Both the position numbers and the translations under genes were made by a program. A DNA stretch of 64,000 nucleotides, from assembly GCF_000383975.1 (NCBI RefSeq), contig NZ_KB913017.1, forward strand, positions 2,221,527-2,285,526, written 5' to 3'. The notes under the pieces were generated by a model. The model had not been told where the DNA came from. It saw nothing but the letters and a program-made list of their open reading frames with translations, and made no database searches. Shown here one piece after another: positions 1-64,000 of this stretch (within the stretch, counting starts at the first letter, position 1; every line of letters begins with the position of its first letter). The stretch is from Natronorubrum tibetense GA33 (lineage in GTDB: Archaea; Halobacteriota; Halobacteria; Halobacteriales; Natrialbaceae).

Positions 1-252
1 CGCGGCGTCGACGAGCGCGCTCGCGGCGCCGGTGTGATCGACGTGGACGTGCGAAAGCACGACGTTCGACAGGTCGGCCGGCGAGACGCCACACGCCTCG
101 AGTCCGTCCAGGAGTTCGTCGGCGGTGGCGGCCACGCCCGCGTCGACCAGCGTCGGCTCGTCGTCGTCGAAGCAGTAGACGGAAGCGACGTCCGAATCGA
201 ACAGCTCCACGTCGATTCCGTACACTCCCTCGGTAACGCTGAACACGGTCAT
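1..252 (-). CDS. MBL-fold metallo-hydrolase, N-terminal part
   Basis: Only the first 84 codons are in the window; the gene runs off the left edge, so its C-terminus is missing. The ATG at 252 opens a frame whose residues 65-84 contain SHVHVDHTG, the HxHxDH zinc-binding motif of metallo-beta-lactamase-fold hydrolases (glyoxalase II-like group). It is preceded by a short beta-rich N-terminus typical of the family. It lies 66 bp downstream of the MaoC gene on the same strand and may be cotranscribed with it. The substrate cannot be told from this fragment. Confidence 0.8.
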   Translation of the reverse strand, partial: MTVFSVTEGVYGIDVELFDSDVASVYCFDDDEPTLVDAGVAATADELLDGLEACGVSPADLSNVVLSHVHVDHTGAASALVDAA

Positions 253-318
253 ACGATAGCTGTTCGGCCGAGTTGCAAATCCGTTTCGGGTGGCCCTCGG
301 AACCTCGTCCGCCCGCGC

Positions 319-798
319 TCAGAAGTCGATTTCCGCCTGTCCGGTCTTGCACACGAAAAACTTCAGGTCGCCCCGGAAGACGTTGGTCCCCTCCTGCGTC
401 GTCATCACCGTCTCGAAGACGACCAGTCCCACGTCGTTGCGGCTCTCGAGCGCTCTCGCCTCCGTGACCTCGATCTCGACCGAAACGGTATCACCGATGT
501 AGGCGGGGTTCGGCAGTTCCATGGAGTCCATGCCGAGGAACGCGTAGGCGGTTCGCTCGAGAATGCCGATGCTCATGAGCATCCCGAGCGCGTAGTTGAA
601 CGTCATCGCGCCGTGGGCAATCCGCTCGCCGAAGTCGCGTTCCTCGGCGAACTCGGCGTTCGTGTGGAGTTCGTTCCAGTCGCCGGTTAGCGCCGCCTGC
701 ATCGTCACGTCGGTCTCGGTGATCGTTCGGCCGGGACTCCGGAACGTCTGGCCCTCCTCGAACGCTTCGAAGTGGTGTGGCTCGTAGCTGTAGGCCAT
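319..798 (-). CDS. MaoC-family (R)-specific enoyl-CoA hydratase
   Basis: A 159-residue single hot-dog-fold protein of the usual length for short MaoC hydratases, which add water to trans-2-enoyl-CoA. The active-site signature is visible as GDWNELHT followed by AHGAM (catalytic Asp and His region). The frame is open further upstream to 864, but I chose the ATG at 798 because the homologous N-terminus (MAYSYEPHHF) starts there and a GAGGTG Shine-Dalgarno-like sequence lies about 6 bp before it. It is divergent from the acyl-CoA dehydrogenase at 999, which fits a role in acyl-CoA metabolism. The exact substrate is not known. Confidence 0.88.
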   Translation of the reverse strand: MAYSYEPHHFEAFEEGQTFRSPGRTITETDVTMQAALTGDWNELHTNAEFAEERDFGERIAHGAMTFNYALGMLMSIGILERTAYAFLGMDSMELPNPAYIGDTVSVEIEVTEARALESRNDVGLVVFETVMTTQEGTNVFRGDLKFFVCKTGQAEIDF

Positions 799-968
799 AC
801 CGGCACCTCTTCGACGACCCACAAATACCTTGTCGCGACCGGTCACGCGCCGAAGACGAAACACACGAGACGTGACGAGACAAATCGCGTGCTTGCGACT
901 GGAATGTACCGAAGCGATGCCCTCGAGAGCGGAGCGAACGGAGCCGGCGTGTTCGCGAAGAGGAACAG

Positions 969-976
969 CTATAGGC
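969..976 (+). promoter_or_regulatory. TATA-like box for acyl-CoA dehydrogenase
   Basis: CTATAGGC is centred about 27 bp before the ATG at 999. This archaeal spacing predicts a leaderless mRNA and favours the start at 999 over the upstream ATG at 984. Confidence 0.5.
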
Positions 977-998
977 CGATCGAATGAACACGTCTAGC

Positions 999-2195
999 AT
1001 GGAGTTTCGATTCACCGACGAGCAGCGACAGATCGTCGAGATGGTCGCGGAGTTCGTCGACGACGAGGTCGTCCCGATCGCCGACGAGATCGACCACGAG
1101 GACGAGTTCCCCCACGAACTCGTCGACGAACTCGCCGAACTCGGACTGATGGGGATGCCGTTCCCCGAAGAGTACGGCGGTGCCGGACTGGACTATCACG
1201 CCTATCCGGCGGCTCTCGAGGAGATTTCGCGGGGATCGGGCGGTCTCGGAACGATCGTCGCCGCCCACATTTCGTTGGCGGGGAACATGCTCTACGAGTT
1301 CGGCGACGAATCCCAGAAGGAGGAGTATCTCACGCCGGTCGCCGAGGGGACGGATATCGGCGCGTTCGCGCTCTCTGAAGCCGGGGCCGGTAGCGACGTG
1401 CCGGCGATGGACACGGTCGCCGAACGCGACTCTGCCGAGGGAACCTCGGCTGATCCCCGAGAAGCGACGAGCGCTTCTCGGGACGGCGACGGCTACCGAA
1501 TCAACGGCGGCAAACTCTGGATCTCGAACGGCTCGGTCGCGGATACGGTCACGGTGTTCGCAAAGACCGATCGAGACGCGGGGAGCAAGGGAATCTCCTC
1601 GTTCATCGTCCGTCCCGAGGCGGACGACGGCTTCATCGTCGAAGGGACGGAGGAGAAACTCGGCGATAAGGGCTGTCCGACAGCCGAACTCCGATTCGAC
1701 GACCTCTGGATCCCTGAAGACCGACTGCTCGGCGAGGAAGGCGAAGGGTTCGTCCAGGCCCTGAAGACGCTCAACGGCGGACGCATCACCATCGCCGCCC
1801 GCTCGATCGGGATCGCACAGGCGGCCTTAGACGAGGCCACGAAGTACAGCCAGGATCGAGAGCAGTTCGACCAGCCAATCTCGGACTTCCAGGCGATCCA
1901 GCACAAACTGGCCGACATGGACACGAAGACACGCGCCGCACGACTGCTCATGCACGACGCCGCCGACAAGAAGATCCGCGGCGAGAACTTCGTCAAGGAG
2001 GCCGCACAGGCGAAGCTGTACGCCAGCGAAATCTCGCGCGAGGTCGCAAACGAAGGTATCCAGATCCACGGCGGGTACGGCTACACCAAGGACTTCCCCG
2101 CCGAGCGGTTCTACCGCGACGCGAAACTCAACGAAATCTACGAGGGCACGAGCGAAGTGCTGCGGAATACGATCGCTGCGCAGTTGCTAGACTGA
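999..2195 (+). CDS. Acyl-CoA dehydrogenase
   Basis: A 398-residue FAD-dependent acyl-CoA dehydrogenase catalysing alpha,beta-desaturation of acyl-CoA in beta-oxidation. It shows the N-terminal helical region, the FAD/substrate motif around FALSEAGAGSD, a GDKG loop, and near the C-terminus IYEGTSEV, where Glu in the YEGT motif is the usual catalytic base. There is an in-frame ATG at 984, but the TATA-like box 27 bp before 999 and the typical N-terminus MEFRFTDEQ favour 999. An oligo-T run follows the stop. A Glu/Ser-rich insertion (AERDSAEGTSADPREATSAS) sits in the middle domain and is not usual in the family. Chain-length preference is unknown. Confidence 0.95.
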   Translation: MEFRFTDEQRQIVEMVAEFVDDEVVPIADEIDHEDEFPHELVDELAELGLMGMPFPEEYGGAGLDYHAYPAALEEISRGSGGLGTIVAAHISLAGNMLYEFGDESQKEEYLTPVAEGTDIGAFALSEAGAGSDVPAMDTVAERDSAEGTSADPREATSASRDGDGYRINGGKLWISNGSVADTVTVFAKTDRDAGSKGISSFIVRPEADDGFIVEGTEEKLGDKGCPTAELRFDDLWIPEDRLLGEEGEGFVQALKTLNGGRITIAARSIGIAQAALDEATKYSQDREQFDQPISDFQAIQHKLADMDTKTRAARLLMHDAADKKIRGENFVKEAAQAKLYASEISREVANEGIQIHGGYGYTKDFPAERFYRDAKLNEIYEGTSEVLRNTIAAQLLD

Positions 2196-2212
2196 CGACA
2201 GCCGGCAGTCCC

Positions 2213-2221
2213 CGTTTTTCT
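2213..2221 (+). terminator. Oligo-T terminator after acyl-CoA dehydrogenase
   Basis: A T-rich run (GTTTTTCTT) lies about 20 bp after the stop of the acyl-CoA dehydrogenase and before the convergent meaB gene. Archaeal terminators are often simple oligo-T tracts. Confidence 0.45.
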
Positions 2222-2277
2222 TCGATCGGTCGGCAGATCGAGCGATACCGCCGGATGATGATCCGACAGGGCGAGTG

Positions 2278-3357
2278 CTACGCGTCTTCCGTCTCGAGTT
2301 CGTCGAGGCAGTCCTCGACGGGGTCGAGTAACTCGCCGGCGATCGAGTAGGGATCGGTCTCGCCTGCACGAACCGATTCGGCCAGGTCGTCGATCCCGCC
2401 GCGCTCGGCGAGTCGGTCTTCGAGCAGAGCGTGGACGTCCTCGCGCAGCAGCGTGCGGATCTCTTCGGCGTACCGCCCGCGGACCTGCTCGGCGTGTTCG
2501 CCGGAGTCGACGAGGTAGGTGCGATGGCTTGTGAACTCGTCGATGAGGTCGTCGACGCCTTCGCTCTTCGTGGCGACGGTTTCGACGATGGGTGTCGTCC
2601 AGCCTGCGACTTCCGTTTCGTCCTCAACTTCACCGTCCCAGTCGTCGTGGGCGTCGATGACCTCCTGGCTGTGGTGGCCGCCATCGCCGCCACCACCGAT
2701 CCCACTGCCGCCGTCGCCGAGTTGGATCATGTCCCGGAGTTCCTGGACCGTTCTATCCGAACCGGGCCTATCGGCCTTGTTGACCACGAAAACGTCCGCG
2801 ATCTCGAGAATGCCGGCTTTCAAGGTCTGGATATCGTCGCCCGATCCCGGCGGGACGAGGACGGCGACGGTGTCGGCAGTCCGAACGATATCGATCTCGT
2901 TCTGGCCGGCACCGACGGTCTCGATGATGACCTTGTCCTTGCCGAAGGCGTCCATCGCTTTAACGGCGTCTGCCGTGGCCGTCGAAAGCCCGCCGAGCGT
3001 GCCGCGGGCGCTCATCGAGCGGACGAAGACGTCCATATCGCCGACGGTGGAAGCCATCCGGATGCGGTCTCCGAGGACTGCGCCGCCGGTGAAAGGCGAG
3101 GAGGGATCGATCGCGATGACGCCGACGGTTTCGCCGCGGTCGCGATAGGTCTCCGCGAGTTTGTCGACTAAGGTCGATTTCCCCGCGCCGGGACTGCCTG
3201 TGATGCCGATCACGTCTGCTTCGCCGGTGTGAGCGTACAGCTCCGAAACTAATTCTCGATAGCCCGGCGACCGGTTCTCGATCTTCGAAATCACTCGAGC
3301 CAGCGCGCGGTGTTCGCCCGCGAGCAGCGACTCGAGCAGTTCCTCGTCGGAACTCAT
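2278..3357 (-). CDS. meaB: Methylmalonyl-CoA mutase-associated GTPase MeaB
   Basis: A 359-residue G3E-family GTPase that protects and reactivates adenosylcobalamin-dependent methylmalonyl-CoA mutase. The Walker A motif GSPGAGKST is near residue 60, ETVGAGQNE follows in the middle, and [11 protein letters not shown] is the specificity motif. The ATG overlaps the stop of the mutase small subunit by 4 bp (ATGA), so the two are very likely translationally coupled. Unusual is a Gly/Asp/His-rich stretch at about residues 215-250, between the GTPase core and the C-terminal helical arm, that looks like an added linker. MeaB proteins are usually about 320-330 residues, which fits an insertion of about 30. 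Confidence 0.95.
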
Positions 3358-3770
3358 CGCTGGGGGACGTTCTCACGGACGAACTCGATCGTCTCCTCGA
3401 TCGACGTTCCGGGGCCGAAGATCGCCGCCACGCCATCGTCTCTGAGCGGCTGGCGGTCCTCCTCGGGAATCACGCCGCCGACGAGGACGAGGGTGTCCTC
3501 CTTCGCGCCGTACTCCTCGAGGCCGTCCATGATCTTCGGGACGAGCGTGTCGTGAGCCCCGGAGAGAATGGAGATACCGAGGACGTCGACGTCCTCCTGG
3601 ACGGCCGCCTGGACGATTTCCTCTGGCCCTTTGTGCAGTCCGGAGTAGATGACTTCGAAGCCGGCGTCGCGGAAGGCCCGCGCGATGACGTGGGCCCCGC
3701 GGTCGTGACCGTCGAGTCCGACTTTCGCAACCATACACCGGATACTTTGCTGATCGCTGCCAGCACTCAT
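3354..3770 (-). CDS. mcmA2: Methylmalonyl-CoA mutase, B12-binding small subunit
   Basis: A 138-residue stand-alone cobalamin-binding domain, the C-terminal part of methylmalonyl-CoA mutase that is a separate subunit in archaea. It carries the DGHDRG base-off B12 motif (DxHxxG) near residue 20 and the later GG loop (LVGGVIP) that holds the nucleotide tail. The ATG at 3770 was chosen because family similarity begins at about [13 protein letters not shown]; the frame is open to 4142 but that part overlaps the divergent acetyltransferase. It is coupled to meaB by a 4-bp overlap. The catalytic large subunit is at 4492-6192, separated by the acetyltransferase gene on the other strand. Confidence 0.95.
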
Positions 3771-3893
3771 ACCGCTGTGTTTCACGTATTCCCGTATGGT
3801 TCTATCGGAACGCTGGATGACACACAGTCTCCTTTCAGCAGTGAAACCCGAGTTGGAGCGTTCCCGGGGAGGGTCTCCCGAACCGGAGAAAAG

Positions 3894-3900
3894 GATTAAT
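3894..3900 (+). promoter_or_regulatory. TATA-like box for GNAT acetyltransferase
   Basis: GATTAAT is centred about 27 bp before the ATG at 3924, which predicts a leaderless transcript. Confidence 0.5.
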
Positions 3901-3923
3901 CTGTCTAGCGTGGTTGGTATTGT

Positions 3924-4448
3924 ATGGCAATCCGTGAAGCAACCGTCGACGACATCGAGGCGATTCAGGACGTAGCACAGCAGTCGTGGACGCAGGACTA
4001 TCCGAAGATCCTGAGCCGAGAGTCGCTCCAGGAGGGGCTCGACGACTGGTACTCCGAGGAGCGAGTCAGGGATTCCATCGTCTGGGCGCGCGCGCTCATG
4101 CTGGTCGTCGAGCGAGACGACGAGATCGTCGGCTTCGCCCACGGGGTCTGGGACAACGAGACCGAAGTCGGGAACATCCTCCGCGTCTACGTCGCCCCGG
4201 ACGCCCGCGGTGAGGGAATCGGCGGCCGGCTACTCGAGGAGACGTGTCGCTCGCTCTTCGAACAGGGCGTCGAGCAGGTCAACGCGATGGTACTCGACGC
4301 GAACGAACTCGGCAAGGGCTTCTACGACGCGTTCGGCTTCGAGCAGGACGAAGTCGAGGACGTGTCGATCGGCGAAGACTCCTATCAGGAGTGTACGTAC
4401 GTTCTCGAGCGCGACTCGTACGCCGAAGAGATCGGCGGTCTGGCGTAG
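3924..4448 (+). CDS. GNAT-family N-acetyltransferase
   Basis: A 174-residue GNAT-fold acetyltransferase using acetyl-CoA. The acetyl-CoA pyrophosphate loop appears as [13 protein letters not shown] at about residues 93-105, after the central strands with [12 protein letters not shown], and the C-terminal YDAFGF motif is present. The gene lies between the two methylmalonyl-CoA mutase subunit genes on the opposite strand, so it interrupts a metabolic locus. The acceptor cannot be inferred, though protein or CoA-pathway regulation by acetylation is conceivable. Confidence 0.9.
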
Positions 4449-4491
4449 TCAGTTCGAGGTCGAAGGGCGTTCGCGCCGGTATCGATCCCGA

Positions 4492-6192
4492 TCAGACCGG
4501 CGAGAGCTCCTCCTGGTAGGCGCCGTGGTGGTCCTCGAACACCTGCATGATCTCTCCCATCGAGACGTACGCTTTCACCGCGTCGACGATGTAGGGCATG
4601 ACGTTCTCCTCGTTGTCGATGGCGTCCGACAGCGCCGACAGCGTCGCATCGACCTCCTCGTCGTCGCGTTCGTCTTTGACGCGCTCGAGTCGGTTCAACT
4701 GGCGCTCCCGAGTCGTTTCGTCAATTTTGAGAATGTCCGGCGAGGTGTCCTCCTCGATGGTGAACTTGTTGACGCCGACGACGACCTCCTCGCCGCGTTC
4801 GACGCGCTGTTGGTACTCGTAGCTCGCCTCGCCGATCTCGCGGTGGAAGTAGCCCTGCTGGATGCCGTCGAGCACGCCGTCCCGGACCGAGCCGTCGCCG
4901 ATCTCCCTGATCTCCTCGATGTAACCCATGATCTCGGCTTCCATCTCGTTCGTGAGCTTCTCGATGGCGTAACTGCCGCCCATCGGATCGACGATGTCGG
5001 CCGCGCCCGACTCCTCGGCGATGATCTGCTGGGTGCGCAGGGCGACGCGGACGGCCTTCTCGCTTGGCAGCGCCAGCGCCTCGTCGAAGCTGTTCGTGTG
5101 CAGCGACTGCGTACCGCCGAGGACGCCGGCGAGCGCCTGAATGGTGACGCGGGCAATGTTGTTGAGCGGCTGTTGGGCGGTTAGCGACTGTCCCGCGGTC
5201 TGCGTGTGGAACTTCAGTCGCTTCGACTCGGGCCGTTCCGCGTCGTACCACTCCTCCATTACGTTCGCGTAGATGCGACGCGACGCGCGGAACTTCGCGA
5301 TCTCCTCGAAGATCGAGTTGTGGGAGTTGAAGAAAAAGGAGAGCAGCGGCGCGAACTCGTCGACCTCGAGCCCGCGGTCGAGACAGTCCTCGACGTAGGC
5401 GAAGCCGTCGGCGAGCGTGAACGCGGCCTCCTGTGCGGCCGTCGACCCGGCCTCGCGGATGTGATAGCCCGAGATGGAGACGGGGTGGAACTTCGGCGTC
5501 TCGTCGACGGCGAACTCGATGGTGTCGGTAACGATCTTCAGCGAGGGTCCCGGCGGGATCACCCACTCCTTCTGAGCGATGAACTCCTTGAGCATGTCGT
5601 TCTGGAGGGTCCCGCGGACCTTGTCGCGGGGGACACCCTGCTGGTCGGCCAGCGCGATGTACATCGCGTAGATGACCGCCGCGGAGGGGTTGATCGTAAA
5701 CGATGTCGAGACCTGGTCGATGTCGATCCCGTCGAAGAGGATCTCCATATCGGCGAGCGTGTCGACGGCGACGCCCTCCTTCCCGACTTCGCCCTCGCTC
5801 ATCGGGTGGTCGGAGTCGATCCCCATCAGCGACGGCATGTCGAACGCCGTCGAGAGCCCGGTCTGGCCCTCGTCGATGAGGTAGTGGAACCGCTCGTTGG
5901 TCTCCTCGGCGGTCCCGAAGCCGGCGAACTGGCGCATCGTCCACGCCCGACCGCGGTACATCGTCGGGTACGGCCCGCGCGTGTACGGCGGCTCGCCGGG
6001 GAAGCCGAGATCCTCCTCGAAATCCAAATCGGCGATATCCTCCGGCGTGTAGAGGCGATCAACTTCGTGGTTCGAGACCGTCCCGAAGCGATCCTTTCGT
6101 TCGCCGTGGGCCTCGAGTGTGGGCTCGAGTGTTTCGTCTTCCCACTGCTCCTGTTGCTCGCGGATGTCCTCGAGCTCGGTGTGGTCGAACAT
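4492..6192 (-). CDS. mcmA1: Methylmalonyl-CoA mutase, catalytic large subunit
   Basis: A 566-residue TIM-barrel catalytic subunit converting (R)-methylmalonyl-CoA to succinyl-CoA with adenosylcobalamin. Recognisable segments are RGPYPTMYRGRAWTMRQFAG and the following FGTAEETNERF near residues 90-125, TAFDMPSLMG with SDHP, and the substrate-binding region TAGQSLTAQQPLNN. It stops before any B12-binding domain, which is encoded separately at 3354-3770, as usual for archaea. A TATA-like TTCTAAAG 28 bp before the ATG suggests a leaderless mRNA. Together with MeaB it completes the route from propionyl-CoA to the citric acid cycle. Confidence 0.96.
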   Translation of the reverse strand: MFDHTELEDIREQQEQWEDETLEPTLEAHGERKDRFGTVSNHEVDRLYTPEDIADLDFEEDLGFPGEPPYTRGPYPTMYRGRAWTMRQFAGFGTAEETNERFHYLIDEGQTGLSTAFDMPSLMGIDSDHPMSEGEVGKEGVAVDTLADMEILFDGIDIDQVSTSFTINPSAAVIYAMYIALADQQGVPRDKVRGTLQNDMLKEFIAQKEWVIPPGPSLKIVTDTIEFAVDETPKFHPVSISGYHIREAGSTAAQEAAFTLADGFAYVEDCLDRGLEVDEFAPLLSFFFNSHNSIFEEIAKFRASRRIYANVMEEWYDAERPESKRLKFHTQTAGQSLTAQQPLNNIARVTIQALAGVLGGTQSLHTNSFDEALALPSEKAVRVALRTQQIIAEESGAADIVDPMGGSYAIEKLTNEMEAEIMGYIEEIREIGDGSVRDGVLDGIQQGYFHREIGEASYEYQQRVERGEEVVVGVNKFTIEEDTSPDILKIDETTRERQLNRLERVKDERDDEEVDATLSALSDAIDNEENVMPYIVDAVKAYVSMGEIMQVFEDHHGAYQEELSPV

Positions 6193-6215
6193 TGGTATGG
6201 ATAACAGTGCCAGGA

Positions 6216-6223
6216 TTCTAAAG
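6216..6223 (-). promoter_or_regulatory. TATA-like box for methylmalonyl-CoA mutase
   Basis: On the minus strand CTTTAGAA is centred about 28 bp upstream of the mutase ATG at 6192. Confidence 0.5.
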
Positions 6224-6311
6224 TCTTGTTATCGGGACGCTGGGGAATCGTCGAGACGGCGATATCGACGCCGTCACACCGCTTCCCCGACGAACCCTGC
6301 AGTCGCCCAAA

Positions 6312-6319
6312 TCGTTAAG
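6312..6319 (+). promoter_or_regulatory. TATA-like box for UspA gene
   Basis: CGTTAAGT is centred about 27 bp before the ATG at 6343, which supports that start over the upstream in-frame codon at 6319. Confidence 0.45.
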
Positions 6320-6342
6320 TGCTGCTGAGTCGATTGTCAGAT

Positions 6343-6777
6343 ATGCACACGATTTTGCTCCCGATAGACGAGAGTGAGACGCGATCGCAGCGGGCGGCCA
6401 GAACCGTTATCGATCTTCCCGGCGGCCCCGAGGAGAAGGCGGTCGTCCTCCTCAACGTCTCCGAGGAGACGAAACAGCCCTGGTTACAGGAGTTCGAGAG
6501 CCAGCGAGCGGAGGGACGAGACGATCCCGAGTTGCCGGCCAGTACCGAGGCGGCGCGTACACTCCTCGCGGAGGCCGGCATCGACGTCGACACGCGCCTA
6601 GAGCGGGGCGACATCACCGAGAACATTCTGGCAGTCGCCGAGGAGATCGACGCGGACAGCATCGTCATGAGCGGACGGAAGAAGAGCGCGACCGGGAAGG
6701 TGCTTTTTGGCAGCGTCACGCAGTCGGTGTTGCTCAGCGCCGATCGGCCCGTCACCGTGTTGATGAGCGACGATTGA
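6343..6777 (+). CDS. Universal stress protein (UspA family)
   Basis: A 144-residue single Usp domain. The N-terminus MHTILLPIDESE gives the first strand with the Asp that contacts ATP, and the C-terminal SGRKKSATGKVLFGSVTQSV fits the ATP-binding G-2x-G-9x-G(S/T) type motif. Such proteins bind nucleotide and modulate stress responses. The ATG at 6343 is preferred because similarity begins there and a TATA-like box lies 27 bp upstream. It is monocistronic, as the downstream genes are on the other strand. Confidence 0.9.
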   Translation: MHTILLPIDESETRSQRAARTVIDLPGGPEEKAVVLLNVSEETKQPWLQEFESQRAEGRDDPELPASTEAARTLLAEAGIDVDTRLERGDITENILAVAEEIDADSIVMSGRKKSATGKVLFGSVTQSVLLSADRPVTVLMSDD

Positions 6778-6937
6778 GCGCGTCGAAACTGTTTCTGCAG
6801 GCGAGTGCGGCTCGAGACCGCGTTGGTGGCACACCTTGACTCGAACAGCGAACGTCGGTGTAGCCGGGGTTGTCGCTGAACTCGAAGTCAACCTCGACCG
6901 CGAGAGCCGGCTGCAAAAAGCGACGGCGACCGGCGCG

Positions 6938-7102
6938 TCAGTCCGCTTTTCGGTACTCGGCCCAGCTGAACACCGCGAGCGTGATCCACCCGATCGCGAT
7001 GATCGCGGTCAACCGATTGTCGTTGTGGAGCGCGAGCGCCGCGGTACCGATACCGATGAGCAACCACACCACAGTCCCGGATTTGGATCCAAAGAGTTGC
7101 AT
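6938..7102 (-). CDS. Small membrane protein, 54 residues, in symporter operon
   Basis: A very short frame from ATG at 7102 to TGA at 6938. The protein begins MQLFGSKSGTVVWLLIGI, has two hydrophobic segments (about residues 9-22 and 29-45) separated by LHNDNRLT, and ends in the charged WAEYRKAD. Codon use matches the neighbourhood. It begins 16 bp after the symporter stop on the same strand, so it is probably the last gene of that operon. I do not recognise a family; it could be an accessory subunit of the transporter or an unrelated membrane peptide. Confidence 0.7.
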   Translation of the reverse strand: MQLFGSKSGTVVWLLIGIGTAALALHNDNRLTAIIAIGWITLAVFSWAEYRKAD

Positions 7103-7118
7103 AGTCTAGAGATGTGGA

Positions 7119-8795
7119 TTACCAGGGCTGAATGCCCCACCAGAGGATCGGGAGCATCAACACGGCGAGCACGACGAGCGGCACCGCACTCGTAAAGCGG
7201 TCGACGTTGTCGTCCGGATAGCCGTGCATCTCGTTGATCAGGTCGCGGTTCGATTCCGGATCGACGTTCAGCGAGTCGATCCGTTCGGCCACGAGGGAGA
7301 CGATGACGAACGTCAGGATCGACAGCGGGAACGCGATCATGATCGCGTCGATCCCCAGATCGGCGGTTAGTCCCTCCGCACCCGCTCCGAGCCCGCCGAT
7401 CGCGTGCGGCGAGAGCGCGACGACGGTAACGAAGCCGACGACGCTCGAGGCGATTGCCCCGTAGCGGTTTACGCGTGCGGACCAGACGCCGAGGACGATC
7501 ACCGGCGTGATTGCGGCCGCGCTGACGGCGAACGCCCAGAGGATACTGACGACGAGGAACGCGGGCGGGTTCAGCGCGATGAGCGCGATGATCAGTCCGG
7601 CCGCGATGACGGACGCGTAGCCGGCCTGGGTCTTGCGATCTTCCGTGATGTCGAGCTCGAAGGCCTCGATGACGTCGTTCGCGACGGCGGCACTGATCGC
7701 GAGCATGTGACCGCTGACGGTCGAGAGCCCGCCGGCGATCGCCCCCGCGACGACGTAGCCGGTGATCGAGTTGCCGCTGAACGCGAAGTTGAGGTAGAAG
7801 ATCATCTTGTCGAAGTCGGCCTCGGCGACCTCGAACCCTTCCTGCCCGAGCCACATGACGCCGGCGAACGCGACGGAGTAGATCGTCGCGAACATCAGAC
7901 CCGTCACGGCGACGAACCAGAAGACGGTCTTGCGGCCGGCTTCGACGTCACGGCTCGTGAAGATGCGCTGTGCCAGGTGGGGCATCCCGATCGGCCCCAG
8001 CGCCATCGCCAGGAACATGGCGAAGTACCAACGGGTGTCGAACGTCATGTCGAAGAAGCCCGGATTGGTCGCCTCCATCTCCGGAACGAGGTCACCGTAG
8101 CCAAGCGGCGGGAAGAACCAGCCGCTCGAGCCGAGCTGGTGGAGGACGATCATCATCGGGAAGAACGCCGCCGTGAGCATGATCCAGAACTGCAGGGCGG
8201 AGTTGTAGGAGACGCCCCACATCCCGGCGATGACGACGTACCCCGTCACGAGCGCCGCGATGACGAACAGCGAGAGGGTGTAGTCCCAGCCGAACAGGAT
8301 CTCGGCGATCTGTGCGAGCCCGATGAACTGCCCCAGCGCGTACATCAGCATGACGAACACGATGAGCAGCGCCATCACGACGGACATCGTGTTGCCGTAC
8401 CGATCCTTACAGAACGTCGCCGGCGTGTACGAGCCGAGTCGGCGAAGCGTCTGTCCGTACAGAATGACGATCAGCGGGATCGACAGCAGGAAGTTGGTCC
8501 AGACGGCCAGAAACGGGATCTGGACCTGCACCATCAGGGCGACGACGCCCATGAACGTCGCCAGACTCTCCCACGTCGCGGAGATCGCGGAGCCGTTGAC
8601 GAACGGCCCGATGGTCCGGCCGGCGACCATGTAGTCGTCCGTCCCCTTGATCTTGTTTTTCATGTAGTAGCTGATCCCGTAGTAGGCGACGAACGTGAGT
8701 CCAATAATGATCAGCGGGATCAGCAGGTCGGTGAACGTCTCCTGGAACGGATACTCTCCCATCTCCTGGAGCGGGAGCGGCCTAATCATCGGCAT
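7119..8795 (-). CDS. Sodium:solute symporter (SSS family)
   Basis: A roughly 558-residue transporter with about 13 hydrophobic helices. The first helix is followed by DDYMVAGRTIGPFVNGSAISA and TWESLATFMG, typical of the SSS family (acetate/propionate/pantothenate-type members). It probably imports an organic anion with Na+. The start is uncertain: ATG codons at 8810, 8795 and 8789 are all possible, and the last overlaps the stop of the small subunit gene just upstream, implying translational coupling. Acyl-CoA synthetase, methylmalonyl-CoA mutase and haloacid-dehalogenase-like genes nearby suggest a short-chain acid as substrate, which is an inference. Confidence 0.92.
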   Translation of the reverse strand: MPMIRPLPLQEMGEYPFQETFTDLLIPLIIIGLTFVAYYGISYYMKNKIKGTDDYMVAGRTIGPFVNGSAISATWESLATFMGVVALMVQVQIPFLAVWTNFLLSIPLIVILYGQTLRRLGSYTPATFCKDRYGNTMSVVMALLIVFVMLMYALGQFIGLAQIAEILFGWDYTLSLFVIAALVTGYVVIAGMWGVSYNSALQFWIMLTAAFFPMMIVLHQLGSSGWFFPPLGYGDLVPEMEATNPGFFDMTFDTRWYFAMFLAMALGPIGMPHLAQRIFTSRDVEAGRKTVFWFVAVTGLMFATIYSVAFAGVMWLGQEGFEVAEADFDKMIFYLNFAFSGNSITGYVVAGAIAGGLSTVSGHMLAISAAVANDVIEAFELDITEDRKTQAGYASVIAAGLIIALIALNPPAFLVVSILWAFAVSAAAITPVIVLGVWSARVNRYGAIASSVVGFVTVVALSPHAIGGLGAGAEGLTADLGIDAIMIAFPLSILTFVIVSLVAERIDSLNVDPESNRDLINEMHGYPDDNVDRFTSAVPLVVLAVLMLPILWWGIQPW

Positions 8796-9084
8796 CACCC
8801 GGCTCCGCACCGACTTCGTCGGCTCCGCCTACGTCGCCCACTGACGCGTTCAACTGCTCCTTTTCGTCCATGATCGAGGTGGTAACGTACTGGTAGTACC
8901 CCCAGTACAGGACGAACATCGCTGCTGGTCCACCGGCCACCATCCAGAAGTAGTGGAACGGAAATCCCAGTATTCTGAAGTCCGGCGTCCCGAACATGGT
9001 GAACCAGATCCCCGAGTGTATCACACCAATGAGTGCCAACGCAGCAATCAGTGATGCGAGTGCTTCCTTGGTATGTGTCTGCAT
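8782..9084 (-). CDS. Small subunit of sodium:solute symporter (DUF3311/DUF4212-like)
   Basis: A 100-residue protein with two transmembrane segments (about residues 9-31 and 44-66) joined by FGTPDFRILGFPFHYFW. The GFPFHYFW pattern is like the DUF3311/DUF4212 proteins that accompany SSS transporters. The C-terminal 25 residues are acidic and probably cytoplasmic. Its stop overlaps the symporter start region, so the pair is coupled. A TATA-like box lies about 29 bp upstream of the ATG at 9084. Which of the two DUF families it belongs to needs a profile search. Confidence 0.85.
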   Translation of the reverse strand: MQTHTKEALASLIAALALIGVIHSGIWFTMFGTPDFRILGFPFHYFWMVAGGPAAMFVLYWGYYQYVTTSIMDEKEQLNASVGDVGGADEVGAEPGDADD

Positions 9085-9109
9085 ACACTACTGCCCGTCA
9101 TAATGCAGG

Positions 9110-9117
9110 TATTAAAT
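9110..9117 (-). promoter_or_regulatory. TATA-like box for symporter operon
   Basis: The minus strand reads AATTTAAT about 29 bp before the ATG at 9084, inside a markedly AT-rich 80 bp stretch. A leaderless or near-leaderless transcript is expected. Confidence 0.55.
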
Positions 9118-9292
9118 TGTTACGCATAGGCAGACCTAATATCCATAATATATCAACAACATCGAATCCGTTCTACCAGCGTACACAACTCCGGATACTA
9201 TTCGAGCGCAAAGACACTCCGGTATCTCGAGATACTATCGCTGAACAGCGTCGGATCGCAACACAACTGGCGGCCACAACGCGTCCGCCACG

Positions 9293-9976
9293 TTACCGTG
9301 TGAGGTCGTCCACGAGGTCGAAGAACGTCTCGACGATCAGATCCGGTTCCGTAGCCGAGGGATCCCACGGTCCGTTGTCGCGATTGATCCACACGCCTTG
9401 CATCCCCGCGTGCATCGCTCCCCGAACGTCGAAGGTCGGTCCGGCGACGTGCGCCATCGACTCGATCGGCGTTCCGGTTCGGGCCGCAGCGTGCCGGTAA
9501 ATATCGGCATCGGGTTTGAACGTCCGAATCTCGTGTGCGCTGATTGTATCGGCGATTACGTCCTCGATATCCGCCGACTCGACCATCGACTCGAGCATCT
9601 CGGGGTTGCCGTTCGACAGCACAGACACGTCGTAGCCGGCGTCGGTGAGCGCCTCGAGACCACCGCGAACGTCCTCGAACGGATCGAGATCGTGGTACGT
9701 CGAGAGGATCTCGTCGATCGTCTCGGACGGCAGGTCGACACCGTGGCTCTCGAGTGCAAACCGAAGGGCGTCGCGATTCATCTCGTAGAACGGCTGATAC
9801 TCGTCGACGAAGTTGCCGACCATCGTGTACATGATCGAGCGACTACGCCAGAGATTCGATATCGGTCGAATTTCGTCGACGTGTGCCTCGAGGGTCGCCT
9901 CGACGGAGTGAGGATCGACGAGCGTCCCGTACGAATCGACGGTGATCGTGTCGACGGCGGTCGGATCGAACGACAT
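9293..9976 (-). CDS. Haloacid dehalogenase type II (HAD superfamily)
   Basis: A 227-residue HAD hydrolase of the (S)-2-haloacid dehalogenase subgroup. The nucleophile Asp is in VDSYGTLVDP near residue 14, matching the DxYGTL motif of L-2-haloacid dehalogenases rather than DxDGT of phosphatases. Motif II is LSNGNPEMLE, the Lys is in RTFKPDADIY, and motif III is FDVRGAMHAGMQG. Family enzymes hydrolyse 2-haloalkanoic acids to 2-hydroxy acids; many haloarchaeal members are uncharacterised. It sits between the symporter and a DehI-family gene. A TATA-like GTATATC lies 28 bp upstream of the ATG. Confidence 0.88.
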   Translation of the reverse strand: MSFDPTAVDTITVDSYGTLVDPHSVEATLEAHVDEIRPISNLWRSRSIMYTMVGNFVDEYQPFYEMNRDALRFALESHGVDLPSETIDEILSTYHDLDPFEDVRGGLEALTDAGYDVSVLSNGNPEMLESMVESADIEDVIADTISAHEIRTFKPDADIYRHAAARTGTPIESMAHVAGPTFDVRGAMHAGMQGVWINRDNGPWDPSATEPDLIVETFFDLVDDLTR

Positions 9977-10001
9977 ACGCTATCGGTTAGACACCACGGC
10001 A

Positions 10002-10008
10002 GATATAC
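10002..10008 (-). promoter_or_regulatory. TATA-like box for HAD gene
   Basis: The minus strand reads GTATATC about 28 bp before the ATG at 9976. Confidence 0.45.
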
Positions 10009-10069
10009 GGTGGGGTATGTTGTCACGCACCGTCCTCGCGATCGAATGCTCCTCGATTGAACGGATCTC

Positions 10070-10954
10070 TCAGTCGTACGCGCGTCTCCCGATCGCGTCG
10101 ACCGTCGCCGCGTACACCGGCAGCGCCGGGATCACGGTCTCGATCGGTCCTCGATTGAAGTCGCGGAACAGCGTTTGTAGCTCCGATATCGCCTCCTCGT
10201 CGATTCCCCGTCCGGCGAGCGAGTTCGGCCCCAGTTCGGGGACGTACGCCGCCTCGTCGACGAACTCGGAGACCATCGTTCGAGCGTCGTCGACGGCCGT
10301 CGAGAACGCGTCGGCCTGCAGAACCGGCTCGACGTCGTTCCACATCGGGGCCAGATAGCCGGGCCACTGCGCGAGCGTCCGGTAGATGCTCGGTAGTCCG
10401 TCCTCGAGGCCGTGAAACGACTGGATAGCCGAAACTTCGCCGTCCAGTTCGGCCGGCGTTTCGTCGAAGGCGATCATCGTCGGTGGTCGTCCCCGGTCGG
10501 CGTCGAGCCATGGCGGAAGGGGCGACGTCGCCTCGCGAGTGGGGTCTGGGTCCGTCCCGATCGGGTCGTCGTGGAGCGCCCGATCGACGAGTTCGAAGAG
10601 GACGGCGAGTCGGGGGGCGACGATATCGTAGGTCGCGAGCTGGCCCCGGAGTTCGCCGTACTCGGCCGGCGCGATATCGAGTTGCCCGCAGCGATAGGTC
10701 GGTACCGTGGTTTCCTCCTCGAGCGGGGAGAGCACGGTGTCCCGGTAGGCGACGGAGAAACGGCCGAACCGAGCGGTTTCGAACACCGGCTTCACCTGGC
10801 CCCAGACGTACCGGCAGAACTCGGGGTAGTTCGCGACGGTCGTTCGAAAGATCCAGTTGACGATCGGTGCCCTGAACGTTCGTTTGATATCGTCGTAGAG
10901 CCCTCGCTTCCAGCCCGTCGCTTCGATCTCGTACAGCTGTTTGCTCGTGTCCAT
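10070..10954 (-). CDS. DehI-family protein (halocarboxylic acid dehalogenase family), possibly catalytically changed
   Basis: A 294-residue alpha-helical protein, the usual length for DehI, the fluoride-resistant D/L-2-haloacid dehalogenase family. The two-repeat architecture is visible: VANYPEFCRYVWGQVKPVFE in the first half and LAQWPGYLAPMWNDVEPVLQ in the second. Compared with my recollection of Pseudomonas putida DehI, the motif carrying the catalytic Asp (SDFQALANWP) corresponds here to SIYRTLAQWP, with Ile for Asp, and the NPK Asn region reads VAPR. Activity is therefore doubtful. The ATG at 10954 has a TATA-like box 28 bp upstream and the expected N-terminus. The neighbours are a type II haloacid-dehalogenase-like gene and an acyl-CoA synthetase. 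Confidence 0.82.
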   Translation of the reverse strand: MDTSKQLYEIEATGWKRGLYDDIKRTFRAPIVNWIFRTTVANYPEFCRYVWGQVKPVFETARFGRFSVAYRDTVLSPLEEETTVPTYRCGQLDIAPAEYGELRGQLATYDIVAPRLAVLFELVDRALHDDPIGTDPDPTREATSPLPPWLDADRGRPPTMIAFDETPAELDGEVSAIQSFHGLEDGLPSIYRTLAQWPGYLAPMWNDVEPVLQADAFSTAVDDARTMVSEFVDEAAYVPELGPNSLAGRGIDEEAISELQTLFRDFNRGPIETVIPALPVYAATVDAIGRRAYD

Positions 10955-10978
10955 ACCGGAGCAGCGATCGCGTGCTGT

Positions 10979-10986
10979 GTTAAATG
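10979..10986 (-). promoter_or_regulatory. TATA-like box for DehI-family gene
   Basis: The minus strand reads CATTTAAC about 28 bp before the ATG at 10954. It diverges from the acyl-CoA synthetase promoter about 130 bp away. Confidence 0.5.
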
Positions 10987-11109
10987 TTCCCGTTGACCAT
11001 GCGAAGAGCGATGAGCGCTGTCGAGGGCCCACTGAACGAGTTCGATGTCCACCTACTGATCGCCGGTGCGTCGGAGAGATCGGCGGCAAGAACGGCAGAA
11101 ACAGGAAAA

Positions 11110-11117
11110 CATTAAAG
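11110..11117 (+). promoter_or_regulatory. TATA-like box for acyl-CoA synthetase
   Basis: CATTAAAG is centred about 29 bp before the ATG at 11142, which supports that start and a leaderless mRNA. Confidence 0.5.
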
Positions 11118-11141
11118 CGGACATGGTATGATTGGTCGAGT

Positions 11142-12776
11142 ATGGGTGTGGATTACGATACCATAGTCGAGTCGTTCGAATGGGACATTCCCGAGTCATA
11201 CACGATTACGTCGACCGTCGCCGACCACGCATCGTCGCTCGGCGATCGGGTCGCTATCAAGTTTTTAGACGAGGACGGCCACCGCGAGGAGCGGACGTAC
11301 GCCGATCTCCGAGACGAGATGTATCGGTTCGCGAACGGCCTCGAGGAACTCGGCGTCAGCGAGGGCGACCGCGTGATGCACCTGCTGCCGCGGCATCCGG
11401 ACGTGTTCGCCATCCAACTGGGCGCGCTTGCGACCGGCTCGCTGCTGGTCCCCTGTTCGTCGATGCTGCGAGCGAAGGACATCGAGTTCCGCGCGAACGA
11501 CTGTACGGCCACGACGATCGTCGTCCACGAGTCGCTTATCGACATGGTCGAGCCGGTGCTCGAGGACACGCCGCTCGAGCGCGTGATCGTCCTCGACGGC
11601 GACGACGCCGACCTCGACGACGATCGGTGGTCGACCGTCCAGTCGGTCGCCGACGGCCAGTCGACCGAGTACGACGGCCCGGAGCTCTCTTCGGAGGATC
11701 CGATGTCGATCAACTACACCAGCGGGACGACCGGGCAGCCGAAACCGGTGCTGCACAAACACCGCTGGCAGTACTGCTTCAACCAGGTCAACGCCCCCTA
11801 CTGGTGGGGCGTCGACGAGGATACCGACCTCGAGGACGAACTGCTGTGGGCGACGACCGGCACCGGGTGGGCGAAGTGGTTCTGGAGCCCCGTCGGCGTC
11901 GGCTTGACGACCGGCGCGACCCAGCTCATCTACGACGGCGATTTCGAACCCAAGACCTTCCTCGAAATTCTCCAGGATGAGGGCGTCACGAAACTCTGTG
12001 CGGTCCCCACCCAGTACCGGATGCTCGCGAACGCCGACCTCGAGTCCTACGATGTCCAGTTGAACGACACGCTCTCGGCCGGCGAACCGCTCAACCGCGA
12101 GCCGATCGAGCGCATCCAGGACGCCTGGGGCGTGACCCCGCGGGACGGCTACGGCCAGACTGAAACCGTCGCCCTCGTGACGAACTACCCCGGAATCGAC
12201 GTCAAGGAGGGGAGTATGGGGAAACCGACTCCTGGCGTCGGCGCGACGATCATCGAGATGGACGAGGAGAAGGAGGTCGAACCCGGCGAGATCGGCGAGA
12301 TCGCCGTTCCCGTCGACTCGCCGGCCATCTTCGACGGCTACTACGAGAAGCCCGAACTCGACGAACAAAAACTCTCGGGTGAGTACTATCGGACCGGCGA
12401 CCTCGCCTCCCAGGACGAGAACGGCTTCTTCTTCTTCGAGGGACGGGCCGACGACATCATCATCTCTTCGGGCTACCGTATCGGCCCCTTCGAGGTCGAA
12501 GACGCGCTGGTCAGCCACGATGCCGTTGCCGAAGCGGCCGCAGTCGACAGCCCCCACGACGAACGCGGCAGCGTCGTCAAGACCTACGTGATCCTCGCCG
12601 AGGAGTACGAGAGCAGCGAGGAGCTCAAGAGTGACCTCCAGGACTTCATGAAGGAGGAGACGGCTCCCTACAAGTACCCGCGCCGCATCGAGTTCGTCGA
12701 CGAACTGCCCAAGACCTCGAGCGGAAAGATCCGACGGATCGAACTCCGCCAGCAGGAACAGGAGAAGTACAGCTAA
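11142..12776 (+). CDS. Acyl-CoA synthetase (AMP-forming)
   Basis: A 544-residue ANL-superfamily enzyme that activates a carboxylic acid to its CoA thioester through an acyl-adenylate. The ATP-binding P-loop is YTSGTTGQPKP near residue 192, the A5 motif is GYGQTE, the A7 motif YYRTGDLA, and the C-terminal catalytic Lys lies in TSSGKIRRIELR. The overall order resembles medium-chain acyl-CoA or acetyl-CoA synthetase-like proteins. The ATG at 11142 begins the conserved N-terminus although the frame is open further upstream. It is divergent from the DehI-family gene and next to a beta-oxidation operon on the other strand, so it probably feeds imported acids into acyl-CoA oxidation. Confidence 0.94.
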   Translation: MGVDYDTIVESFEWDIPESYTITSTVADHASSLGDRVAIKFLDEDGHREERTYADLRDEMYRFANGLEELGVSEGDRVMHLLPRHPDVFAIQLGALATGSLLVPCSSMLRAKDIEFRANDCTATTIVVHESLIDMVEPVLEDTPLERVIVLDGDDADLDDDRWSTVQSVADGQSTEYDGPELSSEDPMSINYTSGTTGQPKPVLHKHRWQYCFNQVNAPYWWGVDEDTDLEDELLWATTGTGWAKWFWSPVGVGLTTGATQLIYDGDFEPKTFLEILQDEGVTKLCAVPTQYRMLANADLESYDVQLNDTLSAGEPLNREPIERIQDAWGVTPRDGYGQTETVALVTNYPGIDVKEGSMGKPTPGVGATIIEMDEEKEVEPGEIGEIAVPVDSPAIFDGYYEKPELDEQKLSGEYYRTGDLASQDENGFFFFEGRADDIIISSGYRIGPFEVEDALVSHDAVAEAAAVDSPHDERGSVVKTYVILAEEYESSEELKSDLQDFMKEETAPYKYPRRIEFVDELPKTSSGKIRRIELRQQEQEKYS

Positions 12777-12803
12777 CCCCCGCCGTCGACTGAACTCAGC
12801 CAC

Positions 12804-13193
12804 TCACGCTTTCCAGATCAGTCCCGCTATCTCGCCCTCGAGAACGTTTTTTCCGTCGCCGTTTGTACAGACGACGCTGCTCTCGATCTCGTAGCGATCG
12901 TCGCGCTCGTCCACCGACTCGTTTCGCAGGGTGCAGGTGATTCGTTCGCCCGTGTACACCGGGCGAACGAACTCGAGTTCCATTCGGCGCGCGAGATAGG
13001 AGAGGTCGCCCCCGATCTTTGTCGGGAGCGTCGCGGTGAGCAGCCCCTGTACGACCAGCTCGCCGTCCTCGTTGGGTTCGGTGTGAATCGCCTGCTGATC
13101 GCCCGAGAGTTCGCCGAACTCGCGAACCTCCGCGACCGTGAACGTCCGCTCGTACGTGTACTCCTCGCCTGCTTCCGGAACTGACGTCGACAT
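12804..13193 (-). CDS. MaoC-like hot-dog hydratase
   Basis: A 129-residue hot-dog protein. SGDQQAIHTEP matches the MaoC Asp/His region, but the second motif reads VVQGLL where hydratases usually have AHG, so activity may differ. It is the last gene of a four-gene minus-strand run (thiolase, DUF35, thioesterase, this gene), 50 bp after the thioesterase gene. The ATG at 13193 was chosen because homology begins just after it; the upstream open frame is not conserved-looking. A hydratase role in acyl-CoA breakdown is an inference. Confidence 0.85.
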   Translation of the reverse strand: MSTSVPEAGEEYTYERTFTVAEVREFGELSGDQQAIHTEPNEDGELVVQGLLTATLPTKIGGDLSYLARRMELEFVRPVYTGERITCTLRNESVDERDDRYEIESSVVCTNGDGKNVLEGEIAGLIWKA

Positions 13194-13243
13194 GGCCGGT
13201 CGTTCTCGTCGAACCGGTTTCAAGCTACTGCCGATCGAGTGGG

Positions 13244-13660
13244 TTACGCGTCGCCGCGGGCGCGGATACACTCGTGAATCTCGTCGGGTAGCGGCGTCGC
13301 CTCGAACGCGTCGTCGACGAACACGAACGACACCTCGCCCTCCGCGACGCGTTCGTCGTCCGCCGCGCTGATGATGGTAAACGCGAGCGTCAGCGAGGAC
13401 GTCCCGCTGTCGACGACGGTCGTCTCGATGACGGCCTCGTCGCCGGCACGAAGCGGCGAGTGGAACGACGCCGAGGCCTCGACCGCAGGGAGGACGTAGC
13501 CGGCGCGTCGGTACCGCTCCATCGGGTGTTCGCCGTCTGTGGCGAGCCTGAAGTAGTTGTTTAACCCCACGATCACGAAGTGGAAGAATCGCGGGTAGTA
13601 GATGAGTCCGCCGGCGTCGGTGTCGCCCCAGTCGACGGTGATCTCAGTCGTGTGTGCCAT
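13244..13660 (-). CDS. Acyl-CoA thioesterase (4HBT family)
   Basis: A 138-residue hot-dog thioesterase of the YbgC/4-hydroxybenzoyl-CoA thioesterase type. The catalytic loop is DWGDTDAGGLIYYPRFF near residues 11-27, with the conserved Asp, and is followed by the long helix. It hydrolyses acyl-CoA to free acid and CoA. Its start at 13660 lies inside the end of the DUF35 gene (17 bp overlap), which indicates coupling in the thiolase operon. The specific thioester is unknown. Confidence 0.9.
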   Translation of the reverse strand: MAHTTEITVDWGDTDAGGLIYYPRFFHFVIVGLNNYFRLATDGEHPMERYRRAGYVLPAVEASASFHSPLRAGDEAVIETTVVDSGTSSLTLAFTIISAADDERVAEGEVSFVFVDDAFEATPLPDEIHECIRARGDA

Positions 13661-14042
13661 CGGTCGGTCGGAACGTGATCGTTCGGTCGTCGGTCGTCTC
13701 GCTCGGTTCGACGGTTGCCATGACGGCGTCTCCGATATCGACATCGGCCGGATCGACGCCCCGGACGATTCCGGTCAGTCTGACCGGGCTGAACGCCGCG
13801 AGCGCCGTCACGTAGGGCGCGTCGTCGTCGAACGCCGGCGTCGGCACGGTGACGGTCGTGTGCGTGACGATCTCGCCCGTCTCCGGCAGCGGCAGCGTCT
13901 CGAGGTCGCGATCCCCGCAGTGGGAACAGACCCGTCGCGGTGGGAGCATTCCATGGCCGTTCGAACACGCGTAGTAGTAGCCGTCGCCGGCCTCGAGGGC
14001 CTCGAGGAACTCGTCGTAGCCGGCGTCGCCGTGTCCGCTCAT
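13644..14042 (-). CDS. Zn-ribbon OB-fold protein (DUF35), thiolase partner
   Basis: A 132-residue protein with an N-terminal rubredoxin-like zinc ribbon (CSNGHG, then CSHCGD) at about residues 26-45 and a C-terminal OB-fold. DUF35 proteins bind acyl-CoA and are stable partners of thiolases; in archaeal thiolase/HMG-CoA synthase complexes they hold the CoA. The gene sits 55 bp after the thiolase stop and overlaps the thioesterase by 17 bp. The partner is therefore almost certainly the upstream thiolase. Confidence 0.92.
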   Translation of the reverse strand: MSGHGDAGYDEFLEALEAGDGYYYACSNGHGMLPPRRVCSHCGDRDLETLPLPETGEIVTHTTVTVPTPAFDDDAPYVTALAAFSPVRLTGIVRGVDPADVDIGDAVMATVEPSETTDDRTITFRPTDGTHD

Positions 14043-14097
14043 TCGACCACCCCCAGCGCTTCGCGCTGGCGTAATCGCGTTCGCTCGCGAGACTCGC

Positions 14098-15267
14098 TCA
14101 CGCGATCACCTCCATCACGTGAACCGTCGCACTGGCGACCGTCCCGCCGGCGTTGTGAGCCAGCCCGACGGTGACGTCGTCATCGACGGCGTCCGATCGG
14201 GGATGGGTGCCCTCGAGCAGCGTCCTGACGGCCGCGATCTGCGCGGCACCGGTCGCACCGACGGGGTGGCCTTTCGCCTTCAGCCCGCCCGAGAGGTTCA
14301 CCGGCAACGCGCCGTCGCGACGCGTCTCGCCGCGGCGGGCCGCGCCGAGCGCCTCGCCGTAGCTGTAGAGGCCGAGCCCCTCGAGTGCGAGCACCTCCGC
14401 GATCGTAAAGCAGTCGTGGACTTCGGCGATGCCGATCTCGTCGGGGCCGATCCCGGCGTCGTCGTACGCCGCTTCGGCGGCCTCGCGCGTGCCGGGCGTC
14501 TTCGCGAGCGACTGGCGATCCTGCAGCGCCATCGTGTCGCCGCCGTGGCCCGACCCCGTGATCGCGACGCCCGAATCGAGTCCGTGCTCGGCGGCGTAGG
14601 ACGGAGAGCAGAGGACGACGGCGGCCGCGCCGTCGCTGATCGGGCAGGCGTCGTACAGCCCGAGCGGCGCGGCGATCTCCGGGGCCTCGAGGACGTCGTC
14701 GACGGTGATCTCCTGGCGGAGGTGGGCGTGGTCGTTGACGAGCGCGTTGTCGTGGTTCTTGACCGCGATGTGGGCGAGGTCCGTCCGGTCGCCGCCGTAG
14801 GCGTCGAAATAGGCTCGAGTCAACAGCGCGTAGGCCGCCGGAAAGGTAACGCCGGCCCGCACTTCGAAGAGGTCGTCCGCCGCGCGAGCCAACCCGTCGG
14901 TTGCGCCGGCGGTCCCCATATTGTTCATCCGTTCCATACCGCCGGCGACGACCACGTCTGCGTCGCCGGCCCGAACGGCGCGGACCGCGTCCCGAATCGC
15001 GACGCCGCTCGAGGCACAGGCGCTCTCGACGCGTCTCGCCGGCGCGGTCGTGCCGAGAGCCTCCGCGACGAGCGGCCCCTGGTGGCCCTGACGCTCCGAG
15101 AGCGTGCCGACGAAGTTACCGTAGAACACTTCGTCGAGGTCTCCCGAGGAGAGTCCGGCGTCGTCGAGCGCGGCGAGTCCGGCCTCCGCGAACATGTCTC
15201 GTCCGGTTCGGTCCGGAAACGATCCGAACGCAGTCGTCCCTGATCCGGCAATGAATGCCTTCGTCAT
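14098..15267 (-). CDS. Thiolase (acetyl-CoA C-acyltransferase, SCP2-type)
   Basis: A 389-residue thiolase that cleaves 3-ketoacyl-CoA to acetyl-CoA and a shorter acyl-CoA, or condenses in reverse. The nucleophile Cys is in VESACASSG near residue 86, the HDCF motif near 292 matches the SCP2/archaeal subgroup, and the C-terminal GHPVGATGAAQ is present with its catalytic His. The typical second Cys near the C-terminus is not evident, the C-terminus having HNAGGT instead, as in SCP2-type thiolases. It heads a four-gene operon with DUF35, thioesterase and MaoC genes and is divergent from 3-hydroxyacyl-CoA dehydrogenase. Confidence 0.94.
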   Translation of the reverse strand: MTKAFIAGSGTTAFGSFPDRTGRDMFAEAGLAALDDAGLSSGDLDEVFYGNFVGTLSERQGHQGPLVAEALGTTAPARRVESACASSGVAIRDAVRAVRAGDADVVVAGGMERMNNMGTAGATDGLARAADDLFEVRAGVTFPAAYALLTRAYFDAYGGDRTDLAHIAVKNHDNALVNDHAHLRQEITVDDVLEAPEIAAPLGLYDACPISDGAAAVVLCSPSYAAEHGLDSGVAITGSGHGGDTMALQDRQSLAKTPGTREAAEAAYDDAGIGPDEIGIAEVHDCFTIAEVLALEGLGLYSYGEALGAARRGETRRDGALPVNLSGGLKAKGHPVGATGAAQIAAVRTLLEGTHPRSDAVDDDVTVGLAHNAGGTVASATVHVMEVIA

Positions 15268-15353
15268 TAGCTACCACGACACGATTGCACAGACGACGAT
15301 TTAGGTGTGTCGACAGCGGCCCGAAGCACAGAACAACGGCCGCTCGAGGCGCT

Positions 15354-15362
15354 ACACTTATC
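15354..15362 (+). promoter_or_regulatory. TATA-like box for 3-hydroxyacyl-CoA dehydrogenase
   Basis: ACACTTATC is centred about 30 bp before the ATG at 15388. Confidence 0.4.
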
Positions 15363-15387
15363 AGCGTGGTCGAGACACCTTCTCTCG

Positions 15388-16242
15388 ATGGTCGACAAGA
15401 CGATCGACCGCGTCGGCGTCGTCGGCGCGGGAACGATGGGAAGCGGTATCGCACAGGTCGCCGCCACGCACGGCTACGACGTCGTGATGCGGGACATCGA
15501 GCAGGAGTTCGTCGAGAGCGGCTTCGATACCATCGACGACAGCCTCGGACGGCTCGAGGGACGCGATTCCCTGCAAGAAGAGCCCGACACCATCCGTGAC
15601 CGAATCGAGGGCACGACGAGCCTCGACGATCTCGCCGACTGTGATCTCGTGATCGAGGCGGCGCTCGAGAAACTCGACGTGAAGCGGGACATCTTTGCGG
15701 ACCTCGAGGCCGTCTGCGACGAGGACTGCGTGCTCGCGACGAACACGAGCACGCTCTCGATCACCTCGATTGCAGGCGATCTTGACACGCCGAATCGCGT
15801 GGTCGGGCTGCACTTCATGAACCCCGTCCCGATCATGGAGGGCGTCGAGGTTGTCGTGGGCGAGAAGACCGACCCGGATATCGTCGAGTTGGCCCACGAC
15901 TTCTCAGAGGACCTCGAGAAGACGACCTGGGAGTCGGACGACAAGCCCGGCTTCGTCACGAACCGGATCCTGATGCCGTGGATCAACGAGGGGATCCGCG
16001 CGTTCGACGAGGGCGTCGCCACGAAGGAGGACATCGACGCGGGCATGGAACTCGGCACGAACGTCCCGATGGGGCCGCTGACGCTCGCGGATCACATCGG
16101 CCTCGACATCTGCCTGCACGCGACCGAGACGCTGTACGAGGAACTCGGCGACCGCTACAAGCCCGCCTACCTCCTCAAGCGGAAGGTCGAAGCGGGCGAT
16201 CTCGGGAAGAAGACCGGCGTCGGTTTTTACGAGTACGACTAG
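15388..16242 (+). CDS. 3-hydroxyacyl-CoA dehydrogenase
   Basis: A 284-residue NAD-dependent dehydrogenase oxidising 3-hydroxyacyl-CoA to 3-ketoacyl-CoA. The Rossmann motif GAGTMGSGIAQ is near residue 10, the catalytic His is in GLHFMNPVPIM, and FVTNRI plus the C-terminal domain with PMGPLTLADHIGLD are typical of the short bacterial and archaeal form (about 282 residues). The ATG at 15388 is chosen for the conserved N-terminus. It is divergent from the thiolase operon, so the two steps of beta-oxidation are encoded back to back. Confidence 0.95.
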   Translation: MVDKTIDRVGVVGAGTMGSGIAQVAATHGYDVVMRDIEQEFVESGFDTIDDSLGRLEGRDSLQEEPDTIRDRIEGTTSLDDLADCDLVIEAALEKLDVKRDIFADLEAVCDEDCVLATNTSTLSITSIAGDLDTPNRVVGLHFMNPVPIMEGVEVVVGEKTDPDIVELAHDFSEDLEKTTWESDDKPGFVTNRILMPWINEGIRAFDEGVATKEDIDAGMELGTNVPMGPLTLADHIGLDICLHATETLYEELGDRYKPAYLLKRKVEAGDLGKKTGVGFYEYD

Positions 16243-16278
16243 GCTCGTTCGTTCGAGTCCGAATCGCCGTCCGACCGC

Positions 16279-17403
16279 CTACCGCTTCAGGTGCCGGGCG
16301 ATGATCTTCTTCTGAATCTCGGAGGTGCCCTCGTAGATCGTCGTGATCTTGGCGTCGCGGTAGTAGCGCTCGACGTCGAAGTCCTTCGTGTAGCCGTAGC
16401 CGCCGTGGATCTGGACGGCCTCGCTCGCCACGTCGACGGCCATCTCGCTCGCGAAGTACTTCGCCATCGCGGCCGCCTTCGGGGCGACGCCGCCCTCGTT
16501 CTGACGCGCCGCGTCGCGGGTGAGCAGGCGGGCCGCCTGCACGTTCGTCTGCATGTCGGCGAGTTTGTGCCCGATCGCCTGGTGTTCGACGATCGGTTTA
16601 CCGAACTGCTCGCGGTCGTGCGCGTAGGTGATCGAATCGTCGAGGGCCGCCTGCGCGACGCCGACCGCCTGACTCGCGATCGCGACCCGGCCGCCGGTCA
16701 GGATCGAGAACGCAGCGCTGAGGCCCTTTCCGACCTCGGTCAGTCGGTTTTCGGCCGGAATGCGGACGTCGTCGAAGATGAGCGTCGTCGTGTCGCTCGC
16801 GCGCAAGCCGAGTTTGTCCTCCTTCTTGCCGACCTCGAGCCCCTCGACGTCTTTCGGCACGAGGAACTGGGTGACGCTGTCGGGGTCGTCGCGATCGGTT
16901 TTCGCGAAGAGGATGACGACGCCCGCGCGCTCGCCGTTCGTGATCCACTGTTTCTCGCCGTTGATGACGTACTCGTCACCTTCGAGGCGGGCTTCGGTCG
17001 ACAGTTCGGCGGGGTTCGAGCCGGCGTGGGGCTCCGACAGCGCGAACGCGCCGACCGGCCGGCCCGAGACCATCTCCGGGAGCCACTCCTCGCGGTGTGC
17101 CTCCGAGCCGAACTGGCGGATGCAGGAGGTGGCGAGACAGTGGACCGAGAGGGCCGTCGCAACGGCGAGATGGCCGTACGCGAGTTCCTCGTTGACGATA
17201 CTGTACGTGAGCGTGTCGACGTCGAGTCCGCCGTACTCCTCGGGGACGGTAAGCCCCGTGAGGTCGAGCTCTGCAAGGCCGTCCCAGACGTCTTCCGGGA
17301 ACGCCTGGTTCGCGTCTGCTTCGTCGACATCGGTTCCGACTTCGTTCTCGACGAACTCCTGTACCGTGTTCCGGATGAGCTCCTGTTCGTCTGTCAGCGT
17401 CAT
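16279..17403 (-). CDS. Acyl-CoA dehydrogenase (second copy)
   Basis: A 374-residue acyl-CoA dehydrogenase, paralogous to that at 999-2195. FALSEPHAGSN is the FAD/substrate motif, KLGLRASDTTTL lies in the middle strand domain, and IYEGTSEIQK carries the probable catalytic Glu. The length fits short- or medium-chain enzymes. The frame stays open far upstream only because of the antisense coding bias of the neighbouring enoyl-CoA hydratase; the ATG at 17403 starts the normal N-terminus MTLTDEQELI and has a TATA-like box 28 bp upstream. It converges with 3-hydroxyacyl-CoA dehydrogenase and diverges from the hydratase. Confidence 0.95.
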   Translation of the reverse strand: MTLTDEQELIRNTVQEFVENEVGTDVDEADANQAFPEDVWDGLAELDLTGLTVPEEYGGLDVDTLTYSIVNEELAYGHLAVATALSVHCLATSCIRQFGSEAHREEWLPEMVSGRPVGAFALSEPHAGSNPAELSTEARLEGDEYVINGEKQWITNGERAGVVILFAKTDRDDPDSVTQFLVPKDVEGLEVGKKEDKLGLRASDTTTLIFDDVRIPAENRLTEVGKGLSAAFSILTGGRVAIASQAVGVAQAALDDSITYAHDREQFGKPIVEHQAIGHKLADMQTNVQAARLLTRDAARQNEGGVAPKAAAMAKYFASEMAVDVASEAVQIHGGYGYTKDFDVERYYRDAKITTIYEGTSEIQKKIIARHLKR

Positions 17404-17426
17404 TACTCCCTTCTTCTCGAGGCGGC

Positions 17427-17434
17427 TACTAAAG
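17427..17434 (-). promoter_or_regulatory. TATA-like box for second acyl-CoA dehydrogenase
   Basis: The minus strand reads CTTTAGTA about 28 bp before the ATG at 17403. Confidence 0.5.
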
Positions 17435-17565
17435 TGTGTGATTCGACAGCCCTCGGATACGTCCGGGGATGGTACACCTCGAATGAGGGGCGAGAAGGTG
17501 GCTCGAGCGACGAGCGCCGGATGAACGGAATCGTTAACCGGAATCGTGTCGAACCGGCCGCACAC

Positions 17566-18354
17566 ATGGACGATTACAACAACCTGCTCGTCGATCGGAC
17601 CGACGGCGTGGTGACGGTAACGCTCGACAGCACGGCCGGCCGGAACGCACTGACCCTCGAGATGGCGAACGAACTGGTCTCGGCGGCGACGACGCTGGGC
17701 GAGGACGAGGACGTTCGGTGTATCGTGCTGACCCACGAGGGAGACTTCTTCGGTGCGGGCGCCGATCTCTCCCAGTTCTCCGGCGACGAGTCCGACGCAC
17801 CGCTGCTCCGCGAACTGGCCGGCCGCGCCCACGAGGCGATCGTTCAGTTCCACCGGACCGAGACGCCGGTCGTCGGCGGGATCGACGGCGTCGCCGCCGG
17901 AATCGGCTTCAGCCTCGCGCTCATGCCCGACCTGGTCGTTCTCGGCGACGGCGCGACCCTCAAGTTCGCCTACCCCGGCATCGGACTGACCGGCGACGGC
18001 GGTTCCACCTTCTTCCTGCCGCGACTCGTCGGGCTTCGAACCGCGAAGGAGATCGTTCTCCGGGACGAGCCGATCGCCCCCGACGAGGCCGTCGAGATGG
18101 GACTCGCGACCGAAGCCGTTCCCAGCGACGAGTTCGAGGATCGACTCGAGACCGTTGCGGCCGACATCGCCTCCGGCCCGACTCAGGCTCTCGGAGCGAC
18201 AACGCGGCTGCTGACCGACAGCTACGAGCGGAGCCTCGAGTCCCAACTGTCCGCGGAGGCGGACACCATTGCGGGTGCGACGCGGACGGAAGACTACGAG
18301 CGAGGGCTCGACGCCTTCTTCGGCGACGGCGATCCCGAGTTCGTCGGTCGATAG
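17566..18354 (+). CDS. Enoyl-CoA hydratase/isomerase family protein
   Basis: A 262-residue crotonase-fold protein. The oxyanion-hole segments are GDFFGAGADLSQF near residue 60 and GVAAGIGFSLAL near 105. The second catalytic position reads GLTGDGGSTFFLPRLVG, with an Asp where classical hydratases have Glu, similar to PaaG-type isomerase/hydratases. It may hydrate 2-enoyl-CoA or shift the double bond. An upstream in-frame ATG at 17521 would add 15 residues; 17566 was chosen because similarity begins at MDDYNNLLV. It is divergent from acyl-CoA dehydrogenase. Confidence 0.92.
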   Translation: MDDYNNLLVDRTDGVVTVTLDSTAGRNALTLEMANELVSAATTLGEDEDVRCIVLTHEGDFFGAGADLSQFSGDESDAPLLRELAGRAHEAIVQFHRTETPVVGGIDGVAAGIGFSLALMPDLVVLGDGATLKFAYPGIGLTGDGGSTFFLPRLVGLRTAKEIVLRDEPIAPDEAVEMGLATEAVPSDEFEDRLETVAADIASGPTQALGATTRLLTDSYERSLESQLSAEADTIAGATRTEDYERGLDAFFGDGDPEFVGR

Positions 18355-18370
18355 GTCCGCGCCGCGGAAT

Positions 18371-18378
18371 GATTTATG
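18371..18378 (+). promoter_or_regulatory. TATA-like box for LLM oxidoreductase
   Basis: GATTTATG is centred about 28 bp before the ATG at 18403 and just after the hydratase stop. Confidence 0.5.
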
Positions 18379-18402
18379 GCACGGAGTCGCAAACAGGTGG
18401 GT

Positions 18403-19386
18403 ATGCATCTCGGACTGGTAATCCCGCGAACTGGCGCACACGACCCGACCGACCTCGCGATCGACGCCGAAGCGCAGGGGTACGACTCCGTCTGGATGGG
18501 TGAACTCTGGGGAACGAGTTCCGTTGTCAAACTCTCGGAGATCGCCGCCCGCACCGACAGCGTCGAAATCGGGACGGCGATCGTGAACGTCTTCTCGCGG
18601 ACGCCGGCCGTGCTCGCCATGACGGCGGGGACGCTCGACGACGTGTCAGACGGACGGGCATCATTCGGCGTCGGAACGAGTACGCCGACGGCCGTCGAGA
18701 ACGTCCACGGGATGCCGTTCGAACGTCCCATTCGTCGCTCCCACGAGACCATCGAAATCGTCCAGGAGATTCTGACCGGTGACGAACCCGTCGAGTACGA
18801 GGGCGAACTGCTCGAGGTGAACGGCGTCCCGCCCATCGACAGGGACGTGCCGATCTATCACGCGGCGCTCGGGCCGGCGAATCGGCGGGTCGTCGGTCGA
18901 CTCTGTGACGGTTGGATGCCGCACAACATTCCGTTCTCGGCGCTCGACGAGGCGTTCGAGGTCGTCGAGGAAACGGCGCGCGAGAGCGGTCGCGATCCGG
19001 ACGAGATTACGATCGCGCCGTACGTCCCCGCTGCCGTGAGCGACGACGCCGAGGAGGCATACGACGCCGTTCGCGGACATATCGCCTACTACGCCGGGAG
19101 CGCGGACGGCTACCGGAACGCGGTCGGGACCCGGTTCCCGGATCATGCAGACCGTATCGCTGATGCGTGGGGAGCCGGCGACCGCGGCGAGGCCGCCGGG
19201 CTCGTGACGGATGAGATGGTCCACGACCTGGGTGTCGCCGGAACGCCGTCGGACGCCCGCGAACAGCTTCGCGACCTCGTCGCCGAAACCGCCATCGATC
19301 GGCCACTGGTGACGATTCCGGAGCAGGCTGCGGACGATCTCGCCGAGGGAACGATCGAGGCGCTCGCGCCGGTTTCGGACGCGTAA
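18403..19386 (+). CDS. LLM-class flavin-dependent oxidoreductase
   Basis: A 327-residue luciferase-like TIM-barrel protein of the type that uses FMN or F420. The N-terminus MHLGLVIPRTG and YDSVWMGELWG are typical, as are GTAIVNVFSRTPAVLAMTA and RASFGVGTSTP. Haloarchaea make F420, so an F420-dependent reductase is plausible. The start at 18403 is supported by a TATA-like box 28 bp upstream and by the conserved first strand. It follows enoyl-CoA hydratase on the same strand but has its own promoter. The substrate is unknown. Confidence 0.92.
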   Translation: MHLGLVIPRTGAHDPTDLAIDAEAQGYDSVWMGELWGTSSVVKLSEIAARTDSVEIGTAIVNVFSRTPAVLAMTAGTLDDVSDGRASFGVGTSTPTAVENVHGMPFERPIRRSHETIEIVQEILTGDEPVEYEGELLEVNGVPPIDRDVPIYHAALGPANRRVVGRLCDGWMPHNIPFSALDEAFEVVEETARESGRDPDEITIAPYVPAAVSDDAEEAYDAVRGHIAYYAGSADGYRNAVGTRFPDHADRIADAWGAGDRGEAAGLVTDEMVHDLGVAGTPSDAREQLRDLVAETAIDRPLVTIPEQAADDLAEGTIEALAPVSDA

Positions 19387-19426
19387 ATCGAACGGCGCTG
19401 ACTGGTCGACGACACTCGAGCAGCGC

Positions 19427-20179
19427 TCACACGTAATCTAAGTTCACCTGCGTTACGTTCGCCGCCCGCTGGACGACGTCCGCGATCTCGTCTCGGCGCG
19501 TCTCGTCGATCCGGCTCTGGGGTCCGCAGACGCAGATCGCGCCCCGAACCCGATCGTTCTTGTCGAAAATCGGTGCGGCGATGCAGACCATGCCCGCGAT
19601 CCGCTCGCCCTCGTCGACCGCGTACCCCTGTTCGCGGATCTCCTCGAGTTGCTCGAACAGGACATCGGGATCGGTGATCGTCCGGGAGGTCAGTTCGACG
19701 AGTCCCTGTCGATCGATGATCGCTTCGACGCGGTCGGTCGGCATGGAGGCGAGCATCGCTTTCCCCGGTGCCACCGCGTGCATCGGCATCCGCGCACCCG
19801 GATACGCGAACAGGTTGACCGCGTCCGGCCCCTCCTGGACGGCGAGGATGACCGCCTGATCCGCCTCCTCGACGAAGAGTGTCGCGTGTTCGTCGGTCTC
19901 CTCGGCCACGGTCTCGAGTTCGTCGCGAACGGCTTTGAACACCTCCAGTCGGTGTCGCTGTCGGTGACCGACCTCCAGAAACCGCGTTGTCGTCTGGTAC
20001 TCCTTCTCCTCCATCCGCACGTAGCCCGTTTCGACGAGCGTCTGCAGATGATCGTGAGCCGTACTCACCGGCATCTCGACGCGCTCAGCGAGTTCGGAGA
20101 CGCTCCCCCCACCGTTCTCCGCGAGTTCGTCGACGAGTGCGAACGCCCGTTCGACCGACCGATTTGATGTCCGTCCCAT
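19427..20179 (-). CDS. IclR-family transcriptional regulator
   Basis: A 250-residue regulator with an N-terminal winged helix-turn-helix (about residues 8-65, SVERAFALVDELAENGG with the recognition helix around MPVSTAHDHLQTL) and a C-terminal GAF-like effector domain ending in GAICVCGP. IclR proteins bind small organic acids and control catabolic genes. It converges with the oxidoreductase gene and is next to the beta-oxidation block, so it may regulate that block. A clear TATA box was not seen directly upstream. Confidence 0.93.
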   Translation of the reverse strand: MGRTSNRSVERAFALVDELAENGGGSVSELAERVEMPVSTAHDHLQTLVETGYVRMEEKEYQTTTRFLEVGHRQRHRLEVFKAVRDELETVAEETDEHATLFVEEADQAVILAVQEGPDAVNLFAYPGARMPMHAVAPGKAMLASMPTDRVEAIIDRQGLVELTSRTITDPDVLFEQLEEIREQGYAVDEGERIAGMVCIAAPIFDKNDRVRGAICVCGPQSRIDETRRDEIADVVQRAANVTQVNLDYV

Positions 20180-21370
20180 ACTGATCGACCTCTACCGCCA
20201 CCCACAGAAGTCTTTCGACTCTGCCGGATAGATTTTCGAGAAAACTCTGCCGATTCGCTGTCGACGACACGGGAAACGAAGACGCTCGCATCTGCTTGTC
20301 GGCTAGTCCTCAGTAGCGGGCTAGAAAGCAGAGATTTTCGTGAATGTGGGGAGGTAACAAGGAACTATGATGGAAACGGCTGTTTCGATGGAGTCGGATG
20401 CCCTTTCACTGAATATATTATATTAACACCATCTTATTGGGCTGTTGGTCGTTCGGAACGGAAGGCGATATCTCGATCGAGGCTATGAACGTGGCTGTAC
20501 AGGCATATATCTCGACTGTTTCACCAGTACCTGGTCCAGAGCGCTACGGTAATACTTCTCAATGTAATTCCGAACTGGTCGGAACACATTTCACGTCGAA
20601 CACGACGCGGAATGGGAAAAATCCATAGAGAGTGTTTATCGAGCGAATATTCGATCTAAGGCTGATTTCGACTCCTTCGGAATAGGTGACGTACCATGTC
20701 GGAAGCGGAGAGATGGAGAGCGATTCGACCAGATATATTACACTTGTACGCATGTAATCTACTGGCGGCTCGAGGGGGAAATGGTCGGTCCAAAGCCGAC
20801 ACCCCGGTCAAATACGGTTACACAGCTAGATGTGAGAGACGGGGTCGAATAGTGAGCGCTCCGATGGGAGAGTACGGCGGAGTATTAAATTTTGATCTAG
20901 TTTATTTCTCCACCCTTAATTACACCTATGTATAAAATTACTGTTACTATTTTAGCTATGTGTATCTCCAAGATAGCCTAACCTACAGGACTCTAAATAG
21001 TATGGATATAGGTTGAGTGATTAACCGAATCTAGCTCATTTCCTGTTTTTCCCATCTAATATGGCATTGTTTCGGGACTTCAGCAAACCTTTCGCAAGTT
21101 ATCGTGGGAAAACCGTTATTGCGTGCCTGAAGTACAACTCTGGAGTGACTACGATTCGATAGTCGCTCGAGAAATCGTGTACACAAATCATCCGAGAAAT
21201 AATATTACTGTCATGATATGGTCCCACAAGAAACTGCATAAATGTTTATCCTCAATCATCGTCCCGGCGACTCGGACGACAGCCTGACACCGAAAAGAAG
21301 CCTGACGACCGGTTCGACGGCCGAGGTGCGCCGGCGAGAACCGACACACTCGTATCGTCTGGCGGACGAA
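20180..21370. other. AT-rich stretch without a recognised gene
   Basis: About 1.2 kb between the IclR gene and secG has a clearly lower GC content than the rest of the window, especially at 20400-20440 and 20880-21250. Its longest frames (for example 20696-20935) show no recognisable motif and have no good start signals. I see no tRNA or rRNA, no terminal inverted repeats and no transposase fragment. It could be an old insertion remnant or could hold an RNA gene that I cannot recognise by eye. Confidence 0.6.
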
Positions 21371-21388
21371 AGATTTAGTTCCGTCCGC
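21362..21388 (+). promoter_or_regulatory. secG promoter inside a short inverted repeat
   Basis: The TATA-like GATTTAG at 21372-21378 is 28 bp before the secG ATG. It lies in the loop of an inverted repeat with 7-bp arms GCGGACG (21362-21368) and CGTCCGC (21382-21388). The flanking arms could be a regulator site or chance. Confidence 0.45.
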
Positions 21389-21402
21389 TCGTAGTATCAG
21401 GT

Positions 21403-21564
21403 ATGGATAAAGGACAGAACACTGGCGGACTGATGTCCAGTGCCGGACTCGTTCGGTACTTCGACGCAGAGGACTCGAACGCGATCCAGATTGATCCGAA
21501 GACGGTCATCGCGACCGGTGTGATGATCGGTGTGCTGATCCAGTTGCTGACGTTCGTCGCGTAA
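21403..21564 (+). CDS. secG: Preprotein translocase subunit SecG (Sec61-beta)
   Basis: A 53-residue protein, the usual size for haloarchaeal Sec61-beta. The N-terminal half is cytosolic with [18 protein letters not shown] and the conserved DPKT before the single C-terminal transmembrane helix (about residues 34-52). It is a small, non-catalytic subunit of the SecYEG protein-conducting channel in the cytoplasmic membrane. It has its own TATA-like box 28 bp upstream. The gene is short and easily missed in automated calls. Confidence 0.95.
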
Positions 21565-21659
21565 CCGACTGGCTCACTTCTTACACCGCACTCGAGGCGC
21601 GCCAGTGGCAACTGAGGGACTCGAGGCCGTCGATCGAAATCACGGATCGGTCAAACTGC

Positions 21660-21667
21660 CTATAAGC
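21660..21667 (+). promoter_or_regulatory. TATA-like box for VOC-family gene
   Basis: CTATAAGC is centred about 25 bp before the ATG at 21688 but only about 10 bp before the ATG at 21673, so the later start is favoured. Confidence 0.5.
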
Positions 21668-21687
21668 TATCGATGCGTATCGGACAT

Positions 21688-22545
21688 ATGAGCGACTCTA
21701 GCGGCCTTCTTCCGGATTCGAGCCGGATCGGTCGGACGGCACTGACCGTCGGCGACGAGTCGGCGGTGATCGACTTCTATCGGAATACCGTCGGACTCGA
21801 GCAACTGACGCGAGAGGCGTCGACGACAACGCTCGGCGTCGACCGCAGGTCGCTGCTCGAGGTTCGTTACGATGCGGCGGCACGTCCTCGCCCCGAGGAC
21901 GCGACCGGGCTCTTCCACAACGCGTTCAGGGTGCCCAGTCGTGCGGCGCTGGGTGATGCGCTCGCACGGGTCCGCGACGGCTGGGTGCTTACCGGGGCGT
22001 CCGACCACGGCGTCAGCGAGGCGCTCTACTGTACCGATCCGGAGGGAAACGGGGTCGAACTCTATCGGGATCGACCGCAGGAAGACTGGCCACGGGACGA
22101 CGACGGGAGCCTCGAGATCGGATCGTGGCCGCTCGACCTCGTGGATCTCGCGGCCGCGGCGAGCGACGGGCCGGTGTCGACGGTCCCTGCGGAGACCTCG
22201 CTCGGCCACGTTCACCTCGAGGTGTCGTCGCTCGAAGACGCCTGCGAGTTTTACGTGGACACCCTGGGGTTCGACGTGATGGATACGTCACCGTCGGCCG
22301 TGTTTCTCGCCGTGGGCGGCTACCACCACCATCTGGGACTGAACACCTGGCACCGTCGGTCGGTCCCGCCGACGGCGGACCACTGTGGACTCGCGTGGTT
22401 CGAACTCGTCGTGCCCTCGAGCGACGCGCTCGAGACGGTCCGTCGGCGTCTCGAGGACTGCGGCGTTCCCGTCACCGACCGCGACGAGGGCTTCGAGATC
22501 GCTGACCCCGATGGGAGCACCATTCGCCTCGTCGCCGAATCGTAG
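21688..22545 (+). CDS. VOC-family protein, CatE-like (two glyoxalase domains)
   Basis: A 285-residue protein made of two vicinal-oxygen-chelate modules, the architecture of catechol-2,3-dioxygenase CatE-type proteins. The first module has YRNTVGLEQL and SDHGVSEALYCTDPEGNGVELY; the second begins LGHVHLEVSSLEDACEFYVDTLGFD and has YHHHLGLNTW. Metal ligands are plausible at the SDHG His, the GHVH His and the terminal Glu, as in the family. The substrate is not known; ring cleavage of a catecholic compound is only the family prototype. Confidence 0.88.
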   Translation: MSDSSGLLPDSSRIGRTALTVGDESAVIDFYRNTVGLEQLTREASTTTLGVDRRSLLEVRYDAAARPRPEDATGLFHNAFRVPSRAALGDALARVRDGWVLTGASDHGVSEALYCTDPEGNGVELYRDRPQEDWPRDDDGSLEIGSWPLDLVDLAAAASDGPVSTVPAETSLGHVHLEVSSLEDACEFYVDTLGFDVMDTSPSAVFLAVGGYHHHLGLNTWHRRSVPPTADHCGLAWFELVVPSSDALETVRRRLEDCGVPVTDRDEGFEIADPDGSTIRLVAES

Positions 22546-22557
22546 CCGGTGACGCGA

Positions 22558-22565
22558 CCTTTTTG
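22558..22565 (+). promoter_or_regulatory. T-rich element between VOC gene and pdxT
   Basis: CCTTTTTG lies 13 bp after the VOC stop and about 28 bp before the pdxT ATG, so it could serve as terminator of the first gene and TATA-like element of the second. Confidence 0.35.
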
Positions 22566-22589
22566 ACGGCCCCCTCCTTAGGGCGGGGC

Positions 22590-23219
22590 ATGTCATTAAC
22601 CGCTGGCGTCGTCGCCGTTCAGGGCGACGTGGAGGAACACGCGGCCGCCATCGAACGCGCGGCACAGGCCCACGACCGTGAGGTCACCGTCCGCGAGATC
22701 CGCGACTCGGGACTCGTTCCCGACTGCGACCTGCTCGCGATGCCCGGTGGCGAGTCGACGACCATCTCACGACTGCTCCACAGCGAGGGTATCGCAGCCG
22801 AGATTCGGGAGCACGTCGCCGCCGGCAAACCGCTGCTCGCGACCTGTGCCGGACTGATCGTCGCCTCGAGCGACGCGGGGGACGACCGAGTCGACGAACT
22901 CGGGCTGATCGACGTGAGCGTTGAACGCAACGCCTTCGGCCGTCAGCGGGACAGCTTCGAGGCCCCGCTCGCGGTCGACGGGCTGGCCGACGACGAGCCG
23001 TATCCGGCGGTGTTCATCCGCGCACCGGCTATCGACGACGTTGGCAACGGGAACGCCGAGGTACTCGCCGCGTGGGACGGCCGGCCGGTCGCGGTGACGC
23101 AAGGGTCGGTCGTCGGAACCGCATTCCACCCCGAACTCACCCCTGACAGCCGGATCCACGGGCTCGCGTTCTTCGAGAACGCCGACGCGGCGGTTCCGCG
23201 CGTCGAGCGCGGGCAGTAG
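22590..23219 (+). CDS. pdxT: Pyridoxal 5'-phosphate synthase glutaminase subunit PdxT
   Basis: A 209-residue class I glutamine amidotransferase subunit. It supplies ammonia from glutamine to the PdxS synthase for direct pyridoxal phosphate synthesis. AVQGDVEEH at the N-terminus, PGGESTT near residue 51, the nucleophile Cys in LLATCAGLI near residue 90, and the catalytic His-Glu in AFHPELT are all present. The ATG at 22590 begins the conserved first strand. PdxS is not in the window. It is followed on the same strand by the acetamidase gene. Confidence 0.96.
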   Translation: MSLTAGVVAVQGDVEEHAAAIERAAQAHDREVTVREIRDSGLVPDCDLLAMPGGESTTISRLLHSEGIAAEIREHVAAGKPLLATCAGLIVASSDAGDDRVDELGLIDVSVERNAFGRQRDSFEAPLAVDGLADDEPYPAVFIRAPAIDDVGNGNAEVLAAWDGRPVAVTQGSVVGTAFHPELTPDSRIHGLAFFENADAAVPRVERGQ

Positions 23220-23299
23220 GCGTGGCGCTCGGCGTCGAAAGTCGAGGGCCGCGACGGGTCGAGACTTTATCCCGTGCCATCACGTTGAGTGCACCAGCA

Positions 23300-24265
23300 A
23301 TGGCGAGCGAACCCGACGCAGTTGATCACGAGATACGCCCCGACGACGACACCGTGCACAGCATGTGGGACAACAGTCTCGAGCCGGTACGGACGATCGA
23401 GTCCGGCGAAATCGTCCAGTTTACGTGTCGAGACTCGACTGACGGACAGCTCGGTCCCGACTCGACGGTCGCTGATATCGCCAACCTCGACGTCAGCCGC
23501 GTCCACGCGCTGACCGGACCCGTCGCGGTCGAGGGTGCCCAACCGGGCGACGTCCTCGAGGTCGAACTGCTCGACCTCGAGCACGAAGGCTGGGGCCACT
23601 CGCTGATCCTCCCGAGCGAAGCGGAGCTCGGGCTCCTGTCGGACGAGTTCCCCGAACCGGACCTCCACGTCTGGGACCTCGAGGACGGCGTCGCACAGTT
23701 CGTCGACGGGATCGAGGTCCCGCTGGATCCGTTCCCCGGCGTCGTCGGCGTCGCCCCCGAGGAAGACGGCAGTCACGAGACGTTCCCGCCGCGGTCGGTC
23801 GGTGGGAACATGGACATCAAACAGCTTACGGCGGGATCGACGGTCTACCTCCCCGTTGCGGTCGACGACGCGCTGTTCAGTATCGGCGACTGCCACGCCG
23901 CACAGGGCGACGGCGAGGTCTGTGGCACCGGCATCGAAGCGCCGATGACCGTCACGTGTCGACTCGAGGTTCGCTCGGACCGTTCCATCGAGCAACCGCA
24001 GTTCGAAACCACGGGCCCGTTCACCCCGACCGGTCGAGACGAGCCGATGTACGGAACGACGGGGATCGGAGACGACCTGATGGAGGCGAGCAGAGCGGCC
24101 GTTCGGTCCATGATCGACCATCTTCAGGAGGAACACGGACTCGACCGGAGCGAGGCCTACATCCTGTGTTCTGTGGCCGTCGACCTGAAGATCAACGAAG
24201 CGGTCAACGCCCCGAACTGGGTCGTCTCGGCGTATCTTCCGGAGAGTATTTTCCCCGACGAGTAA
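23300..24265 (+). CDS. Acetamidase/formamidase family protein
   Basis: A 321-residue FmdA/AmdA-family amidohydrolase that releases ammonia from short amides. Recognisable parts are TVHSMWDNSLEPV at the N-terminus, PRSVGGNMDIKQLTAGSTVYLPV, and SIGDCHAAQGDGEVCGTGIE, a highly conserved metal-site region. The length matches the family. The ATG at 23300 is preceded by a TATA-like ACTTTATCC about 33 bp upstream; the earlier frame start at 23222 lacks similarity. The natural substrate is unknown. Confidence 0.93.
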   Translation: MASEPDAVDHEIRPDDDTVHSMWDNSLEPVRTIESGEIVQFTCRDSTDGQLGPDSTVADIANLDVSRVHALTGPVAVEGAQPGDVLEVELLDLEHEGWGHSLILPSEAELGLLSDEFPEPDLHVWDLEDGVAQFVDGIEVPLDPFPGVVGVAPEEDGSHETFPPRSVGGNMDIKQLTAGSTVYLPVAVDDALFSIGDCHAAQGDGEVCGTGIEAPMTVTCRLEVRSDRSIEQPQFETTGPFTPTGRDEPMYGTTGIGDDLMEASRAAVRSMIDHLQEEHGLDRSEAYILCSVAVDLKINEAVNAPNWVVSAYLPESIFPDE

Positions 24266-24566
24266 TGATCGACGACGGGGTGCGACGATCCCGTTCGGCG
24301 GTCCGTCGAATCCGGTCGAGACGGTCCGGCGGACCCATCCAAGACGGGCTGGCGAACTCCGTCCGGCTATCGTACCAGTGGTACGCATTTACCTGTCGAC
24401 ACCGTAATAGCGGTATGAATCGGTACCGATCCGTCGGGGCGTCGATCGATCGCCACGGTGCACTCGGACGACGATCGGCACCCGGCTACCGACGCGACGG
24501 ACGGAGCGACGAGCGAGTCGACCGTCTCGAGGGGAGTCGGCGGCGTATCGAACAGGTGGTAGCGCG
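24266..24566. other. Leader region upstream of the PAS/Bat-type regulator
   Basis: About 300 bp without a convincing gene. It holds the palindrome at 24371-24385 and a TATA-like ATTTA at 24387-24391. A 51-codon frame (24415-24570) starts about 26 bp after that box and overlaps the regulator start by 4 bp, but its very Arg-rich product is unlike haloarchaeal proteins. The box more likely starts an mRNA with a leader of about 150 nt. Confidence 0.45.
24371..24385. promoter_or_regulatory. Palindrome CGTACC-AGT-GGTACG, possible operator
   Basis: A perfect 6-bp inverted repeat with a 3-bp spacer sits immediately upstream of a TATA-like ATTTA (24387-24391), where the BRE would be. A dimeric regulator bound here could activate or block transcription of the PAS/Bat-type gene. 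Confidence 0.45.
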
Positions 24567-25709
24567 ATGACGGACTCGCCAACGGAAACGGTTCAGGACG
24601 ACGAACCGTCCGACCAGGAGCAAGCCGAACGCCGAAGCACACCTCCCGCGGAGATCGCACGACAGGTATTCGATGTGAGTCCGGTCAGTACCGTCGTGGT
24701 CGACTCGTCGGGAACCATCGCGTTCGCGAACGACCGAGCGTCGGAGTCGCTCGGACTCGCGAGCGAGCAGCTTACCGGACGAGTGTACCATCCGTCAGAA
24801 TGGCCCATCTACGACGGCGACGGAGCGCCGATCGCCCTGGACGACCATCCCGTCACGCGTACCTTCGAGTCGGGCGAACCGGTGTACGGATTCGAACACT
24901 GGATCGAACTCCCGGACGGCTCCGAGCGATGGTTCTCGAGCAGTACGTCACCCGTTCTGGACGACGAGGGGGCGGTCGAGTACGTCGTCGTCGCGTTCGA
25001 GGACGTGACGGCGTTGAAACGCCGCGAGAAGCGGTTGACCAGCGACCACGCTCGACTGCTCGAGTACCGGGCTAGCGAGTCGGCGGTCCCGCCCTCTCTT
25101 CGCGTCGATGACGGCGAAACGCGAATCGATATCGACTCCATCGTCTCGCTGCCGGACGGGACGACCGTCCAGTACATGGGAACATCGGATCTCTCCGCGA
25201 GCGAGTTCGTCACCATGGTAGAGGAGGTCCCCCACTATCTCGACGCGCGGTTGCTCAGTTCGATCGACGGTTACACCCGGATCGAAGCCCACGCGGAAAC
25301 GACGACGGTCTCCCACGTCTTTCAGTCCCTCGGCGGCCAGGCCCGTACGATCATCGTCAGTCCGGACGCGGTCCGGTTCCGCGGCGAGCTTCCCGGCGAC
25401 GTCGATCCCCGTCTGGCCGCGGACGGAATCCGAGAGTTTCATCCCGAGGTCGAACTGGTATCCGAAAAGCTCGTCTACTCGCCGCATCTCCTCTACGACG
25501 TCGTCGCCGACGCGCTCACCGATCGACAGCTGGCCGTGCTCGACGCCGCTTACTTCGGTGGCTACTTCGATTCGCCGCGAGCCAGCACCGGCGACGAACT
25601 CGCGAACCGGTTCGGCGTCACGCGACAGACCTTCAATCAGCACCTTCGCAAGGCACAGCGAACCGTCTTCCGCCACCTCTTCGAGAAGTCCGGCGCGGAC
25701 GCACGCTGA
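24567..25709 (+). CDS. PAS-domain Bat-type HTH-10 transcriptional regulator
   Basis: A 380-residue regulator of the bacterio-opsin-activator type. A PAS domain occupies about residues 30-150 (FDVSPVSTVVVDSSGTIAFAND to FEDVTALKRREK), a GAF-like bacterioopsin-activator sensor about 170-310, and the HTH-10 DNA-binding region lies at the C-terminus (LTDRQLAVLDAAYFGGYFD, then FGVTRQTFNQHLRKAQ). Such proteins sense redox, light or ligand and activate nearby genes. The HalOD1 gene 46 bp downstream is a plausible target or partner. A palindrome overlaps its stop codon. Confidence 0.93.
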   Translation: MTDSPTETVQDDEPSDQEQAERRSTPPAEIARQVFDVSPVSTVVVDSSGTIAFANDRASESLGLASEQLTGRVYHPSEWPIYDGDGAPIALDDHPVTRTFESGEPVYGFEHWIELPDGSERWFSSSTSPVLDDEGAVEYVVVAFEDVTALKRREKRLTSDHARLLEYRASESAVPPSLRVDDGETRIDIDSIVSLPDGTTVQYMGTSDLSASEFVTMVEEVPHYLDARLLSSIDGYTRIEAHAETTTVSHVFQSLGGQARTIIVSPDAVRFRGELPGDVDPRLAADGIREFHPEVELVSEKLVYSPHLLYDVVADALTDRQLAVLDAAYFGGYFDSPRASTGDELANRFGVTRQTFNQHLRKAQRTVFRHLFEKSGADAR

Positions 25710-25718
25710 CTAGTCAGC
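25705..25718. promoter_or_regulatory. Perfect 14-bp palindrome GCTGACTAGTCAGC
   Basis: The palindrome covers the stop codon of the Bat-type regulator and ends about 6 bp before a TATA-like CTCTTAGG (25724-25731) that lies 28 bp before the HalOD1 ATG. This is a typical position for an archaeal regulator site. Its half-site TGACT also occurs in the TetR operator at 38003-38020. Confidence 0.5.
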
Positions 25719-25755
25719 ATCCCCTCTTAGGCCGTTGTCCGCTCTAGTGGAGCCA

Positions 25756-26088
25756 ATGAACGAGAACACGGGTCACACCAATTCCACGCCGTTCCGACCG
25801 ATCGGCGACGACAGTACCGGCTACGATCCCACGACGGGAACGTTCCACAGGGAGTTCGATATCGATTCCGAGACGGTGCTCAGTGCGATCGTCGAAACCG
25901 TGGGTGCGGTTACGAACAGCGATCCAACCGCGATGGCTGCGCTGTACGAGACGGTCGACCCCGAAGCGCTCGGCGTCCTCCTGCGCTCGACTCGAGACCG
26001 CCCCATCGAAATCACCTTCACCTACGAGCGCTGTCGAGTGACCGTCTCGAACGACGGATGCGTCGTCGTCGAACCGCCGGCGAACTGA
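25756..26088 (+). CDS. HalOD1 output-domain protein
   Basis: A 110-residue protein consisting of a short polar N-terminus and one HalOD1 domain (about residues 28-106, with SETVLSAIVETVGAVTNSDP, a middle ALYETVDPEALGVLL, and ITFTYERCRVTVSNDGCVVV at the end). HalOD1 is a haloarchaeal output domain often linked to signal transduction; its biochemical function is unknown. It follows the Bat-type regulator on the same strand. A paralogue is at 56348-56659. Confidence 0.88.
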   Translation: MNENTGHTNSTPFRPIGDDSTGYDPTTGTFHREFDIDSETVLSAIVETVGAVTNSDPTAMAALYETVDPEALGVLLRSTRDRPIEITFTYERCRVTVSNDGCVVVEPPAN

Positions 26089-26170
26089 ACGGATCGTCGC
26101 GACGGCGACGGGATGCTTGCATGCATTCGCGACCGGACGTGTTTTCTCGCTCGCTCGCAAGAGTATCGGT

Positions 26171-26638
26171 ATGCAGGCATCCATCGACGCGGTTCGTGTC
26201 GCGGGGACCCCGCAGGGACCGGTCCCGGTGGTCGTCCTCGAGGTCGACGGCGAAGACGATGTCGTCCCGATCTTTATCGGCTTCAACGAGGCGACGAGCA
26301 TCGCCCGCGGTCTCGAGGCCGAAGATATCGGCCGGCCGCTCACCCACGATCTTCTGCTCGACGTCATGGAGGAATTGGGCAGTCGGATCGACCGCGTCGT
26401 CGTCAACGAGATCAAAGCGCGCGAGGACGGGCAGGGTGGCACCTACATTGCCGATCTCCACCTCGAGACGGCGCGGGGCGAAACCGTCGTCGACGCTCGG
26501 CCGAGCGACTCGCTCGCGCTCGCGGCCCGGACGAACGCCCCCATCGAGATCACCGACGCCGTCTTCGAGGACGGCCGAGACGATAGCCAAAAGTTCGAGC
26601 AGTTAGAAGACATCCGCAACATGTCGGGTGAGATGTAG
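26171..26638 (+). CDS. Bifunctional nuclease family protein (DUF151)
   Basis: A 155-residue DUF151/BFN domain protein. The conserved core is VVLEVDGEDDVVPIFIGFNEATSIARGLE followed by RPLTHDLLLDVMEELG and, later, DARPSDSLALAART. Plant and bacterial relatives have reported nuclease activity; the archaeal role is unknown. The ATG at 26171 begins the conserved first strand. The stop is directly followed by the hisE ATG with no spacer, so the two genes are very likely cotranscribed and coupled. Confidence 0.92.
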   Translation: MQASIDAVRVAGTPQGPVPVVVLEVDGEDDVVPIFIGFNEATSIARGLEAEDIGRPLTHDLLLDVMEELGSRIDRVVVNEIKAREDGQGGTYIADLHLETARGETVVDARPSDSLALAARTNAPIEITDAVFEDGRDDSQKFEQLEDIRNMSGEM

Positions 26639-26923
26639 ATGGACGAGACGCTCGAGGAACTGTTCGCCGTGATCGAGGATCGCAAGGAGACGCTGCCCGA
26701 GGAGTCCTACACCGCCTCGCTGTTCACCCACGAGAAAGGCGAGAACGCGGTACTCGAGAAACTCGGCGAGGAGACGACGGAACTCGTCCTCGCGGCCAAA
26801 GACGACGATCACGACGAGATTGCCTACGAGGCCGCCGACATCGTCTACCACCTGCTCGTGCTGCTCTCGATGAAGGAGATGGAGCTGGAGGACCTCGAGG
26901 CGGAACTCGAGGCGCGGCGCTGA
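26639..26923 (+). CDS. hisE: Phosphoribosyl-ATP pyrophosphatase HisE
   Basis: A 94-residue all-alpha MazG-like pyrophosphohydrolase that converts phosphoribosyl-ATP to phosphoribosyl-AMP in histidine biosynthesis. The metal-binding motifs are KLGEETTELVLAAK (ExxE) and EAADIVYHLLVLL (ExxD). HisI is not fused, as usual in haloarchaea. The ATG follows the DUF151 stop codon immediately. Confidence 0.95.
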   Translation: MDETLEELFAVIEDRKETLPEESYTASLFTHEKGENAVLEKLGEETTELVLAAKDDDHDEIAYEAADIVYHLLVLLSMKEMELEDLEAELEARR

Positions 26924-27333
26924 AGCGGACGGCTCGAGCCGTCGTTCGCTGAAACGGAAGCAGCGAACCGTGCGACGCTAACGCGGAAAATTAGACTCGT
27001 ACGACGACGACGCGGCACAACGCGGTTTTTGGGAACGGTTATCACGGTCCGACGCCGAGCGATGGCGTCCACGAGCGCCGTCGCCGAGGCAACGGTCGCG
27101 GGTGGTGGCCGGCCTAACTCGAGGTTAGGACGTGAAACGGACAGCCAGACCGAGATTGTCCGTGGAACGGTTTGCCCGATTTATGCGACTGTGTGACACA
27201 CTCTCGATAGGGCGAGTAACACAGCGATGGCGGGCCACCCTTTCTCAGTACCGACGCTGCGTACGGACGGGACCGTCACCTGTGGTGGGGAGCACCGCTC
27301 CGCTTCGTCCAATCTACCCACGAGTGAGAGACT
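26924..27333. other. Intergenic region upstream of the propeller/cupredoxin gene
   Basis: About 410 bp. A T-rich run (GGTTTTTGGG near 27025-27033) may end the hisE transcript, and a TATA-like GATTTATG lies near 27178-27185. A 44-codon frame from 27061 has no recognisable features. Nothing else is evident. Confidence 0.5.
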
Positions 27334-29874
27334 ATGAGCCAACCGACCGACACGATACCCGACGTACACGACACTCGAATCGGACGCCAATCACGACGAA
27401 CGATCCTTCGCGCCCTCGCGGCGACGGGATCCGCAGCCGCACTCGGCGGCGTCACGAGCGCACAGGACGAGGAAGACGCCGGCGAGGAGGAGGTCGACGA
27501 GGCCGACTTCGACGACGTTCCCGTCGCCGGCGAGTTCCCGGAAGGGGAGACCGTCGGCCTCCAACTGGTCGCGGAGAATTTGCCGGCCCCGACCGACCTC
27601 GATTACGTCGAGGTAGACGGCGAGATCCACCACTTCATTATCACGCAGACGGGACAGGTGTTCGCCACCAACTTTGACGACGTGCCGGACGACATCGACG
27701 ACGAAGACGAACTCACGGAAGAAGAGGAGATCGAGGACGACGAGGATGTCGTCGAGCCCGAGGAGGGGAGCCTGATCCAGGAGGAAGACGAACCTGAGGA
27801 GCCGGTCGATGTCGACGACGATCCGGACGATCCGGAACCTGACGAGGAGATAGCGGAAGACGCAGACGAGGAGGTCGAACCGGAGCCGGACGAGGAGGTC
27901 GAGGACGACGTCGACCCGGCCGAGCCACAGGAGTTCGTCTTCAACGGCGTCGTGCCGGCCTGGTTCGGCATGGAACCGGAGGAAATCGACGGCGAGGAGA
28001 ACCCGACGCTCGAGTTGACCGCTGGCGAGACCTACCAGTTCACCTGGGAGAACGGCGACGGCGATCCCCACAACGTCGTCATTCTCGACGCCAACGACGA
28101 CATCCTCGAGCGAACGGAGATCATGCAGGAGGCAGGCGAGAGCCAGACGCTCGAGTTCGAGGCGACCGAAGAGATGGATCGGTACCTCTGTGAGGTCCAT
28201 CCCGGGACGATGGTGGGCAGCATTCAGGTTGAACCGCCGGAAGAAGAGGAAGAGGAGGTCGAGGACGCGGACTCGCTGACGCCCGCAGACATGGACCTGT
28301 TCCTCGACATCGAAGACCAGCTGGTCAGCCTCGGCATCGGGGAACTCGGCGGCTACGACGAGCGCGGCCTGCTGGGGCTCGCGTTCCACCCCGAGTTCGA
28401 AGAGAATCAGCTGTTCTACGTCCACTACAGCGCGCCGGAGCGCCACGGACTCGGCTACAACCACACCGCCGTCGTCGCGGAGTTCCAGGCTGAAGAGGAC
28501 CTGACGGGCGTCGATCCGGACTCCGAACGGACCGTCATGGAGATTCCGCAGCCACAGGACAACCACAACGGCGGGCGCCTCGCCTTCGGTCCCGAGGGCT
28601 ATCTTCACGTCTCGCTCGGGGACGGCGGGAACGTCCACGACATCGGCGTCGGTCACGTCGAGGACTGGTACGACGAGAACGAGGGCGGTAACGGCCAGGA
28701 CACGGAGGAGAACCTGCACGGCGGGATCCACCGCATCGACGTCGACGCGGAGGACGACCAGGAGTACGGCGAGTACGGCATTCCCGAGGACAACCCGCTC
28801 GTCGACTCGGATGAAGACATCGACTCCTACTGGGCCTGGGGCTTCCGGAACCCCTGGGGGATGTCGATCGACGACGACGGTCAGGTGTTCGTCTCCGACG
28901 CCGGCCAGCACGCCATCGAATCGGTCTACGCCGTCGAAGAGGGCGGCAACTACAGCTGGAACGTCAAGGAGGGCTCGTTCTGCTTCAGCCCGGATTCCCC
29001 GCTCGAGGCGCCCGCGGAGTGCCCCGACGAGGTCGAAGGCGACGTCAGCGAGGCTCGAGACGGCGAGCCGCTCCTCGACCCGATCGCGGAGTACCAGCAC
29101 ACGCGGATCTCGGAGGCGTTCATCGACAGCTCGGTCGTCGTCGGCGGCCACCGCTACGCCGGCGAGGCGATCCCCGAACTCGAGGATAACTTCGTCTTCG
29201 GCAACTGGAGCAGTCAGGGCGTCGCCGACGCCGACGGCGAGGTGTTAGTGGCGGTCGATCCGAACGGAGATGACGAGATGGACGACGAAGACGACGAGGA
29301 AGAACTCGAGGACGACGCCGACCTCGACGAGGAAGACGAAGAGACGGAAGAGGCCGAGGAAGACAGCTGGATTCAGGACGACGATGAAGAGGAGGTGGAC
29401 GAAGACGACGATGAAGAGGAGGAGGAGGAAGAAGAAGAGCTAGACGATGAAGACGAGGACGACCTCGTCGAGGTCGACGACCGCTGGGAGCTCGAGGAGC
29501 TACAGTTCGAAGGCGCCGAGGGCGAGTCGCTCAACCGGTACGTCTACGGCGTCGAACGCGACGAGAACGGTGAGCTGTACGTCCTCGCGAACACCGACTT
29601 CCGTCCCGATCCCGAGACTGGCGAGATCTACCGAATCGTTCCGGCGGAGGAGGGCGAGGAGATCCCCGAGCCGGAGGATCCGTTCGTCGTCGACGAAGAG
29701 ATGGAAGACGAGGACCCCGAAGCGGAAGCGCCGGACGATGTTGCGGAAGAGGACGAGGAGTTCCCCGAAGGCGAGGACGACGAGATGCCGGAGGAAGAAG
29801 CGGTGGACGAACCCGGAGCGGACGAAGCGCAACCCGACGACGGAGCGGAGCCGGAGCCACAGGAAGCCGACTGA
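27334..29874 (+). CDS. Tat-exported PQQ/sugar-dehydrogenase-type beta-propeller with inserted cupredoxin domain
   Basis: An 846-residue, extremely acidic protein. A Tat signal is present (SRRTILRALAATGSAAALGG, residues 20-39). Residues 70-112 look like the first strands of a soluble glucose/sorbosone-type dehydrogenase propeller. An acidic linker and a plastocyanin-like domain (about 199-300; Cu ligands His246, Cys286, His289, Met293) follow, after which the propeller resumes at DERGLLGLAFHPEFEEN (342 on) with HNGGRLAFGPEGYLHVSLGDGG. A second acidic insertion (about 650-710) precedes the last blade, and there is an acidic tail. It probably works outside the cell, passing electrons from substrate oxidation to copper. 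The cofactor and substrate are not proven. Confidence 0.9.
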   Translation: MSQPTDTIPDVHDTRIGRQSRRTILRALAATGSAAALGGVTSAQDEEDAGEEEVDEADFDDVPVAGEFPEGETVGLQLVAENLPAPTDLDYVEVDGEIHHFIITQTGQVFATNFDDVPDDIDDEDELTEEEEIEDDEDVVEPEEGSLIQEEDEPEEPVDVDDDPDDPEPDEEIAEDADEEVEPEPDEEVEDDVDPAEPQEFVFNGVVPAWFGMEPEEIDGEENPTLELTAGETYQFTWENGDGDPHNVVILDANDDILERTEIMQEAGESQTLEFEATEEMDRYLCEVHPGTMVGSIQVEPPEEEEEEVEDADSLTPADMDLFLDIEDQLVSLGIGELGGYDERGLLGLAFHPEFEENQLFYVHYSAPERHGLGYNHTAVVAEFQAEEDLTGVDPDSERTVMEIPQPQDNHNGGRLAFGPEGYLHVSLGDGGNVHDIGVGHVEDWYDENEGGNGQDTEENLHGGIHRIDVDAEDDQEYGEYGIPEDNPLVDSDEDIDSYWAWGFRNPWGMSIDDDGQVFVSDAGQHAIESVYAVEEGGNYSWNVKEGSFCFSPDSPLEAPAECPDEVEGDVSEARDGEPLLDPIAEYQHTRISEAFIDSSVVVGGHRYAGEAIPELEDNFVFGNWSSQGVADADGEVLVAVDPNGDDEMDDEDDEEELEDDADLDEEDEETEEAEEDSWIQDDDEEEVDEDDDEEEEEEEEELDDEDEDDLVEVDDRWELEELQFEGAEGESLNRYVYGVERDENGELYVLANTDFRPDPETGEIYRIVPAEEGEEIPEPEDPFVVDEEMEDEDPEAEAPDDVAEEDEEFPEGEDDEMPEEEAVDEPGADEAQPDDGAEPEPQEAD

Positions 29875-30007
29875 TCCCTCGAGTCGCTCCGGTGACGGAC
29901 GACCGGCAGCGGCGAGCGCCCCGGTACCGTTCTCGTCGTACTGTCGTTTCCCACCCTTGCAGTCGCCCGTCGTACCTTGATTGCGGTGTTCGACGACGAT
30001 TCGCTCG

Positions 30008-30355
30008 ATGGCGCTCCAACAGATCGAGCACGCGGACGACCACATGCAGGAGTGTATTGACAACTGCCTCGAGGCTGCCCAAGTCTGTGAGTGGTGTGCT
30101 GACGCCTGCGCGGACGAGGGCGAAGGCATGGCCCGCTGCATCCGACTCTGCCGGGACGTGGCGGACATCGCCTCGCTGCACGCGCGATTTATGGCCCGCA
30201 ACTCGGGCTACCACGAGGAACTGGGTGAACTCTGTGCGGATCTCTGTGAGGAGTGCGCCGAGGAGTGTGAGGGGCACGATCACGATCACTGTCAGGCCTG
30301 CGCGGAGATCCTGCCGAAGTGCGCCGAGAGCTGTCGGGAGATGGCGTCGGCCTGA
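30008..30355 (+). CDS. Cys-rich four-helix-bundle copper-binding protein (Csp-like)
   Basis: A 115-residue protein with 15 cysteines in CxxxC and CxxC spacings along predicted helices (QECIDNCLEA, CEWCADAC, CIRLC, ELCADLCEECAEEC, CQACAEI, KCAESC), matching the DUF326/copper-storage-protein family that lines a four-helix bundle with Cys to hold Cu(I). A His-rich turn GHDHDHC may add a metal site. No signal peptide is seen, so it is probably cytosolic. It starts 133 bp after the cupredoxin-containing dehydrogenase, which suggests a copper-related pair. The ATG at 30008 begins the conserved helix. Confidence 0.92.
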   Translation: MALQQIEHADDHMQECIDNCLEAAQVCEWCADACADEGEGMARCIRLCRDVADIASLHARFMARNSGYHEELGELCADLCEECAEECEGHDHDHCQACAEILPKCAESCREMASA

Positions 30356-30503
30356 ACCGCGGTGGGTTCCCGTCGGTGTCCACGTCGCTGCCGTGTACGC
30401 CGAGTGAGTACTGGCGATGAACGCACTCGAGTCGACCCGGCACGCAGTCGCTGTTCCAGCCACCGGTCCCGAAAGGATGCCCGCCGCGTTCGACCGGGGC
30501 CGC

Positions 30504-30917
30504 TCAGTACGTATTCCGCCCGCCGCGTCCGGTTCGGTCGGGACGGTCGGGGTTGAGGACGCCGCCGATGGCTCCCGCGATAGCGCTCTCGATGGCCATC
30601 ACGAGCGAGACCAAGACGGCGACGGCGAGGATTCCCAGCCCGGCAGCGCCCGAAATCGCGCCGCCGACGGGGCCCAGCGTCCAGCCGGCGAGGCCGACGA
30701 CGAGGGCGATCAATAGTCCGCCGACGATGCCGCCGAGCGCCCCGGCGAGGAGCCCGTGCCAGAAGCCGCGTCCGAGACCGCCACCGGCCATGTAGCCGGC
30801 GACGAAGCCGCCGATCAGTCCCGCGGCGAGCTGGCCCAGCCCGGGCAAGGCGAGCCCGAATAGTCCGAGCACGGTCGCGACGAGGAAGCCGACGATAACC
30901 GCACGCCAGTTCGTCAT
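30504..30917 (-). CDS. Gly-rich membrane protein (DUF5518-like)
   Basis: A 137-residue protein with four hydrophobic helices rich in Gly and Ala (AVIVGFLVATVLGLFGLALPG, then LAAGLIGGFVAGYMAGGG, LLAGALGGIVGGLLIALVVG, and GLGILAVAVLVSLVMAIESA) and a short basic tail. It resembles the haloarchaeal DUF5518 family, whose function is unknown. The ATG at 30917 was chosen because the first helix follows it. It lies downstream of the histidine kinase on the same strand, 65 bp after its stop. Confidence 0.78.
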   Translation of the reverse strand: MTNWRAVIVGFLVATVLGLFGLALPGLGQLAAGLIGGFVAGYMAGGGLGRGFWHGLLAGALGGIVGGLLIALVVGLAGWTLGPVGGAISGAAGLGILAVAVLVSLVMAIESAIAGAIGGVLNPDRPDRTGRGGRNTY

Positions 30918-30982
30918 GCCTGACTGTACGCGAGCAGCGGGGATATACTGTCGGCCGGAGTTGGCTGGCGAGTATCGCGAAC

Positions 30983-33205
30983 TCATCGAAGCCCGACGAT
31001 TTCGAACCTCGCACCGCCCTCGTCGCTTTCCCCGATCGACAGCTCCCAGCCGTGTGCGTCGACGACATCCCGGATGATCTTGAAGCCGAACCGAACGTCG
31101 CCGCTGGAACCGGTCCCCTCGAGCAACCGCTCTCGCTGCTCGGGATCGATCCCGGGACCGTCGTCGGCGATGTAGAACCCGCCGTCAGTTGCGCCGACGC
31201 GAACGGAGACGTCCGAACCGCCGTGCTCGATCGCGTTTCGAAACATGTTCTCGAACAGCTGCTGGAGCCACCCCAGATCGGCGGTAATCGTCCGCTCGGT
31301 CTCGACTTGCAACGTCCCGTCACGCGTTTCGATCGACGACCACGCCTCGCCGGCCAGCCGCTCGAGCGAGGCCGATTCGAACTCGCTGACTCCCTGTCCA
31401 GTTCGTGCGAGCGCGAGCAGGCCGTCCATGATAGACATCGCCCGTTCGATGCCATCTTCGACGTCCGTGAGGTGGGCTACGTCGCCGGTTTCGCGCGCGA
31501 GCTCGGCGTACCCCTTCGCGACGGCGAGGGGGTTCCGAAGGTCGTGTGCGAGGACGTTCGAGAAGTCCTCCAATCGTTGGTTCTTCGTCTGGAGTTGCCG
31601 TTCCCTGTCGGCCCGGTCGATCGTTCCCTGAATCATCGCCCCCAGGATCGTCGCAAATTCGATGTCGTGCTCGTCGAACTCGCGGGGTTCGGTCGAACCC
31701 GCGAGCAGGACCCCGTGGTCACCGAGCGGCACGATGATCTCGCTCTCGACCGGTGTCTCCGGATTCAACACCGCCGGATCGGAGCTGACATCGCTCGAGG
31801 CGTACAGGTCGCCGGTGTCGAACACTCGCCAGGCGATTCCCGACCCGCGCGGGATCGCCGTTTCGCCGAACAGATCCATTGCTTCGTCGGTCATCGTGAG
31901 CGGCCGGAGCACGTCACCAGACTCGTCGGGCGTTAGAATGCCGGTGATCGGCTGGTTCAGCACCGATTTCGCGACGGAGACGGCGACCGAGCCGACCGAC
32001 TCCATCGTCTCGCACTCGAGCAGCCGCGGCCCGGCTTGGGCGAGCGCCTGCATGCTCTCTTCGCGCTCTTGGCGTTCGGTGATCTCGGTGGCGATCCCGT
32101 AGATCGCGTACGGCTCGCCGTCGGCGTCGAACAGCGGCGCTCGGACGTTGAAGAAGACCCGACGCTTGCCGTTGATTCGGAAATCTTCGACGTACTTGTT
32201 CGACTCCCCCTCAGAGAGCACTTCGCGATCCATTTCGTTGATCTGCTCGACGTTGACCTCCGGATGGATATCCTCCGATCGTTTCCCGAGTATCTCTTCG
32301 CGCGACCGGTCGAACAGCCGTTCGAACGCCGGGTTGACGTAGAGATACCGCTGGTCGATATCCTTCATGTAAACGACCGCCGGCGTGTTGTCGAGGATGA
32401 CCTGCAGTTGGTCGCGCGTGCTCCGCAGTTCCTCGGTCGTCTCTCGCATCTCCGTGATGTCTCGAGAGATAATGACGAACTCGCGGCCGTCGTCTTCCGA
32501 TCCGAAGGTGGTGTCGGTCGGAAGCGACTGGCCGACCCCCTCGAGCGAGACCCACGAGCCGTCCGCGTGCCGGAACCGGAACACGACACGGCCGGACCGA
32601 CTCGTTTCGGATCTGACGATCTCGAAAAACACCTCGGCAGCGTGGTTCGTGTCGGCCGGGTGGATGTAGTCGAACGCGTATTCGCCGACGAGTTCGTCCT
32701 GCTCGTAGCCCAGAACGTCGGTGATCGACGGACTCTGATACCGGACGACACCGTTCTCATCGAGGACCGTGACGAGATCCGACGCGTTCTCGATGAGACC
32801 GGAGAAGTGGGTGGCTCGTTCCCGCGCGGTCGACAGTTCCGTCGCCCGCTCGACCGCTCGACGGAGACGGGCGACGACGAGCGACGGCGCCGAGACGAAT
32901 CGGTCCTCGTCCACCCAGTCGTCGACGGGATCTAACTCGGCTATCACTCCACCCTCGAGTTCGTCGCCGCGATTGCCGATCACGTAAACAAGGGGGACAG
33001 CCGACCACTCCGAGCGAATCCGCTCGATCGCCGTCGAATCGACGCTGTCGTGACAGAGCACGCAGTCGACCGATTCCGCGTGGGTCCACTCGTCCCCGTC
33101 CGCCAGGTCCACGACGGTGATCGTTACCTCACGGCGCTCTCGTTCGAGCGAGCGGATTCGCTCGCCCGCCTCGAGATCGCCGGAAACGAAACAACAAACG
33201 TCCAT
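30983..33205 (-). CDS. PAS/GAF sensor histidine kinase
   Basis: A 740-residue soluble sensor kinase. Residues 1-115 resemble a receiver-like domain without a clear phospho-acceptor Asp. A PAS domain follows (about 130-250, ENASDLVTVLDENGVVRYQS), then a second (265-380, DNTPAVVYMKDIDQRYLYVN), a GAF domain (385-525), HisKA with H-box NVLAHDLRNPLAV (about 545) and a HATPase with NAIEHGG and DDGPGIDP. No transmembrane segment is seen, so it senses a cytosolic signal. The ATG at 33205 has a TATA-like box 28 bp upstream. No response regulator is adjacent; one lies at 42165. Confidence 0.93.
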   Translation of the reverse strand: MDVCCFVSGDLEAGERIRSLERERREVTITVVDLADGDEWTHAESVDCVLCHDSVDSTAIERIRSEWSAVPLVYVIGNRGDELEGGVIAELDPVDDWVDEDRFVSAPSLVVARLRRAVERATELSTARERATHFSGLIENASDLVTVLDENGVVRYQSPSITDVLGYEQDELVGEYAFDYIHPADTNHAAEVFFEIVRSETSRSGRVVFRFRHADGSWVSLEGVGQSLPTDTTFGSEDDGREFVIISRDITEMRETTEELRSTRDQLQVILDNTPAVVYMKDIDQRYLYVNPAFERLFDRSREEILGKRSEDIHPEVNVEQINEMDREVLSEGESNKYVEDFRINGKRRVFFNVRAPLFDADGEPYAIYGIATEITERQEREESMQALAQAGPRLLECETMESVGSVAVSVAKSVLNQPITGILTPDESGDVLRPLTMTDEAMDLFGETAIPRGSGIAWRVFDTGDLYASSDVSSDPAVLNPETPVESEIIVPLGDHGVLLAGSTEPREFDEHDIEFATILGAMIQGTIDRADRERQLQTKNQRLEDFSNVLAHDLRNPLAVAKGYAELARETGDVAHLTDVEDGIERAMSIMDGLLALARTGQGVSEFESASLERLAGEAWSSIETRDGTLQVETERTITADLGWLQQLFENMFRNAIEHGGSDVSVRVGATDGGFYIADDGPGIDPEQRERLLEGTGSSGDVRFGFKIIRDVVDAHGWELSIGESDEGGARFEIVGLR

Positions 33206-33229
33206 GCACCATCTAGACAGTCGAACGGC

Positions 33230-33236
33230 ATATAAT
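33230..33236 (-). promoter_or_regulatory. TATA-like box for histidine kinase
   Basis: The minus strand reads ATTATAT about 28 bp before the ATG at 33205. Confidence 0.55.
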
Positions 33237-33273
33237 CCCCGCGGCCGATTTCCACCGGCACGTAACGAACGGC

Positions 33274-33280
33274 CTTTTAT
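33274..33280 (+). promoter_or_regulatory. TATA-like box for Nog1 GTPase
   Basis: CTTTTAT is centred 27 bp before the ATG at 33304, which supports that start over the codon at 33295. It is divergent from the kinase promoter about 40 bp away. Confidence 0.5.
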
Positions 33281-33303
33281 GATCGGGGGATCTAGTGCAG
33301 GGT

Positions 33304-34299
33304 ATGATTTTCGAAGACCTTCCGACAACGCCCACGTCGGAAGAGCTGATCGACAAGGCGTTTTCGCGGGCATCCCGGTCCGGGAAAGCCAAAGGCGGGC
33401 TCGAGGCCCAGCAGTCGATGCTCCAGGTGGCGGCGAACATTATCTCGGACAACTTAGAGAACGTGGTCACGGCGTGGCCGGACTTCGCGTACGAGGACGA
33501 CGTCCACCCGTTCTACTACGAACTGGCCGACGCGATCGTCGACGTCGACAGGCTTCGCCAGAGCCTCTCGGAGGTGATGTGGGCCAGCCGGAAAGCCCGC
33601 GAGATCCACGAGGAGTACCAGCCAAAACTCCGGAAGACGGACGTCGACACGGCCCGCAAACACCGCAAGCAGGCCTTCGCCCGCCTCGCGGACATCGTCG
33701 AACAGATCGACGACGAACTGATCTACATCAACAAGTCCCGGAACGACCTGCGGGACTTACCCGAGATCAACCCCGAGGAGCCGACGATCGTCGTCGCCGG
33801 CTATCCCAACGTCGGGAAGTCCTCGTTTGTCAACGATATCACCAACGCCCGTGGCGAGACGGCGTCGTACCCGTTCACGACCAGAGGGATCGGCCTCGGT
33901 CACTTCGAGCGCGATCACATCCGCTACCAGATCGTCGACACGCCCGGCCTGCTCGATCGGCCGGCGGACGAACGCAACGAGATCGAGTCCCAGGCCGTCA
34001 GCGCCATCGAGCACCTCGCCGACTGCATGCTCGTGATGATCGATCCGAGCGCCGAGTGTGGCTACCCGCTCGAGTCCCAGCTCGAACTCCGCGACTCGAT
34101 CGCGGCGCAGTTCGAGGACGTCCCCGTGCTCACGATCGCGAACAAGGCCGACCGGCGAGAGGTCTGGGACGACAGCCTGATCGACGAGATGGCCGCCGAT
34201 CACTCCATGAGCGTCGAAACCGGCGCGGACGTTGAGACGGTGGTCGAAGCGGCCATCGAGGCGATCGACTATGAGCCCAAGCTCCCGTTCGATGAGTAA
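33304..34299 (+). CDS. Nog1-family GTPase
   Basis: A 331-residue archaeal Nog1/Obg-related GTPase, linked in eukaryotes to 60S ribosomal subunit assembly. A helical N-terminal domain (about residues 1-155) precedes the G domain: G1 AGYPNVGKSSFVND, G3 DTPGLLDRP and G4 NKADRRE. It lacks the long eukaryotic C-terminal extension, as expected in archaea. The ATG at 33304 is supported by a TATA-like box 27 bp upstream. It is probably involved in large ribosomal subunit maturation. Confidence 0.94.
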   Translation: MIFEDLPTTPTSEELIDKAFSRASRSGKAKGGLEAQQSMLQVAANIISDNLENVVTAWPDFAYEDDVHPFYYELADAIVDVDRLRQSLSEVMWASRKAREIHEEYQPKLRKTDVDTARKHRKQAFARLADIVEQIDDELIYINKSRNDLRDLPEINPEEPTIVVAGYPNVGKSSFVNDITNARGETASYPFTTRGIGLGHFERDHIRYQIVDTPGLLDRPADERNEIESQAVSAIEHLADCMLVMIDPSAECGYPLESQLELRDSIAAQFEDVPVLTIANKADRREVWDDSLIDEMAADHSMSVETGADVETVVEAAIEAIDYEPKLPFDE

Positions 34300-34360
34300 C
34301 GGTGTCACCGAACTCACGAACCGATAGCGATACCGGCGGACAACCCGAACCGAGACAACG

Positions 34361-34720
34361 ATGAAGGGACCGGGGATTTTCTGGATGCTCCAGACGGCCG
34401 CCGGACTCTCGATGGCCGGCCCGATGTTCGTCGTCGGCTTCGAGTTCGTCCGGGGCGGTCGGATCGCCGCCGGAATCGGCTTCTTCGCGCTCGGAGCGGT
34501 CGCGCTGTACTTTCCGACGTATCTCATCAACCGCATCGGCGGGCCGAGAACGTGGATTCGGCGGCGGCTCGGGCGCGGCGACTCGAGCGACGATGAGGAT
34601 GACGAGGACGACGACCGGAGCGATCGATCCGACCACGAGTCCGAGGCCGCGGCCGAGCCGACGGACGCGGGCGACGGAACCGACCGAAACGCGGCGTTGC
34701 TCGATCGATTACGGCGATAA
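34361..34720 (+). CDS. Small membrane protein with acidic tail
   Basis: A 119-residue protein with two transmembrane helices (about residues 7-29 and 33-58), a basic stretch GGPRTWIRRRLGRG just after the second helix, and a long Asp/Ser-rich C-terminus that is probably cytoplasmic. It follows the Nog1 gene by 61 bp on the same strand and may be cotranscribed. I do not recognise the family; similar haloarchaeal proteins are hypothetical. Confidence 0.75.
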   Translation: MKGPGIFWMLQTAAGLSMAGPMFVVGFEFVRGGRIAAGIGFFALGAVALYFPTYLINRIGGPRTWIRRRLGRGDSSDDEDDEDDDRSDRSDHESEAAAEPTDAGDGTDRNAALLDRLRR

Positions 34721-34853
34721 ACTCGGCTCGAACTGATTCTGGAACCCGCTCGAGTAGCCGCCGTTCGAGAGACTCGCGCCGAACCGAGCGCACGGTCCGG
34801 ACTCCTCGACGAAGCGTTCAGTATCCGACCGAAGGGGGCGGAAAGCCGCGCTT

Positions 34854-36146
34854 TTAGCGCTCCGTGAGTCCGACGGATCTGATCTCGACGCCGACCGGGT
34901 CGTCGGCGTGCTGGTTGATCCGCTCGTGTAACGTATCAGCTAGCTCAGAAGGGATCTCCCCCTGGGGCCCCCCGATGGTGAGGGTCACGCGCTCCGGGCC
35001 GATGAACGGATAGTTGTCGTCCATAATGACCTCGAACTCGAGGAGCTGGTATTCGGCGAACTCGTCCTCGGAGAGGACCGTCTCGACCTCGCCGCGGGCG
35101 TTCTCCTCGAAGGTCGCGACGGCGTAGGATGAGTAGGTGATGGCACCGAGGAACACGGCGAAGACGAGAACGATCACGGCCAGGCCGATCACTCGCTTGC
35201 GGACCCGCTGTTGTATCTCACCGATCGAGAACAGGTTCTCCGGACGGTAGCCCGCCCACCACAGCGTGAGGAGACCGGCGAGGTTCACCGAGAGAACGTT
35301 GACCAGCACGAGCGCGGTCGACCCGATTGCGGCCGAGGGCTGGCCCCAGGCGATGGCGATACCGGCCGCCGCCGCGGGCGGAATCAACGCCGCTGCGATC
35401 ATGACCCCAACGAGGGCGACGGAGGTTCCCGTCGCGATACTGATGATCCCCGCGACGCCGGCACCGAGGGCGATCGCGAGCGAGAGCAAGTCCGGCGCGA
35501 GTCGCTCGGAGATTTCGTCGACCCCGCTGATGTTGAGCCCCGGCGGAACGATGTTCGTCATCCTGACCATCCAGGCGAAGACCGCCGCTGCACCGATCGC
35601 GAGGACGATACCGATGATCTGATAGTAGAGACTGTGCTTGAACAGCTCTTCGTCGTCGATCACCGAGCCGACGCTCAATCCGAGTGCCGGACCGATCAGC
35701 GGCGCGATTACCATCGAACCGACGACGACGGCCGGAGAGTCGAGAAAGAGCCCCGCCGTCGCGACCACGGCGCTGATGACCGTCATGATCGCATAGACCG
35801 CGAACGTGGGCGTCAGTGAGTCCGCTTCGGCCTGCAGCTCCTGTCTCGAGATCCGGTCGCTCTCGACGTCGCCGTTCTCGTACTCCTCGCGCAAGGACTC
35901 GAAGCGGCGAGAGATGACCGTTTCCGCGTCGACGACGACCGTGTACGCATCGTCGTCGATGCCGGCGTCCTGTAGCTCGTCGAGAACGGGTTCGACCGCC
36001 GGTGACGGGAGCGGGAAGTAGATAACCGCCGTATAGTCCCGATTGCTGTTCTCGTCAGTGAGGACGTAATCGATCTTCCGATCCTCGAGCGTGTCGACGA
36101 TCGTCTCTCGCTTGCCCGTCGGAACCGTCAGCTGTACGAGCCGCAC
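34854..36146 (-). CDS. TIGR00341/DUF389 family membrane protein
   Basis: A 430-residue protein. A cytosolic N-terminal ACT-like part (residues 1-100, MRLVQLTVPTGKRETIVDTL) is followed by six or so transmembrane helices beginning at TPTFAVYAIMTVISAVVATA, with the family hallmarks VVVGSMVIAPLIGPALG and AALIPPAAAAGIAIAWG. The family is a membrane protein group of unknown function. A C-terminal extramembrane domain (about 350-430) follows. It is convergent with the small membrane protein gene at 34361 and its gene is monocistronic. Confidence 0.92.
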   Translation of the reverse strand: MRLVQLTVPTGKRETIVDTLEDRKIDYVLTDENSNRDYTAVIYFPLPSPAVEPVLDELQDAGIDDDAYTVVVDAETVISRRFESLREEYENGDVESDRISRQELQAEADSLTPTFAVYAIMTVISAVVATAGLFLDSPAVVVGSMVIAPLIGPALGLSVGSVIDDEELFKHSLYYQIIGIVLAIGAAAVFAWMVRMTNIVPPGLNISGVDEISERLAPDLLSLAIALGAGVAGIISIATGTSVALVGVMIAAALIPPAAAAGIAIAWGQPSAAIGSTALVLVNVLSVNLAGLLTLWWAGYRPENLFSIGEIQQRVRKRVIGLAVIVLVFAVFLGAITYSSYAVATFEENARGEVETVLSEDEFAEYQLLEFEVIMDDNYPFIGPERVTLTIGGPQGEIPSELADTLHERINQHADDPVGVEIRSVGLTER

Positions 36147-36299
36147 ACCTCTGGCTGAGAACCTCGGGGGACATAACTTGGGGCGCTTTCGGCTCCCAGT
36201 CGGTCGCTTTCGCGACGGAGCGCCGCCGGCGTCCGACGTCGGTAACTCCTGAGCGGTCTACACCAATACAGATCTGTGTCAACGGAGCACAATTAGACC

Positions 36300-36767
36300 A
36301 TGCACCGACGGCTCGCACCGTGGTTTGGTACCCTCGTACTGGCGCTGGTCGCAGGCTTTCTCGCCGTTTCCGGACATGGCGCCATCGCGGACTCCGTTAT
36401 CGCCGTCCTGCTATCGGGGCTCGTCGCAGCGGCGATGCTGTCGATCGTCGGCGGGACCGTCGAGTCCATCACGATCGGCCCGCGCACGCTCCGGTGGAAC
36501 GTCCTCCTTGGCGCTGCAGACATTATCATCGCGGTCGTCGTCCTGTCGGGCCTACGAACCTTTGGCACCGGCAGAACCGAGGGGGGACTCTTTGCGATTT
36601 CGGCGATTATCGGCGGTCTGTCGCTCGCCTGGTTCGGTCTCCAGATCGCTCGAGAGAGCCATCACGTCGACCTCGAGCCCGCACCGTCCCGGGAGCGACT
36701 CCTCGGAATCGCCGCGCTTGCGCTCGCTTCGATGGCCGGCGGACTCCTCGTCGCAACCGTCGTTTGA
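36300..36767 (+). CDS. Multi-pass membrane protein of unknown function
   Basis: A 155-residue protein with about five hydrophobic helices (from residues 8, 30, 67, 96 and 133) separated by short loops such as IGPRTLRWN and SHHVDLEPAPSRER. I do not recognise the family. The ATG at 36300 begins right before the first helix. It lies between the DUF389 gene (divergent) and engB on the same strand, about 107 bp before engB. A hypothetical haloarchaeal membrane protein is the best description. Confidence 0.72.
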   Translation: MHRRLAPWFGTLVLALVAGFLAVSGHGAIADSVIAVLLSGLVAAAMLSIVGGTVESITIGPRTLRWNVLLGAADIIIAVVVLSGLRTFGTGRTEGGLFAISAIIGGLSLAWFGLQIARESHHVDLEPAPSRERLLGIAALALASMAGGLLVATVV

Positions 36768-36842
36768 CCGCGGTTCGGACCGCCCGCTCGAGCCCGCACG
36801 GATCGCCAGTTCGAGCCCGCGTTGATCGGCCCCTTTCACGGA

Positions 36843-36850
36843 GTATAAAC
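36843..36850 (+). promoter_or_regulatory. TATA-like box for engB
   Basis: GTATAAAC is centred 27 bp before the ATG at 36874. Confidence 0.55.
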
Positions 36851-36873
36851 CCGCGACCGCCGTACAACTGCTT

Positions 36874-37491
36874 ATGTTCGATACCCGCCCAGACCGCGAG
36901 GCCGAGGTCGTCCTCGTCGGTCGCTCCAACGTGGGCAAGTCGACGCTCATGCGCGAGTTGACGGGCCACAGCTTCGACACCGGCGGCAAACCCGGCGTCA
37001 CCCGTGAACCGAACCACTACGACTGGGCCCCGGAGGATTTCGTCATCACCGATCTGCCCGGCTTCGGCTTCATGAGCGGCGTCCACGAGGACCACCGCGA
37101 GGCGATCAAGACCGGTATCGTCCACTATCTCGAGGAGTACGCCGACAACGTCCTCGTCGCGGTGCTGGTCGTCGACGGCAAGAGCGTTATCGACATCATC
37201 GACCGTCACTCCGGCCCCGACGAGATTCCCTACGACGTCGAGATGTTCCACTTCCTGCGGGAACTCGACGTGCCGACCGTCGTCGCCGTCAACAAGATGG
37301 ACAAGGTCGACGACCGCGACGAGCGACTCAACGAACTCTGTGACCGTCTCGGCTTGCTCCCGCCGTGGAAGCAATGGCAGGAGACGATCGCCCCAATCAC
37401 CGCTAAAAACGGCCAGATCAGTTCGCTCGAGGAGGCCGTTCGCGACCACCTCCACGAGCAGAACCGGGACGATCTGTTCAAGTTTTTCTAG
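36874..37491 (+). CDS. engB: GTP-binding protein EngB
   Basis: A 205-residue TRAFAC-class GTPase of the EngB/YihA family, implicated in ribosome large-subunit assembly and cell-cycle progress. The motifs are G1 [10 protein letters not shown], the conserved [14 protein letters not shown] switch region, G3 DLPGFGFM and G4 NKMDKVDD. The length and N-terminus are normal for archaeal EngB. The promoter has a good TATA-like box, so the mRNA is probably leaderless. Confidence 0.95.
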
Positions 37492-37654
37492 AACTGCAAC
37501 CCACGTTCGAAGACGCCGCGCCCTCCAAATCGGTCGTCGGCCCGCTCGAGCCGTCCTCCTGTCCACCGGAATCGGTGGGTCTTCGACGCCACTCGAGAAC
37601 TGCACCGGTATCGGCGCTCGAACAGTCAAGTAGGTCGAAGCCGTACGGTCATCC

Positions 37655-37939
37655 GTGTTTATCGACCCCGAAAAACTCGAGATTCGCTTGCGCGACGAGT
37701 TCGGCGGGACGATGGGCCAGTCCCGCGTGGTCGTCCGGCAGGCCGTCGATCTCGCGGACTCCGGCCAGTACCAGGCCGACGTCGGAGCGACGCTGACGAA
37801 CGACGTCGTCATCGAGGAGCTTTCGGACGCGCCCGACGGCTCTCCGACCGAGCGGTGGAACTGGTGGATCGGCTCGCTCGAGATCGCCTACGGCGGCTAC
37901 GGACAGTTCGGAATTCGTCGATATCAGAATCAGGAGTGA
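37655..37939 (+). CDS. Conserved small haloarchaeal protein
   Basis: A 94-residue soluble protein starting at GTG (37655). It has an alternating pattern suggestive of a small alpha/beta fold: FIDPEKLEIRLRDEFGG, RVVVRQAVDLADSGQYQ, then TERWNWWIGSLEIAYGGYGQ near the end. I do not recognise it; it could be a haloarchaeal family of unknown function. No strong promoter is visible. The gene is isolated between engB and the TetR operon on the same strand. Confidence 0.7.
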   Translation: MFIDPEKLEIRLRDEFGGTMGQSRVVVRQAVDLADSGQYQADVGATLTNDVVIEELSDAPDGSPTERWNWWIGSLEIAYGGYGQFGIRRYQNQE

Positions 37940-37985
37940 GGGTTCGGTTTTGCTGTTTCGAGTGGTATTCCCTTCGAACCGAAAC

Positions 37986-37991
37986 ATCTTT
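37986..37991 (+). promoter_or_regulatory. Weak TATA-like element for TetR-MATE operon
   Basis: ATCTTT lies about 30 bp before the GTG start at 38019 and just upstream of the operator-like palindrome. The match is weak. Confidence 0.35.
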
Positions 37992-38002
37992 TCCCGCCCC
38001 TG

Positions 38003-38020
38003 ACTGACTGGTTAGTCAGT
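38003..38020. promoter_or_regulatory. TetR-type operator palindrome overlapping the start codon
   Basis: ACTGACT (38003-38009) and AGTCAGT (38014-38020) form a perfect 7-bp inverted repeat with spacer GGTT. It lies between the probable TATA element and the GTG start of the tetR gene, so binding would cover the transcription start. Autoregulation of the TetR-MATE operon is the likely function. Confidence 0.65.
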
Positions 38021-38756
38021 GAGTACAGACGACACCCGGGACGCGATCATGCTGGCGACCTACGAGGCACTCTGCGAGGAGGGCTACAGTGATCTCACCG
38101 CCCAGTCGATCGCCGACCGAACCGACCGCAGCAAATCCGCGCTCTTCTATCACTACGACTCGCGCGAGGCTCTCGTCGCGGACTTTATCGAGTACCTGAT
38201 CGAGGGGTTCGACGCGCGGGTCGAGCAGACTCGCGAGCAGCCGCCGCTCGAGCGACTCGCGGCGTTCGTCGACTGGTTCCTTGCCGATCCCGACGACGAT
38301 GACCTGGCGTTCCACACGGCCTTCCTCGAGCTCCGAGCGCAGGCGCCGTACAACGATGTCTACCGCGAGAAGCTCCGCGAAAGCGACGATATCCTCCGGA
38401 CCGCCGTCGAGGATATTCTTCGAGACGGTATCGATACGGGCGACTTTCGAGCGCACGATCCGGAGTCCGTCTCGGCGCTCTTGCTGGCCTCGTTCGACGG
38501 CGCGCGGATCCGCCAGTTCACGCTCGGCCGCGACGAGTACCTCGAGACGGTCAGAGCGGAGACCGTCGATCGCGTCCTCGCCGATGTTCTCACAGCGGAC
38601 GTCGAGTTTCCCGACGAGGCGAGTTTCGAGTTTCCGCGCGACGATCGGCTCGTGGACGGCGAGGCGACGGACGCAGCGGACGACGACCGGACCACGGACG
38701 CGGAGAGCGATACCGAGACCGAAGCGTCGAACGCGGAGGGTGATCCCACGGAATGA
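38019..38756 (+). CDS. TetR/AcrR-family transcriptional regulator
   Basis: A 245-residue regulator with the TetR HTH in residues 8-55 (ATYEALCEEGYSDLTAQSIAD and SKSALFYHYDSREAL) and a ligand-binding helical domain. The C-terminal 35 residues are a Asp/Glu/Thr tail of the kind seen in haloarchaea. The start is GTG at 38019; an internal ATG at 38049 would cut the N-terminus short. Its stop overlaps the MATE gene start (ATGA), so the two form an operon. The palindrome at 38003-38020 is its probable operator. Confidence 0.93.
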   Translation: MSTDDTRDAIMLATYEALCEEGYSDLTAQSIADRTDRSKSALFYHYDSREALVADFIEYLIEGFDARVEQTREQPPLERLAAFVDWFLADPDDDDLAFHTAFLELRAQAPYNDVYREKLRESDDILRTAVEDILRDGIDTGDFRAHDPESVSALLLASFDGARIRQFTLGRDEYLETVRAETVDRVLADVLTADVEFPDEASFEFPRDDRLVDGEATDAADDDRTTDAESDTETEASNAEGDPTE

Positions 38757-40231
38757 GCGAAGCGACAGACCGGTCGGTCGATGTCACCGACGGTGAACTG
38801 TTCAAGCCGCTCATGGTGCTGTCGGCGCCGATCGTCGCCTCGCAGATCCTCAACGTCGGCTACAATCTGGCTGACACCTACTGGGTGGGTCGCCTCGGCG
38901 GGGACGCCATCGCGGCACTGTCGTACTCTTGGGCGGTCGTCTTCCTGATGATCAGTGTCGGCGGCGGGCTCACCGTCGCCGGGACGGTCCTCATCGCCCA
39001 GAACAAGGGAGCAGGAAAAATCGGCACGGCGAGTCACCTCGCCGGCCAGACGCTCTCGTTCGTGACGGTCGTCGCCCTCGCGTTCGCGGCCGTCGGCTAC
39101 GTACTGACGCCGTGGCTCATGCAGATGGTCGGCGCCGCACCCGGCGGCGATGCCTACGCCTACGCCGTCAGCTACACTCGGATCATGTTCGTCGGCATCG
39201 TGTTCATGTTCTGGTTTTTCATCTTCGACGCGCTCTCCCGCGGCTGGGGAGACACCAGAACGCCGCTCTACCTGATGGCCATCAGCGTCACGCTCAACGT
39301 GCTCATCGACCCGTTCCTGATCCTCGGCTTCGACGGGAACCCGTTGTTCGTCTGGGTCGGAGCGACGAGTCTCGAATCCTCCCTCTACGCCGCCACCGGC
39401 TTCGATGGCTGGGGTGTCGACGGGGCCGCAGTCGCGACGATCTTCTCCCGCGGCGTCGCGGCCGCCATCGGCCTCACGCTGCTGTTCACCGGTCGAGTCG
39501 GGCTCCAGCCCTCGCTCTCGGACCTCTGGCTCGACTGGGGGACGGTCCGACAGATCCTCGACATCGGCGCGCCGATCGCGACCGAGCAGGGCTTTCGCGC
39601 GTTCGGTATCACCGTCCTGACGGCGATCATCGCGCTCGCGGGTACCGAAGCCGTCGCGGCCTACGGGATCGTCACGCGCCTCTCCTCGTTGCTGTTCATG
39701 CCCGCGCTGGGGCTCGCCCGCGGAACTGAGACGGTCGTCGGACAGAACCTCGGCGCTCAGCAGGTCGACCGCGCCAAGCAGGCGGTCAAACTCAGTTCGA
39801 TCGTCGTCGCCTCGATATTTGCGGTCGTCATCGCCGTCGCCTATCAGTTCGCCGAGCCGATCGTCGCGATCTTCATCGAGGCGGGAACCGAAGACGCCGA
39901 TCTGGTGATCGAGTACGCGAAGGCGTACGTCCTCATCGCCGGCCCCTCCTACGTCTTCCTCGGCATCTTCCAGATCCTGCTGGGCGGGCTCCGCGGCAGC
40001 GGCTCCACCCGAGCCGCGATGGTGCTCTCGGTACAGGAGCTGTGGCTCTGGCGGATTCCGATTGCAGCCGTTGCGCTTATCGTCCTCGACATGGGCGTTT
40101 TTGGCGTCTGGTACGCCGTCGCCATCTCGTACGTCCTGTCGACGATCACCACCGCGGCCTGGTTCCTGCGCGGGACCTGGACCGACGACGTCGTGACCGA
40201 CGAGTCGCCGACGCCCACACCCGGTGATTGA
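38753..40231 (+). CDS. MATE-family efflux transporter
   Basis: A 492-residue multidrug and toxic compound extrusion protein with 12 predicted transmembrane helices in two six-helix halves. Typical motifs are LMVLSAPIVASQILNVGYNL at the first helix and DTYWVGRLGGDAIAAL just after it. MATE carriers export cationic or organic compounds using Na+ or H+. It starts inside the end of the TetR gene (ATGA overlap). The export substrate is not known, but control by the TetR repressor suggests a drug or metabolite that binds it. Confidence 0.95.
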   Translation: MSEATDRSVDVTDGELFKPLMVLSAPIVASQILNVGYNLADTYWVGRLGGDAIAALSYSWAVVFLMISVGGGLTVAGTVLIAQNKGAGKIGTASHLAGQTLSFVTVVALAFAAVGYVLTPWLMQMVGAAPGGDAYAYAVSYTRIMFVGIVFMFWFFIFDALSRGWGDTRTPLYLMAISVTLNVLIDPFLILGFDGNPLFVWVGATSLESSLYAATGFDGWGVDGAAVATIFSRGVAAAIGLTLLFTGRVGLQPSLSDLWLDWGTVRQILDIGAPIATEQGFRAFGITVLTAIIALAGTEAVAAYGIVTRLSSLLFMPALGLARGTETVVGQNLGAQQVDRAKQAVKLSSIVVASIFAVVIAVAYQFAEPIVAIFIEAGTEDADLVIEYAKAYVLIAGPSYVFLGIFQILLGGLRGSGSTRAAMVLSVQELWLWRIPIAAVALIVLDMGVFGVWYAVAISYVLSTITTAAWFLRGTWTDDVVTDESPTPTPGD

Positions 40232-41186
40232 CGTGACCGAACACGATTTCCACCCCAGCCGACGTATCGCCCGCGCGACCCCAGACAGTCCGGGCGGCGA
40301 ACTGGCGGCGCGGATTCGTACGCTCGCTGCCGAGTCCGTTCCGGCGCGTGACCGGTCGCTTCCCGCCGCGTTGTGTACCGTCGCCGCCGAAGTCGGCTTC
40401 GAGGACGCGAACGGGACCGATTCGGCGAACGCGACCGCGTTCGCGGACGTTCTCGAGCCGGTCGTCACGACGGTTACGCTCCTCGAGGGCTACGTCTCGC
40501 TGCGACTGACGCTGGTGGACGACGCCGAGGCGCTGGCGGACTGGAGTATGCCGACGGTCGACCGAGACGACGCCATCCTCGCGAGCGACTTCCTCCACGC
40601 CAGTGCGTATGCGACGGTCGCAGAGACGCCAGTTTCCGACCGCCGGCGTCTCGAGCTGTATCGCCTGCTGCTCGAGGGATCGACGACGCTCACCCGGCAG
40701 TATCTGGCTCGCTCCGACGCGGACGAGCTCGTTGCACCAAACGAACGCGTCGATACGGCCGAGCGCACTGACCCGGCTGTGTGCGCTGATACGGACGAGA
40801 CCGTAGACGGTCGCTTCGAGGCGCCAGCGACGCTCGCCGAAACGGCGGCTGCGATCGGTTCGACGGCCGTCGATGCCTCGGCCGAAACACGGACGGCGCT
40901 GCGCCAATATAGTCACGCGATGATGACCGCACTCGCGACCCAGTCGTCGGCGACGTCCGACGACGATCCCCAGGCGAGCGCCGCTCGCGTGCTCTTCGAC
41001 CCGACGTGCCAGCACGCGGTCGTGACCGACGCGGAACTCGCGTACGCGACGCCGGCCGTCGAGCGGTCCCTCGAGCGAGCGCGGACGGCACTCGAGGCGC
41101 TCGCCGACGACGCCGCCGGTACCGACGTCTCGTCACCGCTCGGTCGACTCGAGCGAGCGACGCGGGTTCCGTTCCACCGGGAGTGA
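40224..41186 (+). CDS. Haloarchaeal protein resembling a degenerate polyprenyl synthetase
   Basis: A 320-residue, Ala/Asp-rich helical protein starting at GTG (40224), 8 bp before the MATE stop; a second GTG at 40233 is possible. The segment LASDFLHASAYATVAETPVS resembles the helix region of isoprenyl-diphosphate synthases (where DFL follows a Gly), but I do not see the DDxxD metal-binding motifs. It may belong to a haloarchaeal family of unknown function (DUF7114-like is a guess). It is probably cotranscribed with the TetR and MATE genes. Confidence 0.7.
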   Translation: MIDVTEHDFHPSRRIARATPDSPGGELAARIRTLAAESVPARDRSLPAALCTVAAEVGFEDANGTDSANATAFADVLEPVVTTVTLLEGYVSLRLTLVDDAEALADWSMPTVDRDDAILASDFLHASAYATVAETPVSDRRRLELYRLLLEGSTTLTRQYLARSDADELVAPNERVDTAERTDPAVCADTDETVDGRFEAPATLAETAAAIGSTAVDASAETRTALRQYSHAMMTALATQSSATSDDDPQASAARVLFDPTCQHAVVTDAELAYATPAVERSLERARTALEALADDAAGTDVSSPLGRLERATRVPFHRE

Positions 41187-41196
41187 GGATCGACCG

Positions 41197-41535
41197 ATGA
41201 GCGAACTCTCGAGACCGATCTGGCCTGCCTACCCACTGTCGGCGTTCGTCGCGGGGCTCGGCCACTGCTATCTCGGCCAGTGGAAACGCGGGGCGATCTG
41301 GTTCGCGTGCTATGCGCTTGCGCTCGCCTTCCTCTCCGCCCGGACGCTGTCGGGCGCGTTCGACTTCGGCGAGCCGTTCGTCGTGACGGCGCTGCAGTTC
41401 GAGTCGGTCGCCTACATCGATGTCGCGGTCCCGCTCGCCGTGTTGGTGATCTGCCTGCTCGACGTCTACCTCATCGGGCTCACGAGACGGACGGCCGCGA
41501 AGACGACCCCGCCGTCGGCATCGAACGGCTCCTGA
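41197..41535 (+). CDS. Small membrane protein, three helices
   Basis: A 112-residue protein. The N-terminal pattern PAYPLSAFVAGLGHCYLGQWKRG resembles TM2/DUF-type membrane proteins, where a GxGxxYxG-like turn connects the first helices. Three hydrophobic helices are evident (about residues 12-25, 33-48 and 73-94) and the tail is polar. The ATG at 41197 comes 11 bp after the previous stop, so it belongs to the same operon. The function is unknown. Confidence 0.78.
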   Translation: MSELSRPIWPAYPLSAFVAGLGHCYLGQWKRGAIWFACYALALAFLSARTLSGAFDFGEPFVVTALQFESVAYIDVAVPLAVLVICLLDVYLIGLTRRTAAKTTPPSASNGS

Positions 41536-41576
41536 GGCGGGGCTCGAGGGCGGTCCGATAGCCGGCGATTGCTACA

Positions 41577-41586
41577 CCTTTTTTGC
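41577..41586 (+). promoter_or_regulatory. T-rich promoter element for SHOCT gene
   Basis: CCTTTTTTGC is centred about 27 bp before the ATG at 41608. It could also serve as terminator for the previous gene. Confidence 0.4.
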
Positions 41587-41607
41587 CGTGTGAGACGAAC
41601 AACAGGT

Positions 41608-42039
41608 ATGGCTCGTTTCGGGACACTCCTGCTCAAGGGGGCCGGAGCCCTCCTCCTCGCGTTCATCGCACTCAGCGTGATCGCCGCCGTCGTCAGTATC
41701 GTCCTCTCGATCGTCGCGACCGTCGTCGCAGCCGTCGTGACGCTCGCGATTCTGGCGGTCGTCGTGCTGGCGGTCGTCGGTCTCGCCTCGCTGTTCCGCG
41801 ACGAGGGGGCGACCGTCGACTCGGCGTACGCGTCCGGCCGTTCGGATCGGTCGGCCGAGACCGAAGCGCCGGCGGACCGACTTCGATCCCAGTACGTCGA
41901 GGGGAAACTCAGCGAGGACGAGTTCGAGCGCGAACTGGATCGGCTACTCGAGGACGATCTCGGCCGGGACAATGGACTCGGACACGAACGCTCGAGCGCT
42001 CGCCAGTCGACCGATCGAACGCGACTTCGGGATCGCTAA
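41608..42039 (+). CDS. Membrane protein with C-terminal SHOCT domain
   Basis: A 143-residue protein with two long hydrophobic helices (about residues 5-35 and 40-63) followed by a polar linker and, at about residues 89-116, ADRLRSQYVEGKLSEDEFERELDRLLEDD in full, which is the SHOCT short C-terminal helical motif. SHOCT often anchors oligomers or membrane attachments. The ATG at 41608 begins the first helix. The function is unknown. Confidence 0.82.
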   Translation: MARFGTLLLKGAGALLLAFIALSVIAAVVSIVLSIVATVVAAVVTLAILAVVVLAVVGLASLFRDEGATVDSAYASGRSDRSAETEAPADRLRSQYVEGKLSEDEFERELDRLLEDDLGRDNGLGHERSSARQSTDRTRLRDR

Positions 42040-42164
42040 GCAGGCTCCTGCTGACTAGCGGTCGTCTGCAACGGTACCTGCCGTCGAAATCCTCCGTTTC
42101 GAGCGGTTACACCCGTGAAACGGTCAGTCACCGCAGTCACGAGCGGCGTGAACGCGTCCGAGTG

Positions 42165-42620
42165 CTACAGGTCGGGTGGTGAGCGGATAACGCTGAGCCA
42201 AAAGAACTCGAACGAGCGTACGAGTGAGATAAAATCGTCCGGAGTGACCGGCTTCGTGAGATAGGCGTTGGCTTCGAACTCGGACGTTTGGATGAGCTCT
42301 TCGCCGACGTCGGAGCCCGTTAATACGATGACGGGAATCCGGCTCAACGCCGCATCTTCTTTCATCCCACGGAGGACTTCCTCGCCAGTCGCTCGGGGAA
42401 GGTGCCAATCCAGCAGTACGATGTCCGGTCGCGGAGCGTCCGTGAACTCGCCACGCTGAGTAACGAAATCGAGCGCCTCTCGGTGATCTGTAGCGACGTG
42501 GAACCTATTCAGGATATGTGCGTCCGAGAACAGCTCCTGTACGAGCCGAGCATCTCCGGGGTTATCTTCGACCAACAGGATCTCCACCTCCTGACCGGAA
42601 GCGGAGGGTTGAGAATCCAT
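42165..42620 (-). CDS. Response regulator (single receiver domain)
   Basis: A 151-residue stand-alone CheY-like receiver of the Rcp1 type. The acidic pair is VEDN (Glu18, Asp19), the phospho-acceptor is Asp71 in VLLDWHLP, the switch Thr is in VLTGSD, and the Lys is in LTKPV. No output domain is present, so it acts through protein contacts. The ATG at 42620 is supported by a TATA-like box 28 bp upstream. No kinase gene adjoins it; the histidine kinase at 30983-33205 is one candidate partner, by inference only. Confidence 0.93.
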   Translation of the reverse strand: MDSQPSASGQEVEILLVEDNPGDARLVQELFSDAHILNRFHVATDHREALDFVTQRGEFTDAPRPDIVLLDWHLPRATGEEVLRGMKEDAALSRIPVIVLTGSDVGEELIQTSEFEANAYLTKPVTPDDFISLVRSFEFFWLSVIRSPPDL

Positions 42621-42643
42621 TGAACAGTGTATGTCGGTGGAGA

Positions 42644-42651
42644 GTTTAATC
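42644..42651 (-). promoter_or_regulatory. TATA-like box for response regulator
   Basis: The minus strand reads GATTAAAC about 28 bp before the ATG at 42620. Confidence 0.55.
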
Positions 42652-42816
42652 ATCTCGGTCGCCGTACTGCGCGATCTGCAATGCAAACGGGCTGTACTCA
42701 CAACAGCGGGTTCCCCTACACCACGTCTCGAGACCTGTTAGCGTACGCGCGCTCGAAAGCAGCTACCGATCCGTCGACGTCGGTTACGGAACTGCCGCGG
42801 TCGAACGTCAGAACCG

Positions 42817-44151
42817 ATGGAGGAAAACGGATCGAGCACCGACGTTCCCCCAATGAAACTCCGCTTTCTCGGTGGCGCTCGCGAGGTGGGCCGCAGTGCA
42901 ATCCTCGTGAACGACGCCCTCCTCCTCGATTTCGGGATGCTGACGGCCAGCCCGCCGCAGTTTCCGGTCGAGACGCCGACCCCCGAGGCGGTCGTCGTCT
43001 CCCACGGCCACCTCGATCACGTCGGCACGGTACCGGCGCTGCTTTCGGGCGACGCCCGGCCGCCGATCCACTGGACGCCGCCGACGTACGAACTGACGAT
43101 GACGCTCGCTCGAGACACGCTCAAACTTCACGGTGGGACGTTTCACTGCCCATTTACCGAGACCGACCTCCGACGCGTCACACAGGTTTCAGAGACCCAC
43201 GGCTATCGCGAGACGTTCGAGGCGGCCGGCCACGAGGTCACGTTCTACAACGCCGGCCACATTCCGGGCAGTGCACACGTCCTCGTCGATGACGGCGAGA
43301 CTCGGCTCCTCTATACGGGTGATTTCCACATCGACGACCGGTCAGGTACGGGCGGCAACGTCGCCTCGAACCGAGGGGAGAATCCCGCCGAACCCGTCAG
43401 CGGCCAGCGACTGGTCGCGGGCTCGAGCGCACGCCCCGAGGCAGACGTCGTCCTCTGTGAGAGCACGTACTCCGACGTCGAACACGAGGACCGGGCCGTC
43501 GTCGAGAAGCGATTCGCCGAGAGCGTCGAGACGACACTCTGGGAGGGTGGCACGGTCGTCGTCCCCGCGTTCGCGATCGGCCGCACGCAGGAGCTGATGC
43601 TCGTCTGTGCGGCCCACGACATTCCATGTTACGTCGACGGCATGGGGAAGGAGGTGACCGAGATGCTCCGACAGCACCCCGACTTCGTCCGCGATTCCGA
43701 GGCGTTCAGGCGGGCCGTCTCCCACGCCCGGTTCGTCACCGGTCGCGACGGCCAGCGCAAGCGGATCGTCGACCAGACGGCGGCGATCATCACCACCAGC
43801 GGGATGCTCTCGGGCGGCCCGGCGATGACCTACATTCCCGAAATTCGCGGGAATCCGACGAACAAGATCACGATGACCGGCTACCAGGTCGAAGGGACGC
43901 CGGGTCGCGACCTCCTCGAGACCGGCCGCGCCGAGATCGACGGGCGCGTGATGCCCGTCAGCGCACAGGTCGAGCAGTACGATTTCTCCGCGCACGCGGA
44001 TCGAGACGGCGTGCTCGAGTTCCTGGAGTCGTACCGCGAGAGTCCGGTGCTCGTCAACCACGGTGATCGGTGCGAGGCGTTCGCTGAGGAACTACGGGGC
44101 GAGGGGTTCGACTCGACCGCGCCCGAACTCGGCGAGACCGTGACGGTGTGA
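42817..44151 (+). CDS. Beta-CASP MBL-fold ribonuclease/exonuclease
   Basis: A 444-residue metallo-beta-lactamase-fold nuclease of the beta-CASP group. Visible motifs are the first strand MKLRFLGGAREVGRSAILVN, the HGHLDHVG zinc site, the second metal segment with AGHIPGSAHV, CESTYSD and the beta-CASP insertion. The last motifs are GMLSGGPAMTY and FSAHADRDG. It resembles archaeal exoribonucleases of the RNase J/aCPSF2 type but lacks the N-terminal KH domains of aCPSF1. The start is at 42817 or at 42853. It acts on RNA ends, probably processing or decay. Confidence 0.93.
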   Translation: MEENGSSTDVPPMKLRFLGGAREVGRSAILVNDALLLDFGMLTASPPQFPVETPTPEAVVVSHGHLDHVGTVPALLSGDARPPIHWTPPTYELTMTLARDTLKLHGGTFHCPFTETDLRRVTQVSETHGYRETFEAAGHEVTFYNAGHIPGSAHVLVDDGETRLLYTGDFHIDDRSGTGGNVASNRGENPAEPVSGQRLVAGSSARPEADVVLCESTYSDVEHEDRAVVEKRFAESVETTLWEGGTVVVPAFAIGRTQELMLVCAAHDIPCYVDGMGKEVTEMLRQHPDFVRDSEAFRRAVSHARFVTGRDGQRKRIVDQTAAIITTSGMLSGGPAMTYIPEIRGNPTNKITMTGYQVEGTPGRDLLETGRAEIDGRVMPVSAQVEQYDFSAHADRDGVLEFLESYRESPVLVNHGDRCEAFAEELRGEGFDSTAPELGETVTV

Positions 44152-44555
44152 CGAGTCGGCCGTCGTTTCGCACTCGAGAACGCAATTGCCCCGCCCCATC
44201 CAGGACAAAACAGTTGTTTCCTCCGTGGTTAGTACAGATCGTGTCAGTATCGGGACACCCTTCGGTATCTCCGACCACTGTCGAAAACCGCGTGCTGCAT
44301 ACAGAGTATGGGTTCAGCAAACAGCCGAAAATGGTTTTGTATGTGATGGAAGCAACTCGAATAGATTGTCGCATCGCTATCCGATGACGCGAACGACTCA
44401 ATGCAAGTGAAAAGGCGGTCCGCAGAATGGACTATTCACCAGCCTGCAACTGATGCTCTCATTCATTGTCTGCACGGCGGTCAGTGGTTGCATGGATTGC
44501 ACAAAATGACTATATCGCCTTCTGCATCGTCTCTCGACATGAGGCGAAATGAATT
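44152..44555. other. Intergenic region upstream of the alpha/beta hydrolase
   Basis: About 400 bp, lower in GC than most of the window. It contains a TATA-like CTATATC near 44512 upstream of the hydrolase, but no recognisable gene, RNA or repeat. Confidence 0.5.
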
Positions 44556-45380
44556 ATGGCCGACATCCAGCAAGGCAGTCCAGAAAAAGAAATAGCGACA
44601 GTTACGTCCACAGACGGGACTGAAATTGCGTACGAGCGGTCGGGAAGTGGTCCGCCGCTCGTACTCGTCCACGGGGCTATCTTTGATCGGACGATATGGG
44701 AACTCGGGGACGTCCGTTCTACGTTTGCGGAACATACCACGGTCTACGCCATGGACCGACGAAATCACGGCGACAGTGAATCCTCTGACGATGTCAGTGT
44801 GGAGGCACAGTTTGACGACGTGGTCGCGGTCGTCGAGTCAATCGACGACCCAGTACACCTACTTGGTCATTCCGCAGGAGCCAACTTCGCACTGGGTGCG
44901 GCCCCGCGAATCGACAATCTGCGTAGCTTGATCTTGCACGAGCCCGCCGGTGAACCATCTGATGAGGATAGAGACGTCATCGAAGAGATGATGGCGTTGT
45001 TAGACGAGGGGCAGAACGAGCAGGCGCTCGCACTGTTCCTCGGCGACTTCGCTCAATTCTCGTCGGATGAACTTGATGAGCTTCGCTCGGCACCGATATG
45101 GGATACGCACACAGATACGTTTCATCAAACGCTGCTGCCCTTGATAGAAGCGCACGGGGAGGTCGAATCAGATCTCACGCCGTTTGAAGACCTTTCTACG
45201 CCGACGTTACTTCTCGTCGGGAGTGAGAGCGGGTGGCTCAAAAATATGGCCGAAGAACTCCACGACACGTTGCCGAACAGTCGACTCGCTACCTTCGAGG
45301 GACATGGACACGCACCGCATTTGGTCGCACCAGACCGCTGCGCCGATAAGGTGCTGTCCTTTATCGGCGAGGTAGACTAA
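44556..45380 (+). CDS. Alpha/beta hydrolase
   Basis: A 274-residue alpha/beta-hydrolase-fold protein. The oxyanion-hole segment is VHGAIFD, the nucleophile elbow is GHSAGAN (Ser near residue 110), the acid is probably in VGSES/GWLKN, and the catalytic His is in GHGHAPHLVAP near the end. Its codon use and GC content are lower than those of its neighbours, which suggests acquisition from elsewhere. It is monocistronic. It hydrolyses an ester, lactone or similar bond; the substrate is unknown. Confidence 0.9.
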   Translation: MADIQQGSPEKEIATVTSTDGTEIAYERSGSGPPLVLVHGAIFDRTIWELGDVRSTFAEHTTVYAMDRRNHGDSESSDDVSVEAQFDDVVAVVESIDDPVHLLGHSAGANFALGAAPRIDNLRSLILHEPAGEPSDEDRDVIEEMMALLDEGQNEQALALFLGDFAQFSSDELDELRSAPIWDTHTDTFHQTLLPLIEAHGEVESDLTPFEDLSTPTLLLVGSESGWLKNMAEELHDTLPNSRLATFEGHGHAPHLVAPDRCADKVLSFIGEVD

Positions 45381-45704
45381 ATAGAAGCTTTCACTCACAC
45401 TATCTATGTAGTAAATTTAACTTTTCGAGAACGCGATGCGCCATTTTTTGAGAGGAGGTTGATAATCCGGTTGTAGCCCCGGCAACAACGTTCTTTCTCC
45501 TAACCGATTACCACTTTCATAGATCGAGCCAAATCTTGTGCTGCATTCGCGCTGTGTCTCTTCTACGGCAGCGAGAACACATGTCTCAACTGGCAGAAAA
45601 CCCGGCGGTAAGTGCGCCCAGCAAGCGAACGGAGTGCCTTCGAACCCGGCCGTATCGACCGGGACGCCAAACTACTCCATCAACCCGCCACTCGGTTCGT
45701 CCGA
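45381..45704. other. Intergenic region between hydrolase and MFS transporter
   Basis: About 320 bp, AT-rich in its first half. There is a T-rich run (CATTTTTTG) near 45441-45450 that may end the hydrolase transcript. I do not recognise other features. Confidence 0.45.
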
Positions 45705-46919
45705 ATGAGTCGCTCGAGTGCCGAGTATCGTCACGAGTACGGCCTCGTCGCCGTCGCGGCACTGAGCTACACCTGCCTGATGTTCGTCTGGTTCTCGCTG
45801 CCGGCGTACTTGTCGGTGATCATCGACGATCTGGGGCTCTCGAGTACGCAGGCGGGGATGCTCGCCGGCGCGGTGCCGCTGACGTACATCCCGCTCGCAC
45901 TCTTTTCGGGGATCGCGGTCGATCGAATCGGTCCCGGACGGAGTCTCGCAGTCGGCGTGGTGATCTACGGGCTCGCCCAGATCGGTCGCAGTATCGCCCC
46001 CGGGTTTCCGTCGTTGCTCGCCGCGACGCTCCTGCTCGGCGTCGGCGCGACGGCGATCACCTTCGGGCTCCCGAAACTGGTCGGCGTGCTCTTTCCGCCG
46101 ACGAAGACCGGTCGCCCGTCCGCGATCTACCTCGTCGGCGCGTCGGCGGGGTCGGCGCTCGTGTTCGCGGTCGGCCGGCCGGTGCTGGGCCCGTGGCTCG
46201 GCGGCTGGCGAGCGCTGTTCTTCTGGAGCGGCGTCGTCTCCGTCGTCTACGGACTGGGCTGGCTGCTCGTCGCCCGCCGGGCGCGGATCGACGACCGGAT
46301 GGCCGACGACGACTCCTTCTCGCTCGAGTCGGTCGTCGCCGACCTTCGACTGGTGCTCTCGCATCGCGAGCTCCAGTTGGTCGTCGTCATCGGGACGATG
46401 TACCTGCTGCTCAATCACGGACTACAGGGGTGGCTGCCGACGCTGCTCGAGTCCCGCGGGTTCTCGGCCGGGCTGGCCGGGCAGGCGACGAGCCTGCTGA
46501 TCGGGGCCTACGTCGTCGGCGTGCTAACGGTGCCCGAACTGGCGGATCGGTTCGAGGCCCGGCATTCCGCCCTGATGGGCTGTGGAACCGTTGCCTTCCT
46601 CGGTCTCCTGGGGGTGATCGTCGGCGACACCGGGGCGCTGGTCGTCGTCGGCATCGTCGTGACTGGCCTGGGGGTCGGCGGCGTCTCACCGCTCGTCCGG
46701 GCGATTCCGCCGGATCTCGAGGGGATCGGCGCGCGACTCACGGGCACCGCGGTGGGCTTTATTTTCGCCGTCGGCGAGATCGGCGGCTTCTTCGGCCCGA
46801 TGCTCATCGGCGTCTTCCACGACGCGACGGGGTCGTTCGTCCCCGGGCTGGCGATGCTCGCGGGCGGGGCGCTGGTCGTTGTTCTCGCTGGAGGGGGGCT
46901 GCAACGACGGGCTGAATGA
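45705..46919 (+). CDS. MFS transporter
   Basis: A 404-residue major facilitator superfamily transporter with 12 predicted helices. Typical are the loop motif GIAVDRIGPGRSLAVG after helix 2, and the matching second-half segment PELADRFEARHSALMG. The ATG at 45705 begins just before the first helix; the earlier open frame has no similarity. It belongs to the nitrate/organic-anion-like MFS group at most. The last 412 bp are overlapped on the other strand by the run-on frame of the cupin gene. Its substrate is unknown. Confidence 0.92.
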   Translation: MSRSSAEYRHEYGLVAVAALSYTCLMFVWFSLPAYLSVIIDDLGLSSTQAGMLAGAVPLTYIPLALFSGIAVDRIGPGRSLAVGVVIYGLAQIGRSIAPGFPSLLAATLLLGVGATAITFGLPKLVGVLFPPTKTGRPSAIYLVGASAGSALVFAVGRPVLGPWLGGWRALFFWSGVVSVVYGLGWLLVARRARIDDRMADDDSFSLESVVADLRLVLSHRELQLVVVIGTMYLLLNHGLQGWLPTLLESRGFSAGLAGQATSLLIGAYVVGVLTVPELADRFEARHSALMGCGTVAFLGLLGVIVGDTGALVVVGIVVTGLGVGGVSPLVRAIPPDLEGIGARLTGTAVGFIFAVGEIGGFFGPMLIGVFHDATGSFVPGLAMLAGGALVVVLAGGGLQRRAE

Positions 46920-47362
46920 CGTCCGCAATACTTTGGTATTACGGGACGTATTACGTCCCTGTCGTCGAGCACGGGAATCCACGAGATGCGAATATCCTCG
47001 GTGTCTCGCGGCGCGCCGAGTGCAAGCGCGACGACTCGCTCTTCGCCGTCGTTTCGGCCGGACTGGAACTCGCCGGGCGCAAAGCGGATCGCCTCGTTTT
47101 CGGCGACAGTGATTTCCACGGGGTCGCTGCCGGAGCCGTCCGAGGGTACCTCGAACGTCGCTTCGCCCTCGAGGACGACGAACACCTCCTCCTGATCGAA
47201 GTGGGCGTGGATCGAGCCGCTGAATCGCTCGCCAGGCTCGAGGATGTAGCGCGTGATCGCGACGTGTTCGGTTCCCAGAGGGTCGGACAGGGGGCGTCGA
47301 TCCGCGTGCAACTCCTCGTCGTACGGTCTCGGCTCGAGGTCGTCGATCGCGACGCGGTTCAT
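46508..47362 (-). CDS. Cupin-domain protein with abnormal run-on C-terminus
   Basis: The conserved cupin barrel occupies only residues 1-127 (47362 to about 46982). The metal motif is SIHAHFDQEEVFVVLEGEA and the second is FAPGEFQSGRN. From about IRISWIPVL on, the frame no longer looks protein-like: it passes through a palindrome at 46943-46959 and reads antisense through the end of the MFS gene to the stop at 46508, giving a Pro/Thr/Arg-rich tail. A deletion or rearrangement probably removed the normal end, possibly a zinc ribbon as in related haloarchaeal cupins. The function is unknown; small-molecule binding or isomerase activity is typical of cupins. Confidence 0.55.
   Translation of the reverse strand: MNRVAIDDLEPRPYDEELHADRRPLSDPLGTEHVAITRYILEPGERFSGSIHAHFDQEEVFVVLEGEATFEVPSDGSGSDPVEITVAENEAIRFAPGEFQSGRNDGEERVVALALGAPRDTEDIRISWIPVLDDRDVIRPVIPKYCGRHSARRCSPPPARTTTSAPPASIASPGTNDPVASWKTPMSIGPKKPPISPTAKIKPTAVPVSRAPIPSRSGGIARTSGETPPTPRPVTTMPTTTSAPVSPTITPRRPRKATVPQPIRAECRASNRSASSGTVSTPTT
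46943..46959. repeat. Palindrome GGGACGTA-T-TACGTCCC
   Basis: A perfect 8-bp inverted repeat with a 1-bp centre lies between the MFS stop (46919) and the point where the cupin frame loses similarity. It could be a rearrangement scar or terminator hairpin, but there is no T-run beside it. Confidence 0.5.
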
Positions 47363-47452
47363 GGAAGCCGTTCGACGTGTTGGCACAAAGTAGCTTTCGA
47401 GACGACTAGTTCCCCCGCGAAGCATTATGCCGCTCGCTGGTGTCACCCGCCT

Positions 47453-48121
47453 ATGGCGACGTCACCACGCACCAACCTGCTCCGACGGACGCTCGAGGAC
47501 GATGCCGTCGCGCTCGGCATCCTCGAGAACACCTACAGTCCCATCCTCGTCGAGTTCTACGGCGAACTCGGCCTCGACTTCGTCTGGATCGACCTCGAGC
47601 ACGCCGGTCCGAGTCCGTTCGACGGCGAGCGACTGGACGACCTGCTCCGCGCGGCGAACGTGACGGGGACGGAACTGCTCGTTCGGCTGCCCGAACCCGA
47701 TCCGGGTATGGTTCGGAAGACGCTGGACGCCGGCGTCCGGACCCTGTTCGTCTCGCGGATCGAGACGGCCGAGGAGGTCCGGCGGGCCGTGGAAGCGTCT
47801 CGGTTCGAGTACGATGGCGACCCCGGTAAGCGAGGGTTTGCGAGCCCCCGCGCGAGTCGGTGGGGGACGACCGACGACTACGCCGGCACCGAGGACGACG
47901 AGGTCGTCGTCGGCGTGACGATCGAGAACCCGACCGCAGTGGCGAACATCGAGGATATTCTGGCGGTTCCGGAACTCGGGTTCGTCTTCGCCGGCCCGCT
48001 CGATCTCGCGGTGTCGCTGGGTCATCCCGGGGAGCCGACCCACGAGGCGGTCGAGGAACAGATCGAGGAGATTCGGGGCGTGGTGCGTTCGTGGTTCGCC
48101 GAGTACGAGGGACTCGAGTAA
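47453..48121 (+). CDS. HpcH/HpaI-family aldolase, shortened near the C-terminus
   Basis: A 222-residue class II (metal-dependent) aldolase of the HpcH/HpaI family, which cleave 2-oxo-3-deoxy acids to pyruvate or make the reverse bond. The N-terminus has LVEFYGELGLDFVWIDLEHAG, metal/substrate positions appear in IDLEHAGPSP and in VVVGVTIENPTAVANI, and FAGPLDLAVSLGH is typical. Family members are about 250-260 residues, so roughly 30 residues appear missing before the last segment VVRSWFAEYEG. The deletion would remove the end of the barrel, so activity is doubtful. It follows the cupin gene divergently. Confidence 0.82.
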   Translation: MATSPRTNLLRRTLEDDAVALGILENTYSPILVEFYGELGLDFVWIDLEHAGPSPFDGERLDDLLRAANVTGTELLVRLPEPDPGMVRKTLDAGVRTLFVSRIETAEEVRRAVEASRFEYDGDPGKRGFASPRASRWGTTDDYAGTEDDEVVVGVTIENPTAVANIEDILAVPELGFVFAGPLDLAVSLGHPGEPTHEAVEEQIEEIRGVVRSWFAEYEGLE

Positions 48122-48211
48122 CGTGCGTTCGGCGCTCGTATCACGTGAGCGGCTCATTCGCGTAACGTGAGCGGCTCGCTCGAGGAGCGACGGATGCGCA
48201 GATCGGGGCTG

Positions 48212-48269
48212 TAATCGCTGGCGGACAGGGGATCTAATCGCTGGCGGACAGGGGATCTAATCGCTGGCG
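48212..48269. repeat. 23-bp tandem direct repeat, 2.5 copies
   Basis: A 23-bp unit beginning TAATCGCTGGCGGACAGGGG occurs twice head to tail (48212-48234 and 48235-48257), followed by 12 bp of a third copy (48258-48269). A further short repeat, GTGAGCGGCTC, occurs twice just upstream (near 48145 and 48167). It lies in the gap after the shortened aldolase gene. Confidence 0.9.
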
Positions 48270-48309
48270 AGTCGGCCCGCCGAAGAACGTCAGTGCGATT
48301 GGCTCGAAC

Positions 48310-48702
48310 TCAGCGGTCGTCGGCCGTCTGGCGCGCCGGCGGTGTCTTCGACATCACTTGCCCCCACTTGTCGCGGTTGTCCGCCACCTGTCGGTAGCCC
48401 CACTCGCGAATCTGCCCGTAGTCCTCGAAGTTTCGGAGGAACTCGATCGTGTTTCCGACGGGACCGTTCTCGTCGTACCGGCGCAACGCCTCCTCGATCG
48501 ACGCGCCACAGGAGTAGCGGGCGCCTTCGGTCAGGAAGTGCGAACATTCCTCGTAGTGTTCTGGCAGTCGCTCCTGCAGGTCGGGGTGGTCCGGCAGGTC
48601 GCTGAAGCCGACGATCCGGATTGCCGTGCGGTCGTCGAAGTAGTCGGCCCACCACGTACAGAAGCCGCAGTCGTCGTCGTAGACGAGGGTCGGCTCGATC
48701 AT
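48310..48702 (-). CDS. DCC1-family thiol-disulfide oxidoreductase-like protein
   Basis: A 130-residue protein of the DCC (DUF393) family. The namesake motif YDDDCGFCTWW near residues 8-18 contains a CxxC pair (Cys12, Cys15), a thioredoxin-like redox centre. The middle has IRIVGFSDLPDHPD and the end is a polar tail. The ATG at 48702 begins the conserved motif; the longer open frame to 49410 is antisense to the FAD enzyme. It may be cotranscribed with the FAD enzyme upstream, about 194 bp apart. The substrate is unknown. Confidence 0.9.
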   Translation of the reverse strand: MIEPTLVYDDDCGFCTWWADYFDDRTAIRIVGFSDLPDHPDLQERLPEHYEECSHFLTEGARYSCGASIEEALRRYDENGPVGNTIEFLRNFEDYGQIREWGYRQVADNRDKWGQVMSKTPPARQTADDR

Positions 48703-48896
48703 ACGTCGACATACGTCCTCGAGACAGTAACGTTTGGCCCGGTTTCGCTCGCACCGAGAGCGAAGCGATCGGGTGGCGCGATTACTGGACGGGTAAATTC
48801 TTGGGCCGGGAGGTTGACTCGAGGCCGCTATATCGGTATCGAGCCGTCGCGGTGACTCGACGGGCGTGACCGGCCGCGCGGCGCGTCGGTCGTCGA

Positions 48897-50534
48897 TTAC
48901 TCCTCTTCGGGTGCATCGACGAGCACGCCGGGGTTCATTACGCCCGCGGGGTCGAGGACGCCCTTTACGGCGCGCAGCGACTCGCCGTAGTTCTCGGGGA
49001 TCTGTTCTGCGTACCACTCCCTGTGATTTCGTCCGACTGCGTGATGGTGCGTCGGGGTCAGGTCGTACTCCATGACGGTGTCGAGACCGGCGCGTTTGAT
49101 TCGCCGCCACTGTTCGATCCGGCGATCGGGGTCGGCGTCGCCGGGGGCCTGGAACGTGTAGTAGACGGCCGGCCCGTCCGGATAGACGTGTGAGAATCGG
49201 GTCGAGACGTGTCCCATCCCGCACTCGGGCTCGAGTACCTCGTCGAACGCGGCGAGCATCGCCTCGTGGAACGCGGGGAACCGATCCCAGGTCACCGCGG
49301 TTTCGACGGTGCCGCGGACGACGCAGAGCGGGATCGCTGCGTTGCCCGCACCACCCATCTGGAAGGCTCGCCCCCACCGGACCACGTCGCTGTCGGGCGA
49401 GCGGCTGCAACCGTAGCCCTCCCCGTGGTGATCCGGGCCGTCCGGACAGTCACCGCCCGCTTCCTCGCAGATCTCGAGGGCGCGCTCGATCGCCCCCTCC
49501 GTCGGCCCGTCGGTGGACTCGAACCCGAGGACGACCATGTCGCGATCGACGTCCTCGAGGCCGTACATCGTCGTCTCCACGCGATCGTGGAGACGACAGT
49601 TCGCGGGGTAGAGCTTCGCCTGGACGATTCTCCGGATCGCTGCCGCGGCCTTGAGGACACCGTCGAAATAGACCGCGGCCTCCGAACGGTATCGCGGTCG
49701 CGGTTCGACCTGCATCCACGCTCGCGTGATCACGCCGAGGCTCCCCTCGGAACCACAGACGAGTCGGTTCGCGTCCGGTCCGGCGCCGTGGGCCGGGAGC
49801 CGCTGGGTTTCGAACGCGCCCGCCGGACAGATCATCCGAACGCTCTCGACGAGTTCGTCGATATGGGTGTACCTGGTCGCGTAGTGGCCGCCGGATCGCG
49901 TCGCGATCCAGCCGCCGAGTCCCGACAGCTCGTAGGATTGGGGATAGTGCCGGAGGTGGAGCCCGTGCGCCTCGAGCTGGTCGTTGATATCCGGCCCCAT
50001 AGTCCCGCCTTCGATCAGCGCGGTTCTGGATTGCTCGTCGACCTCGAGAACGTCGTTCAGGTTGCGGAGGTCGAGTGCGACCGTCCCCGCGTAGTCGGCG
50101 CGGTTCTCACCTGCAGGTGGACTCGTGCCACCGGCAACGCCCGTCCCGCCGGTCACCGGCGTCACCGCGACTCGCCGGTCGGTGGCCCACTCGAGGACGT
50201 CCTCGACGTCCGTCTCGGTCCGCGGCTGGGCGACGACGTCCGGCGCGGGCGAGAAGTCGCCGTGAAACGCCCGGATGTTCTCCGGCGGGGCCATGCCGTA
50301 CGTTCGTCTCGCTCTGACGGCCCGGTTAGACGTACAGAACGAATCGAGGTGGTCAGGGGCCTCGATCTCCGGCTCGGGGATCGTCGCCTCGGCTATCGGC
50401 GTCGGCTCGAGAACGGGCCGCTCCGGAAAGTCGAGGACGGACTCGAGGAACGCCTTCCGATCCCGAAGACCGTCCTCGTCGATCAGTTCGTTCTCGAACC
50501 CCCATCCCCAGCGGCCTCGCGGCGTCGAACTCAC
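48897..50534 (-). CDS. FAD-binding oxidase, alkyldihydroxyacetonephosphate-synthase-like
   Basis: A 545-residue PCMH-fold FAD protein related to alkyldihydroxyacetonephosphate synthase and D-lactate/glycolate dehydrogenase. The FAD-binding domain has PVTGGTGVAGG and the flavin segments GGWIATRSGGHYATRY and CGSEGSLGVITR, and the C-terminal cap has the ADPS-type THHHAVGRNH motif. Archaea make ether lipids by a different route, so its substrate is probably a hydroxy acid or similar. The N-terminal 60 residues (WGWGFENELIDED) are also typical of ADPS relatives. Confidence 0.9.
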   Translation of the reverse strand: MSSTPRGRWGWGFENELIDEDGLRDRKAFLESVLDFPERPVLEPTPIAEATIPEPEIEAPDHLDSFCTSNRAVRARRTYGMAPPENIRAFHGDFSPAPDVVAQPRTETDVEDVLEWATDRRVAVTPVTGGTGVAGGTSPPAGENRADYAGTVALDLRNLNDVLEVDEQSRTALIEGGTMGPDINDQLEAHGLHLRHYPQSYELSGLGGWIATRSGGHYATRYTHIDELVESVRMICPAGAFETQRLPAHGAGPDANRLVCGSEGSLGVITRAWMQVEPRPRYRSEAAVYFDGVLKAAAAIRRIVQAKLYPANCRLHDRVETTMYGLEDVDRDMVVLGFESTDGPTEGAIERALEICEEAGGDCPDGPDHHGEGYGCSRSPDSDVVRWGRAFQMGGAGNAAIPLCVVRGTVETAVTWDRFPAFHEAMLAAFDEVLEPECGMGHVSTRFSHVYPDGPAVYYTFQAPGDADPDRRIEQWRRIKRAGLDTVMEYDLTPTHHHAVGRNHREWYAEQIPENYGESLRAVKGVLDPAGVMNPGVLVDAPEEE

Positions 50535-50780
50535 GGGTGGCCCCCGCTTGAGGGATCGGTGGCGCGTCCGTTCGTGTACTGTGACATTGTATCACACGAC
50601 ATGGGCGTACGTCCACGTAAGCTGACATAACTATTGTGCCGCGTTGGCGGGCCGTTCTCGGCGGTGGGAGGTCTCACCGGGCGTCACACCGCCCCCTCGA
50701 GACCGCAGCCGTTCGTATCGGGCTCGACGGCACCGTCGAGCCGCCAGAACATTATTGGTGTCCGTGACTAATCGAGACCC

Positions 50781-52031
50781 ATGAGTAGCGCGGCGCGGCC
50801 GCTTTCGGAACCACAGGTGCTGGCCCACACCAAGCGGCGGCTCTTTCCGGCCGAGGGGGAGGAGGACGGACCGTCCTACGTGGTTGCCGACACCCAGTTC
50901 TCGAAAGACGAGTGGCTCCCCGGCCAACCCGTTACGCCGGCTGTTCGGGAGTGCCTCGCGCCGTTCAACCACGTCCGGATCGGCGGCGGCTATCCGGATC
51001 TCGTGGGGGTGCGCAGCCTCGAGTCGGACCTCCTCGCCGTCGAACGGGTGGGCGACGAGCCGCCGCTGATCGCCATCGAGGCGAAGGGGGAGACGAGCGA
51101 CGGCGTGAATACCCAGCTCGGGATCGTCCAGGCCTACGACCGGCTCCACGAGGCCAACGCGGCGTACCTCGCCGCGCCTGCGGCTGCCATCACGGAGACC
51201 GATCGGACGCTCGCGCGGGAGCTGAACGTCGGCGTGCTGGGCGTCGATGCGACGGGGAGCGTGGACGCCCTCGAGGTCCCGCGGGTCGTCGGCAATCGGA
51301 CCTCGAGCGAGGCGACGGCGCTACGGTTTCAGGCCGGCGCACAGGGCGTCGCGGACAAATCGTTCGGGCTGAATCACCCGAAGAACTACCTCGGCTATCC
51401 GCTGGCACAGTACGCGGAGGGCGACACCGACGCGTTGCTCTCGGAGTACAAGGTCGTCAGCGCCGTCGAGAGCGCCAGACAGGGAGCCGCGTTTCTGGGA
51501 CTGATCGAGGACGGCCCGCGCGGAATCCAACTCACGTCGCTGGGCCAGGAGGTCGTCCGATTCGCGAACGCCCGCTGTGGCTCCGTCGAGGGCGCACTCG
51601 AGGAGTTCGAGGACTGGTACCGATCGCGAACACGGTTCGTCGATCTCGCACCCGAGTGGGGCCAGCTGGCCCGTCGAGTGGTGTTCGAGTACCCCGCGAC
51701 GGAGCTACTCGTCACCGAGTTGCAGGCCATGCACGACGACTGGCAGCCGGAGCCGTCGCTCGTGGATCTCGTCGAGCACCTGCACACGGTTCATCCGACC
51801 TTTACCGTGGAGCTGTTCGTTCGCGGTGACGACGACGTTCGACGGCGTGTGTTGACCGAAGATGGGGCGCTGCGACGCGAGGCGCTCACGGACGGACACG
51901 TCTACCACTCGCCCACCGTGTTTCAGCTGAAGGCGATGCTCTACCACGCCGGGATTCTGACCGAGCGCGGACGGGAGCCGAATCGACTCGAGCCGCTCGA
52001 GGATGTCTGGGCGCTTCGAGAGCCGGTCTGA
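50781..52031 (+). CDS. PD-(D/E)XK nuclease-like protein of unknown function
   Basis: A 416-residue protein. The N-terminal third has a restriction-endonuclease-fold signature: GGYPDLVGV (Asp73) and then LIAIEAKGETSD with Glu100 and Lys102, spaced as in PD-(D/E)XK enzymes. The remaining part contains helical segments with RQGAAFLGLIEDGPRGIQLTSLG that resemble a winged-helix domain. A role in DNA cleavage, repair or defence is plausible. I do not recognise the family. The gene is isolated on the + strand between the FAD enzyme and a CPBP gene. No methyltransferase adjoins it. Confidence 0.8.
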   Translation: MSSAARPLSEPQVLAHTKRRLFPAEGEEDGPSYVVADTQFSKDEWLPGQPVTPAVRECLAPFNHVRIGGGYPDLVGVRSLESDLLAVERVGDEPPLIAIEAKGETSDGVNTQLGIVQAYDRLHEANAAYLAAPAAAITETDRTLARELNVGVLGVDATGSVDALEVPRVVGNRTSSEATALRFQAGAQGVADKSFGLNHPKNYLGYPLAQYAEGDTDALLSEYKVVSAVESARQGAAFLGLIEDGPRGIQLTSLGQEVVRFANARCGSVEGALEEFEDWYRSRTRFVDLAPEWGQLARRVVFEYPATELLVTELQAMHDDWQPEPSLVDLVEHLHTVHPTFTVELFVRGDDDVRRRVLTEDGALRREALTDGHVYHSPTVFQLKAMLYHAGILTERGREPNRLEPLEDVWALREPV

Positions 52032-52095
52032 TTGACCCACCCGGCGATACGGTCCCGCACCAACCCTTTTCTACGCTGTTGGAACACGAGCCGCC

Positions 52096-52191
52096 ATGAG
52101 CTACGGTCTGGATCCCACGGAGGAGTACGGCGGATCGACCACGGTTCGGCTCCTCGAGAACGGATCCACACGGAAGACCTCAGCTAGATGA
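52096..52191 (+). CDS. Tiny ORF, possibly the truncated 5' end of a gene
   Basis: A 31-codon frame (ATG at 52096, TGA at 52191) reading MSYGLDPTEEYGGSTTVRLLENG and more, with an acidic, protein-like start. It ends 12 bp inside the 3' end of the convergent CPBP gene. It could be the 5' remnant of a gene lost by deletion, or a spurious frame. I do not recognise the family. Confidence 0.3.
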   Translation: MSYGLDPTEEYGGSTTVRLLENGSTRKTSAR

Positions 52192-53091
52192 CTGTGCGAT
52201 CGAACGTCGAGTTAGCGTCTTCGGTCCATAGACGACTACCACCACGATTGCGACGAGGAGCGCTAGCGCTGCTGGAAGGAGTTCTCCGATGGCCCCGTGG
52301 GGAACGAGTTCGCCGCTGAAGTTTCCCGAGAAGTGAAACAGTACCGCCCCGAGGATACTGCGTCCCGTGTTGTTGTAGATCCAGGTGTAGAGGATCGAGA
52401 TGATCACTGCTCCAACCATGAATTCCAGGAACGGGAGCGATAGCACGCCGAGTCCGGCCTGGTAGGTTCCCTGCATGAAAAACAGGGGCACGTGCCAGAC
52501 AGCCCAGACGAATCCGAGAATCAGGCTCGCGCCCAACGCGTTCCAGCGTGCTTGCAGCCCATCAAGTGCGTATCCGCGCCAGCCCAGTTCTTCTGGTAGC
52601 GGGCCGAAAAACACCATGAAAACCACGTACGGGATGATTGATACCGGATCGACGGCAAACTCGGCCGCTCGCTCGAACGCTGGTACCGTGTCGCCAGCGA
52701 GAACGCCCAACAGCAGCGCGAGGCCGTTCAGGACCGGAACTAACAGGAAGATCACGGCGTACCAGCGCAGTCCGATCCGCCGGACGTCGACGAGCCGTCG
52801 CCAATAGTCTCTCCGATGCTTCTTCTCGGCAGCCCGAAAGAGCAAGCAGATGGCTGCACCCGGAACGCCGAGCCCGCCGGCGGCGAACAGGAGCACGCCG
52901 GGCATCGCGAACGGTTCGTACTCGAGGACGATCAGCGGTATCCAGAAGAGGTACGAGACGCCGAACGCGATGGCGAAGAACTGCCACGGGTTCGAGTACT
53001 CGAGGAACTCGGAGTCGATCTCCTCGGGTGCTGCGATGGATGCAGCCGCTGTCTCCGGTGTCGTTTCGTTACTGGCGGTGTCGTCGGTCAC
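52180..53091 (-). CDS. CPBP-family intramembrane metalloprotease
   Basis: A 303-residue protein with about eight hydrophobic helices. The CPBP (CAAX protease and bacteriocin-processing) active site is visible as EELGWRGYAL (EExxxR) near residue 165, FVWAVWHVPLFF (FxxxH) near 192, and the third helix NTGRSILGAVLFHFSGN with its His. The start is GTG at 53091, overlapping the stop of the serine hydrolase gene by 4 bp (GTGA). Bacterial relatives act in bacteriocin immunity or protein processing. The coupling suggests a joint role with the hydrolase. Confidence 0.93.
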   Translation of the reverse strand: MTDDTASNETTPETAAASIAAPEEIDSEFLEYSNPWQFFAIAFGVSYLFWIPLIVLEYEPFAMPGVLLFAAGGLGVPGAAICLLFRAAEKKHRRDYWRRLVDVRRIGLRWYAVIFLLVPVLNGLALLLGVLAGDTVPAFERAAEFAVDPVSIIPYVVFMVFFGPLPEELGWRGYALDGLQARWNALGASLILGFVWAVWHVPLFFMQGTYQAGLGVLSLPFLEFMVGAVIISILYTWIYNNTGRSILGAVLFHFSGNFSGELVPHGAIGELLPAALALLVAIVVVVVYGPKTLTRRSIAQSSS

Positions 53092-54587
53092 GTCGTGTCA
53101 CCCTCGTCCGTTCGAGGAGCGAGGACCGTCAGCAATAATAACACGGCGACCGCCGACAGCGCCAGTCCAATCCACTCGGCGATCACCGGCAGAAAGAACG
53201 CGACGGTCTCCCGTCCGAGGGTCCACCAGAGTCCGAGCGTCGCGACTGCGAGCCCGCCGAGGACTGCACGAGCGGTGCGGTTGCGTTCGGACAGCGGAGC
53301 GAACGTTCGCGTCCCCGTGACGGCACCGTACCCGAGTCGGAGGGCAAGCCCGGCCGCGACGCCGACGAGAATCCAGACCGGCAGGCGGATCCATCGCCTC
53401 GCGGTCGTCAGTGAGACTGCAGGGAGGTCGCTCCGATCGGCCCACGCCTCGACGACGTCGGCGATGAGCTGTAAACTCCGCTCGCTGTTCGTCAGAACCA
53501 CAATCCCGTCACCGGTTTGCGGGACAGCGTGAAACCAGTTCCACGAACCGGCTCCCTGGCCGCCGTTCATCACTGCTTGTTCCCCGTTGGAGAGCGTTTC
53601 GACGAACAAACCGAGTCCCACGCCGTCGGTGGCCAGATCGTAGAAGCCCGTCGGTTCCACCGTCGAGGTGTACACTTCCCCGACGCGCTCGGGGGCGAGT
53701 ACGCCCCGCCCAACCGGTGCCCCGCTCGTCTCTGTACCGGCGGCGACGAAGCGGGCGACATCTTCGGCGGTTGCGTACAGTTCGCCGTGGGCGCCAGCCG
53801 GCCCGTGTGACGCCGGGACCGGCGTTCCGTCCACGAAGTGTTCCGTCGCCAGCTCCGAACGGAGCTGTTCGGTCGCGGCGAAGGTAGCCCCGTCCATCCC
53901 CAGCGGATCCAGAACCGTCTCGTCCACGTACGCCCCGAAGTCACGGCCCGTAACGTCCTCGATCAGGAGTTCCAGCAGCGCGTAGCCGGGATTCGAGTAC
54001 CGGAACTCACCGGGTTCACCCGTCGGCCGAGCGGCCGGGCCGTCCGCGTTCCCGGAAAGCGCTTCCCGGAGCGGCGGCGGCTCTTCGTCCAGCGGGACGC
54101 TTTCGTATCCGCCCGCCGGTAACCCGGCACTGTGGCTGAGCACTCGCCGAACGGTCACCGCATCCCACGAATACTCCGCGCTCGGTAGCTCCCAACTCGT
54201 GATGTGATGGCCGACCGGATCGTCGAGTTCGATCTTGTCTTCTTCAACGAGCTTCAACACCCCCCATGCAGTGATCGACTTCGTGATCGATTGTACCTGA
54301 AACGGGATATCTACGGTCATCTGGCGTTTCTCCGCGGGATCAGCGCTGCCGTAGGCACCGCTCCAGGTCACCTCGCCGTCCTCGATTAGGGCGATCGACG
54401 CTCCCGGAACGTCGTATCGACCGAGCAGGTCCGGAACGCGCCCGTCGAGGTGTTCCGGGAGCGATTCGTCGGATGCGCCAGCGGTTGTGGCGGAGCCAAA
54501 TTGGCCGAGGAGGCCCCCGCCAACGAGAGATGCTGCGAGTAACCGACGGCGAGTAGCAGTGACCTCCTCCGCGCGATCCGACTCCAT
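53088..54587 (-). CDS. Tat-exported serine hydrolase (beta-lactamase/PBP fold) with membrane tail
   Basis: A 499-residue protein. A Tat signal is present (RRRLLAASLVGGGLLGQFG near residues 13-31). The catalytic SxxK motif is QSITKS (Ser100, Lys103), the tyrosine motif is FRYSNPGYA (YSN), and the C-terminal box HGG-like segment is NGGQGAGSW. The last 110 residues carry about three hydrophobic helices, so the enzyme should face the outside while anchored in the membrane. Relatives include class C beta-lactamases and D-peptidases; haloarchaea lack peptidoglycan, so the substrate is unknown. The next gene on the strand overlaps by 4 bp. Confidence 0.92.
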   Translation of the reverse strand: MESDRAEEVTATRRRLLAASLVGGGLLGQFGSATTAGASDESLPEHLDGRVPDLLGRYDVPGASIALIEDGEVTWSGAYGSADPAEKRQMTVDIPFQVQSITKSITAWGVLKLVEEDKIELDDPVGHHITSWELPSAEYSWDAVTVRRVLSHSAGLPAGGYESVPLDEEPPPLREALSGNADGPAARPTGEPGEFRYSNPGYALLELLIEDVTGRDFGAYVDETVLDPLGMDGATFAATEQLRSELATEHFVDGTPVPASHGPAGAHGELYATAEDVARFVAAGTETSGAPVGRGVLAPERVGEVYTSTVEPTGFYDLATDGVGLGLFVETLSNGEQAVMNGGQGAGSWNWFHAVPQTGDGIVVLTNSERSLQLIADVVEAWADRSDLPAVSLTTARRWIRLPVWILVGVAAGLALRLGYGAVTGTRTFAPLSERNRTARAVLGGLAVATLGLWWTLGRETVAFFLPVIAEWIGLALSAVAVLLLLTVLAPRTDEGDTT

Positions 54588-54725
54588 ACTGCTACTTCTG
54601 CGGATCGAGTAAAAAGCACCACTGCGATTTCTATCCCAAGAGAATTGGTAACAAGTAACTAACTGGCCGCACTGAGGTCTACCCTCAGATCGGGGACCGT
54701 TGGGGTTGCGTGCGGACCCACTCGG

Positions 54726-56204
54726 TCACCGCTCGGCTGCCGGCTCGAATCCATGCAGCCCCCGATGCGCGGCGAGGAATGTTGCATGCGGACGCCGTTC
54801 GTCCGTCGTTGGAAGCGTGAGTTCCTCGCCCTCGAGTCGCGAAAACTCCTCGTACCCCTCGAGATCCGGTCGGTCCGCTACGAGAATCCGATAGTCGTCC
54901 GACACGGCGAGCCAGCCGGCGTCGAACGCCCAGTGGTGCAGTCGACAGAGTGCGAGCCCGTTCTGAACGATATCGCGACCGTCGTCCCGTTTCGGATAGA
55001 TGTGTGCCGCTTCGATGTCCACGGTTCCGGCGGGGGACTCTCGAGACGTCCCACAGATCGCACAACGGGCGTTGTAGGCTGATTTGACTCGGCTCGCGAA
55101 CGCACCCGAACGAACCCGTCGTTGGGTCTCGGTGAACTCGGTTTCGTCGTCGGTCAGCGCCGGCTCCGACTCTTCGCCGTCCGCTGTCTCTATACTCGCG
55201 GCACCGCCGTCGGTGACCGACGCCGCAATCGTCTCGAACTCCGCCGGATGGTCGAGTTCCAGCCGCTCCATCGTGAACTGATAGACCATTCGATTGTGGT
55301 CGTCGTCGAACACGTAACGGGCGTCGACGACAGCGACCAGTCCCTCGTACCGAAGCTCGCTGCTATCCGCCGGCTGGTAGAAGAAATACACCGGGACGGT
55401 CGATCCCTCGGCCTGCTCGAGCAGCGCCGTGTTCGCCCCGGTCGGCGACTGATCGCCCTTCGAGGGGACGCCCTCGCCGATGTAGGTGAATCGGTCGCCC
55501 TCGAGGTCGTCGCCGTATGGGCCGTCCTCCCGAGCCTTGACGATGACGTACGACAGGGCTCCGTCGTCGTCCGTTCGCGGACTGATCCCCTTGATGTACG
55601 AGCCGAAGCTGGTGCCGAACGCCGCTTCGAGCTCCTGTTGCGTGTAGGATTTACCGCGCTCGAGAGCAGGACCGTCGGACGCGAGTCGCCGAGCCAGATC
55701 TCGGCCACTGTCCGTCAGCGAGTTCGTCCCGTCCGACCGCTCGACGTAGCCGAGACTCTGCAGCCAGCCCCGGTGCTGGGCGGGCCCCGAGGGGTCGCTC
55801 CAGCCGGTTTCGGGATGCTCGTCCGCGATAGCCGCGCCCAGTTCAGCGTCCGTTTTTGGCTCGTCGAGCAACGCCTCAAGCGCCGTTTCGAAGCCGCGGA
55901 CGTTCTCGGCGAGCGCGTCGAACAGCAGCTTCGGCTCGGTGTCAGCCATCCATTCGATTCCGCGTTCGGTCAACGCCACTCGATCCTCGTCGACTGTGAG
56001 TAGCCCGATCGCCTCGAGAAAGCGGAGTCGATCGCGGATTCCGTCGTCGCTCGTCGCTCGCGTATTCGATTTCACCCACTCGAAGAGCGCGGCCTCGTCC
56101 GGGTTATCGGTGAGAACGTACGTGAAACACCGCTCGAGGACGTTCGCATAGTTCCCCGCGCCGCCGAAGAATCGAACTGCGATAGTACGTTTGTCCGTTC
56201 CCAT
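54726..56204 (-). CDS. Winged-helix/SRA-like/HNH endonuclease, type IV restriction-like
   Basis: A 492-residue protein. Residues 30-180 form two winged-helix-like segments (RDRLRFLEAIGLLTVDEDRVALTERG). About 184-325 is a module with YIGEGVPSKGDQSPTGANTALLE then VPVYFFYQ, which resembles the SRA-like domain of ScoMcrA-type type IV enzymes that read modified DNA. The C-terminal HNH nuclease is at about 365-445: CAICG, DIEAAHIYPKR (His401), QNGLALC (Asn415), LHHWAFD. It probably cleaves DNA with modified bases or sugar/phosphate marks; the target is unknown. There is no methyltransferase partner. Confidence 0.85.
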   Translation of the reverse strand: MGTDKRTIAVRFFGGAGNYANVLERCFTYVLTDNPDEAALFEWVKSNTRATSDDGIRDRLRFLEAIGLLTVDEDRVALTERGIEWMADTEPKLLFDALAENVRGFETALEALLDEPKTDAELGAAIADEHPETGWSDPSGPAQHRGWLQSLGYVERSDGTNSLTDSGRDLARRLASDGPALERGKSYTQQELEAAFGTSFGSYIKGISPRTDDDGALSYVIVKAREDGPYGDDLEGDRFTYIGEGVPSKGDQSPTGANTALLEQAEGSTVPVYFFYQPADSSELRYEGLVAVVDARYVFDDDHNRMVYQFTMERLELDHPAEFETIAASVTDGGAASIETADGEESEPALTDDETEFTETQRRVRSGAFASRVKSAYNARCAICGTSRESPAGTVDIEAAHIYPKRDDGRDIVQNGLALCRLHHWAFDAGWLAVSDDYRILVADRPDLEGYEEFSRLEGEELTLPTTDERRPHATFLAAHRGLHGFEPAAER

Positions 56205-56347
56205 CTCACACGGCCGTCAGTTGGAGCCGCGACATATAAACTGACTGGACTGTCTCGAGAATGGGCCAGCTAAAAGCAACTATATTCGAGACGAAACCCT
56301 CCGCTATACGACCTCTCGAGGAGTTAAGAGGACTGACAAAACCCAGC

Positions 56348-56659
56348 CTACGCCGACGGCCCGCTATCCGCAACGCCCGATGACCCCGCCGCACCGATCG
56401 TCACCGGCTCGAGCGAGATTTTCAACCCGCTCTCGACCTGCGCGACGACGACGGTGTGGCTCGCGTACTGAAATTCGAGGCTCGTGAATCCCGATCCCGA
56501 CGTACAGAGCGTGTCGAGAACGTCGGGATCGATCGCGTTATAAAGAGGATCGAGTTCGAGGACGTCGGTGCCGGTTACCTCGCTGACGAGGTCGACGACG
56601 GCCATACTCGGCTGCTGATCGTCGTCTACTGACACCGTCGTCGAGTTGTACGCGTTCAT
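56348..56659 (-). CDS. HalOD1 output-domain protein (second copy)
   Basis: A 103-residue protein with one HalOD1 domain (residues 17-85, PSMAVVDLVSEVTGTDVLE, then AIDPDVLDTLCTSGSG and FTSLEFQYASHTVVVAQ) and a short Gly/Ala/Ser tail. HalOD1 is a haloarchaeal signalling output domain of unknown biochemistry. It is a paralogue of the protein encoded at 25756-26088. It lies divergent from nothing obvious and about 144 bp upstream of the HNH gene on the same strand. Confidence 0.86.
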   Translation of the reverse strand: MNAYNSTTVSVDDDQQPSMAVVDLVSEVTGTDVLELDPLYNAIDPDVLDTLCTSGSGFTSLEFQYASHTVVVAQVESGLKISLEPVTIGAAGSSGVADSGPSA

Positions 56660-56828
56660 AACTCAAGCTCTCGAGACCGGGAGTAAAGAAAATGACCCAA
56701 TATTTCGACCCGGGTCGGACAGGCAAAATCACAGTTCGACCCCCTGCAATGTTGCGTGTGGTGGCGATTCCGTCGGTTTTTGTCGTTTGGCAGTACCTTC
56801 CACGTCCGATTTCGGGATCGAGCCGCCG

Positions 56829-57728
56829 CTACTCTCGTCGCTGCACTTCGTGGCGACCGAAGCCGTACCGGAGTCGGTTCGCCAGCCGTCGCGAGAAGCG
56901 GCCGTCGTCGGCCCGCGAGCCGAACCGTTCGGACAGCGCGGTGTAGATGAGCGGCAGCGGCACCTCCTGCTCGAGCCCCTCCTGGACGGTCCACGTCCCC
57001 GTCGAGCCGCCCTCGATGCGGTCCGCGACGTCGCCCAGATCGGAGCCCTCCTCGCGGAACGCCTCTTCGCAGAGTTCGAGCAGCCACGAGCGGATCACCG
57101 CGCCGTTGTTCCAGACCGACGCCACGTTCTCCAGGTCGAGATCGTATCTGCCCTCGTGGAGCAGTTCGAACCCCTCGCCGTAGGTCTGCATCAGCGCGTA
57201 CTCGACGCCGTTGTGGATCATCTTCACGTAGTGGCCCGACCCCGCGGGCCCCATGCGCTCGTGGCCGTCGGGTCCCGTCGCGACGGCGTCGAAGACGGGG
57301 GCGAACTCGTCGTAGGCCCACTCGGGGCCGCCGACCATCAGCGAGAAGCCGAGGTGTGCGCCCGCGGGACCGCCGGAGGTTCCGCAGTCGAGGTACGCGG
57401 CTGCACAGCTTTCGGCCCGTCGAACGGAGTCCTCGAAGTAGGAGTTGCCGCCGTCGACGACGACATCGTCGGAGTCGAGATGCCCCTCGAGTTCCTCGAG
57501 CGTCGCGTCGACGGCCCCGCCGGCGGGTACCATCAGCCAGATTCGCTTCTCCTCGCCGAGTCGGTCGACGAGACCTGCCACCGAGTCGGCCGGTTCGGCG
57601 CCCGCGTCCGCGGCCGTCGCGACGGCTTCCGGCTCGAGATCGAAAGCGACGACGTCGTGGCCCGCCTCGAGGGTGCGATCGACGACGATCTGTCCCATAC
57701 GTCCGAGTCCGATTACGCCCAGTTGCAT
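56829..57728 (-). CDS. gnd: 6-phosphogluconate dehydrogenase, decarboxylating
   Basis: A 299-residue NAD(P)-dependent dehydrogenase that converts 6-phosphogluconate to ribulose 5-phosphate and CO2, the oxidative pentose-phosphate route that haloarchaea use for ribose. The N-terminal Rossmann motif is GVIGLGRMGQI, the substrate/cofactor segment is DCGTSGGPAGAHLGFSLMVGG, the catalytic Lys is in SGHYVKMIHNGVEYALMQ, and a C-terminal GSTGTWTVQEGLE helix follows. The size matches the short archaeal/bacterial form, not the 470-residue form. The ATG at 57728 starts the Rossmann motif. Confidence 0.95.
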   Translation of the reverse strand: MQLGVIGLGRMGQIVVDRTLEAGHDVVAFDLEPEAVATAADAGAEPADSVAGLVDRLGEEKRIWLMVPAGGAVDATLEELEGHLDSDDVVVDGGNSYFEDSVRRAESCAAAYLDCGTSGGPAGAHLGFSLMVGGPEWAYDEFAPVFDAVATGPDGHERMGPAGSGHYVKMIHNGVEYALMQTYGEGFELLHEGRYDLDLENVASVWNNGAVIRSWLLELCEEAFREEGSDLGDVADRIEGGSTGTWTVQEGLEQEVPLPLIYTALSERFGSRADDGRFSRRLANRLRYGFGRHEVQRRE

Positions 57729-57903
57729 AGAGTCCACTCGGCGGGGGTGTGAGGTAGTGGTTGTGATTCGTGTTACATCCGCCGAGCGCTCGATCGACAC
57801 GCGCTGGTCGAACAGTGGCCACTGTACAGGATCGGATCGGCCTGAAAATCAGCGGTTCGGCGACGGGGAAGCGAGAAAATCGTTCGGTCGGATACCAGGT
57901 GGG

Positions 57904-58341
57904 TTAGTGAAGCGGTTCCTCGAGTCGCGCCCAGCCGATCGCGTCGAGGACGACGATGCGGTCGTCGTACTGGACGTAGACGCCGTTGTACTCGCAGCCG
58001 TTCCCGTCGTGATACGGCAGGGAGCCGCGAACGGCGTCGACGACGGACCAGGCGCCCTCGTGATCGATCGTGAGGTGTTCCCACTCTTCTTGTGCGTCGT
58101 TGCGAACCGCGCGGTCGATGGCGCGGCGCGCGCCGGGGATGTCGCCCAGCCGCTGGGAACTGATATCGACGACGGTGGCCCCGTGAGGGACCTCCTCATG
58201 GGCGACGACTCGTGCGCCGAGGTCGGCTTTCGATCGCGACGGGCAGTCGGTCCGCTGGCCCGAGTGTAGCACGTATCCGGCGACTGCAGCGGTTCCGACC
58301 GCGAGCACCGACAGCGCCAGTTCTTTGCCCCTGATCATCAT
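57904..58341 (-). CDS. Small protein with N-terminal membrane segment
   Basis: A 145-residue protein. Residues 5-25 (GKELALSVLAVGTAAVAGYVL) form a single membrane anchor or uncleaved signal; the rest is a soluble region with PHGATVVDISSQRLGDIPGARRA and EWEHLTIDHEGAWSVVDAVRG. I do not recognise the family. The frame is well conserved-looking and acidic. It is on the minus strand between gnd and a CopD-like gene, with about 200 bp on either side. Confidence 0.7.
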   Translation of the reverse strand: MMIRGKELALSVLAVGTAAVAGYVLHSGQRTDCPSRSKADLGARVVAHEEVPHGATVVDISSQRLGDIPGARRAIDRAVRNDAQEEWEHLTIDHEGAWSVVDAVRGSLPYHDGNGCEYNGVYVQYDDRIVVLDAIGWARLEEPLH

Positions 58342-58538
58342 GGGAGTACGTTACAGTAACCAACTAAGTATCTTTCGCAAGAATATTCCTTTCTAAGGCG
58401 TTTCCGGCCGAAAAACGATTCTGTCGCCAGTTTCCCGACGATATCCGACCAGTTCACGGACGGACGTAGACCGGCAGTGCGTATTACACGTTGAACGCCC
58501 ACGAGAGCCCGCCACCGCCGCGAGCGGGTCCCGAGCCG

Positions 58539-59003
58539 TCAGATCAGATGGACGACGTTCGTCGAGATCACGCCCCCGACCACGAGCAACGCGATAGAGA
58601 CGACCGCGGCCACACGGTACACCGGGAGCGCCTTGTTCGCTGGTTCGCGCAGTTTCTTTCCGTTGAGTCCCGCCTCGAGTCGTTTCGAACCGATCTCGAC
58701 GAGCGCCGCGAGGACGGCCCAGAGGACGACCATGAGGAGGACGAGCTGGCCGTTCGTCGTCTCAAATAATCTTTCGGTGGTGTATTCCGTTCCGGCAAGA
58801 TGGCCGCCCGAGAGGAGCAAGACGAGCGCGCTCACGCGCGAGATAGTCGTGAGTTTCCCCGAAATGACCTCGATTGGTTTCGTCGTATTGAACGCACCGT
58901 CTCGGGCGAGCGGGAGAACGACCAGCGCGACGAAACAGACGCTTCCGGCCCAGAGCGCGGCGAAGATGAGATGGGACGTGTGGGCGAGGAACGTATCAAC
59001 CAT
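58539..59003 (-). CDS. CopD-like membrane protein
   Basis: A 154-residue protein with four transmembrane helices (about residues 12-33, 55-75, 88-107 and 128-150). The first helix has HTSHLIFAALWAGSVCFVAL, a His-Trp pattern found in CopD (copper resistance) and related proteins, which also bind heme or copper. The third and fourth helices contain LLMVVLWAVLAALVEIG and AAVVSIALLVVGG. It is the last gene of a minus-strand run (dUTPase, YdjM-like, this gene) with gaps of 61 and 75 bp. A copper or redox role is likely but unproven. Confidence 0.82.
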   Translation of the reverse strand: MVDTFLAHTSHLIFAALWAGSVCFVALVVLPLARDGAFNTTKPIEVISGKLTTISRVSALVLLLSGGHLAGTEYTTERLFETTNGQLVLLMVVLWAVLAALVEIGSKRLEAGLNGKKLREPANKALPVYRVAAVVSIALLVVGGVISTNVVHLI

Positions 59004-59078
59004 ACGGAGTTGCTGGGCAAGCGGCAGTATCAGCGTTCCGACTCGCGGCTCTCGTCGCGGCGGCGACTCCGTACGCTG

Positions 59079-59633
59079 TCACTCGAGCCAGTCGGGAACC
59101 CACGCGACCAGCCGACGCCGGAGCAACGCGTAGGCCAGCGAGACGGCGACGCCGCCGATGACGACCGCCCTGATCCAGCCGTCGAAGACGACCAGCGCAG
59201 GGACGGCGAGCGCGACGGCAAGGGCGGCGTCCTCGGGCGCGCCGTCGTAGCGAATCAAGCGCCGCGGCCGGATCCAACGGCTCCGGACGTGGTCGTAGAC
59301 GGCCCGTTCGCTCCGGTCGTTCCACGGGTCCATCTCCGGCCCGCCGCCGAGCGCATCGCTGGCGGCGTGGAGCCAGGCGGCGACGGCGAACGCCGCGAGC
59401 GCGACCGTGGCACTCGAGGGCACGGCGACGGCGGCGACGACCGCCGGACCAGCGAGTGCGACGCCGGAAACGGGAAAGTGCAGCGTTCGCCGGTGGGCAA
59501 AGACGAGATCGAAGTCGGGTGCGAGTCCCCCGAGGATCGCTCCGATGGCCAGTGGGAGCGCGAACTCGGGAACCAGTGCGGCGACGGGTGCGACAACGGC
59601 GAGCCCGGTGAACACGTGGGTAGTCGCCATCAT
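59079..59633 (-). CDS. YdjM-family membrane-bound metal-dependent hydrolase
   Basis: A 184-residue protein with five or six hydrophobic segments. The start MATTHVFTGLAVVAPVA and DFDLVFAHRRTLHFPVSG carry the His and Asp ligands of the YdjM/LexA-binding-inner-membrane-protein-like family, and AAWLHAASDALGG adds another HxxxD-type site. The start could be 59633 or 59630 (MM). It lies downstream of dUTPase and upstream of the CopD-like gene. The substrate is unknown. Confidence 0.88.
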   Translation of the reverse strand: MMATTHVFTGLAVVAPVAALVPEFALPLAIGAILGGLAPDFDLVFAHRRTLHFPVSGVALAGPAVVAAVAVPSSATVALAAFAVAAWLHAASDALGGGPEMDPWNDRSERAVYDHVRSRWIRPRRLIRYDGAPEDAALAVALAVPALVVFDGWIRAVVIGGVAVSLAYALLRRRLVAWVPDWLE

Positions 59634-59694
59634 CGATATCGATCCTTGCGTCGGGAACGGTCAAAAGGATACGCGAACCGGTGGTTCATCCGAT

Positions 59695-60177
59695 CTACTC
59701 GAGGTTCTCGCGCTGATAGCTGCCGTCGTAGACGTCCTCGTGGTTCGCTTCGGCGAAGACGAGCTGGGCGATCCGGGCGCCGCGTTCGATCTCGACGTCG
59801 TGGTGGACCTGCAGCAGACCCTCGCCGCGGCCTTCGTAGCCGGCGTCCCAGACGGCCGTGTTCAGCATACACGAGTTACGCATCAGCGACGAGCGGGGGT
59901 AGACGAAACCGATGTGACCTTCGGGAATCGCGATCCGCTCGCCGTAGCGGGCCACGTAGGCTCCTTTCGGCAAATAGTACGTGTCAGGATCTTTCTCCTC
60001 GAGTTCCTCGAGCGGCCGGGCGACCCGGTCGCCGACCTCTTTCCCGTCTCGGCCGATGCGCCCCGGTTCGAGCTGTTCGAAGACGACATCGAGCGTCAGG
60101 TCGACGCCGTTCGGCTGGATCTGATCGTCGGACGTCGGCGAGATGTGGTCGGCGACGAACGCACCGGAGCGGAACAT
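59695..60177 (-). CDS. dut: Deoxyuridine 5'-triphosphate nucleotidohydrolase
   Basis: A 160-residue protein of the dCTP deaminase/dUTPase family. The start MFRSGAFVADHISPTSDDQIQPNGVDLTLD is typical, the catalytic-loop segment YPRSSLMRN carries the conserved Arg-Ser-Ser, and NTAVWDAGYEGRGEG has the uracil-pocket Asp. dUTPase hydrolyses dUTP to dUMP, protecting DNA from uracil. At 160 residues without extra domains it fits the archaeal dUTPase form rather than the longer dCTP deaminase. It heads the minus-strand run 60177 to 58539 and is divergent from the aconitase gene. Confidence 0.9.
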   Translation of the reverse strand: MFRSGAFVADHISPTSDDQIQPNGVDLTLDVVFEQLEPGRIGRDGKEVGDRVARPLEELEEKDPDTYYLPKGAYVARYGERIAIPEGHIGFVYPRSSLMRNSCMLNTAVWDAGYEGRGEGLLQVHHDVEIERGARIAQLVFAEANHEDVYDGSYQRENLE

Positions 60178-60491
60178 GTGCTGACAACGCCACGGAACCG
60201 AGAAAAGCGTATCCGTTCGGGAGCGGGGACGGGATACACACGGCGGGCTGTGCAACCGGGCGTGGGACTGCACTCGAGTCGACTGTCGGGACTCGAGCGA
60301 ATCGATCGAACACGAGTGCGAACGACTCGGGCGCGTGATATCCCAGACCCGGCGAAAATCGTCGATATTGGAACGTTGGTGTCGTCGAAGCGGAATCCCC
60401 CGGACGAACGTCCACTCGCGTGGTAACATTTACTCGAAGAGTAGCTGTTTCCTGGCCCGAAAACGGACGACGCCTCGCCAAAACACGCTGG

Positions 60492-60499
60492 ATTTATCA
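60492..60499 (+). promoter_or_regulatory. TATA-like box for aconitase
   Basis: GATTTATC is centred about 31 bp before the ATG at 60526. Confidence 0.5.
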
Positions 60500-60525
60500 C
60501 GACGGAAAGCCGAGTTCTGGGTGCT

Positions 60526-62496
60526 ATGGGACAAACTCTCACCGAGAAGATTCTCGACGACCACCTCGTCGAGGGCGAACTCGAGACCGGCGAGGAGATT
60601 GGGATCGAGATCGACCAGGTACTCACCCAAGACACGACCGGAACGATGGTCTGGCTCCAGTTCGAAGCGATGGGACTGGACGAGGTACAGACCGAGATCG
60701 CAGCCCAGTACTGCGACCACCAGACCTACCAGTTCGACTTTAAGAACACCGACGATCACCGTTTCCTCCGCTCTGCAGCCGGCACATACGGGGCTCATTT
60801 CTCTCGCCCCGGCAACGGTATCTGCCACAACGTTCACCGCGAGAACTTCGCAGCCCCCGGCAAGACGCTGCTCGGCTCCGACAGCCACACGCCGACCCCC
60901 GGCGGCATCGGCGAACTCGCAATCGGCTCCGGTGGCATCGACGTCACCGTCGCCATGGGCGGCGCACCGTACTACATCGAGATGCCCGAGATCGTCAGCG
61001 TCCGTCTCGAGGGCGAACTCCCCGAGTGGGCCACCGCGAAAGACGTCATCTTGGAGATGCTCCGCCGACTGAGCGTCAAGGGCGGCGTCGGCAAGATCCT
61101 CGAGTACACCGGTCCCGGCGTCGAGTCGCTCACCGCCCCCGAGCGGATGACGATCACCAACATGGGAACGGAACTCGGCGCGACGACGTCGATCTTCCCG
61201 ACCGACGAGCAGACGAAAGATTACCTCGAGCGCGTCAACCGCGGCGACGAGTACGTCGAACTCCAGCCCGACGACGACGCCGAGTACGACGACGAGATCG
61301 TCGTCGACCTTTCCGACCTCGAGCCGCTGATCGCACAGCCCTCGATGCCCGACAAGGTCGTCCCCGTCAGCGAAGTCGAGGGCGAATCCGTCGAGCAGGT
61401 CATCGTCGGCTCCTGTACGAACGGCGGCTACGAGGACATCCTCCCCGTCGCCAAGATGCACGAGGGTCGTGAGACCTCGATGGAGACCGAGACGATCGTC
61501 GCGCCCGGCTCCAAGCAGGCCTCCGAGATGCTCGCCCGCGAGGGCTGGGTCGCGGAGATGATGGCCGCCGGCGTCAACTTCTCCGAGGCCACCTGTGGAG
61601 CGTGTATCGGCATCGGTCACGTTCCAGCCTCGGACTCCGTTTCGCTGCGAACCTTCAACCGTAACTTCGAGGGTCGCTCCGGGATCGAAGACGACAACGT
61701 CTACCTCTGTTCGCCGGAGGTCGCGGCCGCGGCCGCGCTCAAGGGCGAAATCATCGACCCACGGAACCTCGCCGACGAACTCGGCGACCTCGAGGCCCCC
61801 GGCGTCGAGCTTCCCGACGAGTACGACGGCTCCAAGACGGACCTCATCGCCCCCGACGAGGCCGTCGACGACGAACTCATCAAGGGTCCGAACATCGGCG
61901 ACGTGCCACTGAAAGACCAGCTGGACTCCGAAATCGAGGGTGAAGCACTGCTCAAGATGGCGGACAACATCACGACCGACCACATCATCCCCGCCACGCA
62001 GGACATCCTGATGTACCGGTCGAACGTCCCCAAACTGAGCGAGTTTACGCTCTCGCGTGTCGACGATACGTTCGCACAGCGCGCGCTGGACGCCGACGGC
62101 GGCTTCCTCGTCGCCGGCGAGAACTACGGCCAGGGCTCCTCGCGAGAACACGCCGCCCTCTGTCCGATGTATCTGGGTATCGAGGGCGTCCTCGCACAGA
62201 GCTTCGCCCGGATCCACCGCGCGAACCTCTTCAACTTCGGGATCATCCCGCTGACGATCGACGAGGACACCTACGAGAACATCGATCAGGGCGACGAAAT
62301 CGAGATCGTCGACGATGTCTACGAGGCCGTCACCAGTGGACAAGAAGAGTTCACGGTCCGCGTCGGCGACGACGAGTACACCGCAACGCTCGACGCCTCC
62401 GAACGCGAGCGCGCAATCCTCGCTGCCGGTGGCAAACTCGCCTGGACGAAAGAGCAGGCCGAAGGCGGCAGCGGCGCGGCACCCGCTGACGACTGA
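60526..62496 (+). CDS. acnA: Aconitate hydratase
   Basis: A 656-residue aconitase of the single-chain archaeal type that interconverts citrate and isocitrate through cis-aconitate with a [4Fe-4S] cluster. The cluster Cys residues are in GSCTNGGYEDI near residue 293 and in TCGACIGIGHVP near 357. The swivel domain follows, with QGSSREHAALCP (about 535) that binds substrate. The length and the QTLTEKILDDHLV start are typical. It is monocistronic with a TATA-like box upstream and a strong oligo-T terminator. Confidence 0.96.
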   Translation: MGQTLTEKILDDHLVEGELETGEEIGIEIDQVLTQDTTGTMVWLQFEAMGLDEVQTEIAAQYCDHQTYQFDFKNTDDHRFLRSAAGTYGAHFSRPGNGICHNVHRENFAAPGKTLLGSDSHTPTPGGIGELAIGSGGIDVTVAMGGAPYYIEMPEIVSVRLEGELPEWATAKDVILEMLRRLSVKGGVGKILEYTGPGVESLTAPERMTITNMGTELGATTSIFPTDEQTKDYLERVNRGDEYVELQPDDDAEYDDEIVVDLSDLEPLIAQPSMPDKVVPVSEVEGESVEQVIVGSCTNGGYEDILPVAKMHEGRETSMETETIVAPGSKQASEMLAREGWVAEMMAAGVNFSEATCGACIGIGHVPASDSVSLRTFNRNFEGRSGIEDDNVYLCSPEVAAAAALKGEIIDPRNLADELGDLEAPGVELPDEYDGSKTDLIAPDEAVDDELIKGPNIGDVPLKDQLDSEIEGEALLKMADNITTDHIIPATQDILMYRSNVPKLSEFTLSRVDDTFAQRALDADGGFLVAGENYGQGSSREHAALCPMYLGIEGVLAQSFARIHRANLFNFGIIPLTIDEDTYENIDQGDEIEIVDDVYEAVTSGQEEFTVRVGDDEYTATLDASERERAILAAGGKLAWTKEQAEGGSGAAPADD

Positions 62497-62522
62497 TCGA
62501 GACCCGACGCTTCGGTACGCCG

Positions 62523-62534
62523 GTTTTCGTTTTT
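62523..62534 (+). terminator. Oligo-T terminator after aconitase
   Basis: TTTT (62523-62526) and TTTTTT (62529-62534) lie about 30 bp after the aconitase stop, typical of archaeal terminators. Confidence 0.6.
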
Positions 62535-62632
62535 TCGCCGTGTTGAAGCCGTCGTTGCAACTGCATCCGAGACGAGCAATTGCACGGTCCGTGCGTTTCT
62601 CGGGTACGGGTTTCCTGCGGCAAGTGACACGA

Positions 62633-62640
62633 GTATATTA
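62633..62640 (+). promoter_or_regulatory. TATA-like box for M42 aminopeptidase
   Basis: GTATATTA is centred about 29 bp before the ATG at 62666. Confidence 0.55.
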
Positions 62641-62665
62641 CCCATGGCATTCCTACAGTTCTGAT

Positions 62666-63727
62666 ATGGAAGATACGTCACGTGACTTCCTCGTCGAATT
62701 GCTCGAGACGCCCTCGCCGTCGGGCTACGAAACTCGCGGCCAGCGCATCTGGCTGGACTACGTCGAACAGTTTGCTGACGACGTACGAACGGATGCCTAC
62801 GGGAACGCCATCGCCGTCCACAAGGGCGATCCCGACGCTCCTGAGGTAGTCCTCACCGGCCACGCCGACGAGATCGGATTTATCGTCAAGGCGATCGACG
62901 ACGACGGCTTCGTCAGACCGGGCCGCATCGGCGGCAGCGACCCGTCGGTCTCGCAGGGCCAGCACGTGACGATCCACGCCGCGGACGGCCCCGTCGAGGG
63001 CGTGATCGGACAGAATGCGATCCACCTCCGGGAGGAGAACGGCGACGAGCCCGAGATCTCGGATCTCTGGATCGATATCGGGGCCGAAGACGAGGAGGCG
63101 GCAAGCGAGCGCCTCGAGATCGGCGATCCGATCACGTTCTCGTCGACGGTTTCCTGGCTCTCGGAGACGCGCCTCGCCGCCCGCGGGCTCGACAACCGCG
63201 TCGGGACGTGGGCGGCCGCCGAAGGATTTCGGACGGCCGTCGAAGCGGGTACCGAGGCGACGGTTTACGCCGTCTCGACCGTCCAGGAGGAAGTCGGCGT
63301 CAAGGGAGCACAGATGGTCGGCTTCGACTTGGAGCCCGACGCCGTCGTCGTGGTCGACGTCGGTCACGCGGTCGACTACCCCTCGGCACCGAGCGAGAAG
63401 ACGAGTCAGATGGAACTCGGCGCGGGGCCGGCGCTGGGCCGCGGGAGTACGAACCACCCAGTGCTCTTCGAGGCGCTGCGGTCGGTCGCCGAAGACCGCG
63501 AAATTGACGTGCAGGTCGAAGCGCTCGGGCTCGGAACGGGCACCGACGCCGACGGCTTCTTTACCGCGGCCGGCGGGATTCCCTCGCAAGTCGTCAGCGT
63601 TCCCAACCGGTACATGCACACCCCCGTCGAGGTGATCGATACCGACGACCTCGAGGAGATCGCGACATTGCTCGGCGCGTTCGCGAGCGATGCCGAGGAG
63701 TTCGCCCCGTTCGCCGTCGATATCTGA
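62666..63727 (+). CDS. M42-family aminopeptidase (endoglucanase M/FrvX-type)
   Basis: A 353-residue TET-like metallo-aminopeptidase that removes N-terminal residues from peptides, using two metal ions. The metal ligands appear as TGHADEIG (His, Asp region), DNRVG, VQEEVGVKG with Glu-Glu, VVDVGHA (Asp) and NRYMHTPVE (His). The PSPSGYE motif near the N-terminus is also typical. The ATG at 62666 is chosen for the conserved start and the TATA-like box upstream; the open frame upstream overlaps aconitase. It probably acts in cytosolic peptide turnover. Confidence 0.95.
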   Translation: MEDTSRDFLVELLETPSPSGYETRGQRIWLDYVEQFADDVRTDAYGNAIAVHKGDPDAPEVVLTGHADEIGFIVKAIDDDGFVRPGRIGGSDPSVSQGQHVTIHAADGPVEGVIGQNAIHLREENGDEPEISDLWIDIGAEDEEAASERLEIGDPITFSSTVSWLSETRLAARGLDNRVGTWAAAEGFRTAVEAGTEATVYAVSTVQEEVGVKGAQMVGFDLEPDAVVVVDVGHAVDYPSAPSEKTSQMELGAGPALGRGSTNHPVLFEALRSVAEDREIDVQVEALGLGTGTDADGFFTAAGGIPSQVVSVPNRYMHTPVEVIDTDDLEEIATLLGAFASDAEEFAPFAVDI

Positions 63728-63856
63728 CCGGCTTCGGTTCGTCCCTCGATAGGAGATGGCGAGCGTCGCGAACGCGCGCTGCGAGATCGGCGCTCTCGAA
63801 CCGGCCTCGTCGGCGAACCGGTACCGACATCCGATCGGAGCCGATAGCTCGAGCGA

Positions 63857-64000
63857 ATGCCGACCCCTGGACACGAAAACGAGGGCTACCGACGACTGTT
63901 CGATCGCGACGGCCTGACCTTCGGCGCGGGCTTTCCGCTCACGGGGGCGAACCGCTCGACGCCGAACGTCGCCGAGGAGATTCGGCTCGCGAAACACGCC
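63857..64000 (+). CDS. LLM-class flavin-dependent oxidoreductase, N-terminal part
   Basis: Only the first 48 codons are present; the gene continues past the right edge. The frame reads MPTPGHENEGYRRLFDRDGL then TFGAGFPLTGANRS and VAEEIRLAKHA, which resembles the start of haloarchaeal F420- or FMN-dependent luciferase-like oxidoreductases (first barrel strand with GFPLTG). The substrate cannot be inferred. Confidence 0.75.
   Translation, partial: MPTPGHENEGYRRLFDRDGLTFGAGFPLTGANRSTPNVAEEIRLAKHA

Follow-up and report, generated by a model that had tools for sequence, protein, structure and literature searches.

An open reading frame that joins a sugar dehydrogenase-type propeller to a blue copper domain raises two questions: whether the copper domain is fused to the N terminus of the propeller or lies inside it, and whether it could serve the propeller as a built-in electron acceptor. 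The frame lies within a 64,000-nucleotide stretch of the Natronorubrum tibetense GA33 genome (here, the window), and its listing and translation gave 846 amino acids from an ATG start (positions 27334 to 29874, plus strand). HMM searches and alignment gave the domain order P1-Cu-P2, with the copper domain (Cu) between two propeller segments (P1 and P2). Pfam GSDH (PF07995) matched residues 343 to 548 (E = 2 × 10−26; 93 bits against a cutoff of 25), and Copper-bind (PF00127) matched residues 225 to 300 above its cutoff (E = 5 × 10−6). In isolation, the copper domain scored 32.6 bits against PF00127 (cutoff 21.2), with the His-Cys-His-Met ligands present. The NCBIfam PQQ dehydrogenase subfamily TIGR03606 scored 61 bits, below its curated cutoff of 434.55. 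The features of the locus are as follows:

27334 to 29874, plus strand: complete coding sequence, 846 aa (open reading frame listing and translation; orthologues 63 to 87% identical over the P1-Cu-P2 region)
27379 to 27462, plus strand: Tat-type signal SRRTILRALAATGSAAALGGVTSAQ without a lipobox cysteine (Pfam TAT_signal match weak in the query and stronger in homologue L035; sequence inspection)
27541 to 27672, plus strand: P1, residues 70 to 113, comprising strand D closing blade 6 and strands A to C of blade 1 (independent HMM, 29.4 bits; alignment A1; match of a profile to Hedgehog-interacting protein across the junction; AlphaFold pLDDT of ∼90)
27673 to 27933, plus strand: acidic linker 1, residues 114 to 200, ∼60% Asp/Glu and without Lys or Arg (composition; low pLDDT)
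27934 to 28233, plus strand: inserted cupredoxin, residues 201 to 300, with ligands His246, Cys286, His289, and Met293 (Pfam Copper-bind; ligands identical in 11 of 11 insert-type proteins)
28234 to 28293, plus strand: acidic linker 2, residues 301 to 320 (composition)
28294 to 29262, plus strand: P2, residues 321 to 643, from blade 1 strand D to blade 5 strand C, including His411, Arg505, and Asn506 (Pfam GSDH; register to sGDH)
29263 to 29460, plus strand: second acidic insertion, approximately residues 644 to 709, in the C-D loop of blade 5 (composition, alignment, and model strand count)
29461 to 29658, plus strand: end of the propeller, residues 710 to 775, comprising blade 5 strand D and blade 6 strands A to C (alignment; match to domain 3 of Hedgehog-interacting protein)
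29659 to 29871, plus strand: acidic C-terminal tail, residues 776 to 846, with no anchor seen (composition; sequence inspection)
30008 to 30355, plus strand: downstream neighbor, a small, Cys/His-rich DUF326 protein (PF03860), four-helix and copper storage-like (Pfam PF03860; tblastn of loci)

The ligand numbers given in the sequence-only reading of this stretch proved exactly right when checked against the sequence. Its account of a propeller split by an acidic linker and a blue copper domain also stood, but the propeller picks up again near residue 321 (LFLDIED, blade 1 strand D) rather than at residue 342. The second acidic insertion that it saw dividing the last blades was assigned by the model strand count to the C-D loop of blade 5.

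To avoid circularity, the HMM used for the N-terminal segment was built from eight relatives with uninterrupted propellers only. It matched query residues 70 to 111 at 29.4 bits, compared to a maximum of 6.0 bits over 200 shuffles, and found no second copy of the P1 strands after the copper domain. In alignment A1, the segment 'ETVGLQLVAENLPAPTDLDY...TQTGQVFATN' paired almost gap-free with the first strands of the uninterrupted relatives; insert types then carried ∼200 extra residues, after which both types continued with FLDIED or FLDVSD. The A1 profile matched Hedgehog-interacting protein (HHIP) contiguously across the junction (7pgm, 9 to 224; E = 3 × 10−39), which places the insertion, in HHIP terms, after the strand that ends in KILTPEGE and before PYLDIH. 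Another alignment, A2, in which each copper domain had a row of its own, put part of P1 in the wrong place and was left out of the structural reading.

Two AlphaFold models gave P1 a pLDDT of ∼90 and folded it as strand D of blade 6 plus strands A, B, and C of blade 1 (blade lettering is our own count from DSSP strands). After the first linker, the cupredoxin, and the second linker, the chain returned to complete blade 1 with its strand D and went on to form the other blades, of which blade 3 lacked a resolved strand D. Because overall confidence was modest (mean pLDDT of 56 for the query model and 64 for an orthologue with shorter linkers), the models support this blade geometry without proving it. 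Fold searches matched HHIP, sGDH, and aldose dehydrogenases (1cq1, 3a9g, and 3das; TM scores of 0.44 to 0.64 on the target). The strand order and the matches to HHIP, sGDH, and 3a9g point, with modest confidence, to a six-bladed propeller.

A simple N-terminal fusion, with residues 70 to 113 lying outside the propeller, would fit the behavior of the Pfam GSDH model, which stops short of this segment both in the intact protein and after removal of the insert. We therefore turned to profiles built from the family, and the evidence for P1 as propeller is accordingly evidence at the level of the family. Nevertheless, the independent HMM, the alignment to uninterrupted relatives, the HHIP alignment, and both AlphaFold models all place residues 70 to 113 in the propeller, and no second copy of these strands lies behind the copper domain. 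Simple fusion is thus extremely improbable and was rejected on alignment A1 and the independent HMM. These data confirmed that the copper domain is a true insertion in propeller blade 1, between strands C and D, and the predicted structures supported the earlier proposal of insertion rather than fusion.

His411, Arg505, and Asn506 are in register with His144, Arg228, and Asn229 of sGDH, whose roles we took from published work (PMC6881810). The register came from an equal-length match of 4 to 94 with 76 to 166 and from a match of 3 to 64 with 207 to 266 that has two net gaps. For sGDH Lys377, a PQQ ligand, no evident counterpart was found in the 846-aa protein. The catalytic His, Arg, and Asn were kept in 52 of 52 propellers. 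The copper ligands were kept in all 47 fused domains and lost in some stand-alone ones; conservation in relatives had been named beforehand as a test of copper binding, and the 11 insert types all retained the full set.

The presence of a Tat-type signal, together with the absence of a lipobox or C-terminal membrane helix on inspection of the sequence, makes secretion more likely than surface anchoring. The earlier placement of the protein at the cell surface is accordingly unsupported, and export would follow the Tat route.

Taking these features together, we favor, at a probability of roughly 55%, a secreted, six-bladed, quinoprotein-type (sGDH/aldose dehydrogenase-like) sugar or polyol dehydrogenase of Natrialbaceae that carries, as a tethered acceptor, a type 1 copper domain held by long and flexible acidic linkers in the hairpin joining strands C and D of blade 1. 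A sugar would be oxidized at a putative Ca/PQQ-like cofactor bound near His411, Arg505, and Asn506; the cupredoxin would swing to the cofactor face, accept electrons one at a time, and hand them to an external acceptor such as halocyanin or the respiratory chain. By analogy with known systems, the cupredoxin would be the most likely built-in acceptor: a tethered cytochrome domain acts as built-in mediator in the AA12 pyranose dehydrogenase CcPDH (PMC6881789), and an engineered aldose dehydrogenase-cytochrome fusion transfers electrons internally (PMC12011955). For the PQQ dehydrogenases of Thaumarchaea, earlier proposals name cupredoxins or blue copper proteins as acceptors that are separate from the enzyme (PMC6657660, PMC7300363).

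The linkers flanking the copper domain are ∼87 and 20 residues long. In four-stranded propeller blades, one face carries the D-A and B-C loops, and the A-B and C-D loops belong to the opposite one. Catalytic residues precede the A strands, and the catalytic calcium lies in a B-C loop in TrAA12 and sGDH (PMC6881810). Given these positions, an insertion in a C-D loop lies across the propeller from the expected active site, and the fold therefore does not set the copper domain beside the cofactor; the domain would have to swing round. By a rough estimate, contact with the cofactor would stretch the shorter linker almost to its full reach. The N-terminal tether, at the start of blade 6 strand D, should share its face with the blade 1 C-D loop, on a neighboring blade. 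Since both tether points would be so placed, the inserted position probably keeps the old function, with the domain now held at both ends.

Cofactor supply also bears on this reading. pqqC was not found in the N. tibetense genome or in any of 125 Natrialbaceae genomes, while the same model matched in Pseudomonas as a positive control; PqqE had no match above cutoff in the N. tibetense genome. An own supply of PQQ, not strictly required of a PQQ-dependent sugar dehydrogenase, was thus not detected, and PQQ would need to be scavenged or the cofactor would be a different one. Many GSDH-type "PQQ-dependent" dehydrogenases are nonetheless encoded across these 125 genomes.

The lack of pqqC, and the fact that HHIP is the best match of the propeller by both sequence and fold, would suit a propeller that is an HHIP-like binding module rather than an enzyme, in a protein that uses it to attach to a ligand and acts as a copper electron carrier outside the cell. 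This is improbable: HHIP lacks the Arg-Asn pair at that position (GLHDPG), whereas His, Arg, and Asn are invariant in the 52 haloarchaeal propellers, and PQQ enzymes are known from organisms unable to make PQQ (PMC6881810). A better, though still unlikely, alternative is an active PQQ-type dehydrogenase whose copper domain is not its acceptor, having been relocated to a permissive surface loop and tolerated there, with a separate role for the cupredoxin in, for example, copper handling or docking. The insertion site opposite the expected active site is consistent with such an arrangement, as are unrelated acidic insertions tolerated at the same blade 1 C-D site (L073 and L024), the retention of every catalytic residue in relatives without copper domains, and the copper storage-like DUF326 gene just downstream. 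Against it stands the invariance of the copper ligands in fused domains compared to their partial loss in stand-alone ones, as does the presence of a copper domain with 47 of 52 analyzed propellers, although that sampling was partly chosen for the copper domain. As for the downstream gene, the DUF326 and BFN neighbors were common only to the same-genus locus (L004/L068) among the loci checked by tblastn, and a conserved neighborhood was rejected.

A search for this domain order across haloarchaea, of the kind proposed in the sequence-only reading, found P1-Cu-P2 in 11 sampled species genomes: 10 of 125 Natrialbaceae genomes and one partial genome from another family of the same taxonomic order. 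A class-wide draw of 391 genomes yielded no further full-length P1-Cu-P2 match among the best six candidates per genome. We dissected 52 distinct propellers, fetched by similarity and partly chosen for the copper domain, and hence not a census; the copper domain was N-terminal in 36, inserted in 11, and absent from 5. As judged from these sequences, the P1-Cu-P2 order appears to be a rare, conserved rearrangement of a widespread putative fusion enzyme. The insert-type protein from the other family (L025, G016) has other propeller loops enlarged by acidic insertions as well. Two genomes keep both copper positions side by side, with an N-terminal-fusion paralogue on the opposite strand ∼1 to 2 kb from the insert-type gene (L008 in G200 and L066 in G345). 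In the N. tibetense genome itself, a protein of 428 aa carries a tandem pair of cupredoxins of this kind and adjoins a single-domain one (G000:C1:1564105-1564809; L052, L053), and several more cupredoxins of this type lie elsewhere.

In a propeller tree built with the insert left out, the 11 insert types formed one clade (96/87), whose sister was the N-terminal-fusion protein L073 (100/100); on this sequence comparison, the insert order has a single origin. L073 carries a 107-aa acidic loop at the P1/P2 junction, where insert types carry the copper domain, and an insert of 81 aa occupies that junction in L024, which lacks a copper domain; other proteins have ∼5 to 16 residues between P1 and P2. 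Given these two loops, the junction was probably already permissive before the insertion. In the copper domain tree (99 columns), the inserted domains fell outside the group of N-terminal copper domains (99/98); an alternative tree grouping the inserted domain with that of L073 was not rejected (p-AU = 0.097). One protein considered as an intermediate (L069, G300) proved on dissection to be an ordinary N-terminal fusion and was set aside. We suggest only tentatively, and regard as somewhat doubtful, that an electron transfer domain moved or was re-acquired from the N terminus into the blade of a quinoprotein-type propeller via a preexisting acidic loop. The result would be an intramolecular copper relay, tethered at both ends, in a class of enzymes working on scavenged PQQ or another cofactor.

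Among known systems, the haloarchaeal N-terminal cupredoxin-GSDH fusions share the propeller family, cupredoxin type, ligands, and catalytic residues; however, they carry the copper domain before an uninterrupted propeller and not within blade 1, between its C and D strands. Public plasmid records label relatives "PQQ-dependent sugar dehydrogenase" or "plastocyanin." The sGDH and aldose sugar dehydrogenases of Acinetobacter (1cq1), Pyrobaculum (3a9g), and Streptomyces (3das) are six-bladed, with equivalents of His144, Arg228, and Asn229 here, but they lack a copper domain and are only 13 to 19% identical to the 846-aa protein in the fold search. In CcPDH (PMC6881789), a redox domain covalently attached to a six-bladed PQQ propeller acts as built-in mediator, the arrangement proposed here; in that fungal enzyme, however, PQQ binding is proven, and the role of mediator falls to a heme b cytochrome at the N terminus rather than to an inserted copper domain. 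HHIP (7pgm, 2wfx), the closest solved fold, is a ligand-binding protein of animal signaling and not an enzyme, and it lacks the insert. A 2016 study described COG2133 enzymes as uncharacterized in Halobacteria (PMC4766312). Neither a cupredoxin-GSDH fusion nor the insertion was found described in the open-access papers searched, within which the earlier remark that no described example with this order was known is upheld.

A natural copper-tethered sugar dehydrogenase would serve for electrodes. Among the haloarchaea, a widespread set of "PQQ-dependent" proteins is encoded by genomes that yielded no match for the PqqC step. Housing a redox domain within a blade of the propeller would be an unusual way to build a self-contained electron transfer enzyme, and because the N-terminal form, the form with an empty acidic loop, and the inserted form occur side by side in one family, domain repositioning is directly testable.

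Follow-up and report, generated by a model that had tools for sequence, protein, structure and literature searches.

A probable type IV nuclease of Natronorubrum tibetense GA33 with a predicted tandem winged-helix module ahead of its SRA and HNH domains

The window, that is, the whole stretch of 64,000 nucleotides of Natronorubrum tibetense GA33 DNA that was analysed, carries an open reading frame whose product is predicted to consist of a tandem winged-helix module, an SRA domain, a linker and an HNH endonuclease domain (Table 1). The gene occupies a conserved stretch between the gene of a 416-aa protein and a 103-aa gene, beyond which lie genes that were named by eye as 6-phosphogluconate dehydrogenase-like, dCTP deaminase-like and aconitase-like. 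In the window the nuclease gene and the 416-aa gene are separated by CAAX-protease-like (by eye) and beta-lactamase-fold genes (52180-54587, minus strand); no such genes were found there in orthologue loci, L031 for example. The original prediction had described a gene lacking a methyltransferase partner and, as far as a regular-expression scan can tell, this held: no methyltransferase motif was seen in real-looking genes from 44 to 64 kb of the window or in the scanned orthologue loci, where most of the module-HNH loci measured just 4 kb.

Table 1. Features of the nuclease gene, of its predicted protein domains and of the recurrent neighbour (positions in the window).
Feature	Position	Strand	Basis
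Whole gene, 492 aa, ATG start	54726..56204	minus	ORF
N-terminal tandem winged-helix module, residues 4-180	55665..56195	minus	AlphaFold2, Foldseek, hhalign
Winged helix 1, about residues 36-92	55929..56099	minus	secondary structure of N-terminal model
Winged helix 2, about residues 100-176	55677..55907	minus	N-terminal model, hhalign
SRA (PUA-superfamily) domain, residues 177-319	55248..55676	minus	structure matches; orthologue SAD_SRA
Putative flipped-base pocket, Y230, D232/D233, Y241	55482..55517	minus	alignment to TagI; family columns
Linker between SRA and HNH, residues 327-366	55107..55226	minus	low confidence, pLDDT < 50
HNH endonuclease domain, residues 359-488	54741..55130	minus	HNH_2, HHPV4I-equivalent residues
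416-aa PD-(D/E)XK-like protein, recurrent neighbour	50781..52031	plus	alignment, genome searches

The product is almost certainly NtiG33I (WP_006089674.1), which is given as a 492-aa protein of N. tibetense GA33 in Table 1 of PMC11037411, because genome and length agree and a genome search returned one match, revealing a single copy. The individual protein has thus almost certainly been named and assayed in print (PMC11037411), which the original prediction had overlooked. The motifs YIGEG (241-245), GDQ (250-252) and GANTALLE, together with H401 and N415, are all present in it. Full-length orthologues of 70-85% identity were detected in six other genomes, so that the full-length gene occurs sporadically, in 7 of the 61 genomes searched (G000, the own genome, and G001, G003, G005, G016, G032 and G036). 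The 496-aa orthologue of Haloterrigena turkmenica DSM 5511 (locus L005, genome G036; 73% identity) is HtuIII and that of Haloterrigena salina JCM 13891 (L058), also of 496 aa, is Hsa13891I, while NspC1119I (480 aa) is presumably orthologous too, judging from its genus and length. In PHROGs, residues 186-442 matched phrog_15103 (E 5e-40). Among viral contigs no relative was found by whole-protein search or by search with the N-terminal alignment; the search with the full alignment (A1) returned five loci, one of which was judged by its length to be HHPV4-like. The HNH_2 and TagI matches described below and the full-length orthologues place the observation beyond chance. At the same site, genome G009 retains a 41-residue remnant of 93% identity, and in Natrinema gari (L061, 9965-11429) the orthologue is split into two overlapping frames by a frameshift or an assembly error; such gain, loss and decay is in keeping with a restriction gene.

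The AlphaFold2 model of the whole protein, built from 14 sequences, was of moderate to weak quality (pLDDT 71.8, pTM 0.44), while the N-terminal half modelled alone reached a pLDDT of 89 and a pTM of 0.85. The original prediction had called the winged-helix N-terminus different from that of ScoMcrA, and the N-terminal model indeed revealed a tandem module, in which the two winged helices resemble one another (hhalign 97%) and the second carries a conserved recognition helix of QHRGWLQ type (residues 143-149). Among the Foldseek matches listed, the BpuJI recognition domain was the best (E 3.4e-5), with FokI at 6.8e-4, and structure alignments over 162-169 residues gave Z scores of 10.1 for FokI and 10.2 for Nt.BspD6I. 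Winged helix 2 aligned to RosR/MarR with a Z of about 11, a score equalled by many MarR-type proteins; the VIA-align and Foldseek lists leave room for other families as well. Since a profile of the module matched none of the PDB sequences, the likeness to BpuJI and FokI is one of fold and does not imply homology. Pfam gave weak winged-helix matches for the window protein. A superposition by eye of R145/Q149 on R231/Q235 of DpnI was dropped, as the hhalign profile comparison lent it no support.

Structure prediction also bore out the SRA-like reader that had been proposed for the middle of the protein. Residues 177-319 aligned to SUVH5 (4ygi) with a Z of 12.9 (rmsd 3.0, 134 aligned residues), and the region matched MspJI (Z 12.5) and UHRF1 (Z about 10.6). 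TagI gave a Z of 12.8 across residues 178-490, with an rmsd of 14.5 that is due to the alignment spanning two domains. SAD_SRA was not among the Pfam matches listed for the window protein, and the orthologue L058 passed the cut-off of that family at residues 184-316 (31.2 vs 30.7 bits). TagI was also the only PDB sequence match of weight (E 2.3e-9, and 6.3e-13 with a profile). In this alignment Y230, D233 and Y241 correspond to TagI Tyr55, Asp58 and Tyr67, whose roles in the pocket are described in PMC6212794, so both pocket tyrosines are kept. The pocket carboxylate may be D233, as suggested by alignment, or D232, as suggested by spacing and invariance: an acid (D or E) occupies position 233 in at least 23 of the 28 module-SRA-HNH ORFs, with S there in both SRA-DpnI_C-HNH proteins, and D232 is retained in all aligned rows among the twelve patterns listed, HHPV4I of Haloarcula hispanica pleomorphic virus 4 (HhiV4I) included; two module-SRA-HNH rows lie beyond these patterns. 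Position 233 was accordingly rejected as proof of cytosine reading, and with D232 kept throughout these rows the pocket does not settle the mark. Free-standing SRA-like ORFs of 153 aa were noted at L021 and L038, and the virus HHPV3 encodes an SRA without a nuclease.

The C-terminal HNH domain with His401 and Asn415, as read earlier from the sequence, was recovered as a Pfam HNH_2 match above cut-off (E 2.7e-12), and it aligned to the VcaM4I structure with a Z of 9.0. NCBIfam and PADLOC matches were confined to this part of the protein. H401, N415 and H424 are equivalent to H296, N310 and H319 of HHPV4I, alanine mutants of which are reported to have lost cleavage (PMC10101028). C381, C384, C420 and H423 likely form a zinc site.

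The N-terminal module is present in 80 of the 243 haloarchaeal genomes of the order, where its partners are HNH, SRA-HNH or McrB-like ATPases; with three kinds of effector it would represent a recurrent haloarchaeal route of type IV targeting, of possible use for mapping modified DNA. The nonredundant ORFs of the fetched loci, which are non-random and give no census, comprised module-HNH (37), module-SRA-HNH (28), module-SRA in long proteins (8), SRA-HNH (11), SRA alone (6) and SRA-DpnI_C-HNH (2). As module and SRA each occur alone with HNH, both look self-sufficient and each may be a reader, and the window protein would combine two stand-alone readers. Both of the long module-SRA proteins scanned (L148, 378-5177, minus strand, 1600 aa; L040, 5073-8723, plus strand, 1217 aa) contain a tandem winged helix, an SRA and an AAA_5 ATPase, with long middle regions devoid of domain assignment. 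An ORF of 1150 aa at L149 (1563-5012, minus strand) joins DpnI_C, the tandem winged-helix module and a McrB-like AAA_5, and is a candidate multi-reader type IV protein; as it holds both DpnI_C and the module, the two are distinct.

PMC11037411 classes NtiG33I as a Gm6ATC-dependent enzyme of "PUA-wH-HNH" type. This label implies, for NtiG33I, HtuIII, Hsa13891I and NspC1119I (480-496 aa), that a DpnI-type winged helix separates PUA from HNH, whereas in the NtiG33I/HtuIII set analysed here a different, tandem winged-helix module is placed before the SRA. DpnI_C (PF17726) found no match in the window protein, HtuIII or Hsa13891I and did match HHPV4I; in genome searches it was negative in G000 and G036, with three of five records positive and serving as control. 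Comparison of winged helices 1 and 2 with DpnI_C by hhalign gave 4% and 0.7%, respectively. In the BLASTP alignment (71 gap positions in all) the SRA-HNH interval of HHPV4I exceeds that of the window protein by as much as DpnI_C is long, and the linker at residues 327-366 sits where HHPV4I has its DpnI-type winged helix. With the domain absent by PF17726 and hhalign, 6mA reading through a DpnI-type winged helix was rejected. We conclude that the layout of the 480-496-aa proteins is tandem winged helix - SRA - HNH, separate from that of HHPV4I, and, as far as we can tell, "PUA-wH-HNH" describes them loosely and mislabels their architecture. If this layout is right, the published family lumps two architectures. 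Table 1 of PMC11037411 gives NtiG33I as well expressed (+++) and negative for toxicity, in Dam+ E. coli, and for in vitro activity; the negative result was obtained with Dam+ pBR322, and no assay of NtiG33I on other marks was found reported there. On the same condition, this result may reflect an assay of the wrong mark or sequence context and not an inherently inactive protein, and the same cause may lie behind the weak results of HtuIII, Hsa13891I and HsaZ19I; misfolding of a haloarchaeal protein at low salt may also account for the inactivity.

The SRA fold, the HNH active site and the solitary gene support the candidate type IV assignment made at the outset, and we consider that the protein is probably a solitary nuclease that depends on DNA modification and reads DNA through two modules. 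The tandem winged-helix module would dock on duplex DNA to provide the sequence context, with a possible role of its own in sensing a methyl mark; the SRA would flip the modified base into the Y230/D232-D233/Y241 pocket; and the HNH, carried on a flexible linker and acting as a dimer, would cut or nick at a short distance from it, probably using Mn2+. The restriction of Dam+ E. coli by orthologues and the sporadic, decaying gene also speak for this reading; the reported inactivity of NtiG33I, the C5-methyltransferase matches in 5 of the 7 full-length carriers, the dispensable SRA of HHPV4I and the weak full-length model weigh against it. As to the mark, 6mA is the leading candidate and is held tentatively, a modified cytosine comes next as a possible one, and any other mark, phosphorothioate included, is rather unlikely, phosphorothioate having the least support. 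Orthologue experiments favour 6mA, and the SRA pocket would suit a modified cytosine. The host genome contains neither a PF00145 (C5-methyltransferase) nor a PF02086 match, so neither C5 nor Dam-type self-marking is evident.

The published reading differs from a two-reader nuclease in that a winged helix would sense fully methylated GATC, with the SRA idle and the HNH cutting nearby. It draws on experiments with isogenic strains (PMC11037411): in Dam+ E. coli, restriction is reported as strong for NspC1119I and mild for HtuIII, Hsa13891I and HsaZ19I, so that toxicity depends on Dam in four orthologues, and HtuIII nicks weakly upstream of Gm6ATC with Mn2+ or Co2+. PF02086 was found in just 2 of the 7 full-length carriers, against 22 of 54 other genomes. 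However, the proven type of sensor, DpnI_C, is missing from the proteins and genomes named above, neither winged helix resembles it in profile, and NtiG33I itself is reported as inactive, so that this reading is unlikely, if a serious one.

A modified-cytosine reader of TagI type, in which specificity would come from the SRA by itself and the tandem winged helices would add affinity or context, is doubtful to the same degree. The SRA fold with its two pocket tyrosines, the acid at position 233 where both SRA-DpnI_C-HNH proteins have S, and the host without a C5-methyltransferase match speak for it; against it stand the PF00145 matches in 5 of the 7 carriers (18 of the 54 other genomes), which make broad 5mC cleavage unlikely, the Dam-dependent effects of the orthologues (PMC11037411), and D232, which is shared with HHPV4I, for which PMC10101028 reports binding to none of the modified cytosines tested. 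A bolder proposal, less probable than either of these, is that the tandem winged helix is a new, non-DpnI reader of 6mA in duplex DNA that has been dealt to HNH, SRA-HNH and McrB-like ATPases; paired here with an SRA, it would tie cleavage to two marks, or to a single one in a set sequence context, and the 416-aa PD-(D/E)XK-like neighbour might be a second nuclease of the locus.

An ordinary sequence-specific enzyme resembling type IIS, with BpuJI/FokI-like recognition joined to HNH and a protecting methyltransferase elsewhere, would suit the fold of the N-terminal module and the one strong N6/N4 methyltransferase of the host (C1:3814216), but the family of the latter occurs in 59 of 61 genomes with or without the enzyme, none was seen nearby, and the SRA domain would be left without explanation; we regard it as very unlikely. 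The suggestion that phosphorothioates are recognised fared worst and is the most improbable reading, since NF045808 (PT-dependent enzyme), although the nearest HNH subtype, was matched by the HNH part alone, far under its cut-off (90.3 vs 180 bits) and with no match for the sulphur-binding half, on which ground membership of the phosphorothioate-dependent SBD-HNH group was rejected, and the structural overlap with ScoMcrA SBD-SRA (Z 11.6, rmsd 9.8) is rough and not decisive. The count of dndC (0 of 7 full-length carriers vs 4 of 54 other genomes) was uninformative.

The 416-aa neighbour was also investigated. G70, P72, D73, E100 and K102 are present in 13 of 13 sequences of its family alignment, recognised by eye as a PD-(D/E)XK signature; searches yielded no Pfam match above cut-off (one weak DnaT match) and no PDB or PADLOC match. 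The gene accompanies the orthologue, at varying distance, in all 15 loci compared, and its family is present in 35 of 37 genomes of the taxonomic family f1, where it is core, and in 145 of the 243 genomes of the order. Outside f1, at least 9 of 43 module hits, from five families, have a match within 8 kb, a lower bound counted by hand with hits of E above 1e-10 and all of f1 left out; the chance of such a match was estimated at about 0.5% each. The C-terminal domain of the family is fused to HNH at L203 (1589-2800, minus strand; G243) and to DpnI_C at L204 (3893-4627, plus strand; G235), and these fusions point to a modular family of restriction type. The 416-aa protein is therefore probably another restriction-type protein and possibly a partner of the window gene; as the majority of f1 genomes encode it but not the enzyme, partnership is not established.

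Comparison with known systems places the two-reader nuclease among several partial relatives. The predicted fold of residues 4-180 resembles those of the BpuJI and FokI recognition domains, without sequence similarity, and the two-HTH modules of BrxA and SspB are described as resembling those of FokI and BpuJI (PMC12839542); in the literature found, none of these module types is reported joined to SRA-HNH, and no description of the tandem winged helix - SRA - HNH layout was found in open-access literature. The original prediction had compared the protein with ScoMcrA (SBD-SRA-HNH), and this stood in that an extra DNA-binding half precedes SRA and HNH in both, but ScoMcrA carries a sulphur-binding domain in place of the tandem winged helices and the nearest relatives proved to be TagI and HHPV4I; the earlier reading was otherwise largely right, with partial support. 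TagI, which cleaves 5mC and 5hmC DNA (PMC6212794), shares the order SRA then HNH and the pocket tyrosines, but is devoid of the N-terminal winged-helix module. HHPV4I, of 38% identity over residues 170-486, has homologous SRA and HNH domains and the three catalytic residues in common with the window protein, whereas its order is SRA, DpnI_C (170-221, 60 bits), HNH without the tandem module, with S in place of D233, and its activity at Gm6ATC is reported to need the DpnI_C winged helix and to dispense with the SRA (PMC10101028).
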